Shown here one piece after another: positions 1 through 36,501 of a stretch of 36,501 nt of DNA. Position 1 is the stretch's first letter. The number at the start of each line of letters is the position of its first letter. The stretch is taken from the NCBI GenBank assembly GCA_009885795.1, contig VFKA01000022.1, positions 1-36,501 on the forward strand, read 5' to 3'. Under the pieces are notes generated by a model. That model saw only the letters and a program-made list of their open reading frames with translations. It was not told the DNA's origin and did not search any database. The translations under genes and the position numbers were made by a program. Origin of the DNA: Rhodospirillales bacterium (GTDB lineage: Bacteria; Pseudomonadota; Alphaproteobacteria; Dongiales; Dongiaceae).

Positions 1-125
1 GCGACAACATCTCGATGGAGGTGCATTTGATCGCGCCCATCGCGATGGACGAGGGCTTGCGCTTCGCCATCCGCGAGGGCGGGCGCACGGTCGGCGCCGG
101 CGTCGTCGCCTCCGTCATCGAATAG
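1..125 (+). CDS. tuf: Elongation factor Tu, C-terminal end (partial)
   Basis: The window opens inside a reading frame whose first complete codon is at position 3; 40 codons and a TAG stop remain. The translation ends [20 protein letters not shown], which is the conserved end of EF-Tu domain 3 (the beta-barrel that contacts the tRNA T stem). EF-Tu is the GTPase that delivers aminoacyl-tRNA to the ribosome. It lies 8 bases before rpsJ, the usual tuf-rpsJ junction of proteobacterial str/S10 clusters. The GTPase domain and start lie outside the window. Confidence 0.96.
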
Positions 126-133
126 GCGATATC

Positions 134-448
134 ATGGACAACCAGAACATTCGCATTCGTCTCAAGGCGTTCGATCATCGCGTGCTCGATCAATCGACCA
201 GCGAGATCGTCAGCACGGCCAAGCGCACGGGCGCCCAGGTGCTGGGACCGATTCCGCTGCCGACGCGCATCGAGCGGTTCACGGTCCTGCGTTCGCCCCA
301 TGTCGACAAGAAGAGCCGCGAGCAATTCGAGATCCGCACCCATAAGCGCCTGCTCGACATCATCGATCCGACGCCGCAGACCGTGGACGCGCTAATGAAG
401 CTCGATCTCGCCGCCGGCGTCGACGTCGAAATCAAGCTGCGCAGCTGA
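134..448 (+). CDS. rpsJ: 30S ribosomal protein S10 (NusE)
   Basis: The product has 104 residues, the normal S10 length. S10 sits in the 30S head and, as NusE, joins NusB in transcription antitermination. The frame carries the S10 signature around residues 54-72 ([13 protein letters not shown] then IRTHKR) and the [19 protein letters not shown] end. The ATG follows the tuf stop by 8 bases with only a weak upstream purine stretch, so translational coupling to tuf is likely. It is the first gene of the S10 cluster, and rplC follows 22 bases downstream. Confidence 0.97.
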
Positions 449-470
449 GCGGATTCTGGAGTAGGCAATC

Positions 471-1256
471 ATGCGAACCGGTCTCATCGCCAAGAAGCTC
501 GGAATGACGCGCGTCTTCGCCGAAGACGGCGCCGACGTTCCGGTGACCGTGCTGCGGGTCGATCATTGCCAGGTGGTCGCCGTACGCACCGCCGAGCGCG
601 ACGGCTACACCGCCGTTCAGCTGGGCGTCGGCTCGGCCAAGCCGAAATCGCTGACCAAGGCCGAGCGCGGCCACTTCGCCAAGGCCAAGGTGGAACCCAA
701 ACGCAAGCTGGCGGAGTTCCGCGTCAGCGCCGACGCGCTGGTCGAGGTGGGGGCCGAGATCTCGGCCGAGCATTTCGTGCCCGGGCAGTTCGTCGACGTC
801 ACCGGCATCACCATCGGCAAGGGCTTCGCCGGCGCCATGAAGCGGTGGAATTTCGCCGGCTTGCGCGCGACGCATGGCGTGTCCGTCTCGCATCGCAGCC
901 ATGGCTCGACCGGCCATCGCCAGGATCCGGGACGCACCTTCCCGGGAAAGAAGATGGCCGGGCATCTGGGCGACGAGCGGGTGACGACCCTCAACCTCAG
1001 GGTCGTCTCGACCGACGCCGACCAAGGGCTGATCGTGGTCAGGGGCGCGGTGCCGGGAGCGGAAGGCTCCTTCGTCCTCGTGCGCGACGCCGCCAAGCGC
1101 AAGGCCCCGGACGGCTTGCCGTTCCCGGCCGCGCTCAAGGGCGGGGCCGCGCCGGCTCCGGAATTAAGTGCACTGTCACCGAAATCACCGATAAGTGCAC
1201 TGTCACCGAAATCGGAATTAAGTGCACTGTCACCGAAATCGGGGCAAGAGCCATGA
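471..1256 (+). CDS. rplC: 50S ribosomal protein L3 with repeat-derived C-terminal tail
   Basis: L3 is an early-assembling 23S rRNA binder near the peptidyl-transferase centre. The frame starts [16 protein letters not shown], has the core signature [13 protein letters not shown] at residues 116-128, and keeps GHRQDPGR at 148-155, whose Gln151 matches the glutamine methylated by PrmB in E. coli. At 261 residues it is longer than the usual 210-250. The last part is odd: residues 231-257 are three 9-residue copies of (E/P)(L/I)SALSPKS, encoded by a 27-bp DNA repeat, followed by GQEP. The stop overlaps the rplD start as ATGA. A GGAG motif precedes the start. Confidence 0.96.
1161..1240 (+). repeat. 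Three tandem 27-bp repeats inside the 3' end of rplC
   Basis: The 22-base core TAAGTGCACTGTCACCGAAATC occurs at 1165-1186, 1192-1213 and 1219-1240. The period is exactly 27 bp, so every copy is read in the same frame of rplC. The core has the GTGCAC palindrome and resembles dispersed GTGCACTGTCCCC-type repeats that I recall from intergenic regions near REP-associated transposase genes in other bacteria; that link is from memory. The third copy ends 12 bases before the rplD start codon. Confidence 0.9.
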
Positions 1257-1873
1257 AACTCTCCGTGACCAGCCTCGACAACACGACCGTCGGCGAGATC
1301 GAGCTCGACGACAAGGTGTTCGGCTTGCCGATGCGCAAGGACATCCTGGCACGCGCGGTCAACTGGCAGCTCGCCAAGCGGCGCCAGGGCACGCACAAGG
1401 CCAAGACGGTGAAGGACGTGAGCGGCACCACCAAGAAGCCCCATGCCCAGAAGGGCACCGGGCGCGCGCGCGCGGGGTCGTTGCGATCGGCGCAATTCCG
1501 CGGCGGCGGCGTCGTGTTCGGCCCGGTGGTGCGCAGCCACGCGCACGACCTGCCGAAGAAGGTGCGCAAGCTGGCGTTGAAAGTAGCACTTTCCAGCAAG
1601 CAGGCGGACGGCAAGCTGGTGGTGCTGGACGCGGCCACGCTGAAAGGCGCCAAGACCAAGGATCTCGCCAAGAGATTCGCCAAGCTCGGCTGGGTCAACG
1701 CGCTGCTGATCGGCGGCGCCACGCTCGATGAGAATTTCCGCCGCGCCACCGCCAACATCCGCGAGATCGACCTGCTGCCGCAACAGGGCGTGAACGTCTA
1801 CGACATCCTGCGGCGCGACACGCTGGTCCTGACCAAGGACGCGGTGGTGCATTTGGAGGCACGACTGAAATGA
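1253..1873 (+). CDS. rplD: 50S ribosomal protein L4
   Basis: This 206-residue protein binds 23S rRNA domain I, and its long loop lines the exit tunnel. The loop is recognisable as [20 protein letters not shown] followed by VVFGP. The C-terminal part ([25 protein letters not shown]) also matches L4. In E. coli L4 autoregulates the S10 operon; no leader can be judged here because the operon start lies upstream. The start overlaps the rplC stop (ATGA). The rplW start overlaps its own stop the same way, so L3-L4-L23 are translationally coupled. Confidence 0.97.
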
Positions 1874-2202
1874 GCCGGGCCCGCGCGATCCGCCCGATCG
1901 CGGTCAAGCTGACCACGGAGCGGATGTACGACATGATCCGCTTTCCGGTGGTGACCGAGAAGTCGACCGCCGGCTCCGCGCACGGCCAGGTGACGTTCCG
2001 CGTGCCCGTGGACGCCAGCAAGCCGGAGATCAAGGCCGCGATCGAAGGCGTCTTCAAGGTGAAGGTCCTCGCGGTCAACACCTTGCGTCAACAAGGCAAG
2101 TTGAAGCGTTTCAAGGGCATCTTCGGCAGGCGCGTCGAATACAAAAAAGCGATGGTGACCCTGGCCGAGGGCCAGACCATCGACGTGACGACGGGAGTCT
2201 AG
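1870..2202 (+). CDS. rplW: 50S ribosomal protein L23
   Basis: L23 lies at the tunnel exit and docks trigger factor and SRP. The match begins at [14 protein letters not shown] and runs through the loop [13 protein letters not shown] to the end. The ATGA-overlapping start at 1870 gives 110 residues, about 12 more than usual. An internal ATG at 1924, preceded by GGAG with very short spacing, would give a canonical-length protein of 92 residues. I report the coupled start because the operon uses ATGA junctions repeatedly, but the N-terminal 18 residues ([18 protein letters not shown]) are not typical. Confidence 0.93.
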
Positions 2203-2205
2203 GTC

Positions 2206-3039
2206 ATGGCGCTCAAGAGCTACAAGCCGGTGACGCCCAGCATGCGGGAGCTGGTGATCGTCGATCGTTCGGAGCTGCACAAGGGCGGCCCGTTGAAGGC
2301 CTTGAGCGAAGGCCTGCGCAAGACCGGCGGACGGAACAATTACGGGCGGACGACGGCCCGGCGCATGGGCGGCGGACACAAGCGGCGCTACCGCATCATC
2401 GACTTCAAGCGCCGGAAGTTCGACGTGCCGGCGACGGTCGAACGCCTGGAATACGACCCCAACCGGACCGGCTTCATCGCCTTGGTCCGCTACGATGACG
2501 GCGAGCTCAGCTACATCCTGGCGCCGCAGCGCCTGAAGGTCGGCGACAAGATCGTGGCCGGCGAACGCGCCGACATCAAGCCGGGCAACGCCATGCCCTT
2601 GAAGAGCATTCCGGTCGGCACCATCGTCCACAACGTCGAGATGAAGATGGGGCGGGGCGGGCAGATCGCGCGCGCCGGCGGTACCTACGTCCAGCTCGTC
2701 GGCCGCGACGCCGGCTACGCGCTTTTGCGCATGAGTTCGGGCGAAGTGCGCCGCGTGCGCGCCGAGTGCATGGCGACGATCGGCGCGGTATCGAACCCCG
2801 ATCAGCAGAACATCAACATCGGCAAGGCGGGGCGCAGCCGTTGGCTCGGCATACGCCCCTCCGTGCGCGGCGTGGCGATGAACCCGGTCGATCACCCCCA
2901 TGGCGGCGGCGAGGGGCGAACCTCGGGCGGGCGCCACCCGGTGACGCCCTGGGGCAAGGGGACCAAGGGCAAGAAGACCCGCAAGAACAAGAAGACCGGG
3001 TCGATGATCGTGCGCCGCCGCACGCTGAAGCAACGGTAG
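2206..3039 (+). CDS. rplB: 50S ribosomal protein L2
   Basis: L2 is a 277-residue primary 23S rRNA-binding protein required for subunit joining and peptidyl transfer. The frame holds the C-terminal signature [19 protein letters not shown] at residues 225-243; His230 corresponds to the functionally important His229 of E. coli. The N-terminal [17 protein letters not shown] and the RNA-binding [19 protein letters not shown] segment are also typical. It starts three bases after the rplW stop. Length is normal. Confidence 0.97.
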
Positions 3040-3054
3040 GAGAGGCGCTTTCCC

Positions 3055-3345
3055 ATGACTCGCTCGGTTTGGAAAGGTCCGTTCGTCGACGGCTACATGC
3101 TGAAGAAGGCGCAAGGCGTGCGCGCCGGCGGTCGCAACGAGGTGATCAAGACCTGGTCGCGGCGTTCGACGATCCTGCCGCAATTCGTCGGGCTGACCTT
3201 CGGTGTTTACAACGGCCACAAGTTTTTGCCGGTGCTGGTGACGGAAAACATGATCGGCCACAAATTCGGCGAGTTCTCGCCGACCCGCACCTTTCACGGC
3301 CACACCGGCGACCGCAAGGCCAAGCGCGTGGAGACGCCGGCATGA
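3055..3345 (+). CDS. rpsS: 30S ribosomal protein S19
   Basis: This 96-residue S19 forms a complex with S13 in the 30S head. It shows the family start [18 protein letters not shown], the [19 protein letters not shown] core and the [17 protein letters not shown] end. A GGAG motif lies upstream of the ATG. The stop overlaps the rplV start (ATGA at 3342). Confidence 0.97.
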
Positions 3346-3722
3346 GCAAACCCTCGCGCCCGCGCTCGCTCGACGAGACCGAGGCCAAGGCGGTGGCGCG
3401 CAACATCCGCGTCAGCCCGCGCAAGCTCAATCTGGTGGCCGAATCCATTCGCGGCAAGGCGGCAGGCCGCGCCATGAACGACCTTACCTTCATGCGCAAG
3501 CGGATCGCCATCGACGTGAGGAAGGTCTTGCAATCGGCCATCGCCAACGCCGAGAACAACCATCAGCTCGACGTCGATCGTCTCTACGTCTCCGAGGCGC
3601 ATGTCGGGCGAAGTTTCGCCATGAAACGGTTTCATGCCCGCGCGCGCGGCCGCTCCGGCACGATCATGAAGACGTTCAGCAACCTCACCGTCATCGTGCG
3701 CGAACGCAAGGAGACCGCCTGA
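3342..3722 (+). CDS. rplV: 50S ribosomal protein L22
   Basis: Starting from the ATG that overlaps the rpsS stop, the frame gives 126 residues. L22 binds all 23S domains, and its hairpin lines the exit tunnel beside L4. Residues match the family in [21 protein letters not shown], in the [16 protein letters not shown] segment, and in the hairpin region [19 protein letters not shown]. There is a short basic N-terminal extension ([18 protein letters not shown]). The reading frame is open far upstream into rplB, but the coupled ATG is the sensible start. Confidence 0.96.
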
Positions 3723-3723
3723 T

Positions 3724-4404
3724 ATGGGCCAGAAGGTCAATCCGATCGGACTGCGGCTCGGCATCAATCGCACCTGGGATTCGCGATGGTACGCCGATGA
3801 AGGCTATGCCGGATTGCTGCATGAGGACTTACGCCTGCGAGCCTACCTGAACCAGCGATTGGCGCAGGCCGGGGTCGGGCGCATCGTCATCGAGCGGCCG
3901 GCCAAGAAGGCGCGCATCACCATCCACAGCGCGCGCCCCGGCGTCATCATCGGCAAGAAGGGCGCCGACATCGAGAAGCTGCGCACCGACCTGGCGAAGA
4001 TGACGCAGGCCGAGGTCGCCCTCAATATCGTCGAGATCAGGAAGCCCGAGCTCGATTCGAGATTGGTCGCCGAGAACATCGCCCAGCAGCTCGAGCGCCG
4101 CGTCGCGTTTCGCCGGGCGATGAAGCGCGCGGTGCAATCGGCCATGCGCTTGGGCGCGCAAGGCATCCGCATCACCTGCGGCGGGCGCCTAGGCGGGGCG
4201 GAAATCGCCCGCGTCGAGTGGTACCGCGAAGGCCGCGTGCCGCTGCACACCCTTCGCGCCGAAATCGATTATGGCGAGGCGACGGCGAAGACCGCCTATG
4301 GAACCTGCGGCGTCAAGGTGTGGGTGTTCAAGGGCGAAGTCATGGCGCACGACCCGATGGCGCAAGACAAGCGCGCGATCGAGCAGCAGCCAAGCCGTTC
4401 ATAG
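3724..4404 (+). CDS. rpsC: 30S ribosomal protein S3
   Basis: S3 (226 residues) is part of the mRNA entry tunnel and its helicase activity. It starts [20 protein letters not shown], has a type II KH domain with the GKKG loop at residues 77-80, and the C-terminal domain with [28 protein letters not shown]. It starts one base after the rplV stop. The last 20 or so residues ([15 protein letters not shown]) are variable and unremarkable. Confidence 0.97.
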
Positions 4405-4427
4405 AACGGCGTTCGAGGAAGATCATC

Positions 4428-4856
4428 ATGCAGTCGCCCAAGCGCACCAAGTTTCGCAAGGCCCACAAGGGCCGCATCCATGGCAAGGCCAAGGCCGGCA
4501 CGGCGCTGAACTTCGGGTCCTATGGCCTGAAGGCGACCTCGCCGGGCCGGGTGACCGCGCGCGAGATCGAAGCCGCGCGCCGGGCCATCACGCGGCACAT
4601 GAAGCGGCTCGGCCGCATCTGGATTCGGATTTTTCCCGACGTACCGGTCAGCACCAAGCCGGCCGAAGTGCGCATGGGCAGCGGCAAGGGCACGCCCGAA
4701 TACTGGGTCTGCCGCGTGCATCCCGGCCGCATCATGTTCGAGATCGACGGCGTGCCGCACGACCTGGCGGTGCGCGCCTTCGAGCTGGCGGCGGCCAAGC
4801 TGTCGGTTGCCACGCGATTTGTCGCGCGCATGGACGAGGGGGCCTCGAAACCGTGA
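4428..4856 (+). CDS. rplP: 50S ribosomal protein L16
   Basis: This 142-residue L16 helps position A-site tRNA. It begins [19 protein letters not shown] and contains [22 protein letters not shown] and the [20 protein letters not shown] core, all diagnostic. GAGGAAG lies upstream of the ATG at 4428. The stop TGA overlaps the GTG start of rpmC (GTGA). Length is slightly above the usual 137. Confidence 0.97.
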
Positions 4857-5176
4857 AGATTCAGGATCTGCGGCAGAAAACGGCGGATCAGCTCGCGAGC
4901 GAGCTGACGAACCTGAAGAAAGAGGCGTTCAATTTGCGCTTCCGCAAGGCAAGCGGGCAGCTCGAGAACACGGCGCGCGTGCGCGAAGTGCGACGGAGCA
5001 TCGCGCGGATCAAGACGCTGCTGATCGCGCCGGCGGTGGCGTTGGCGGCGGAGAAGCGCAAGGCCTCGGTCAAGAAACCGGCGGTTGCCAAGCGTAAGGC
5101 CGCGGCCAAGAAACCGGCGGCGGCGAAGCGGTCGCCAGCGGCCAAGAAGCGCGCCACGGCGGGAAAAAAGAGGTAG
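4853..5176 (+). CDS. rpmC: 50S ribosomal protein L29 with long Lys/Ala tail
   Basis: L29 is the small two-helix protein at the tunnel exit next to L23. Residues 1-60 (start [53 protein letters not shown]) are a full L29. The start is GTG at 4853, overlapping the rplP stop. The protein is 107 residues against the usual 60-70. Residues about 66-107 form a low-complexity tail of Lys, Ala, Pro and Arg with repeated [10 protein letters not shown] units, resembling the histone-H1-like tails of bacterial DNA-binding proteins. The next gene starts three bases after the stop. Confidence 0.94.
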
Positions 5177-5179
5177 ACG

Positions 5180-5434
5180 ATGCCGAAACGAATTCTGCGG
5201 GGCACCGTCGTCAGCGACAAGCCCAACAAGACCGTGATCGTTCGCGTCGAGCGGCGGGTGACGCATCCGGTGTACAAGAAGGTCATACGGCTTTCGAAGC
5301 GCTACGCCGCGCATGACGAAACCAACGTCTGCAAGATCGGCGACATCGTGAGCATCCGGGAATGCCGGCCTCTCTCCAAGACCAAGTGCTGGGAGGTTGT
5401 GGACCGGGTGGAAGCATCGGCGCGGGCCGGTTGA
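5180..5434 (+). CDS. rpsQ: 30S ribosomal protein S17
   Basis: S17 is an 84-residue OB-fold protein that binds 16S rRNA early in assembly. The start [21 protein letters not shown] and the segment [21 protein letters not shown] are family hallmarks, as is [21 protein letters not shown]. It sits in the standard order between rpmC and rplN, and an AAGAGG motif lies before the ATG. Confidence 0.97.
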
Positions 5435-5452
5435 GCGGAAGGCAAAAGTACC

Positions 5453-5821
5453 ATGATCCAGATGCAGACCAATCTCGAAGTCGCCGACAATTCCGGCGCG
5501 CGCCGTGTCCAGTGCATCAAGGTGCTGGGCGGGTCGAAGCGCCGATACGCCACGGTGGGCGACATCATCGTCGTCTCGATCAAGGAGGCGATCCCGCGCG
5601 GCCGCGTGAAGAAGGGCGACGTCCACAAGGCGGTGGTCGTGCGCACCGCGTTTCCGTTGCGCCGGTCCGACGGCAGCGTGATCCGGTTCGACCGCAACGC
5701 GGCCGTGCTGGTGACGCCCCAGGGCGAGCCGATCGGCACGCGCATCTTCGGTCCGGTGACGCGCGAACTGCGGGCCAAGAAATTCATGAAGATCATTTCC
5801 CTGGCGCCGGAAGTTTTGTGA
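5453..5821 (+). CDS. rplN: 50S ribosomal protein L14
   Basis: L14 (122 residues, exactly the family length) is a beta-barrel at the subunit interface. It starts [21 protein letters not shown] and has the motif [13 protein letters not shown] in the variant form [19 protein letters not shown], plus the end [12 protein letters not shown]. It follows rpsQ by 18 bases. Confidence 0.97.
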
Positions 5822-5846
5822 TCGGCGGGGGATGAAGAGCAGGACC

Positions 5847-6167
5847 ATGACGGTAAAGTTGAAGATCAAGAAGGGCGATCGGGTGGTGGTCATCACCGGC
5901 GGCGACAAGGGCCGCAGCGGCGAAGTTCTTCGCGTGCTGCGCGAGGAGCGGCGCGTGCTGGTGCAGGGCGTCAACATGGTGAAGCGCCACCACCGGCCGC
6001 GGCCGGGCAATCCGGGAGGAATCGTGGAACGGGAGGCGCCGATCCACGTTTCCAATGTCGCCCACATCGACCCCAAGGACAACAAGCCGAGCCGTATCGG
6101 ATTCAAGGCCGGCGCCGACGGCCGGCGGCTCAGATTCGCTCGCCGCTCCGGCGACGTGATCGATTGA
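5847..6167 (+). CDS. rplX: 50S ribosomal protein L24
   Basis: L24 initiates 50S assembly. The KOW motif is clear ([22 protein letters not shown]), followed by [31 protein letters not shown] prefer the ATG at 5847, giving [11 protein letters not shown] and 106 residues, because it has AGGACC immediately upstream, the same arrangement as rplE. An in-frame ATG at 5832 would add MKSRT. A TTG at 6164 overlaps its stop but is not needed for rplE. Confidence 0.94.
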
Positions 6168-6178
6168 GGGTAAGGACC

Positions 6179-6730
6179 ATGGCCTCGCGATTCAAGGAAC
6201 GTTACCTGACCACCCTGCGCCCGGCGCTGATGAAGCAGTTCGGCTATGCCAGCCCCTTGGCGGCGCCGCGCCTCGACAAGATCGTCATCAACATGGGTGT
6301 CGGCGAAGCGGTGCTGGACGCCAAGAAGATGAACGCGGCGGTCGCCGATTTGACGGCGATATCCGGGCAGAAGCCGGTGGTGACGAAGTCGCGGAAATCG
6401 ATCGCGGTCTTCAAGCTGCGCGAAGGCATGACCATCGGCTGCAAGGTGACGCTGCGGGCCGAGCGGATGTACGAGTTTCTCGATCGCCTGGTCACCGTGG
6501 CGCTGCCGCGCGTGCGCGACTTTCGCGGCGTATCGGCCAAGAGCTTCGACGGGCGCGGCAATTTCGCGCTTGGGTTGAAGGAGCAGCTCGTGTTTCCGGA
6601 GATCGACTACGACAAGATCGACGAAGTGCGCGGCATGGACATCGTCATCTGCACGACCGCCAAGACCGATGACGAGGCCAGGGCGTTGTTGAAGGGCTTC
6701 GACATGCCGTTCACGATCGAGAAGGCCTGA
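6179..6730 (+). CDS. rplE: 50S ribosomal protein L5
   Basis: L5 (183 residues) binds 5S rRNA and forms bridge B1b with S13. The frame contains [19 protein letters not shown], the [32 protein letters not shown] block and [24 protein letters not shown], all diagnostic. The ATG at 6179 with AAGGACC before it is better than the upstream TTG at 6164 and gives MASRFKERY. Confidence 0.97.
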
Positions 6731-6738
6731 GAGGAAGC

Positions 6739-7044
6739 ATGGCAAAAACCAGTTCAATCGAGCGCAACAAGAAGCGCGAGCGCATGGTCGCGAAGTTCGC
6801 CGCGAAGCGTCGGGGATTGAAGGACGCGGCCAAGGACGACTCGCTGCCGCCGGAAGATCGATTCGCGGCGCGCCTGAAGCTCGCGGCGATGCCCCGCAAC
6901 GGTTCCGCGGTGCGCATCCGCAACCGCTGCCTGATCACGGGGCGCCCGCGCGGCACCTATCGCAAGTTCAAGTTGTCGCGGCTGTCGATGCGCGAGTTGG
7001 CGTCGCACGGCCAGATCCCCGGCATGGTCAAGGCAAGTTGGTAA
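6739..7044 (+). CDS. rpsN: 30S ribosomal protein S14 (zinc-independent form)
   Basis: This 101-residue S14 has the long form typical of proteobacteria. The C-terminal signature is [21 protein letters not shown], with a single Cys in place of the paired CxxC motifs of the zinc form, so it is the C-minus type. The start [17 protein letters not shown] is standard and GAGAGGAAGC precedes it. It lies between rplE and rpsH as in the spc operon. Confidence 0.97.
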
Positions 7045-7060
7045 GGAGGATAGTGGGAAC

Positions 7061-7459
7061 ATGTCATTGAGCGATCCCCTGGGGGATATGTTGACGCGGA
7101 TTCGTAACGGCCAGAAGGCGCATCTCAGCGATGTGCTGACGCCGGCCTCGCGGTTGCGATCGAACGTGCTCGAAGTGTTGAAGCGCGAAGGCTATATCCG
7201 CGGCTTCGTCGAGGCCGATTTGGACACCGGAGCGAAGAACCTGCGCATCGAACTCAAGTACCACGAGGGCCAGCCGGTGATCCGCGAGATAGCGCGGGTT
7301 TCCAAGCCCGGCCGGCGCGTCTATTCGAAGATCGCCGAACTGCCGCGCGTCTATAACGGTCTAGGCATTTCGATCCTGTCGACGCCGCGCGGCGTCATGT
7401 CCGACAGCGAAGCCCGCGCCGCCAAGGTTGGCGGCGAGGTGCTGTGCCGCGTGTTCTGA
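7061..7459 (+). CDS. rpsH: 30S ribosomal protein S8
   Basis: S8 (132 residues) binds 16S helix 21 and, in E. coli, represses the spc operon at rplE. The family start is [18 protein letters not shown] and the end is [26 protein letters not shown]. It has the strongest Shine-Dalgarno sequence in the ribosomal block, TAAGGAGG at 7043-7050, ten bases before the ATG and overlapping the rpsN stop. Confidence 0.97.
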
Positions 7460-7469
7460 GGAGCAAGTC

Positions 7470-8003
7470 ATGTCCCGCATAGGCAAGAATCCGGTCGTCG
7501 TTCCCGCGGGCGTCGAGGTGCGCCTCGACGGCGGCGACGTCACGGTGAAGGGCAAGCTGGGCGCGCTCAAGGCCAGTCTCGGCGACCAGGTTCGGATGAC
7601 GTTGAATGACGGCCAGGTGACGGTCGAGCCCGCCAACGACAGCAAGCAGGCCCGGATCATGTGGGGCACCGCGCGCGCCATCGTGCGCAACATGGTGCAA
7701 GGCGTTTCGCAAGGCTACAGCAAGACGCTGGAGATCAACGGCGTGGGCTACCGCGCGTCGGTGCAAGGCACGACCCTGGTGCTGCAACTCGGCTACAGCC
7801 ACGACATCAAGTACCCGATTCCGGCCGACATCGCGATCAAGTGCGAGAAGCCGACCAGCATCCTGATCTCGGGCGCCGACAAGCAGCGCGTGGGTCAGGT
7901 GGCCGCCGAAATTCGCGGCTACCGCAAGCCGGAGCCCTACAAGGGCAAGGGCATCAAGTACAGTGGCGAGACCATCCTGCGCAAGGAAGGCAAGAAGAAG
8001 TAG
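7470..8003 (+). CDS. rplF: 50S ribosomal protein L6
   Basis: L6 (177 residues) lies near the factor-binding site and the sarcin-ricin loop. It starts [17 protein letters not shown] and ends with the conserved [21 protein letters not shown] block. The ATG at 7470 is preceded by TGAGGAGC, in which the TGA is the rpsH stop. The frame is open further upstream into rpsH but has no better start. Confidence 0.97.
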
Positions 8004-8012
8004 GACAATATC

Positions 8013-8378
8013 ATGGCCGATTCCTTGAAATTGAAAGAACGGCGCCGCTCGCGCGTGCGCACCCAAATCCGTCGCAAGTCGGCCGGCCGGCCACGGCTCT
8101 CGGTGTTCCGCTCGGGCCGGCATATCTATGCGCAAGTGATCGACGATGGGCGCCAAACGACCATCGCCGCCGCATCGAGCATGGATAAGGAGCTGCGCCC
8201 GAGCCTGCCCAAGGGCGGGCCGACCAAGGCCGCCGCCGCCGAGGTGGGCAAGCTTATCGCCAAACGCGCCATCGCGGCGGGTGTCAAGAACGTCGTGTTC
8301 GACCGCGGCGCCTATCTGTTTCACGGCCGGGTCAAGGCCCTGGCCGACGCCGCCCGCGAGGGCGGCCTATCCTTTTAG
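8013..8378 (+). CDS. rplR: 50S ribosomal protein L18
   Basis: L18 (121 residues) binds 5S rRNA and delivers it to the 50S subunit. Characteristic segments are [26 protein letters not shown] and the end [28 protein letters not shown]. The basic N-terminus ([14 protein letters not shown]) fits rRNA binding. It sits between rplF and rpsE as expected. Confidence 0.97.
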
Positions 8379-8390
8379 AGGACGTTGTCG

Positions 8391-8969
8391 ATGGCACGAA
8401 GCGCAGGCAAGGGCGGCAAGGGCGATCGCCGGGATCGCGAACGTTCGCGCGAAGATTCCGATATGGTCGAGAAGCTCGTCAGCATCAATCGCGTCGCCAA
8501 GGTGGTGAAGGGCGGACGGCGTTTCGGTTTTGCCGCGCTGGTCGTCGTCGGTGACGGCAAGGGCCGGGCGGGACACGGCGCGGGCAAGGCGCGCGAGGTG
8601 CCGGAGGCGATCCGCAAGGCCACCGAGCATGCCAAGCGCCACATGGTCCGCATACCGTTGCGCGAGGGGCGCACGCTTCATCATGACGTTCTCGGGCGCT
8701 ACGGCGCGGGGCGCGTGGTGCTGCGCGCGGCCAAACCCGGCACCGGCATCATCGCCGGCGGTCCGATCCGCGCCATCTTCGAGGCGCTGGGCGTCGCCGA
8801 CGTGGTGGCGAAGTCGATCGGAACCTCCAATCCGCATAACATGGTGAAAGCCGCGTTCTCGGCGCTGGTCGGCAGCTCCTCGCCGCGCTCGGTCGCGACC
8901 AGGCGGGGAAAACGCGTCGGCGACATCATCGGCCGGCGCGAGACCGGCGCCGTCGAGGCGAAGGAGTAG
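8391..8969 (+). CDS. rpsE: 30S ribosomal protein S5
   Basis: S5 (192 residues) takes part in decoding fidelity and the mRNA entry tunnel. It carries [28 protein letters not shown], the loop altered in ram and spectinomycin-resistant mutants, and the [18 protein letters not shown] motif. The first 25 residues are a charged variable extension. The ATG at 8391 follows GAGGA by about eight bases; a TTG six bases upstream is an unlikely alternative. Confidence 0.97.
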
Positions 8970-8973
8970 CGCC

Positions 8974-9168
8974 ATGGCCAAGATAGAGTCGAAGATCGAG
9001 GTCACCCAGACCGGCAGCCACATCGGCCGCCCGGAGGACCAGCGCCAGACCCTCATCGGATTGGGGCTCAACAAGCGCCACCGCGTCCGCGTACTCGTGG
9101 ACACGCCGTCCGTGCGCGGCATGATTCGCAAAGTCGGCCACCTGGTCAGCGTCAAGCCGGTGGCTTGA
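8974..9168 (+). CDS. rpmD: 50S ribosomal protein L30
   Basis: This 64-residue L30 contains the family motif [21 protein letters not shown] and ends [18 protein letters not shown]. It starts four bases after the rpsE stop, with GAAGGAG of the rpsE end serving as ribosome-binding site. It stands in the bacterial spc order rpsE-rpmD-rplO. Confidence 0.96.
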
Positions 9169-9219
9169 ACCGGCGGCGGCAGGCACCATTTCTTTCAGAG
9201 ACAAGATCGGCGGGTAAGG

Positions 9220-9726
9220 ATGAAGCTCAACCAATTGTCCGACAATGCCGGCGCGCGCAAGGGCCGCATCCGCGTCGGGCGCGGCATCGGATCCGGCAAG
9301 GGCAAGACCGGCGGCCGGGGCGGCAAGGGCCAGACCGCGCGCACCGGCGTCGCGATCCGCGGATTCGAGGGCGGCCAGATGCCGATCCACCGGCGCCTCC
9401 CGAAGCGCGGATTCAACAACATCTTCCGCCGGCGCTACGCCGAGGTGAATCTCGGGCGCCTGCAGCAGGCGCTCGATGCCGGGCGCCTCGATGCGGGCGG
9501 CTCGATCGACGGCGCCAAGCTGGTGGAAGCGGGTATCATCCGGCGCGTTCACGACGGCGTCAGGCTGTTGGCCAAGGGCGAGATCAAGGGCAAGCTCACG
9601 ATCGAGGTCGCCGGCGCCTCCAAGGCCGCGATCGACGCCGTGGAAAAGGCCGGCGGCAAGGTCGTCATTCTCGCGCCCAAGGCGCCCAAGGAGCCGAAGG
9701 CGCCGGAAGCGGCGTCGAAGGCGTAA
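9220..9726 (+). CDS. rplO: 50S ribosomal protein L15
   Basis: L15 (168 residues) is a late-assembly 50S protein with a long basic N-terminal arm. The arm [19 protein letters not shown] and the following [19 protein letters not shown] are diagnostic. The C-terminus ends in a short Lys/Ala/Pro tail ([17 protein letters not shown]). GTAAGGATG places the ribosome-binding site very close to the start codon. secY starts seven bases after the stop. Confidence 0.97.
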
Positions 9727-9732
9727 AGTCCC

Positions 9733-11072
<1,340 letters not shown>

Positions 11073-11076
<4 letters not shown>

Positions 11077-11744
11077 ATCTCATCTTGCTGGGTCCGCCGG
11101 GCGCCGGCAAGGGGACCCAGGCCAAGCGCCTCGCCGAGCGGCATGGCTGGGCGCAGCTTTCGACCGGCGACATGCTGCGCGCCGCGGTGGCTGCCGGCAC
11201 GGAAATCGGCGTCAAGGCGAAATCGATCATGGAGAGCGGCAACCTCGTGCCCGACGACATCCTCATCGCCATGATCGGCGAGCGCATCGACCGGCCCGAT
11301 AGCCGGGCGGGGTTCATCCTCGACGGGTTTCCGCGCACCGCCATGCAGGCGGAGGCTCTGGACGGCATGCTGGCCAAGCGCGGACGCCGGCTCGACCGCG
11401 TTATCGAAATCGGCGTCGATGAAGCGGCGCTGGTCGAGCGAATCTCCGGGCGGTTTGCTTGCGTCAAGTGCGGGGCCGGCTATCACGAGCGCTACCAGCG
11501 GCCGAAAACCGAGGGTCGTTGCGATTCCTGCGGCGGGACCGAGTTCAGCCGCCGGGCCGACGACAACGCCGAAACCGTCAAGACCCGGCTTGCGGCCTAC
11601 CGGGCGCAAACGGCACCGATTCTGCCATATTACCGCGAAAAAGGGCTATTGGTACGGGTCGATGGGATGGCCGAACTGGACGATGTCACCCGCCAGATCG
11701 CCCGGCAGTTGAATGGGGAGAAGGGTGGCACCGCAGGCCGTTGA
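11073..11744 (+). CDS. adk: Adenylate kinase, zinc-lid type
   Basis: Adk interconverts ATP + AMP and 2 ADP in the cytoplasm. The 223-residue frame has the P-loop GPPGAGKGT at residues 7-15, the AMP site STGDMLRAAV and DGFPRT at 84-89, and a long LID with a four-cysteine zinc knuckle (Cys130, Cys133, Cys150, Cys153). A Cys4 LID is usual in Gram-positive and many alphaproteobacterial enzymes, whereas E. coli has none. The start overlaps the secY stop, the normal secY-adk arrangement. A promoter for the next genes overlaps its stop codon. Confidence 0.97.
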
Positions 11745-11768
11745 CTTATGCCGATCTTTCCATATATT
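11741..11768 (+). promoter_or_regulatory. Predicted sigma-70-type promoter for rpsM-rpsK-rpoA-rplQ
   Basis: TTGACT (11741-11746) and TATATT (11763-11768) are separated by 16 bases, close to the housekeeping consensus. The -35 hexamer contains the adk stop codon. The roughly 95-base adk-rpsM gap is the first sizeable gap in the cluster after the rplO leader, and it is locally AT-rich only here. I infer a secondary promoter for the alpha operon; transcription from upstream may also read through. Confidence 0.65.
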
Positions 11769-11840
11769 GCGTGGTCTCGGTCGCGACCGGCGCGACCGCG
11801 TGTTTTCGTGCGCCCTCACCTATAACCTGGAGCTACCGCC

Positions 11841-12224
11841 TTGGCCCGTATCGCTGGCGTAAACATCCCGACCCAGAAGCGGGTCGAGATTGCTCTGACC
11901 TATATCCATGGCATCGGTTCGACCAAGGCGAAGGAGATCTGCGTCAAGGTCGGAATCCCTCGCGAGCGCCGGACCAATCAGCTGACGGATGACGAGATCG
12001 CCCGGATCCGCGAGGCGATCGACCGCAGCTATCGCGTCGAAGGCGATCTCAGGCGAGAAACGGCCATGAACATCAAGCGGCTGATGGATCTCGGTTGCTA
12101 CCGGGGCCTGCGCCACCGGAAAGGGCTCCCGGTCCGGGGCCAGCGCACCCATACCAACGCGCGGACCCGCAAAGGCCCGGCGCGGGCCATCGCCGGCAAG
12201 AAGAGAACAGTGGCGCCATCTTAA
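11841..12224 (+). CDS. rpsM: 30S ribosomal protein S13 (TTG start)
   Basis: S13 (127 residues) contacts P-site tRNA and L5 from the 30S head. The protein begins [25 protein letters not shown] and ends [33 protein letters not shown]. The only start that gives the canonical N-terminus is TTG at 11841, with CTGGAG about ten bases upstream. No ATG is available near it. The rare start may limit expression or feed regulation, but that is inference. Confidence 0.96.
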
Positions 12225-12252
12225 TCGGCGCCTAGGCAAGACAGGAACGATC

Positions 12253-12651
12253 ATGGCAACGACCACTGCCGCGGCACCGCGCGCGCGCCGGCGCGAACGC
12301 AAGAACATCACTGCCGGCGTGGCGCACGTGAATGCGAGCTTCAACAACACCATCATCACGATCACCGACGCCCAGGGCAACACCATCGCCTGGTCCTCGT
12401 CCGGCGGCATGGGCTTCAAGGGGTCGCGCAAGTCGACGCCCTACGCCGCCCAGGTCGCCGCCGATGCCGCGGCGAAGAAGGCGATGGAGCATGGGGTGAA
12501 GATTCTCGAAGTCGAAGTGAAGGGCCCCGGTTCGGGCCGCGAATCGGCGCTGCGCGCCTTGCAGGCGGCGGGATTTACGATCACCTCGATCAAGGACGTA
12601 ACGTCTATTCCGCACAATGGTTGCCGGCCGCCCAAACGGCGGCGGGTGTGA
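12253..12651 (+). CDS. rpsK: 30S ribosomal protein S11
   Basis: S11 (132 residues) lies on the 30S platform near the mRNA exit. The family core is present: [39 protein letters not shown] and the end [18 protein letters not shown]. The first 15 residues ([15 protein letters not shown]) are a short variable extension. A 106-base spacer with small hairpins separates it from rpoA. Confidence 0.97.
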
Positions 12652-12757
12652 ACCAAGTGGCGGGCTTCGGCCCGGCCAGGGCAAGGAGCGCCCGGCCGGC
12701 GAGTTCAATGGCACCAGACGCCTCGATCGTGGCGAGGCTCACGGGAGATAACGATCG

Positions 12758-13789
12758 ATGAAGTCCAATCCGGCCGTTCAAAGGAACTGGACCGAGCTCA
12801 TTCGGCCCGGCAAGCTCAATGTCGAAGGCGGCACCGATCCGGCGCGCGAAGCGACGGTCGTCGCCGAGCCGCTCGAACGCGGCTTCGGCCTCACGCTCGG
12901 CAACGCGCTCCGGCGCGTGCTGCTGTCGTCGCTGCAAGGTGCTGCCGTGACAGCGGTGCAGATCGAGGGCGTGCTGCACGAATTCTCCTCGGTGCCGGGT
13001 GTGCGGGAGGACGTGACCGACATCATCCTCAACATCAAATCGCTCGGCCTCAAGATGCATGGCGAGGGCCCCAAGCGCATGCGCCTTCGCGCGGAAGGGC
13101 CCGGCGAGGTCACCGCCGCGATGATCGAGACCGGACACGACATCCAGATCATGAACCCCGATCTCGTGCTGTGCACGCTCGACCAGGGCGCCAAGCTGAC
13201 CATGGAATTCACGGTCGAGAACGGCAAGGGCTACATGGCCGGCGCCACCAGCCGGCCCGAGGACGCGCCCATCGGCCTCATTCCCGTGGATGCGCTGTTT
13301 TCTCCGGTGCGCAAGATCACCTACAAGGTCGAAAACACGCGCGTCGGGCAGCAGACCGACTATGACAAGCTGTTGATGCAGATCGAGACCAACGGCGCGG
13401 TCACGCCGGAGGACGCGGTTGCCTTTGCCGCGCGCATCCTGCAGGACCAGCTTCAGCTGTTCATCAATTTCGAGGAGCCGAAGGCGATCACCGCCGAGGC
13501 CGGCGCCGCCGAGCCGCCATTCAACAAGAACCTGCTGCGCAAGGTGGACGAGCTCGAGTTGAGCGTGCGCTCGGCCAACTGCCTGAAGAACGACAACATC
13601 GTCTATATCGGCGATTTGGTGCAGAAGACCGAGGGCGAGATGCTGCGCACGCCCAATTTCGGCCGCAAGTCGCTGAACGAGATCAAGGAAGTGCTGGCGC
13701 AGATGGGCCTGCATCTCGGCATGCTGATCACCGGCTGGCCGCCGGAGAACATCGAAGATCTGGCCAAACGGCTCGACGAGCCGTATTGA
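12758..13789 (+). CDS. rpoA: RNA polymerase subunit alpha
   Basis: The 343-residue alpha subunit dimerises to nucleate RNA polymerase assembly. The N-terminal domain shows [23 protein letters not shown], and the C-terminal domain shows [23 protein letters not shown] with [14 protein letters not shown], the DNA- and activator-contacting region. GGGAGA precedes the ATG. In the spacer a small stem-loop (GCCTCG at 12720-12725 with CGAGGC at 12733-12738) lies 20 bases before the start. rpsD is absent between rpsK and rpoA, as is usual in alphaproteobacteria. Confidence 0.97.
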
Positions 13790-13810
13790 GGATTGGCCAT
13801 CTTCCCCCTT

Positions 13811-13909
13811 GTCATGCCCGGACTTGATCCGGGCATCCTCCTTCGACAGGCTCAGGATGAGGGGGTTTCGTTGAATGCTGTGGATGGCCGGGTCAAGCCC
13901 GGCCATGAC
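13811..13909. repeat. REP-type hairpins between rpoA and rplQ
   Basis: Two perfect 9-bp stems lie here: ATGCCCGGA (13814-13822) with TCCGGGCAT (13828-13836), and ATGGCCGGG (13884-13892) with CCCGGCCAT (13898-13906). Between them is a fragment of the other repeat family seen in the window (CCTTCGACAGGCTCAGGATGAG, split around 13840-13862). They fill most of the 176-base gap. They are dispersed elements common in alphaproteobacteria and not a classical terminator, because no T-tract follows. Confidence 0.8.
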
Positions 13910-13965
13910 ATCGGTGGGTTCGAAGTGTCAGAGTCACTACACTTGGCGAAAACGGAGCGGGAGCG

Positions 13966-14382
13966 ATGCGGCACAAGATAAGCGGACGCAAGCTGAACCG
14001 GACCAGCAGCCACAGGAAGGCGATGTTTTCGAGCATGGCCGTGGCGCTGCTGAGCCACGAGCAGATCAAGACGACCTTGCCCAAGGCCAAGGATCTGCGC
14101 CCCTTCGTCGAAAAACTGATCACGCTCGGCAAGCGCGGCGGCCTCCATGCGCGCCGCCAAGCCTATGCGGTCCTGCGCGACGACAAGGTGACGGGCAAAC
14201 TGTTCCTGAGCCTCGCCGAGCGCTACCGCGAGCGCAAGGGCGGTTACACGCGCGTCTTGAAGGCAGGCTTCCGCTATGGCGACGATGCGCCGATGGCGGT
14301 GATCGAATTGGTCGACCGCGACATCACGGCCAAGGGCGCCGGATCGAAGAAACCGGAGACGGCGGCGGAGCCCGAAGCCTAG
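13966..14382 (+). CDS. rplQ: 50S ribosomal protein L17
   Basis: L17 (138 residues) binds near the tunnel exit. The start [21 protein letters not shown] and the segment [19 protein letters not shown] are diagnostic, as is [33 protein letters not shown] lies before the ATG. It closes the alpha operon; the downstream region holds another REP pair rather than a T-rich terminator. Confidence 0.97.
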
Positions 14383-14427
14383 AGCATTGTCCAAACTGTT
14401 GGAATCAGACTCTCAACGTCCCTGTCG

Positions 14428-14485
14428 TCCCGGCCCCGGCTTCCGCCGGGGTAAACTCCAGGGGGACCCATTGCGAAGCGGCTCG

Positions 14486-14511
<26 letters not shown>
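14428..14511. repeat. REP hairpin pair overlapping the start of degP
   Basis: Stem CCCCGGC (14434-14440) pairs with GCCGGGG (14445-14451) over a TTCC loop. Stem ATTCCGGC (14490-14497) pairs with GCCGGAAT (14502-14509) over TTTC. The unit lies between rplQ and the signal peptide of the protease gene. The second hairpin runs into the proposed degP start codon region. Confidence 0.8.
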
Positions 14512-15928
<1,417 letters not shown>

Positions 15929-16070
15929 GGGGCGCGCGAGAGCCGAGATCGAGCCCATCGAACCGAGAAATCGACCCCTCGCCTGGATCGACTTTCCCAT
16001 GTTAGAGAGGGGGGCGCTTGCGCCGGAGATCGGACGCAAGGCGGCTTGAAGGATCGGAGTCGAGATCGGC

Positions 16071-17015
16071 ATGCCGAAGGATGAAAATCCGGTCGATCCG
16101 ACCGCGATACGGCTCGAGGCGTCGTCGTTCTGTCAACTGAGGTGCCCCTCCTGTCCCACCGCGACGAGGGCGATCGAGAAGCACGTCGGGTACGGTTTCC
16201 TGACGTTCGAGAATTTCAAGAAGCTCGTGGATGAAAATCCCCAACTACGACAGATCGAACTGTCGAATTATGGGGAAATCTTCCTAAATCCGCACCTTAA
16301 GAAGATCTTCGAGCATGCCTTCGAGAAAAAAGTCCATCTCACGGCGTTCAATGGCGTGAATCTCAATCACGCGAAAGAGGACGTCTTGGAGAGCCTGGTC
16401 GAGTTTCAGGTCAGGGGCTTGACGGTATCCTTGGATGGGGCGTCCCAGGAGAGTTACGAAAAATACCGAGTCAAGGGTAATTTTAGGAATGCGATCAAGA
16501 ACATCGAAACCATCAATCGATGGAAGAAAAAATACAACTCCATCTATCCGAAAATGAACTGGCAGTTCGTGGCGTTCGGGCACAACGAACACGAAATAGA
16601 CGAGGCGGAGCGGCTGGCGGGACGGTTGGGCATGAGTTTCCACCTGAAACTTTCCTGGGATGACGATCTTTCGCCCATCGAGGACAGGGAGGCCCTGACA
16701 AAGCGATTGGGATATTCGTCGAGGAAGGAATATCGTCGGAAGACGGGCCGAGTTTACCTCGACACCATATGCAACCAGCTTTGGAAGATTCCTCAGATCA
16801 ATTGGGATGGAGCGGTGCTGGGTTGCTGCAGGAATTATTGGGGAAATTTCGGCGGCAATGCGTTCACGGATGGATTGCTACAGGCCATCAACAACCCGAA
16901 GATCCGCTATGCGAGGGCCATGCTGCTCGGGCGGGTTCCGCCCCGGGAGGACATACCCTGCGTCACGTGCGAGATTTACCAAGCAAGGCGGCCGGCATCG
17001 GAGGGTAGTTCGTAA
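16071..17015 (+). CDS. Radical SAM protein with SPASM-like C-terminus
   Basis: The 314-residue product has the radical SAM cluster motif CxxxCxxC (Cys21, Cys25, Cys28) near the N-terminus, GGE-like NYGEIF around residues 66-71 and SLDGAS at 120-125. Further cysteines at 234, 252-253 and 297/300 suggest a SPASM-type auxiliary Fe-S site. Enzymes of this kind cleave S-adenosylmethionine to start radical chemistry; the substrate cannot be told. The DNA is clearly richer in A and T than its neighbours (runs such as GAAAAAAG and AATTTTAGG), suggesting transfer. No precursor-peptide gene is visible nearby. Its 3' end overlaps the convergent gene by 53 bases. Confidence 0.85.
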   Translation: MPKDENPVDPTAIRLEASSFCQLRCPSCPTATRAIEKHVGYGFLTFENFKKLVDENPQLRQIELSNYGEIFLNPHLKKIFEHAFEKKVHLTAFNGVNLNHAKEDVLESLVEFQVRGLTVSLDGASQESYEKYRVKGNFRNAIKNIETINRWKKKYNSIYPKMNWQFVAFGHNEHEIDEAERLAGRLGMSFHLKLSWDDDLSPIEDREALTKRLGYSSRKEYRRKTGRVYLDTICNQLWKIPQINWDGAVLGCCRNYWGNFGGNAFTDGLLQAINNPKIRYARAMLLGRVPPREDIPCVTCEIYQARRPASEGSS

Positions 17016-18723
17016 TACCAACGGCCGTAAGTGCCGACTCATGCGACACGCCGACGCGTTTCCCCTCGCCCCGACCCTCTCCCGCAAGGGGAGAGGGAGG
17101 CATGTGTGATCCCCGAAATTCCTCCGCGAGGGGCGAACCGTCGCGGATTTCGATCAGCGTCGGCACATCGCGTGACGTCGACGCCGCGAGGTCGTTCCTG
17201 AATTCGTCAATGCCGGCCGGCCGCGACGCCGCGCACCCCATGGCCCTGCCGAGCGCCACGAGATCGGGCGTGAAGAGATCGACGCCAATGCGCGGTATGC
17301 CGCGCTCCTTCATGAAGGTCTTGATCTCGCCATAGCTCGAATTGTTCCACACGACGATCGCGGCGGCGATCCCGGCTTCGACGGCGGAGGCCAGTTCCTG
17401 AAGCGAGAATTGCAGGCCGCCATCGCCGATCAGGCAAACGACAGGCCGTTCGGGCGCGCCAAGCTTGGCGCCGAATGCGGCCGGAAGCCCATAGCCCAGC
17501 GTGCCGTACCCGGTGCTCGAATTGAAATAGGAGCGTGGACGCGGCGACTGGTGGAACTGATTGGCGGCATAGACCGGCTCGGTCTGGTCGCCGGCGACAA
17601 TGGCCTCCGGCAACACCGACATGACGGCCGCCATCAGGGCGCGGTGTGTCGCGCAGGCCGGCCACAGGCCGCGATCGACGCGGTCACGAATTTCGGCCGC
17701 GCGGGCGGAGCCATCGCGGGTGGCTGGCGAGCCCATGGCCTTCAGCGCCGCGAGAATCGCCGCGCCGGCAAGCCGTGAATCGGCCGTGATGGCGAGGGCC
17801 GAAGGAAGCGCGGTGGTGAGCTGCAAGGGATCGATGTCGATGCGGATGAGGGCGCCGTTGATGGCGATCGGGCGCGGTTCCGGATACATTTCGGTTTCGC
17901 CGAATTCGGTTCCGATAGCGAGAATCACATCGCTTGCCGCGAGTTCGTCGCGCAAAGGGGTCATGCCGAGATTGCCGGAGAGCGCCAGCTTGTGACCAGG
18001 CGGTAGAATACCCTTGCCATTGATCGTCATGAACACCGGTGCATCGAGATGTTCGGCGATGGCGCGAACCTCCGCCGCGGCATCGGCCGCGCCGCCGCCG
18101 GCGACGATCAGCGGCCGGCGCGCGCCGGCGAGATGGTTCGCGGCCGCGCGGGTCGCCTCGGGCGATGGCGCCGGCCGGGTGGGCAAGGCCCAGGCTTTCG
18201 CGGGCATATCCACCATCTCCGCCACGATGATATCGAGGGGAATCTCGATATGGACGGGCCGCGGCCTCTGGCCGGCGAAAACGGCGAAGGCGCAGGCGAG
18301 GATACCCGGAAGCTGCCGGGCGTCGAGCAAGGTATGGCTGAACGCGGCGACACCGGAGACGAGATTCTGCTGCGAGCGCAGTTCATGCAAGCGCCCTTGT
18401 TGCATGCCAAGCTGGTCGCGCGCGTTGACCGCGGAGATCACCAGCATCGGAATCGAATCGGCGAAAGCCTGGCCCATGGCCGTGGCGATGTTGGTCATGC
18501 CCGGACCGGTAACGATGAAACATACGCCGGGCTTTCCCGTCACCCGCGCATACCCGTCGGCCATGAAACCCGCACCCTGCTCGTGCCGCGGCGTGATGTG
18601 GCGGATGCGGGTCTCCGGCAGGCCGCGATAAAGCTCCACCGTATGAACACCGGGAATCCCGAAGATCAGCTCGATGCCATAGGCCTCAAGCAGTTTGACC
18701 AGAATTTCGCCGCATGTCGCCAT
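16963..18723 (-). CDS. Thiamine-diphosphate enzyme, acetolactate-synthase-like (AruI-type 2-oxoacid decarboxylase)
   Basis: The 586-residue product has the three TPP-enzyme domains. The catalytic Glu48 lies in PRHEQGAGFMADGYAR, and the TPP/Mg motif runs from GDGG (433-436) to NN (460-461). The N-terminus (GIPGVHTVELYRGLPETRIRHITPRHEQ) resembles 5-guanidino-2-oxopentanoate decarboxylase (AruI) of arginine catabolism more than biosynthetic IlvB, and no IlvN small subunit is adjacent; the AruI assignment is from memory. Residues after about 537 (including PPSPLAGEGRGEG) come from a dispersed repeat, so the native enzyme probably ended near residue 536. It is divergent from the dehydrogenase gene. 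GGAG lies upstream of its ATG. Confidence 0.8.
   Translation of the reverse strand: MATCGEILVKLLEAYGIELIFGIPGVHTVELYRGLPETRIRHITPRHEQGAGFMADGYARVTGKPGVCFIVTGPGMTNIATAMGQAFADSIPMLVISAVNARDQLGMQQGRLHELRSQQNLVSGVAAFSHTLLDARQLPGILACAFAVFAGQRPRPVHIEIPLDIIVAEMVDMPAKAWALPTRPAPSPEATRAAANHLAGARRPLIVAGGGAADAAAEVRAIAEHLDAPVFMTINGKGILPPGHKLALSGNLGMTPLRDELAASDVILAIGTEFGETEMYPEPRPIAINGALIRIDIDPLQLTTALPSALAITADSRLAGAAILAALKAMGSPATRDGSARAAEIRDRVDRGLWPACATHRALMAAVMSVLPEAIVAGDQTEPVYAANQFHQSPRPRSYFNSSTGYGTLGYGLPAAFGAKLGAPERPVVCLIGDGGLQFSLQELASAVEAGIAAAIVVWNNSSYGEIKTFMKERGIPRIGVDLFTPDLVALGRAMGCAASRPAGIDEFRNDLAASTSRDVPTLIEIRDGSPLAEEFRGSHMPPSPLAGEGRGEGKRVGVSHESALTAVGITNYPPMPAALLGKSRT
17055..17105. repeat. Dispersed CTCTCCC/GGGAGAG hairpin in the end of the TPP-enzyme gene
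   Basis: CCCTCTCCC followed by GCAA and GGGGAGAGGG makes a strong stem at about 17078-17099. Read on the minus strand it encodes PPSPLAGEGRGEG, a well-known translation of a repeat found between genes in many proteobacteria. Here it lies inside the reading frame of the minus-strand enzyme and between two convergent genes, where it may act as a bidirectional transcription barrier. Confidence 0.8.
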
Positions 18724-18816
18724 GGCCTAAACTCCGTGTTGCGGGCGACCGGCGATCGGCCGCGAAACCCTGTATGATGTCATAGCGGAAACGGCGCGCC
18801 ACGGAGAGTTGAATTC

Positions 18817-19798
18817 ATGAAGGCCTATATCTGTCGCCGTTATGGCGGACCCGAGGTTCTTGAACTCGTGGAAATGCCGAAGCCCGCGCCAAGGGCCAAT
18901 GAAGTCCTCATCGAGATCCATGTGACCACGGTCACATCGGGGGATCGGCGCCTGCGGACGCTCAATCTGCCGAAGGGCTTCGGGGCTCTTGGCGCGTCTT
19001 ATTTTCGGCGTCATGCGCCCGCGCCAACCCATACTGGGCACCGAATTGGCGGGAGTGATCGAGACGGTCGGCAAGGACGTGACGCGATTTCGACCCGGCG
19101 ACGCGGTTTTCGCGTTTCCCGGCGGGAAGATGGGTTGCCATGCGCAATACCGTGTGGTGGCCGAGGACGGCCCGGTGGCGCTCAAGCCCGAAAACCTCTC
19201 ATTCGAGGAAGCGGCGTCGCTCTCGTTCGGCGGTTCGACGGCGCTCCATTTCCTGCGCAAGGCCGATATCAAGGCAGGCGACAACGTGCTGGTCATCGGC
19301 GCGTCGGGCGGCGTGGGCACCGCCCTGGTGCAGCTCGCGAAACATTTCGGGGCCGAGGTGACGGGCGTGACCAGCGCGGCCAATTTCGGGCTGGTCGCCT
19401 CGCTCGGCGCCGGGAGGGTCATCGACTATACCAAGGAGGAATTTACCAAGGGCGGAGAAACCTACGACATCATCGCCGATACGGTCGGCGCAACGTCCTT
19501 GGCCCGCTGCAAGCATGCGCTCAAGGACAAGGGGCGCCTGCTGATGATTGCCGGCGGGTTGCCCGACATGATCGCCGCGCTCTGGGCGCCACTGACAAGC
19601 AGCAAGAGGGCGATCATGGGACCGGCGGGCGAGCGGCCCGAAGATATGCGGCAACTCGCCGAGCTGGCGAAAGCCGGCGTGCTGCGGCCGGTGATCGACC
19701 GGCGCTATGACTTCGCGCGGATGGCCGAAGCGCATGCCTATGTCGAAACGCGGCGCAAGAGGGGCAGCGTGGTCGTGAGCGTGGGACACGAGGGCTAG
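18817..19798 (+). pseudogene. NAD(P)-dependent alcohol dehydrogenase / quinone oxidoreductase, frameshifted
   Basis: This is a member of the medium-chain dehydrogenase/reductase family (quinone-reductase branch). The N-terminal part (MKAYICRRYGGPEVLELVEMPKPAP to LNLPKGFGAL) reads from ATG 18817. The rest (LARLIFGVMRPRQPILGTELAG, nucleotide-binding GASGGVGTALVQLAK, to the stop at 19798) reads in the next frame. Joining them needs removal of one T near 18989-18990 (GGGGCTCTTGGCG), which restores GFGALARLIFG. So the gene is disrupted, or the base is a sequencing error. A TTG at 18989 could start a 269-residue fragment lacking the N-terminal catalytic strand. GGAG precedes ATG 18817, and a TATGAT at 18773-18778 may be a -10 box. 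Confidence 0.8.
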
Positions 19799-19814
19799 AC
19801 CGCTCGATCCTTGC

Positions 19815-19852
19815 ACGGAAGCTGGCGCGGCCTCCTCGAGGTGAGGTAGCTT
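19815..19852 (+). repeat. 38-bp direct repeat, copy 1
   Basis: This segment begins ACGGAAGCTGGCGCGG and ends GGTGAGGTAGCTT. It is identical over 38 bases to 26871-26908. It starts 16 bases after the stop of the broken dehydrogenase gene and marks the left edge of the respiratory cluster. It is partly self-complementary (AAGCT at the left, AGCTT at the right, CTCGAG at the centre). Confidence 0.88.
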
Positions 19853-20111
19853 GTTGATCGTAAACGATCTCACCCTGAAGGGCTTTTACCAGTCCGCTTT
19901 TTGGCTGACCTACCCCAGCCGCGCTCGTTAGAACGGGTTGCGAAGAAACCCCATTTTCGTCACCTCGCCCTTGGCGAGGTGGTGCCTCGGTTCGACCCGA
20001 AGCGGACACAAGGCACCTCGGCCATGGTGCCGCAACGCCGGGAAATTGCCCGCCACGGCCCTCACCCGAGGTCTTTCCGGTACGGATTCCAAATCCGACC
20101 GCCCATGGACC
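19853..20111. other. Long leader before the respiratory cluster, with a perfect hairpin at 19961-19981
   Basis: This is the gene-free part of the 385-base interval between the dehydrogenase remnant and the first cluster gene. CACCTCGCC (19961-19969) pairs perfectly with GGCGAGGTG (19973-19981) over a 3-base loop. No T-tract follows it, so it is not a convincing terminator. I see no coding potential with family resemblance here. The FNR-type box and promoter lie just downstream. Confidence 0.6.
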
Positions 20112-20125
20112 TTGATCTAGATCAA
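20112..20125. promoter_or_regulatory. FNR/FixK/DNR-type operator
   Basis: TTGATCTAGATCAA is a perfect match to the symmetric consensus TTGAT-N4-ATCAA bound by Crp/Fnr-family regulators of the FNR, FixK and DNR groups. Its centre at 20118.5 is 41.5 bases upstream of a start site predicted at 20160 from the CATTAT -10 element (20147-20152), exactly the class-II activator position. This predicts activation of the downstream cluster under low oxygen or by nitric oxide. Which regulator binds cannot be told from the site. Confidence 0.8.
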
Positions 20126-20160
20126 CGCTCGGACTCCCCCCGAGCGCATTATTTTTTCAG
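20126..20160 (+). promoter_or_regulatory. Predicted cluster promoter with spacer palindrome
   Basis: CATTAT at 20147-20152 is a plausible -10 box, and the -35 region is replaced by the activator site. Between them lies a perfect 7-bp inverted repeat, CGCTCGG (20126-20132) and CCGAGCG (20140-20146). A repressor bound there would block RNA polymerase. It could also be only a hairpin. Confidence 0.5.
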
Positions 20161-20183
20161 TAATGAGAACGGGGGAGGTTTCC

Positions 20184-20357
20184 GTGGCCGAACAGCCGAA
20201 AACGGATAGTCCGGCGGCGCCGCTTGAACGAATTCCTTTCATGCAGCGGGTTCTCGACAACCCATTCCTGCTGCTGTTCGCCGGCGTCGTGGTTCCGGCG
20301 GTCATCTATATCCTCTGGGGTGTGATGGAGATCTCCCAGATTCCCTTGGTGAAATAG
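20184..20357 (+). CDS. Small one-helix membrane peptide, possible subunit IIa of the heme-copper enzyme
   Basis: With GTG 20184 as start (GGGGAGG five bases upstream) the product has 57 residues. A soluble N-terminus (AEQPKTDSPAAPLERIPFM) precedes one transmembrane helix (PFLLLFAGVVVPAVIYILWGVM). An upstream ATG at 20163 would add seven residues but has no ribosome-binding site and lies almost at the predicted transcript start. It is the first gene of the cluster, eight bases before the CuA subunit gene. Thermus ba3 oxidase has a one-helix subunit IIa, so this may be the counterpart; that rests on size, topology and position only. Confidence 0.7.
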   Translation: MAEQPKTDSPAAPLERIPFMQRVLDNPFLLLFAGVVVPAVIYILWGVMEISQIPLVK

Positions 20358-20365
20358 GGGCCACG

Positions 20366-20920
20366 ATGGCAATTCATCCTCCGCAGTCTCGCGTCTGGTG
20401 GAAAGAGCCGATCGCCAAAGCCGAACTGGTCTGGATCGGCGTCGCCTTTCTCTGGGGCCTCATCATGTTCTTCATGATGATCTACTGGCACATCTACGGG
20501 CAGCAGAACCTGTCGACGCAAGTGGGCCGTATCGATCCCGCCGTCTTCGAACAACGCACCAACGACTTCGCCGAGAAATTCAAGGTCCGTGAAGAAGGCG
20601 ACACCGGTATTCCCGTGGTGAAGCCGCCGGCGGGCGGCGATGCCTATATGCTGGCTCGCACCTATGAATGGTGGCCGGTCCTCGAGCTGGAAAAGGGCAA
20701 GTCCTACAAGTTGCATATATCCTCTCTCGACCTGCAGCATGGATTTTCGCTGCAACCCATCAACATGAACATCCAGGTGCATCCGGGCCTCGAGCACGTC
20801 GTCACCATCACGCCGACCGAAGCTGGAATCTATGGCGTCGTCTGCAACGAATATTGCGGCCTCGGCCATCACGTGATGACCGGGCGCATTTACGTCGTCG
20901 ATTCCGGACAGGGGGGCTGA
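20366..20920 (+). CDS. Heme-copper enzyme subunit II, CuA domain (ba3/NorS-like)
   Basis: The 184-residue protein has a single N-terminal membrane helix (LVWIGVAFLWGLIMFFMMIYW) and a periplasmic cupredoxin domain. The full CuA ligand set is present: His125, Cys160, Glu162 (carbonyl ligand), Cys164, His168 and Met171 in CNEYCGLGHHVM. One helix and short length fit B-family (ba3-type) subunit II rather than two-helix aa3 CoxB. It would accept electrons from a cytochrome c or cupredoxin and pass them to subunit I, whose gene starts one base after its stop. In sNOR clusters the equivalent gene is called norS; I leave the symbol blank. Confidence 0.9.
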   Translation: MAIHPPQSRVWWKEPIAKAELVWIGVAFLWGLIMFFMMIYWHIYGQQNLSTQVGRIDPAVFEQRTNDFAEKFKVREEGDTGIPVVKPPAGGDAYMLARTYEWWPVLELEKGKSYKLHISSLDLQHGFSLQPINMNIQVHPGLEHVVTITPTEAGIYGVVCNEYCGLGHHVMTGRIYVVDSGQGG

Positions 20921-20921
20921 G

Positions 20922-22664
20922 ATGACCACGGCTGTTGCCGAAACCGGCATGATCGGAGCATTGGCCACGAAATTCCGCATCTGCCCGGCGACCGGCTTGA
21001 GAGTCGATCTTGCCGCCGAGCGCCTGATCAAGGCCAACGCGGTGGCCGCCGTCGTATTCCTGGCCATCGGAGGCGGATTTGGCCTGCTCGTCGCGCTGAC
21101 CCGCTGGCCCGCCGTCCATCTCCTGTCGTCGGACCTGTTCTACCTCGCGCTGACGGCACATGGCCTCGACGTGCTTCTGATGTGGATCATTTTTTTCGAA
21201 ATGGCGGTGCTGTACTTCGCTTCCGCCGTCATCCTCAGCAGCCGCATCGCGGCGCCCCGATGGGGATGGGTCGGTTTCGTCCTGATGATCGTGGGCGCGC
21301 TGATGACCAATGTCGCGGTGCTGCAGGGCGACTCGAGCGTGATGTTCACGTCCTACGTGCCGATGCAGGCGCGACCGCATTTTTATCTCGGACTGATCCT
21401 TTTCGCGGTGGGCGCGCTCATCGGCTGCTTCATCTTTCTCGGCACGCTGGTGATCGCCAAGGAAGAGAAGACCTATGAGGGGTCGATCCCTCTCGTCACC
21501 TTCGGCGCGTTGACCGCTTGCATCATCGCGGTCTTCACCATTGCCTCGGGAGCCATCATCCTGATCCCGACGTTCCTCTGGTCGGTCGGCTATATCGGTC
21601 ACATCGACTCGTTGATGTACAAGTTGGTGTGGTGGGCCATGGGCCACTCTTCGCAACAGATCAACGTCTCGGCCCATGTGGCGATCTGGTATCTGATCGC
21701 GGCGGTAACCGTCGGCGCCAAGCCGCTTTCCGAGAAAGTCAGCCGCACCGCCTTCCTGCTCTACATCCTCTTCCTGCAGCTCGCGGCGGCGCATCATATG
21801 CTTGTCGAACCGGGTCTCAGCTCGGAGTGGAAGATCGTGAATACGTCCTATATGATGTATCTTGCGGTATTGGGCAGCATGATCCACGGCATGACCGTGC
21901 CGGGATCGATCGAGGCGGCGCAGCGCAAGAGCGGCTTCACCCGCGGCGTGTTCGAATGGCTGCGCAAGGCGCCGTGGGGAAATCCGGCCTTCGCCGGCAT
22001 GTTCCTATCGCTGGTGATGTTCGGATTCCTTGGCGGTATTTCGGGCGTCGTGTTGGGCACGGAACAGCTCAACATCATGATGCACAACACGCTCTATGTG
22101 CCGGGGCATTTCCACGCCACGGTGGTCGCGGGAACGACGCTCGCCTTCATGGCGGTCACTTATCTCGTCGTGCCGCTCATCTTCCAACGAGAAATCGTCT
22201 GGCCGAAACTGGCGAAGATCCAGCCCTATCTCTTTGGCATCGGAGCCTCCGGTATCTCGCTTTTCATGATGGGTGCCGGCACCCTCGGGGTGGCGCGGCG
22301 GCATTGGGACATCACATTTCCAGCCTTGGACGTGACGCTTCCCTACGGCTACTCGCCCGCGGCGTCCTTGATGATGGGCTTGAACGGCCTGTCGGCCATT
22401 CTCGCGGCAACGGGCGGCGTACTCTACGTTGCCATCGTCGTGGCCAGCATCCTGTTCGGCAAGAAGGTCGATGCCAGCAACGCCGTGGCCGCGCTTGGCC
22501 CGATGCCGAAGAAGGTCGTGCACGACGCGGTGGCCAAGTACGGCGATGCGGGTACCTGGCACCTTCCCGGCACTTATGTTCTGGTCGGCCTCTTCTTCAC
22601 GACCTTCATTCTCTACTACTTCGTGAACTGGAAATATCTGTCCGAACTCTGGCCGATGCAGTGA
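20922..22664 (+). CDS. Heme-copper oxidoreductase subunit I, B-family, lacking the active-site Tyr (putative NO reductase, NorY-like)
   Basis: The 580-residue integral membrane protein has about 13 hydrophobic segments. It aligns well with Thermus ba3 subunit I across HHMLVEPG, WLRKAPWGNPAF and HNTLYVPGHFH. Ligands: His80 and His398 for the low-spin heme, His396 for the high-spin heme, and His242, His291 and His292 for CuB. Oxygen-reducing B-family enzymes have GHPxVY, with Tyr four residues after the first CuB His and covalently linked to it. Here the motif is GHSSQQ, so Gln246 stands there. Loss of this Tyr is a feature of NO-reducing branches of the superfamily. NO reductase is therefore my preferred call, an atypical oxidase the alternative. 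GGGGGG precedes the ATG. Confidence 0.85.
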   Translation: MTTAVAETGMIGALATKFRICPATGLRVDLAAERLIKANAVAAVVFLAIGGGFGLLVALTRWPAVHLLSSDLFYLALTAHGLDVLLMWIIFFEMAVLYFASAVILSSRIAAPRWGWVGFVLMIVGALMTNVAVLQGDSSVMFTSYVPMQARPHFYLGLILFAVGALIGCFIFLGTLVIAKEEKTYEGSIPLVTFGALTACIIAVFTIASGAIILIPTFLWSVGYIGHIDSLMYKLVWWAMGHSSQQINVSAHVAIWYLIAAVTVGAKPLSEKVSRTAFLLYILFLQLAAAHHMLVEPGLSSEWKIVNTSYMMYLAVLGSMIHGMTVPGSIEAAQRKSGFTRGVFEWLRKAPWGNPAFAGMFLSLVMFGFLGGISGVVLGTEQLNIMMHNTLYVPGHFHATVVAGTTLAFMAVTYLVVPLIFQREIVWPKLAKIQPYLFGIGASGISLFMMGAGTLGVARRHWDITFPALDVTLPYGYSPAASLMMGLNGLSAILAATGGVLYVAIVVASILFGKKVDASNAVAALGPMPKKVVHDAVAKYGDAGTWHLPGTYVLVGLFFTTFILYYFVNWKYLSELWPMQ

Positions 22665-22676
22665 GGCGTTGAGACG

Positions 22677-23561
22677 ATGGCCGCGGTCGCCACCGTTCCG
22701 TCGATCAAGGATGTGTTGTCGATCTTCAAGTTGAGGATCGGGGTCGCCATCATGATGAGCGCGCTCGGTGGCGTGGCGATTACGCCCGGCGTCATGCCCG
22801 ATCCTTGGCGGGTTACCATCCTCGCCTTCGCGGTGTTTCTTGCTTCCGCGAGCGCCGGCGCCTTCAACCAGTGGGCCGAGGCCGATCTCGACCGCCAAAT
22901 GAAGCGCACCGCCTCGCGGCCCTTCGCGTCGGGCCGCCTTCGGGCGGGTGGCCCATGGCTCACGGCAATCCTAGGGCTCCTGACAATCGCCGTTATCATG
23001 GCGGCATGGGCGGCCAATTGGTGGGCCGCTTTCCACACCTTCATGGGCGCTTTCGTCTACGGCATCGTCTACACCATGTGGCTGAAACGCCGCAGCTGGA
23101 CCAACATTATCGTCGGCGGGCTGGCCGGCAGCTTTGCCGTGCTGGCTGGCGCCGCCGCCGTTCATCCCGGCTGGCAGGCGGAACCGCTCATCCTCTCGCT
23201 CGTGCTGTTCCTTTGGACACCGCCGCATTTCTGGAGTTTGGCGATCGCCGCCCACGACGATTATGCCTCGGCCGGCGTTCCCATGTTGCCCGTGGTCTCC
23301 GGCGACGCACTGACCGCCAAGGTCATCCTGGCCCACACCCTGGCGCTTGCCGCCCTGTCGCTGCTGCCGGCCCTGTGGTCCATGGGCCCGATTTACCTAG
23401 CCGGCGCCGTGTCGGGCGGCGCGGTCTTCGTTTGGACCAGCATCAGGCTCGCGCTGGCGCCCTCGCGCAAGCGGGCGATCCGGAATTTCCTGGCCTCGCT
23501 CCTGCAACTCGTGCTGTTACTGTCGGGAATGGTCGCGGATCGTATCATCGGATCCTTCTGA
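22677..23561 (+). CDS. ctaB: Protoheme IX farnesyltransferase (heme O synthase)
   Basis: CtaB/CyoE attaches farnesyl to heme B to make heme O. The 294-residue product is a UbiA-family membrane prenyltransferase with about eight helices. The first Asp-rich motif is NQWAEADLDRQMKRTASRP (from residue 64, with Asp70 and Asp72). The second region has WTPPHFWSLAIAAHDDYASAGVPMLPV, typical of heme O synthases. Its place in the cluster suggests that subunit I carries heme O or A. No heme A synthase (CtaA) is encoded here. Its TGA overlaps the next ATG by one base. Confidence 0.93.
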   Translation: MAAVATVPSIKDVLSIFKLRIGVAIMMSALGGVAITPGVMPDPWRVTILAFAVFLASASAGAFNQWAEADLDRQMKRTASRPFASGRLRAGGPWLTAILGLLTIAVIMAAWAANWWAAFHTFMGAFVYGIVYTMWLKRRSWTNIIVGGLAGSFAVLAGAAAVHPGWQAEPLILSLVLFLWTPPHFWSLAIAAHDDYASAGVPMLPVVSGDALTAKVILAHTLALAALSLLPALWSMGPIYLAGAVSGGAVFVWTSIRLALAPSRKRAIRNFLASLLQLVLLLSGMVADRIIGSF

Positions 23562-24352
23562 TGTGGCGCCTCGTCATCGCGGTCGCCTGCCTCGCGATCG
23601 GGTTGTCATCCCTTGCCATGGCCGACGCGCGCACCGACGCGGCCTTGGCGGTCTCGCAAGGCGCCATCGGCACGAGCGTTCCCGATCTCGCATTCCGGGA
23701 TGCCGAGGGAAACAGGATCAACCTCGCCGATCTGCGTGGCAAGCCGCTGGTCATTACGTTGATCTATACGAGCTGTTCCGAATTGTGCCCCACGATCGTC
23801 GAAAGCCTCGCGGCCGGCGTCGAGACAGCCGAAGACATTCTTGGCGCCGGAAGTTTCAATGTTCTCACCATCGGCTTCGACATCCGCAACGACACGCCGG
23901 ATCGCATGCGCTCGTTCGCTCGCGCTCACAATGCCGGCGGCGACAACTGGTTCTTCGCCGGCTCCGACGAGGCAACCATGGAGCGTCTCGGCGCGGCGGT
24001 CGGTTTCAGCTTCTTTTCCTCCGCCGGCGGCTTCGACCACATGGCCCAGGTGACCGTCCTCGACAAAACCGGCACGATCTACCAGCAGGTCTACGGCAGC
24101 ACGTTCGCGCCCCCGGCTATTGTCGAGCCACTGAAGCAGTTGATCCTCGGCGGCGAGCGTTCGATTTTTTCTCTGGCCGGCCTCGGCGACCGGGTGAGGC
24201 TATTCTGCACGGCCTTCGATCCCAACACCGGCCGCTACTATTTCGACTACTCGCTGCTCGTGGCGATCTTCGTGGGCGCCGGTTGCCTTGTTGGCATACT
24301 CGTCTTCCTGATCCGCGAGACACGAAAATCGCTGCGAAGCAAAGGCGTCTGA
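23561..24352 (+). CDS. SCO1/SenC copper-delivery protein with extra C-terminal membrane anchor
   Basis: SCO proteins load copper into CuA. The 263-residue product has a signal or anchor sequence (residues 1-22), a thioredoxin-like domain with the copper/thiol motif Cys72-x3-Cys76 (SCSELCP) and the distal ligand His160 (GGFDHMAQV). Unusually, after RVRLFCTAFDPNTGRYYFDY there is a second membrane helix (about residues 231-251, LLVAIFVGAGCLVGILVFLI) and a basic end. It probably matures the CuA site of the adjacent subunit II. sNOR clusters of ammonia oxidisers also contain a senC gene, as I recall. Confidence 0.9.
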   Translation: MWRLVIAVACLAIGLSSLAMADARTDAALAVSQGAIGTSVPDLAFRDAEGNRINLADLRGKPLVITLIYTSCSELCPTIVESLAAGVETAEDILGAGSFNVLTIGFDIRNDTPDRMRSFARAHNAGGDNWFFAGSDEATMERLGAAVGFSFFSSAGGFDHMAQVTVLDKTGTIYQQVYGSTFAPPAIVEPLKQLILGGERSIFSLAGLGDRVRLFCTAFDPNTGRYYFDYSLLVAIFVGAGCLVGILVFLIRETRKSLRSKGV

Positions 24353-24356
24353 GCCC

Positions 24357-25934
24357 ATGGGCCTGCTGAAGCGGTCGCTTCGCGCCTGTTTCGACTCTGG
24401 CGAACGATTTCTCGCGCTGGCATTCCCGCCGGACTGGAATCCCTTGCTCAATCTCGGAGCACTCGGATTCTTCTTCTACTGGATCGTGACCGTCAGCGGC
24501 ATCTACGTATACATCTTCCTCGACACCGGCGTCACCCAGGCTTTCGCGTCGGTCGAATACATGACCGGCGAGCAATGGTACGCGGCGGGTCTCATGCGAA
24601 GCCTGCACCGCTATGCGTCCGACGGCCTTGTGGCGGTCATGCTGCTCCACATGCTGCGTGAATTCGCGCTCGACCGTTTTCGCGGCGTGCGCTGGTTCGG
24701 CTGGGCGACCGGCATCGCCGTGCTGTTGCTCGTCACCATCGCCGGAATCAGCGGTTACTGGCTGGTCTGGGACAGGCTCGCCCAATACGTGGCGATCGTC
24801 TCGACCGAATGGCTGGACCATCTTCCCTTTTTCGGACAGCCCATCGCGCGCAACTTCCTGTCGCCGGAGACGCTCGACAGCCGCTTTTTCACGCTGATGA
24901 TCTTCATGCACATCGCGGTTCCGTTGATCGCGCTCGTCGGCTTGTGGCTGCATCTGCAGCGCGTCACCAAGCCGCGGATCAATCCGCCGATGGGGCTGGC
25001 CGTTGGCGCCGGATTGTCGTTGCTCATGCTCTCGGCCGTGCATCCGGCCACGAGTCAGGGCGCGGCGAACCTCGCCCAGGTTCCAGGCAGCGTCGGCCTC
25101 GACTGGTTTTATCTTGGCGCCTATCCCCTGCTTGAAACGTTTTCCGGCGAGGTGACATGGAGCGCGGCCTTGGCGCTCCTCGTCATCATGGGGGCGATCC
25201 CCTGGCTTCCGCCCATGAAGCGGCAGAGGCCTGCCGCGGTCGATCTCGCCAATTGCAATGGTTGCGCCCGCTGCATGAACGACTGCCCCTACAGCGCCAT
25301 AACCATGCAAGCGCGAAGCGATGGCCGGCCCTTCGAGGGCGAAGCCGTCGTCGATCCCGATCTCTGTGTCGCGTGCGGAATCTGCGCGGGGTCCTGCCCG
25401 ACATCGACGCCGTTCCGCCGCCTATCCGACCTCGTACCCGGCATCGACCTTCCGGACCGCTCCATCGCCGCGATCCGCGCCGACGCGGATGCGGAGGGCG
25501 CCCGCATCGCCGGCCCGGCCCGCATCATGGTCTTCGGCTGCATCAACGCCGGCGTCGCGGCAGCCTGCCGCGCGGCCGATGTCGGAGTCGTTTCGCTCAA
25601 CTGTACCGGGCAATTGCCGCCGTCCTTCATCGACTATGTCATCAGCCGCAAGTTGGCCGATGGCGTGCTCATCGCGGGTTGCAGAGAGAACGGCTGCCAT
25701 AACAGGTTTGGCGCCAGATGGACCGCGGACCGGCTGGCGGGCGAGCGCGATCCATACCTCAGGGCCCGTGTGCCGCGCGCGAGGGTCGTCACCTTGTGGG
25801 CCGGCAGGCTGGGCGGCGCCGGCTTGCGTCGCGAGATCGCCGCGCTGGCAACGCGCCTGGCGTTGCTTGGGCCCTTCAAACCGAAGTCGCCTTTCGGCCG
25901 CGCCGTGGCGCAAGGAGAGAGGGCCGATGCCTAG
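24357..25934 (+). CDS. Cytochrome b / 2x[4Fe-4S] ferredoxin / MvhD-like fusion protein
   Basis: This 525-residue fusion has three parts. Residues 1-285 resemble cytochrome b/b6, with paired heme ligands His84/His98 and His185/His199 and about five or six helices. Residues 296-350 are a bacterial two-cluster ferredoxin (CNGCARCMNDCP, Cys300-303-306-310; CVACGICAGSCP, Cys337-340-343-347). Residues 388-455 resemble the delta subunit of methyl-viologen-reducing hydrogenase (MvhD), with cysteines 395, 416, 442 and 447 suited to a [2Fe-2S] cluster. It probably moves electrons between the quinone pool and a soluble donor or the neighbouring enzyme; direction and partner are unknown. It starts four bases after the SCO gene. 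Confidence 0.88.
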   Translation: MGLLKRSLRACFDSGERFLALAFPPDWNPLLNLGALGFFFYWIVTVSGIYVYIFLDTGVTQAFASVEYMTGEQWYAAGLMRSLHRYASDGLVAVMLLHMLREFALDRFRGVRWFGWATGIAVLLLVTIAGISGYWLVWDRLAQYVAIVSTEWLDHLPFFGQPIARNFLSPETLDSRFFTLMIFMHIAVPLIALVGLWLHLQRVTKPRINPPMGLAVGAGLSLLMLSAVHPATSQGAANLAQVPGSVGLDWFYLGAYPLLETFSGEVTWSAALALLVIMGAIPWLPPMKRQRPAAVDLANCNGCARCMNDCPYSAITMQARSDGRPFEGEAVVDPDLCVACGICAGSCPTSTPFRRLSDLVPGIDLPDRSIAAIRADADAEGARIAGPARIMVFGCINAGVAAACRAADVGVVSLNCTGQLPPSFIDYVISRKLADGVLIAGCRENGCHNRFGARWTADRLAGERDPYLRARVPRARVVTLWAGRLGGAGLRREIAALATRLALLGPFKPKSPFGRAVAQGERADA

Positions 25935-26430
25935 CGTCGCGAGATATGCCGGGCAGATCCTGTTCCATGCCGGGTTTGCCGCCGCTATCGGAACCTTCGC
26001 ATCCTGGCCCATGTACAACCGGATGCCGGAGGGCTCGGCGCAAATCAAGCTTTCCTTCAACCACGGCGGTAGGCGCGTGGAGGATTGCCGCAGGCTCACG
26101 GCGGAGGAACTCTCGAAGCTGCCGAGCAACCAGCGGCGGCCCATCGACTGTTCGCGCGAACGCCTGCCGGTCACCATCCAGCTCTTGATCGACGGAGCGC
26201 CGATCTACGAAGCGGTGCTGAAACCCGGCGGCATTGCCGGCGACGGACAGGCGCGGGCCTATGAGAAATTCATCGTCCCCGCGGGAACGCATCTGATCGA
26301 AGCGCGGCTGCGCGACAGCAAGCGGAGCGAGGGATTCGATTATCGGAGCAGATTCGAGGCGGCGTTGGCGCCAGGGCAGAATCTCGCCATCGACTTCAAG
26401 GCCGAACAAGGCGGCTTCCTCTTCAGGTAG
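25927..26430 (+). CDS. Unknown membrane-anchored periplasmic protein
   Basis: I do not recognise this 167-residue product. It has one N-terminal hydrophobic segment (about residues 9-28, GQILFHAGFAAAIGTFASWP), then a soluble beta-rich part with two cysteines (Cys54, Cys75) and sequences such as PVTIQLLIDGAPIYEAVLKP and VPAGTHLIEARLRDS. These read like an immunoglobulin-like or carboxypeptidase-regulatory-like fold, on appearance only. The start overlaps the end of the cytochrome b fusion gene by eight bases, so it is translationally coupled and belongs to the cluster. It may be an accessory or assembly factor. Confidence 0.75.
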   Translation: MPSVARYAGQILFHAGFAAAIGTFASWPMYNRMPEGSAQIKLSFNHGGRRVEDCRRLTAEELSKLPSNQRRPIDCSRERLPVTIQLLIDGAPIYEAVLKPGGIAGDGQARAYEKFIVPAGTHLIEARLRDSKRSEGFDYRSRFEAALAPGQNLAIDFKAEQGGFLFR

Positions 26431-26438
26431 CGAATCGC

Positions 26439-26837
26439 ATGACCCTCATCGAATGGCGCAAGGAATTCGAAACCGGCATTCCCGGCGTCGATCACGAACA
26501 CCGGGAACTCGTCGATGTCATCAACCGTCTGCACGGGCATATGGCGGGCGGGGTGGATCGGACCCGCGTCACCGAGTTCCTCGGCGAGGTCTTCGCCCGG
26601 ATCGCCGCTCATTTCGCGCTCGAGGAATCCATCATGCGCAAGCACGCCTACGACGAATACGAAGCCCACAAGACCGAACATGAACAACTGCTTGACGAGA
26701 TCCGGGACATCATGGACGCGCAACAGGGTCTTCCGCCGCCGGACTATGGAGACAGCCTGTCATCCGCGGTGCGGGACTGGTTCGTGAACCACTTCAAATC
26801 GAAGGACGCCCGGCTGCACAAGAAACTGGGCGTGTGA
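26439..26837 (+). CDS. Bacteriohemerythrin
   Basis: This 132-residue four-helix protein has the complete di-iron ligand set: His21 (DHEHREL), His58 and Glu62 (HFALEES), His77 and His81 (HKTEHEQ), His118 and Asp123 (HFKSKD). Hemerythrins bind O2 reversibly and some bind or turn over NO. It is the last gene of the FNR-box cluster, eight bases after the unknown gene, so it probably supplies, buffers or senses O2 or NO for the enzyme. The length is that of single-domain bacterial forms. Confidence 0.93.
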   Translation: MTLIEWRKEFETGIPGVDHEHRELVDVINRLHGHMAGGVDRTRVTEFLGEVFARIAAHFALEESIMRKHAYDEYEAHKTEHEQLLDEIRDIMDAQQGLPPPDYGDSLSSAVRDWFVNHFKSKDARLHKKLGV

Positions 26838-26858
26838 GTCCAAGTGGGGACAGCGAGT

Positions 26859-26908
26859 GCTTCCGTCGAGACGGAAGCTGGCGCGGCCTCCTCGAGGTGA
26901 GGTAGCTT
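26859..26908 (+). repeat. 38-bp direct repeat, copy 2, with a hairpin at its left edge
   Basis: Positions 26871-26908 are identical to 19815-19852. At this copy only, the left end also pairs with upstream sequence: GCTTCCGT (26859-26866) and ACGGAAGC (26871-26878) over CGAG. The repeat ends six bases before the rarA ATG and includes GAGG (26894-26897), so it may supply the rarA ribosome-binding site. Confidence 0.88.
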
Positions 26909-26914
26909 CGCCCC

Positions 26915-28216
26915 ATGGCCGAGCTTTTCGACTCCCTCGCCCCGCGACCGCTGGCCGACCGGCTGCGGCCTTCGCGGCTCGACGAAATCGTGGGCCAGGA
27001 CCACCTGCTGGGCCCGGACGGTCCGATCGCCCGCATGGTGGAATCCGGGCGGCTTTCGACCATGTTCCTGTGGGGACCGCCCGGCTGCGGCAAGACCACG
27101 CTGGCGCGGCTGCTGGCGGAGCGCTCCGGCCTTGCTTTCGAGCCCCTGTCAGCGGTCTTTTCCGGCGTCGCCGATCTGCGCAAAATATTCGAGAACGCCA
27201 AGGGCCGGCGCGCCGGGGGGCAGGGCACGCTGCTCTTCGTCGATGAAATCCACCGCTTCAACCGCGCCCAGCAGGATAGCTTCTTGCCTTACGTGGAGGA
27301 TGGCACCGTCATCCTCATCGGCGCGACCACGGAGAACCCGTCCTTCGAGTTGAACGGCGCGCTGCTGTCGCGCGGCCAGGTTTTCGTCTTGAACCGGCTC
27401 GACGACGAGGCGCTGGAGATCCTGCTGCATCGCGCGGAAGAGGCGCAAGGGCGGATCCTGCCGATCGACGGCCAAGCGAGGCAAGCGCTTCGCGCCATGG
27501 CCGACGGCGACGGGCGCTACGTCCTCAACATGGCCGAGGCGCTGTTTTCGCTGCCGCCGCGAGAGAAGCCGCTCGACCTGGCCGGCCTCACCGAGGCGGT
27601 GCAGAAGCGCGTGCCGCTCTACGACAAGGCCCAGGAAGGGCATTACAACCTCATCAGCGCGCTCCACAAATCGCTGCGCGGCTCCGACACCGACGCGGGC
27701 CTCTACTGGCTAGCGCGCATGCTGGCGGGGGGCGAGGACCCGCTTTACATCGCCCGAAGGCTGGTGCGCTTCGCCGCCGAGGACATCGGGCTCGCCGATC
27801 CCGACGCGCTCGCGCAGGCGCTGGCCGCCTGGGACACCTATGAGCGGCTGGGATCGCCCGAGGGCGAGATCGCGCTCGCGCAATGCGTCATCTATCTGGC
27901 CACCGCGCCCAAATCGAATGCCGCCTATAAGGCGCTCGGCGCGGCGATGGCGGCGGCCAAGCGGTACGGATCGCTGATGCCCCCGAAGCACATCCTCAAC
28001 GCGCCGACCAAGCTGATGCGCGAGCTTGGCTATGGCGAGGGCTACGAGTACGATCACGACAGCGCGCAAGCGTTCTCGGGCCAGAACTATTTTCCCGAGG
28101 GCATGGCGCGGCAGAAATTCTACGATCCGGCGGAACGCGGTTTCGAGCGCGACATCGGCAAGCGCCTCGACTACTGGGCGAAGCTGCGGGCCGAGAGGAC
28201 GAAGGGCAAGGCATGA
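26915..28216 (+). CDS. rarA: Replication-associated recombination protein A (AAA+ ATPase, MgsA)
   Basis: RarA acts at stalled replication forks and is related to clamp loaders. The 433-residue frame has RPSRLDEIVGQDHLLG, Walker A GPPGCGKTT, Walker B LLFVDEIHRFNRAQQD, sensor 1 ATTENPSFELN and the C-terminal RarA region (LHKSLRGSDTDAGLYWLARML; RRLVRFAAEDIGLADP; GEGYEYDHD; QNYFPEGM). It is full length. Its ATG follows the second 38-bp repeat, and its stop overlaps the crcB start (ATGA). Confidence 0.96.
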   Translation: MAELFDSLAPRPLADRLRPSRLDEIVGQDHLLGPDGPIARMVESGRLSTMFLWGPPGCGKTTLARLLAERSGLAFEPLSAVFSGVADLRKIFENAKGRRAGGQGTLLFVDEIHRFNRAQQDSFLPYVEDGTVILIGATTENPSFELNGALLSRGQVFVLNRLDDEALEILLHRAEEAQGRILPIDGQARQALRAMADGDGRYVLNMAEALFSLPPREKPLDLAGLTEAVQKRVPLYDKAQEGHYNLISALHKSLRGSDTDAGLYWLARMLAGGEDPLYIARRLVRFAAEDIGLADPDALAQALAAWDTYERLGSPEGEIALAQCVIYLATAPKSNAAYKALGAAMAAAKRYGSLMPPKHILNAPTKLMRELGYGEGYEYDHDSAQAFSGQNYFPEGMARQKFYDPAERGFERDIGKRLDYWAKLRAERTKGKA

Positions 28217-28593
28217 GCATGGTGTTGGCGGTGGCGGCCGGCGGGGCGGTGGGCGCGGTGGCGCGCTATCTGATGGCCGCCGGGGTCGCGGCGTGGCTGG
28301 GGATGGCGTTCCCATGGGGTACGCTGGGAGTGAACGTGCTCGGCTGCGGCATCATGGGCGCGGTCGCCGGCGCGCTGGCCATGGCGTGGGCGCCCTCGCC
28401 CGAGCTGCGGGCGTTCCTGGCAATCGGGATCCTGGGCGGATTCACGACCTTCTCGGCGTTCACCTTCGACGTGGCGGCGCTTTACGAGCGCGACGCGATA
28501 GGGGCGGCGCTCGGCTATGTGCTGGCCTCGGTCGCGCTATCCCTCGCGGCGTTCTTCGCGGGGTCGCGCCTCATCAGGCTGGTACTCGGATGA
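28213..28593 (+). CDS. crcB: Fluoride ion channel CrcB/Fluc
   Basis: This 126-residue protein has four transmembrane helices and forms a dual-topology fluoride-exporting channel. Family motifs are GAVARYL, GTLGVNVLGCGIMG and GILGGFTTFSAFTFD. It is translationally coupled at both ends (ATGA with rarA and with rluC). No fluoride riboswitch is expected because it lies inside an operon. Confidence 0.94.
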   Translation: MSMVLAVAAGGAVGAVARYLMAAGVAAWLGMAFPWGTLGVNVLGCGIMGAVAGALAMAWAPSPELRAFLAIGILGGFTTFSAFTFDVAALYERDAIGAALGYVLASVALSLAAFFAGSRLIRLVLG

Positions 28594-29654
28594 GTGCCGT
28601 ACAGACGATCGAGGTAGCGGCCGGCGATTCCGATATCCGGCTCGACCGCTGGTTCAAGCGGCATTTCCCCGGCCTCGGCCACGGCCCGCTGGAAAAACTG
28701 CTGCGCACCGGCCAGGTGAGGGTCGATGGGCGGCGCGTCAAGGCCGGCGAGCGTCTTCGGACCGGCCAGCAGGTGCGCGTGCCGCCATTGCCTGCGCCGC
28801 TGCCGCAACGCCCGCGCGCGGTCTTCAAGATCGACGAGCGCGACGCGGCGGCGCTGCGCGGCGCCATCATCCACCAGGACGACCATGTCATCGCCATCGA
28901 CAAGCCGTCGGGGCTGGCGGTGCAGGGCGGGCCGGGCCTGGTACGTCATCTCGACGCCATGCTGGATGCGCTGAGGTTCGACGCGCCCGAGCGGCCGCGG
29001 CTGGTGCATCGGCTCGACCGCGATACCAGCGGCGTGCTGCTGCTGGCGCGCACGGCACAAGCCGCCGCGGCGCTGGCGGCCGCCTTCCGCGACAAGAAGG
29101 CGAGCAAGCTCTATTGGGCGATCGTCGTGGGCGTGCCCAAGGAGCGCGAGGGCCGCATCGAGCTCGCCCTCGACAAGCGCCCCGGGCCCCAGGGCGAGCG
29201 CGTGGTTCCGGTGGAGGACGGGGCGCGCTCGCTCACCGACTACCGCGTGCTGGATCATGCGGGAAAACGCGCGGCCTGGCTCGAGCTGCGGCCGGCGACC
29301 GGGCGCACGCACCAATTGCGCGCGCACTGCGCCGCCATCGGCACGCCGATCCTGGGCGATGGGAAGTATGGCGGCGCGGCGGCTTTCCTCACCGGCGCGC
29401 CGCTCCCGCGGCGGCTGCACCTGCATGCCCGCGCGATCCTGCTGCCGCACCCGGCCGGCGGGATGTTGCGGGTGGAGGCGCCGCTGCCGGCCGATCTCGG
29501 GCGGACGTGGGAGTTCTTCGGATTCGATATGGATCGTCGGGTCGAGCCCGGCGATGACACCGGTAAGAATACTGTCATGCCCGGCCCCCGAGCCGGGCAT
29601 CCAACTCGCCGCGTCGCCATGGATCGCCGGGTCAAGCCCGGCGATGACAACTGA
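28590..29654 (+). CDS. rluC: RluC/RluD-type 23S rRNA pseudouridine synthase with repeat-derived tail
   Basis: The 354-residue product has an N-terminal S4-like RNA-binding domain (residues about 14-70) and the RluA-family catalytic domain with the Asp motif HRLDRDTSGVLLLA and RPATGRTHQLRAHCAAIGTPILGD. It makes pseudouridine in large-subunit rRNA; the exact sites are not provable from sequence. The conserved protein ends near WEFFGFD. The last 40 or so residues (MDRRVEPGDD through MDRRVKPGDDN) are translated from REP-type repeats. The start overlaps the crcB stop. Confidence 0.9.
   Translation: MSAVQTIEVAAGDSDIRLDRWFKRHFPGLGHGPLEKLLRTGQVRVDGRRVKAGERLRTGQQVRVPPLPAPLPQRPRAVFKIDERDAAALRGAIIHQDDHVIAIDKPSGLAVQGGPGLVRHLDAMLDALRFDAPERPRLVHRLDRDTSGVLLLARTAQAAAALAAAFRDKKASKLYWAIVVGVPKEREGRIELALDKRPGPQGERVVPVEDGARSLTDYRVLDHAGKRAAWLELRPATGRTHQLRAHCAAIGTPILGDGKYGGAAAFLTGAPLPRRLHLHARAILLPHPAGGMLRVEAPLPADLGRTWEFFGFDMDRRVEPGDDTGKNTVMPGPRAGHPTRRVAMDRRVKPGDDN
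29529..29650. repeat. REP-type hairpins in the 3' end of rluC
   Basis: Three units are visible: a GGATCGTCGGGTCGAGCCCG unit at about 29530-29550, the inverted unit ATGCCCGGC with GCCGGGCAT at about 29577-29600, and GCCGGGTC with AGCCCGGC at about 29626-29642. They belong to the same family as the elements at 13811-13909. They lie inside the reading frame of rluC, and the stop codon is the first triplet after the last unit. Confidence 0.8.
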
Positions 29655-29695
29655 AAATCCGGCGTTATGATGCCGCGTCAAGGAAGGAGGCGGAT

Positions 29696-31729
29696 ATGAA
29701 ATTGTTGCTCAAGATCGTCGCCGGGCTCGTCGCCCTGTTGGTCGTGGCCGCCATCGGCGTCTTCGTTCTGCTGAACAATATCGACTTCAATCGATTCCGC
29801 GGGGCGATAGCGGAGCAGGTCGGCAAGGCGACCGGACGGCAGGTGACCATCGCCGGCGACTTCGAGTTGAGCATTTCGCTGACGCCGACGGTCTCGTTCG
29901 CCGATGTGACGCTCGCCAACGCCTCCTGGGGCTCGCGCCCGGACATCGTGCGCGTGAAGCGCCTGGAGGTGGAAATGGAGCTGCTGCCGCTGCTGTTCGG
30001 CGAGACAAGGGTCCGGCGCGTGGTGCTGGTCGGCGCCGACATCCTGATGGAGACCAACGACAAGGGCATCGGTAACTGGGTGCTGGGCACGATCGGCGAG
30101 GAAGAGGTTGCGCCCGGTTCGGAGTCCGGCGGCGCGAGAACGCTGCCGACCGTGAATGTCGTGGTCATCGAGGACGCAATCATCACCTACCGAAGCGGTG
30201 TCACCGGAGAATTGCAGACGTTGACGTTGGCCGAGGCGTCGTTCGAGGCCGAGAGCCGAACGAGCCCGATCGCCTTCGCGCTCGACGGCGCGGTGAACGG
30301 GCAGCCTTTGTCGCTCACGGGATCGCTGGGCAGCGTGGAGGTTCTTGGGTCGGGCACGCCGTTGCCGGTCGAATTCTCGCTCCAGGCCGGCGGAGCGTCG
30401 GTCACCGCCAAGGGCGCGATCGAGCGCCCGGCGCAGGGCGAGGGCATAGCGTTCGCACTCACGGCCTCGGGGGATAGCCTGGCTTCGCTCGGGCCGCTTT
30501 TCGGCGGCACGCTGCCGGCGCTCGGCCCTTACGAGATCGCCGGCACGCTCAGCAACCCGAGCGGCGCCTACAAGCTGGCCGACGCGGCGATCAAATTGGG
30601 CGGCAGCGATCTGCGCGGCGAAGTAATCCTGGCGCTCGGCGAACGGCCGACACTGACCGCGACACTGGCCTCGACCAGGCTCGATCTCGAGGATCTCGGC
30701 ATCGCGGGCGCCGGTGGAGGAGCTGGAAGCAGCGGCGCCGGAGATGGGCGCGTGTTCCCGGATGACGCGCTGCCATTCGACGGCCTCGCATTTGCCGACG
30801 CCGAACTGGCGCTCGACATCGGCACGCTGGTAAACCAAAAGGCGACGTTGAGCAATGTGAACGTCGACCTATCGCTCGCGGGCGGCAAACTCACGGTGAG
30901 GAAACTCGACGCCGGCATATCGGGCGGACGGGTGAGCATCGCCGGCAACGTCAACGCCGCGGCGCGGCCGGCGGCGGTCGCGGCCAGGATAACGGCGCGC
31001 GGCGTCGAATCGGCCGCGCTTCTGCAAACCTTCGGCATCGGCGGCTCGTTCACCGGCGGCACCGTCAATCTCGACCTCGACGTCAAGGGCAAGGGCGATT
31101 CCATTCGCCAGATCATGGCCGGCCTCGATGGGACCAGCAGCTTCGAGATGAAGGGCGGGCGGATCGAGGACGAATTCGCGAAGCTGATCCTCGCGGACGT
31201 GTCGCAGCTGCTTCAATCGGGTGGCGACAGCGGCGCGATCAACTGCATGGTGAGCCGCTTTGCCATCAAGAACGGCTTGGCGACCAGCCAGGCGCTGGTG
31301 GTCGATACGCCCGGCGCCGTCATCCTGGGCAGCGGGCGCGTGATGCTGGACAGCGAGAAGCTCGATTTGCGATTCGATCCATCGGCGAAGCAGGTCAATC
31401 TCGCCAATCTCGCCGTGCCGGTGCGGGTCGGCGGTACGTTTCTCAAGCCATCGGTGACGCCGGACGCGGCGGCATTGGCGACCGGGGTGGTCGGCACGGT
31501 CGGCGCCGTCGCCCTCGCGCCCGTGGCGATCGTCGGCGCGCTCATCGGCGGCGAAGCCGTGGCGGGCGGCGAGGGGACGAGCGACAACCCGTGCGTCGCC
31601 GCGCTGTCGGCCAAGGCCAAGCCGGCGCAAGAGGAGCAGAAGCCGAAATCCACCGGCGAGCAGATCCTGGACGACACCGGCGAGGCCCTTGAGGACGTGG
31701 GCGACGCCATCGAGGGATTGTTCCAGTAG
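29696..31729 (+). CDS. AsmA family protein
   Basis: This 677-residue protein has one N-terminal membrane anchor (LLKIVAGLVALLVVAAIGVFVLL) and a long periplasmic beta-rich region. The AsmA start is recognisable: NNIDFNRFRGAIAEQVGKATGRQVTIAGDFELSIS, then LTPTVSFADVTLANASWG and RVKRLEVEMELLPLLFGE. A C-terminal AsmA-like region has DLKGKGDSIRQIMAGLDGTSSFEMKGG in variant form. Family members are linked to phospholipid transport and outer-membrane homeostasis. A strong ribosome-binding site (AAGGAAGGAGG) lies at 29680-29690. The last 60 residues are low complexity. Confidence 0.9.
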   Translation: MKLLLKIVAGLVALLVVAAIGVFVLLNNIDFNRFRGAIAEQVGKATGRQVTIAGDFELSISLTPTVSFADVTLANASWGSRPDIVRVKRLEVEMELLPLLFGETRVRRVVLVGADILMETNDKGIGNWVLGTIGEEEVAPGSESGGARTLPTVNVVVIEDAIITYRSGVTGELQTLTLAEASFEAESRTSPIAFALDGAVNGQPLSLTGSLGSVEVLGSGTPLPVEFSLQAGGASVTAKGAIERPAQGEGIAFALTASGDSLASLGPLFGGTLPALGPYEIAGTLSNPSGAYKLADAAIKLGGSDLRGEVILALGERPTLTATLASTRLDLEDLGIAGAGGGAGSSGAGDGRVFPDDALPFDGLAFADAELALDIGTLVNQKATLSNVNVDLSLAGGKLTVRKLDAGISGGRVSIAGNVNAAARPAAVAARITARGVESAALLQTFGIGGSFTGGTVNLDLDVKGKGDSIRQIMAGLDGTSSFEMKGGRIEDEFAKLILADVSQLLQSGGDSGAINCMVSRFAIKNGLATSQALVVDTPGAVILGSGRVMLDSEKLDLRFDPSAKQVNLANLAVPVRVGGTFLKPSVTPDAAALATGVVGTVGAVALAPVAIVGALIGGEAVAGGEGTSDNPCVAALSAKAKPAQEEQKPKSTGEQILDDTGEALEDVGDAIEGLFQ

Positions 31730-31798
31730 CCGGCGGTCATGTTTGGTGCTAAAGCCCTGGAGCCGCTCGCAAAAGCGATGCGGTGGGGGTTCTAGGCG

Positions 31799-33331
31799 AT
31801 GCGCGACATCCTGCGGCGGCTGGAAGAAAAGCGCGCGGCGGCGAGAGCCGGCGGCGGCCAGCGGCGCATCGACGCCCAGCACGCCAAGGGGCGCCTCACC
31901 GCCCGCGAGCGCGTCGAACTGCTGTTCGACCCGGACTCGTTCGAGGAATGGGACATGTTCGTCGAGCATCGCTCGACCGATTTCGGCATGGGCGACCAGC
32001 GCACGCCGGGCGACGGCGTCGTTACCGGCTATGGCAATATGAACGGGCGCCTGGTGTTCGTGTTCAGCCAGGACTTCACGGTGTTCGGCGGATCTTTGAG
32101 CGAGGCGCACGCCAGCAAGATCTGCAAGATCATGGACCAGGCGATGAAGGTGGGCGCGCCCATCGTCGGCTTGAACGATTCCGGCGGCGCCCGCATCCAG
32201 GACGGCGTCGCCTCGCTCGCCGGCTACGCCGAGGTGTTCCAGAGGAACGTGCTGGCCTCGGGCGTGGTGCCGCAGATCTCGCTCATCATGGGGCCGTGCG
32301 CCGGGGGCGCGGTCTATTCGCCGGCGATGACCGACTTCATCTTCATGGTGAAGGATTCCTCCTACATGTTCGTCACCGGCCCCGACGTGGTGCGCACCGT
32401 GACGCATGAAACCGTGACCCACGAGCAGCTGGGCGGCGCCGTCACCCATACGACCAAGTCGGGGGTCGCCGACCTCGCCTTCGAGAACGACGTCGAGGCG
32501 CTGCTGCAATTGCGCCGGTTCATCGATTTCCTGCCGCCCTCGAACCGCGAGAAGGCGCCGGTGCGAGCGACGCCCGATCCGGGCGAGCGGGCCGAGCCGT
32601 CTCTGGATTCCCTGGTGCCCGTCAATTCCAACACGCCCTACGACATGAAGGAGTTGATCCGGAAGGTCGTGGACGAGGGCGATTTCTTCGAACTGCAGCC
32701 CGATTACGCCGGCAACATCGTCATCGGCTTCGGGCGCATCGAGGGTGCGACCATCGGTGTCGTCGCCAACCAGCCGATGGTGCTGGCCGGGTGCCTCGAC
32801 ATCGATTCCTCGCGCAAGGCGGCGCGGTTCGTGCGCTTCTGCGATTGCTTCAACATCCCGATCCTCACCTTCGTCGATGTGCCGGGGTTCCTGCCGGGCA
32901 CCAACCAGGAGCACAACGCCATCATCAAGCATGGGGCGAAACTCTTGTTCGCCTTCGCCGAGGCGACGGTGCCGAAGGTCACCATCATCACCCGCAAGGC
33001 CTATGGCGGGGCCTATGACGTCATGAGCTCGAAGCATTTGCGCGGCGACGTGAACTTCGCCTGGCCCAGCGCCGAAATCGCGGTCATGGGGCCGAAGGGC
33101 GCGGTCGAGATCATCTTCCGCTCGGACATCGGCGACGCCGAGAAGATCGCCCAGCGCACCGAGGATTACCGCGAGAAATTCGCCAATCCCTTCGTCGCCG
33201 GCGCGCGCGGCTTCATCGACGACGTGATCATGCCATCGACGACGCGAAGGCGGGTCGCCCGCTCGCTCGCCATGCTGCGCGACAAGAAACTCGAGAATCC
33301 GTGGAAGAAACACGACAATATTCCGCTGTGA
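31799..33331 (+). CDS. pccB: Propionyl-CoA carboxylase beta subunit (carboxyltransferase)
   Basis: The 510-residue subunit moves CO2 from carboxybiotin to propionyl-CoA, making methylmalonyl-CoA. The two crotonase-like halves are clear: the N-terminal half has [37 protein letters not shown] and [16 protein letters not shown]; the C-terminal half has [15 protein letters not shown]. The Asp of AYDVMSSKH corresponds to the residue linked to propionyl/acetyl preference in PccB. The end [13 protein letters not shown] is typical. It works with the biotin subunit encoded at 33903-35885. Confidence 0.94.
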
Positions 33332-33339
33332 ACGGCCTC

Positions 33340-33505
33340 CTCATCCTTCGAGACGGGCCTACGGCCCTCCTCAGGATGAGGGTTGTTGTGCATTTGTTCC
33401 TCATCCTTCGAGACGCGCCCTCTCGGGCGCTCCTCAGGATGAAGTGTTGTTTGTATTTAGTCCTCATCCTGAGGAGGCCGCGAAGCGGCCGTCTCGAAGG
33501 ATGAG
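33340..33505. repeat. Cluster of three REP-type repeats upstream of the GIY-YIG gene
   Basis: Three copies of the CTCATCCTTCGAGACG...CTCCTCAGGATGAG element lie at about 33340-33380, 33400-33442 and, inverted, 33463-33505. Their variable central hairpins differ (GGGCCTACGGCCC, GCGCCCTCTCGGGCGC, GGCCGCGAAGCGGCC). The inverted copy ends with the ATGAG in which the GIY-YIG start codon lies. Confidence 0.88.
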
Positions 33506-33899
33506 TGTTCATGTCTACATGCTGCGTTGTGCCGATGGGAGCTATTACGTCGGCTCGACACGCGGCAGCCTGGAGCTTCGAATCGCCCACCACAATGCCG
33601 GGACTTTCGGAGGGTACACGTCCAAGCGGCGGCCGGTGGCGCTCGCGTGGCATCAGGAATTCGAGCGCATCATGGATGCGATAGCAGTGGAGCGGCGAAT
33701 CAAGGGGTGGAGCCGCGCCAAGAAAGAAGCGCTGATCGACGGCGACTTCCGGGAGATTGAGCGGCTCGCCAAGCGTAGAGGCTCCTTCGAGACGGCCGCC
33801 GCGCGGCCTCCTCAGGATGAGGAAAAAGGGACGGCCGCCGCGCGGCCTGCTCATCCTTCGAGACGGCCCTACGGGCCTCCTCAGGATGAGGGTTGCTGA
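33501..33899 (+). CDS. GIY-YIG domain endonuclease-like protein, YhbQ type
   Basis: With ATG 33501 the product has 132 residues. It contains the GIY-YIG core as VYMLRCADGSYYVGSTRGSLELRIAHHNAG, then TSKRRPVALAWHQEF and the ERRIKGWSRAKKEALI motif typical of the single-domain UPF0213/YhbQ group. The conserved domain ends near RLAKRRG. The last 40 residues (FETAAARPPQDEEKG, PSRRPYGPPQDEG) are entirely translated repeat. The frame is open upstream through another repeat, but the domain needs no more. Its cellular role is unknown. It interrupts an otherwise standard pccB-pccA pair. Confidence 0.85.
   Translation: MSVHVYMLRCADGSYYVGSTRGSLELRIAHHNAGTFGGYTSKRRPVALAWHQEFERIMDAIAVERRIKGWSRAKKEALIDGDFREIERLAKRRGSFETAAARPPQDEEKGTAAARPAHPSRRPYGPPQDEGC
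33782..33890. repeat. Two REP-type repeats forming the 3' end of the GIY-YIG gene
   Basis: Copies lie at about 33782-33821 (central GGCCGCCGCGCGGCC) and 33850-33890 (central GGCCCTACGGGCC), both in the direct orientation. They belong to the same family as 33340-33505. Together the five copies bracket the nuclease domain. Confidence 0.88.
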
Positions 33900-33902
33900 A
33901 AG

Positions 33903-35885
33903 ATGTTCAAGAAGATCCTCATAGCCAATCGCGGCGAGATCGCTTGCCGGGTCATGCGCACGGCGAAGGCGATGGGCATTCGGACCGTGGCGATCCACTC
34001 AGACGTCGACGCCGATGCGCGTCACGTGCGCGAGGCGGACGAGGCGGTGCTGGTCGGGCCGGCGCCGTCGGCGCAAAGCTATCTGAACGTCGAGGCCATC
34101 CTGCGCGCGATCGCGCAGACCGGCGCGGAAGGCGTGCATCCGGGATACGGGTTCCTCTCCGAGAACGCCGCCTTCGCCGCGGCGGTCGAGAAGGCGGGCG
34201 CGCGCTTCATCGGACCTAGCCCCTCGGCCATCGCCGCCATGGGCGACAAGATTCGGTCGAAACAATTGGCGCGGGAAGCGGGCGTCAGCGTCGTGCCGGG
34301 CGGCGTGGAGAGCGTCGCCGACGAGGAAGCGGCGCGCGAGGCCGCCGCGGCGATCGGCTATCCGGTGCTGGTGAAGGCGTCGGCCGGGGGCGGCGGCAAG
34401 GGCATGCGCTTGGTGCGGGGCGAGGCCGAGATGGCGGATGCGCTGCGCTCGGCCGCCCACGAAGCAAAGGCGAGCTTCGGCGACGAGCGCGTCTTCGTCG
34501 AGAAGTTCATCGAGCACCCGCGCCACATCGAGATCCAGGTGCTGGCCGATTCATATGGCCACGTCATCCATCTGGGCGAGCGCGAATGTTCGATCCAGCG
34601 CCGCCACCAGAAGGTGATCGAGGAGTCGCCGAGCCCGCTCTTGGACGCCAAGACGCGCGCGGCCATGGGCGCGCAGGCGGTGGCGTTGGCGCAGGCGGTC
34701 GAGTATCGCTCCGCCGGCACGGTCGAGTTCATAGCCGACCGGAACAAGAACTTCTATTTCCTTGAAATGAATACAAGATTACAGGTTGAGCACCCCGTGA
34801 CCGAGAAGGTGACGGGGCTCGATCTGGTCGAATGGATGATCCGGATCGCGGCCGGGGAGCGGTTGACGCTCAAGCAGAAGGACGTGCGGCTCGATGGCTG
34901 GGCGATCGAGGCGCGGCTCTATGCCGAGGACCCGACGCGCGGATTCCTGCCGGCGAGTGGGCGCGTCGTCCGCTATCGCGAGCCGACCGGCGCGGGGGTG
35001 CGCATCGACAGCGGCATCCATGAAGGAGCCGAGGTCACCGTCCATTACGATCCGATCCTGGCCAAGATCGTGACCCACGCCGCGGACCGGGACGGGGCGG
35101 TGGCGCTGATGCGCCATGCGCTCGACTCCTGTTGCGTGCGCGGCGTCGTCAACAACGGGCTGTTCCTCGGCGCGGTGATGGCGAATCCGAGGTTCCAGTC
35201 GGGCGATATCTCGACCGCGTTCATCCAAGAGGAATTCGGCGCGGCCTTCGACCCGGCCAAGGCGGGGAAGGAGCAGCTCGCGGTCCTGGTGGCGGTGGCC
35301 GCGACCTTGCACCACCGCCTGCACGCGCGCGACGCGGCGATCGGCGGCGGGCAAAACGCCCAGAGGGTCGCGAGCGGCGCGGAATGGGTCGTGCTGGCGA
35401 ACGGCGATTCCCACAAGGCGACCGTGGCGGAGACCGCGGGCGGCCATGCGGCGGTCACGTCCTCCGATTCCCACGAGGTGATCGGCGAGTGGCGCTTCGA
35501 CGATCCCGTTTTTCGCGGCGCGGTCAATGGCCGGCCGGTCGCGGTCCAGGTCGAGCGCATCGGGCTTGCCTATCGCCTGTCGCATGACGGCGTCAGGCTC
35601 GATCTTCAGGTGCTGGCGCCGCGCGCGGCCGAGCTTGCCGCCCTCATGCCGGCGAAGAAGAAGCAGGACATGTCGCGCTTCGTGTTGTCGCCGATGCCGG
35701 GGCTGTTGTCGTCGCTCGCGGTCGCGGTCGGCCAGGACGTGAAGGCGGGCGAGGCCATCGCCGTCATCGAGGCAATGAAGATGGAAAACGTGCTGCGCGC
35801 GGAGCGCGACGGGCGCGTCGCCGCGCTCCGGGCCAAGCCGGGCGATAGCCTCGCCGCCGACCAGCCGATCCTCGAATTCGAATAG
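33903..35885 (+). CDS. pccA: Propionyl-CoA/acetyl-CoA carboxylase alpha subunit (biotin carboxylase and biotin carrier)
   Basis: The 660-residue subunit carboxylates biotin using ATP and bicarbonate. Residues 1-450 are biotin carboxylase: MFKKILIANRGEIACRVMRTAK, the ATP-grasp Gly loop KASAGGGGKGMRLV, HLGERECSIQRRHQKVIEESPSP and EMNTRLQVEHPVTE. A BT-like linker domain follows. The C-terminal biotin carrier domain has EAMKMEN with the biotinylated Lys626. It pairs with pccB, making methylmalonyl-CoA in propionate, odd-chain fatty acid and branched amino acid breakdown. It starts three bases after the GIY-YIG stop. Confidence 0.95.
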   Translation: MFKKILIANRGEIACRVMRTAKAMGIRTVAIHSDVDADARHVREADEAVLVGPAPSAQSYLNVEAILRAIAQTGAEGVHPGYGFLSENAAFAAAVEKAGARFIGPSPSAIAAMGDKIRSKQLAREAGVSVVPGGVESVADEEAAREAAAAIGYPVLVKASAGGGGKGMRLVRGEAEMADALRSAAHEAKASFGDERVFVEKFIEHPRHIEIQVLADSYGHVIHLGERECSIQRRHQKVIEESPSPLLDAKTRAAMGAQAVALAQAVEYRSAGTVEFIADRNKNFYFLEMNTRLQVEHPVTEKVTGLDLVEWMIRIAAGERLTLKQKDVRLDGWAIEARLYAEDPTRGFLPASGRVVRYREPTGAGVRIDSGIHEGAEVTVHYDPILAKIVTHAADRDGAVALMRHALDSCCVRGVVNNGLFLGAVMANPRFQSGDISTAFIQEEFGAAFDPAKAGKEQLAVLVAVAATLHHRLHARDAAIGGGQNAQRVASGAEWVVLANGDSHKATVAETAGGHAAVTSSDSHEVIGEWRFDDPVFRGAVNGRPVAVQVERIGLAYRLSHDGVRLDLQVLAPRAAELAALMPAKKKQDMSRFVLSPMPGLLSSLAVAVGQDVKAGEAIAVIEAMKMENVLRAERDGRVAALRAKPGDSLAADQPILEFE

Positions 35886-35937
35886 CTAGTGGGCGGTTTC
35901 TTGGAACCATCGTCGTAGTTCCCTCGGCCGGCCGGGA

Positions 35938-36004
35938 ACCACAGAGGCACAGAGGCACAGAGACGCTTTCGGTCCTGACTCTTTCGTCTCTGTGCCTCTG
36001 TGGT
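35938..36004. repeat. Long inverted repeat after pccA, one arm with an internal duplication
   Basis: The right arm CGTCTCTGTGCCTCTGTGGT (35985-36004) is fully complementary to the ends of the left arm (35938-35965), which carries one additional 8-base GCACAGAG unit. The loop is about 19 bases. The stem can fold in two registers. It resembles widely dispersed CAGAGGCACAGAG repeats. It may terminate pccA transcription, although the bases after it (AAATTATTG) are only weakly T-rich. Confidence 0.8.
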
Positions 36005-36055
36005 AAATTATTGCTCGGGGAGTACGAGTGATTTCATGGAATCGATCTACTAGGC

Positions 36056-36340
36056 ATGACGGCGGAAAAGACGGTACAGGTGCGCATCGAAGGCCGGGTC
36101 CAGGGCGTGTGGTTCAGGGCGTGGACGGCGGAAGAGGCAACGAGACAAGGGCTTTCGGGCTGGGTGCGCAACCGGCGCGACGGATCGGTCGAGGCGCTGT
36201 TCTCCGGCCCGGCGGAGGCGGTCGATGCCATGATCGCCGCTTGCCGGCGGGGGCCGGCGCACGCGCGGGTGGCGGATATGAGGGTCGAGGCGGCGGCGCC
36301 TTTTCAAGGGTCCGGCTTCGGCAAGCGGCCAACGGTGTAG
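36056..36340 (+). CDS. acyP: Acylphosphatase
   Basis: This 94-residue enzyme hydrolyses acyl phosphates. The phosphate-binding loop GRVQGVWFR (residues 13-21, with catalytic Arg21) and [20 protein letters not shown], with the catalytic Asn (Asn39), are complete. It follows the pcc genes after the inverted repeat. The end [10 protein letters not shown] is slightly different from the usual GFxxR/T(P/A)T end but acceptable. Confidence 0.93.
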
Positions 36341-36501
36341 TGCCAAGTCTCGATAGTCGAGACCTATGGCCCATCCTTCGAGACGGCCCTACGGGCCTCC
36401 TCAGAGGTTGTGAAAGAATTGCATCGGCTTGGTTGCGTCCTTCGAGACGCGCTCCTTCGGGGCGCTCCTCAGGACGAGGTTAAGCCTTTATGGCACAAAG
36501 A
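36341..36501. repeat. Terminal gene-free stretch with two more REP-type repeats
   Basis: Copies of the CATCCTTCGAGACG...CTCCTCAG family lie at about 36372-36407 (right end degraded, CTCAGAGG) and 36436-36479 (GTCCTTCGAGACGCGCTCC...CTCAGGACGAGG). No gene is seen up to the window end. An ATG at 36490 (MAQR) is too short to judge. Confidence 0.75.

Follow-up and report, generated by a model that had tools for sequence, protein, structure and literature searches.

The window analysed here, a 36,501-nt stretch of DNA, carries a palindromic FNR-type box followed by a candidate promoter region and a run of respiratory genes. The features of this locus are as follows.

20112..20125, strand not given: FNR-type box TTGATCTAGATCAA, a perfect 14-bp palindrome centred at 20118.5; predicted class-II activator site
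20126..20146, plus strand: inverted repeat CGCTCGG-ACTCCCC-CCGAGCG, then CATTATTTTTT; terminator-like, between the box and the -10 region, not conserved
20147..20153, plus strand: -10 region, CATTAT (20147-20152) or ATTATT (20148-20153), the latter at the modal -10 offset in 53 promoters
20160, plus strand: predicted transcription start, good to about 2 bases, placed by the spacing of the box and the -10 region
20171..20178, plus strand: ribosome-binding site GGGGGAGG, read from the sequence
20184..20357, plus strand: 57-aa one-helix protein with a GTG start and without a Pfam or NCBIfam match; in 80/80 related loci (best 80 of 554)
20366..20920, plus strand: eNOR subunit II, a cupredoxin, with the CuA motif CNEYCGLGHHVM
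20922..22664, plus strand: eNOR subunit I, haem-copper, with GHSSQQINV
22677..23561, plus strand: heme o synthase CyoE/CtaB; in 68/80 related loci (best 80 of 554)
23561..24352, plus strand: Sco-like copper chaperone, 263 aa, with a TSCSELCP motif read by eye
24357..25934, plus strand: cytochrome b / 2x[4Fe-4S] ferredoxin / FlpD(MvhD) fusion; in 76/80 related loci (best 80 of 554)
25927..26430, plus strand: 167-aa protein of unknown family
26439..26837, plus strand: bacteriohemerythrin; in 70/80 related loci (best 80 of 554)

The operon encodes a predicted eNOR-type nitric oxide reductase

In subunit I, the GHSSQQINV motif places a Gln four residues past a ligand His, at the position of the cross-linked Tyr of the oxidases, and this H242-xxx-Q246 arrangement was invariant in 5 aligned homologues. 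A conserved Gln at the Tyr position is a criterion for recognising eNOR, whose genes frequently carry the annotation cytochrome c oxidase (PMC8756737). The enzyme, known here from sequence, is like eNOR (PMC8756737) both in this residue and in having a cupredoxin subunit II with a CuA motif (20366-20920) immediately upstream of subunit I; we found no features that set it apart from the described eNOR. Judged by sequence, the remaining haem-copper genes of the genome encode oxidases. Two of these have HPEVY, one being split over contigs, and the third is a cbb3 oxidase, split as well. No other NOR-type haem-copper enzyme was found in the genome, where eNOR stands beside NirK and NarG. A search for NirS gave no match in the genome, and the control genomes barely matched either; the NosZ search matched in no control genome and carries no weight for an absence of NosZ.

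Three points together support the view that the operon encodes a nitric oxide reductase of the little-studied eNOR type, the activity being predicted: the active-site Gln, the failure to find a second NOR-type haem-copper enzyme, and the co-occurrence of NirK and NarG in the genome. The first-pass annotation had read the respiratory cluster as an NO reductase, and both the residues and the genome context agree with this for the eNOR type. It had also taken the upstream box as support for that reading, an argument that fails: this genome's ccoN (cbb3 oxidase) cluster carries the same kind of box, so that the box alone cannot favour an NO reductase over an oxidase. As for the accessory genes, the 57-aa protein is a probable, as yet unnamed, small eNOR subunit, and the cytochrome b/ferredoxin/FlpD fusion is a possible electron-transfer partner.

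A perfect FNR-type box lies at a class-II distance from the -10 region

With 0 mismatches, TTGATCTAGATCAA is the sole perfect match to TTGATNNNNATCAA in the window; with up to one mismatch allowed there were 3, where shuffles averaged 0.48. The site had been described as a perfect 14-base match. The pattern in fact specifies ten bases, not fourteen, but the N4 is CTAG, which completes a perfect palindrome over the whole 14-mer, and the site has the TTGATnnnnATCAA box of an FNR-type class-II promoter. Across the 3.46-Mb genome (99.89% complete), there were 7 perfect TTGATN4ATCAA sites versus 0 for the reversed control pattern; an independent-base estimate at the window's GC content of 0.65 gives about 0.3 expected sites per 3.46 Mb and about 0.003 per 36.5 kb. 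The relaxed pattern TTGAYnnnnRTCAA occurred at 12 genome sites versus 3 for its control. A separate inverted repeat, CGGATTCCAAATCCG, lies at 20085-20099, immediately upstream of the box.

We then compared the position of the -10 region with that in 53 box-aligned promoters (window included). The counts of TAnnnT peaked at +36 (13/53), measured from the first base of the box and equal to 29.5 from its centre; 7 more lay at +37, and the other offsets had 0-3, most of them 0-2. The best -10 hexamer of the window stands at +35 (CATTAT) or, one base away and at the modal offset, at +36 (ATTATT), giving a distance of 28.5-29.5 from the box centre where the mode is 29.5. Counting 41.5 downstream from the box centre at 20118.5 predicts the start at 20160. 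The class-II geometry, with a centre near -41.5, a -10 region about 29.5 from the centre and a dispensable -35 element, holds and is kept in relatives, with the start as a predicted one. The class-II spacing of the first-pass annotation thus stands, whereas its "exact" 41.5 holds within a margin of about 1-2 bases, with the hexamer at +35 or +36 and the peak at +36. The -10 region is weak (4/6 matches to TATAAT), and a sigma-70 scan found no full promoter here; a missing -35 element is expected at class-II sites. The Bradyrhizobium nosR promoter, where the mapped FixK2-dependent start lies 40.5 bp from the box centre, provides a precedent (PMC5582078).

The box is conserved in front of eNOR clusters

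For comparison across loci we assembled 86 subunit I homologues, comprising the best 80 of 554 loci, 5 from class relatives and the window, and scanned the region 650-1000 bases before subunit I. TTGA-N6-TCAA was present in 53/86 of these phylogenetically non-independent eNOR clusters, at about 0.8-0.9 kb before subunit I; a one-mismatch box was present in 13 more, and in 20/86 no box within one mismatch was found in that region. In the same scan, motifs with permuted letters gave 0-3 matches and other spacers 0-1. The loci analysed span Hyphomicrobiales, Geminicoccaceae, Rhodospirillales and several Gammaproteobacteria. We found no description of FNR-type box conservation before eNOR in the open-access literature searched: the promoter type is well known, but this conserved placement seems not to have been described.

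The eNOR box of L044 and L046 is TTAACCGAAGTCAA, and the Crp/Fnr regulators near eNOR in these two loci, as in L067 and L089, have TLHTVSR, not E-x-x-SR, hinting that regulator and site may have changed together in L044 and L046. An eNOR subunit I of the window's kind was absent from the 16 other genomes of the same family (G001-G016), and a 91%-identical copy was present in an Aestuariivirga MAG (L032); transfer or loss is a possible explanation.

A terminator-like hairpin occupies the promoter spacer

A GC-rich hairpin with a perfect 7-bp stem, together with its T run, spans 20126-20157. The hairpin plus CATTATTTTTT scores as an intrinsic terminator (6 of the 7 stem pairs are G-C), and such a stem was reached in 0.2% of base shuffles of the spacer. 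Accordingly, 20112-20160 might be taken as the terminator of the upstream gene (hairpin 20126-20146 and T run), the box being incidental. That gene, however, ends some 330 bases earlier, with two further terminator-like sites closer to it. Moreover, the box keeps its place across eNOR loci and the hairpin does not, a spacer stem of at least 6 being found in 2/53 promoters (the window and L048). We consider it very unlikely that the region is simply a terminator. A conserved attenuator was rejected as well, the hairpin being without conservation. With a start near 20160, the hairpin would lie outside the operon's own transcript and could only stop read-through from upstream, which it could do alongside the promoter's role.

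Further boxes outline a predicted low-oxygen regulon

The other perfect sites were examined for their likely targets. Four of them lie about 57-72 bases before start codons, two of these belonging to genes for a NarK-family transporter and a universal stress protein, the others to a host-attachment-like gene and a small gene of unknown kind; one further site is intergenic with no clear target, and 1/7 falls inside galU, probably by chance. narG is the next gene downstream of narK on the same strand, and the narK operon continues into it. Relaxing the pattern brings in nirK (TTGATCTAGGTCAA) and DUF2189-ccoN (TTGACTTAGATCAA), along with an HPF-like gene and another universal stress protein. Target gene names given without a family search were judged by eye from the sequences. 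The nirK box lies 78 bases before the ATG; NirK itself (L112:685-2424) has 579 aa with, by eye, N-terminal cytochrome c-like and cupredoxin domains. A scan for boxes near denitrification genes, proposed in the first-pass annotation, thus found them before narK-narG and nirK, and the targets as a whole have the make-up of a low-oxygen FNR/FixK regulon as predicted from sequence. That the palindrome in the window arose by chance and has no function is extremely unlikely: although the one perfect site of seven inside galU may be such a case, the window's site has a position kept in 53 of the 86 eNOR clusters and belongs to this regulon context.

The single recognisable Crp/Fnr regulator is of the FNR type

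In the 99.89%-complete genome, one protein (L001:1480-2223, minus strand, 247 aa) lay above the Crp/Fnr HTH family cut-off. Among solved structures it is closest to FNR proteins (3.4e-35), and of the NCBIfam models FnrL fits it best, at 161.9 bits; since this is below the 300-bit equivalog cut-off for membership, the name FnrL is provisional. The N-terminus contains C20, C23 and C31 (C-x2-C-x7-C) and a later Cys aligns to that of FNR, so the protein has both the N-terminal Cys cluster and the central Cys for a [4Fe-4S] cluster. Its recognition helix, E-T-V-S-R, aligned to the E-T-I-S-R of FNR. By these features the regulator is FnrL/FNR-like, with four cluster-type cysteines, and the genome encodes an FNR-family protein. 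The first-pass annotation had proposed a search for FNR, FixK or DNR homologues and would have given up its reading had no Crp/Fnr regulator been present; one of FNR type was found.

No DNR- or NnrR-type regulator was found in the genome by the Crp/Fnr HTH search. As a positive control, the identical search gave several strong Crp/Fnr matches in each of six relatives, so it would probably have detected DNR- or NnrR-like proteins here. Other proteins with a cNMP-binding domain were ruled out as readers of the box, having no Crp-type HTH over the cut-off. These results bear on whether the box might instead be used by an NO-sensing activator of the DNR/NNR or NnrR type, with the operon induced by NO. 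DNR recognises a motif like TTGATnnnnATCAA (PMC1274295), and Bradyrhizobium NnrR targets include FixK2-like boxes. In addition, cysteine-free Crp/Fnr genes with PESLSR helices occur within about 5 kb of several related eNOR loci, the close relatives L032 and L054 among them. However, the predicted alphaproteobacterial NnrR sites, TTGcgnnnncgCAA, are unlike TTGATCTAGATCAA, and the sole Crp/Fnr HTH over the cut-off is of the FNR type where the six relatives yield several. NO-sensing control is therefore unlikely in this organism; the DNR-like genes near eNOR in relatives suggest that it may hold elsewhere in the family. The earlier prediction of a "microoxic or NO-induced" cluster is accordingly supported in its microoxic part, as a member of an FNR regulon, and not in NO-specific induction, for which no DNR or NnrR was found.

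Discussion

We conclude that 20112-20160 is very probably a class-II promoter that depends on FNR and turns on the eNOR operon as oxygen falls. Activation at low oxygen by the FnrL-like protein is a well supported prediction; the box, its conserved place, the spacing to the -10 region and the single FNR-type regulator were established by sequence and comparison. At low oxygen, the FnrL-like protein would retain its [4Fe-4S] cluster and dimerise. The dimer would bind TTGATCTAGATCAA, whose centre lies about 41.5 bp ahead of the start, in place of a -35 element, and by contacting RNA polymerase would recruit it to the weak CATTAT/ATTATT. The transcript would start near 20160, with translation from the GTG at 20184 yielding first the small subunit, then subunits II and I, followed by the products of the genes for assembly and electron transfer. 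This regulator would probably also activate narK-narG, nirK and the cbb3 oxidase alongside eNOR, and we propose that, through joint activation, the NO made by NirK would be consumed by eNOR. The primary signal in this organism would be oxygen, not NO. FNR-type proteins can be damaged by NO, so NO may modulate the response.

The promoter shares TTGA-N6-TCAA, the distance to the -10 region and a target set of cbb3 and denitrification genes with the FNR/FixK/FnrL class-II promoters, such as those of Bradyrhizobium nosR and ccoN/fixN (PMC5582078, PMC6710368). It differs from them in its target, an eNOR operon, in the FNR-type protein being the only recognisable Crp/Fnr regulator, and in the spacer hairpin. 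The DNR/NNR regulons of denitrifiers (PMC1274295) have a similar box, and both count NO reductase and nitrite reductase among their targets, which here are predicted ones; unlike in those regulons, no DNR/NnrR-type protein was found here and the regulator has [4Fe-4S]-type cysteines.

A broader reading, which we hold to be about equally likely to be right or wrong, is that eNOR operons of Alpha- and Gammaproteobacteria have an ancestral FNR/DNR-type class-II promoter. In this organism the NO-sensing paralogues would be gone and one FNR-type protein would drive narK-narG, nirK, cbb3 and eNOR, leaving the nitrate-to-N2O chain set by oxygen alone. The conserved FNR/DNR-type promoter is independent evidence, from two proteobacterial classes, for eNOR in low-oxygen or nitrogen-oxide respiration, and it marks a point at which the control of an N2O-producing enzyme can be tested directly. 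With its single regulator, the genome would reveal whether a chain of denitrification steps can operate when oxygen is sensed but NO is not.

What the first reader, a model, noticed from the sequence alone, without database searches (positions are those of the whole stretch)
24357..25934. Cytochrome b / two-cluster ferredoxin / MvhD-like triple fusion inside a heme-copper cluster
Four heme-ligand-like His, eight ferredoxin Cys and four MvhD-type Cys are all intact in one 525-residue chain. MvhD domains normally relay electrons in hydrogenase/heterodisulfide reductase complexes. A membrane-bound version fused to a b-type cytochrome and placed with a CuA-type terminal enzyme suggests an unusual electron route (quinol or low-potential soluble donor to the terminal enzyme), or a redox switch. 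The combination may define a new respiratory module.
Basis: partly seen in the sequence, partly recalled or inferred. Interest (0 to 1): 0.85.

Follow-up and report, generated by a model that had tools for sequence, protein, structure and literature searches.

The report
Conserved redox partner of eNOR denitrification enzyme
A membrane protein that joins a cytochrome b, two iron-sulfur clusters and a hydrogenase-type iron-sulfur domain turns out to be a near-constant companion of a little-known nitric oxide reductase (eNOR) in bacteria that make nitric oxide from nitrite, so it probably wires that enzyme's denitrification to the cell's quinone pool and interior.

Summary
One intact 525-aa ORF carries cytochrome b (6 TM), 2[4Fe-4S] ferredoxin and FlpD/MvhD domains. 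In 105 non-redundant homologs, 14 of 16 ligands are invariant and two are 104/105. The neighbouring subunit I has Gln, not Tyr, at the catalytic position in 107/107 homologs. By a published key this is eNOR (ba3-a1), a known NO-reductase family, so the enzyme is not new.

The partner looks new. I found no description of it, though the main eNOR paper was not readable. Fusion and eNOR co-occur almost perfectly: 23 of 23 alphaproteobacterial and 30 of 31 pseudomonadotal eNOR genomes sampled carry it, even where the genes are unlinked. All 40 positive genomes tested encode NirS (36) or NirK (exactly the other 4, this genome included). Only 7 have cNOR or qNOR. The operon has an FNR/NNR-like box. 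In two genomes eNOR's small subunit is fused to NirS.

Best reading: a dedicated, Rieske-less, quinone-linked transmembrane conduit beside eNOR. It keeps a Qo-like site, lacks canonical Qi/heme-ci ligands, and exits through the cytoplasmic Fe-S arm. Coupling to eNOR is strongly supported. Direction of flow and the soluble partner are inferred and unknown. NO-driven quinol bifurcation is not excluded.

The parts
20112..20125 (.). FNR/NNR/DNR-type box TTGATCTAGATCAA, 59-72 bp upstream of the first operon gene
   Evidence: Only exact TTGAT-N4-ATCAA in the window; 0.02 expected. Upstream of the operon in 99 loci, 44% carry a 9/10 or better match against 3% of random pieces.
20184..20357 (+). 57-aa single-TM small subunit (GTG start)
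   Evidence: Conserved immediately upstream of CuA subunit II in nearly all loci. In L069 and L075 its homolog is the N-terminal anchor of NirS and no separate copy is found.
20366..20920 (+). CuA-type subunit II (184 aa); CuA motif CNEYCGLGHHVM
   Evidence: PF00116 above cut-off; CoxB 1e-13, below its cut-off.
20922..22664 (+). Heme-copper subunit I, eNOR type: CuB His 242/291/292, heme His 80/396/398, Gln246 in place of the cross-linked Tyr
   Evidence: PF00115 1e-63. All these residues are invariant in 107 operon homologs. Closest solved relatives are B-type ba3 oxidases.
22677..23561 (+). CtaB/CyoE heme o synthase
   Evidence: TIGR01473 258 bits against cut-off 210.
23561..24352 (+). SCO1/SenC copper chaperone
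   Evidence: PF02630 9e-11.
24357..25934 (+). Cytochrome b / 2[4Fe-4S] / MvhD fusion, 525 aa (the finding)
24426..25223 (+). Cytochrome b part (residues 24-289, six TM helices, two bis-His b hemes)
   Evidence: Superposes on cytochrome b of complex III: 254 residues at 2.3 A, Z 24.8 (9ftz_H). H84, H98, H185, H199 invariant in 105/105.
25098..25112 (+). Qo-type motif LDWFY (residues 248-252), aligned with PEWY of bc1
   Evidence: D249 and W250 invariant, Y252 103/105; alignment with bc1 PEWY.
25233..25409 (+). Two-cluster ferredoxin domain (residues 293-351)
   Evidence: Fer4_7 and Fer4_10 above cut-off; eight Cys invariant.
25539..25871 (+). FlpD/MvhD domain (residues 395-505), four Cys
   Evidence: PF02662 35 bits against cut-off 22.3. 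Earlier model matches MvhD 5odc_D; profile hits to MvhD chains 9sw2_D and 5odc_D.
25927..26430 (+). 167-aa protein, probable N-terminal anchor plus periplasmic domain, conserved Cys54 and Cys75
   Evidence: No Pfam, NCBIfam or PDB match. Directly downstream of the fusion in 141 of 145 loci, including loci detached from eNOR.
26439..26837 (+). Bacteriohemerythrin
   Evidence: NF033749 102 bits, above cut-off. Present at this place in most alpha loci, not found in the L218-L237 loci.

Best explanation
The fusion is a dedicated, Rieske-less cytochrome b electron conduit that works beside eNOR in nitrite-to-N2O denitrification. Quinol (or quinone) is handled at a Qo-like pocket on the periplasmic face. 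Electrons pass between the two b hemes across the membrane and through two [4Fe-4S] clusters and the MvhD [2Fe-2S] cluster to a soluble cytoplasmic partner not yet identified. The Qi route of a normal bc complex is replaced by this Fe-S arm. eNOR, fed by cytochrome c through CuA, removes the NO made by NirS or NirK. Shown here by sequence or computation: domain set and ligands, topology by fold, near-obligate pairing with eNOR, and pairing of eNOR genomes with NO-forming nitrite reductases. Inferred: occupancy of the cofactor sites, quinone binding, direction (quinol to cytoplasm preferred), the soluble partner, and physical contact with eNOR. Estimated probability of functional coupling to eNOR/denitrification: about 0.9; of the stated direction: about 0.5.
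For: Ligands conserved. High-confidence model with a cytochrome b fold through helix F. Qo-type elements kept: GYWLVWD, and D249/W250 at the PEWY position. The bc1 Qi Lys/Asp stretch is absent and the b6 heme-ci Cys aligns with Asn32. Co-occurrence with eNOR: phylum sample 30 both / 1 eNOR only / 4 fusion only / 363 neither; class sample 23/0/2/360. It persists where genes are unlinked. NirS or NirK in 40/40 positive genomes; cNOR or qNOR in 7/40; 14 genomes have Nir plus NosZ but no other NOR found. FNR-type boxes. NnrS, Nir and NosR-like neighbours. NirS fused to the eNOR small subunit.
Against: No cofactor, activity or interaction was measured. Operon membership could also mean an assembly role, since CtaB and SCO sit beside it. 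Thermus and Thermomicrobium plasmid loci carry the 44-45% related enzyme without the fusion nearby, so the catalytic core can probably work without it. No soluble partner gene recurs in the cluster. A bc-type cytochrome b is present anyway. UQH2 to a low-potential cytoplasmic acceptor would be uphill unless it is driven.
Confidence: 0.5

Rival explanations
1. Reverse conduit: a cytoplasmic low-potential donor (ferredoxin, or NADPH through an unknown flavoprotein) docks on MvhD. Electrons run outward through the clusters and b hemes to quinone, CuA or a periplasmic carrier, giving eNOR a second electron supply for NO removal.
For: MvhD in Hdr complexes is an electron-input domain (PMC9012536). 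N-to-P electron flow is downhill with a proton-motive force (established knowledge). Near-obligate pairing with eNOR.
Against: No donor gene recurs in the cluster; no flavin domain in the fusion; cytochrome c supply through bc1 is probably available.
Confidence: 0.2
2. NO-powered quinol bifurcation without a Rieske protein: at the Qo-like site one electron goes to a high-potential acceptor (CuA of eNOR or a cytochrome c) and the other through bL and bH and the Fe-S arm to a low-potential cytoplasmic acceptor.
For: Qo kept and canonical Qi ligands lost. Cytoplasmic Fe-S arm fused directly after helix F. Anammox Rieske/cytochrome b complexes with a NAD(P) oxidoreductase are proposed to do the same with nitrite reduction as the drive (PMC12954380).
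Against: No Rieske protein and no known mobile one-electron acceptor in the operon. PEWY Glu is replaced by Asp. Ubiquinol potential makes ferredoxin-level reduction hard.
Confidence: 0.15
3. Assembly or repair factor, or redox switch: the protein supplies electrons for maturation of eNOR (heme or copper sites) or for the adjacent hemerythrin, or senses NO through its clusters.
For: It sits beside CtaB and SCO; its 167-aa partner and the hemerythrin follow.
Against: In several gammaproteobacteria the fusion and the 167-aa gene stay together away from CtaB/SCO. The hemerythrin is not in the L218-L237 loci. Full retention of a two-heme, Qo-type cytochrome b is more than a maturation reductase needs.
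Confidence: 0.12
4. Passenger: linkage to eNOR is hitch-hiking in a denitrification island without a functional tie.
For: Shared horizontal transfer could make part of the pattern; one copy lies on a Defluviimonas plasmid.
Against: Co-occurrence survives unlinking. All metal ligands are kept in 105 homologs down to 40% identity.
Confidence: 0.03

Closest known systems
eNOR (B-family-related NO reductase, also called ba3-a1); PMC8756737 and PMC8879329, citing Hemp and Gennis 2008 and Hemp, Murali et al.
   Same: Subunit I with Gln at the Tyr position; cupredoxin subunit II directly upstream; found with nirS and without cNOR or qNOR.
   Different: Published descriptions that I could read mention subunits I and II only; none mentions the cytochrome b/Fe-S/MvhD fusion, the 167-aa protein or the hemerythrin.
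Cytochrome b of bc1/b6f complexes
   Same: Fold through helix F, four His ligands, conserved Gly pairs, Qo-type motifs.
   Different: No Rieske or cytochrome c1/f gene in the operon; Asp-Trp replaces Glu-Trp of PEWY; bc1 Qi residues and heme-ci Cys not aligned; a cytoplasmic Fe-S arm replaces the C-terminal part.
Anammox Rieske/cytochrome b complexes Kustd1480-1485 and Kuste4569-4574 (PMC12954380)
   Same: Cytochrome b tied to a cytoplasmic redox module and to a nitrogen-oxide reduction; Qn site unclear.
   Different: They have Rieske and multiheme cytochrome c subunits and a flavin NAD(P) oxidoreductase; here a single chain carries 2[4Fe-4S]+MvhD and no flavin.
C-terminal ferredoxin-MvhD part of HdrA2 (NF040770), and MvhD of Hdr/Mvh (5odc)
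   Same: Same domain order Fer4x2-MvhD; four MvhD Cys.
   Different: No HdrA flavin core and no Hdr or hydrogenase genes nearby; attached to a membrane cytochrome b instead.
ExtP/ExtQ b-type cytochromes (selenite/tellurite reduction operon)
   Same: ExtP is the best NCBIfam match of the cytochrome b part (96 bits); ExtQ also matches (23 bits).
   Different: Far below their cut-offs (290 and 150); different operon and no Fe-S fusion in those models.
Bacillus qCuANOR type I (bNOR/sNOR; PMC3475470)
   Same: Small membrane peptide, CuA subunit II, subunit I and SenC/SCO in a row; NO reductase.
   Different: Asn, not Gln, at the Tyr position; a six-TM protein follows instead of the Fe-S fusion.

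Membership tests
eNOR | Gln replaces the cross-linked active-site Tyr of subunit I | tested here: met
   Gln246 (and Gln245) invariant in 107 homologs, and in the Thermus and Thermomicrobium relatives; key in PMC8756737 Table A4.
eNOR | Heme-copper ligand set kept and relation to B-family (ba3) enzymes | tested here: met
   His 80, 242, 291, 292, 396, 398 invariant; best PDB hits are B-type oxidases.
eNOR | Cupredoxin subunit II adjacent to subunit I | tested here: met
   PF00116; the two genes abut.
eNOR | NO reductase activity | not testable with these tools
   Indirect support only.
eNOR | Clusters with reference eNOR sequences in a tree | not tested
   Reference sequences and Murali et al. 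are not held.
sNOR / bNOR (CuANOR) | Asn at the Tyr position | tested here: not met
   Gln in 107/107; Asn per PMC8756737 Table A4 and PMC3475470.
B-family oxygen reductase | Cross-linked Tyr present | tested here: not met
cNOR / qNOR | NorB-type subunit with Glu at the active site | tested here: not met
   Gln at the site; the NorB query finds no match in this genome at E 1e-10.
bc1/b6f cytochrome b | Two bis-His b hemes and cytochrome b fold | tested here: met
   (ligand residues and fold; heme itself not shown).
bc1/b6f cytochrome b | PEWY Qo motif | tested here: inconclusive
   Aligned as LDWFY with D249/W250 invariant.
bc1/b6f complex | Rieske protein and cytochrome c1/f encoded with it | tested here: not met
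   Neither in the operon nor among the recurrent neighbours.
MvhD/FlpD domain | Pfam model above cut-off and four Cys | tested here: met
Hdr/hydrogenase electron-bifurcating complex | HdrA flavin core or hydrogenase partners | tested here: not met
   HdrA2 model 66 bits against 1100, Fer4-MvhD end only; no such genes in the operon.
ExtP | NF040969 cut-off (290 bits) | tested here: not met
   95.8 bits.

The most novel reading that the evidence does not exclude
eNOR and this fusion form one complex that bifurcates quinol electrons without a Rieske protein: CuA of eNOR takes the high-potential electron, and NO reduction pushes the other through the b hemes and Fe-S/MvhD arm to a low-potential cytoplasmic acceptor. 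In some lineages NirS is tethered to the same complex through the shared small subunit.
Probability: 0.13. Interest if true: 0.92.

Novelty: new variant of a known kind. Interest (0 to 1): 0.66.

Why it matters
eNOR genes are usually annotated as oxygen-consuming oxidases (the plasmid copy reads 'cbb3-type cytochrome c oxidase subunit I'), so the denitrifiers studied here look as if they made NO with no means of removing it. In this sample 33 of 40 nitrite-reducing genomes have no cNOR or qNOR but do have this operon. The fusion gives a specific marker for the proteobacterial eNOR system. It also raises a directly testable question: does NO respiration here have an extra, energy-coupling link between the quinone pool and the cytoplasm? 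Since eNOR makes N2O, the answer bears on greenhouse-gas budgets.

Tried and rejected
sNOR identity was my first guess (small subunit, CuA, SenC order as in Bacillus and nitrifiers); rejected because Gln, not Asn, occupies the Tyr position. O2-reducing ba3 oxidase: rejected for lack of Tyr and because NO-forming reductases are present in every genome tested. A direct tie of the fusion to NirS or heme d1 synthesis: rejected because this genome and three others have NirK and no NirS yet keep the operon. Replacement of bc1: disfavoured, as 39/40 positive genomes have a bc-type cytochrome b C-terminal domain. First AlphaFold run (21 sequences) was too weak to use (pLDDT 70.6). The Foldseek and VIA lists are filled by cytochrome b, so nothing is concluded from them about the Fe-S arm. 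The 167-aa protein: no match in Pfam, NCBIfam or PDB sequences.

Full report
**Observation.** The ORF at 24357-25934 (+) is intact and encodes 525 residues. Pfam places Cytochrome_B at residues 24-202, a dicluster ferredoxin at about 293-350 and FlpD (MvhD) at 397-505, each above its curated cut-off. It holds the only FlpD hit in the genome. I collected homologs and made a non-redundant set of 105. His 84, 98, 185 and 199, the eight ferredoxin Cys, and Cys 395 and 416 are invariant; Cys 442 and 447 are each present in 104 of 105. An AlphaFold2 model on this alignment has pLDDT 92.5 and pTM 0.89. Residues 25-289 superpose on cytochrome b of complex III (for example 254 residues, 2.3 A, Z 24.8). 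The ferredoxin and MvhD parts match Hdr/Mvh proteins by profile.

**Surroundings.** The operon reads: small 57-aa TM protein (20184-20357), CuA subunit II (20366-20920), heme-copper subunit I (20922-22664), CtaB (22677-23561), SCO (23561-24352), the fusion, a 167-aa protein with an apparent N-terminal anchor (25927-26430) and a bacteriohemerythrin (26439-26837). A perfect TTGATCTAGATCAA (FNR/NNR/DNR type) lies at 20112-20125, 0.02 expected by chance. In 99 loci, 44% have a 9/10 or better match upstream of the operon against 3% of random pieces of the same loci. The genes further out in the window that I scanned are housekeeping or metabolic ones.

**What the heme-copper enzyme is.** Subunit I has the three CuB His (242, 291, 292) and the heme His (80, 396, 398), all invariant in 107 operon homologs. 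The residue that should be the cross-linked Tyr is Gln246 in all of them, and in Thermus and Thermomicrobium relatives at 44-45% identity. Table A4 of PMC8756737, modified from Hemp and Gennis 2008, gives Gln as the mark of eNOR, Asn of sNOR and CuANOR, Asp of gNOR and Glu of cNOR/qNOR. PMC8879329 reports that the alphaproteobacterial subtype ba3-a1 was renamed eNOR after NO-reductase activity was found, with cytochrome c as donor. The closest solved structures are B-type ba3 oxidases. I therefore file the enzyme as eNOR by sequence; activity and tree placement were not tested here.

**Co-occurrence.** In 385 alphaproteobacterial genomes, 23 carry this subunit I (E <= 1e-60, 69% identity or more) and all 23 carry the fusion. 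Two more have fusion matches, one of them a fragment; on the contig stretches fetched for these two, subunit I is not found. In 398 genomes drawn from the phylum, 31 have subunit I and 34 have the fusion; 30 have both. The single eNOR-only case lies on a short contig and the four fusion-only cases are mostly incomplete draft genomes. Four genomes with an ordinary 27-28% identical relative of subunit I lack the fusion. Fisher p is about 1e-39 and 5e-35; genomes are related, so these p-values overstate independence, but the positive set tested later spans 26 genera among its better genomes. A wider scan found at least 583 relatives. The best 80, in alpha- and gammaproteobacteria, show the same gene order wherever the contig is long enough. 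In several gammaproteobacterial genomes the fusion is detached from the eNOR operon (on another contig, or well over 10 kb away) yet still present. There the pair fusion + 167-aa gene usually sits close to nirS. The 167-aa gene directly follows the fusion in 141 of 145 loci. It is therefore the constant partner of the fusion.

**Link to NO.** Of 40 genomes with both genes, 36 encode full-length cytochrome cd1 NirS and the other four, including this one (G000:C25:92929-93822), encode NirK above the curated cut-off. The comparison set of 40 genomes without the operon has no NirS at full length and 7 NirK. That set was chosen by hand from the genomes listed, so it is a yardstick rather than a random sample. 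Only 7 of the 40 have a cNOR (5) or qNOR-type protein (2). Fourteen have NosZ plus a nitrite reductase but neither cNOR nor qNOR. eNOR is then the only NO reductase I could find in most of these genomes. Recurrent neighbours include NirN/NirS, NirJ, NirD/L-type proteins, a tetrapyrrole methylase, NnrS, a Crp/Fnr regulator, ApbE and a NosR-like protein. In two genomes the eNOR small subunit is the N-terminal anchor of NirS and no separate small gene is found in those loci, which suggests a physical link between NO formation and NO removal. On Thermus plasmids the related enzyme lies near nirS or a multicopper oxidase gene, with an Rrf2-type regulator.

**How the fusion may work.** Six long helices, the fold match and the position of the Fe-S domains after the last helix put the Fe-S arm on the cytoplasmic side, by homology with bc complexes. 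Qo-type elements are kept: the GYWLVWD stretch and an invariant Asp-Trp where bc1 has Glu-Trp of PEWY. The bc1 Qi stretch with its Lys/Asp does not align, and the heme-ci Cys of b6 aligns with Asn32. The simplest reading is a periplasmic-side quinone site, two b hemes, then two [4Fe-4S] clusters and a [2Fe-2S] cluster leading to a soluble partner. No Rieske, cytochrome c1, flavoprotein, hydrogenase or Hdr gene recurs nearby. A bc-type cytochrome b C-terminal domain is present in 39 of 40 genomes, so the fusion is an addition to bc1 and not its replacement. I prefer quinol-to-cytoplasm flow because the Qo side is the conserved one. The opposite direction and Rieske-less bifurcation driven by NO reduction remain open. 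The closest proposal in the literature is the anammox Rieske/cytochrome b complexes with a NAD(P) oxidoreductase (PMC12954380). Cofactors, direction and partner are inferred.

**Against what is known.** The enzyme is known (eNOR). Searches of the held library for eNOR together with cytochrome b, hemerythrin or MvhD found no description of this partner. The main eNOR paper is not held, so prior mention cannot be excluded. The plasmid record names its copy only 'cytochrome b N-terminal domain-containing protein'. Published transcript data for Ca. Accumulibacter describe an FNR-linked 'ba3 oxidase', high in the anaerobic phase in one strain, in genomes that often have nirS but lack a known nor gene (PMC6446978). 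This may be the same system, but I did not test it.

**Verdict.** Observation confirmed; interpretation partly supported. New variant of a known kind: a known NO reductase with a previously undescribed (as far as I could search), near-obligate transmembrane redox partner.

Noticed in passing
L069:2405-4300 (-) and L075:13068-14954 (+): Cytochrome cd1 NirS carries the eNOR small TM subunit as its N-terminal anchor and no separate small gene is found in these loci: nitrite reductase apparently tethered to eNOR.
   Followed up: yes
L228:1624-3057 (-), L237:11490-12869 (+), L287:466-1908 (-), L234:15939-17327 (-): A 459-480 aa divergent COX1-like protein (PF00115 about 1e-11 in the two scanned, no NCBIfam hit) next to or near the fusion in some gammaproteobacteria; CuB ligands look incomplete in part of them. 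Function unknown.
   Followed up: partly
L237:7629-10943, L287:2371-5735, L288:1970-5077, L289:491-3697: In one family (f188) the fusion occurs as two tandem copies, about 43% identical to the window protein.
   Followed up: partly
window 25927-26430 and its homologs: The 167-aa protein has no known family, yet two Cys (54, 75) and several Arg/His/Asp are nearly invariant; it may be a periplasmic subunit of the fusion.
   Followed up: partly
G000:C25:92929-93822: The window's genome has a NirK in a 602-aa open frame, longer than usual NirK, perhaps fused to another domain.
   Followed up: no
L217:3796-10668 and L216:5858-10665: Thermus thermophilus plasmids carry Gln-type subunit I and II near nirS or a multicopper oxidase gene, an Rrf2 regulator and (L216) a DUF542 protein: eNOR-like modules without the fusion nearby.
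   Followed up: partly
literature, PMC6446978: The FNR-regulated 'ba3 oxidase' of Ca. Accumulibacter, in strains with nirS but no norZ/norBC, could be misnamed eNOR.
   Followed up: no
window 16963-18723 (-): Thiamine-diphosphate enzyme matching 5-guanidino-2-oxopentanoate decarboxylase (734 bits against cut-off 500), upstream of the eNOR operon on the other strand.
   Followed up: no
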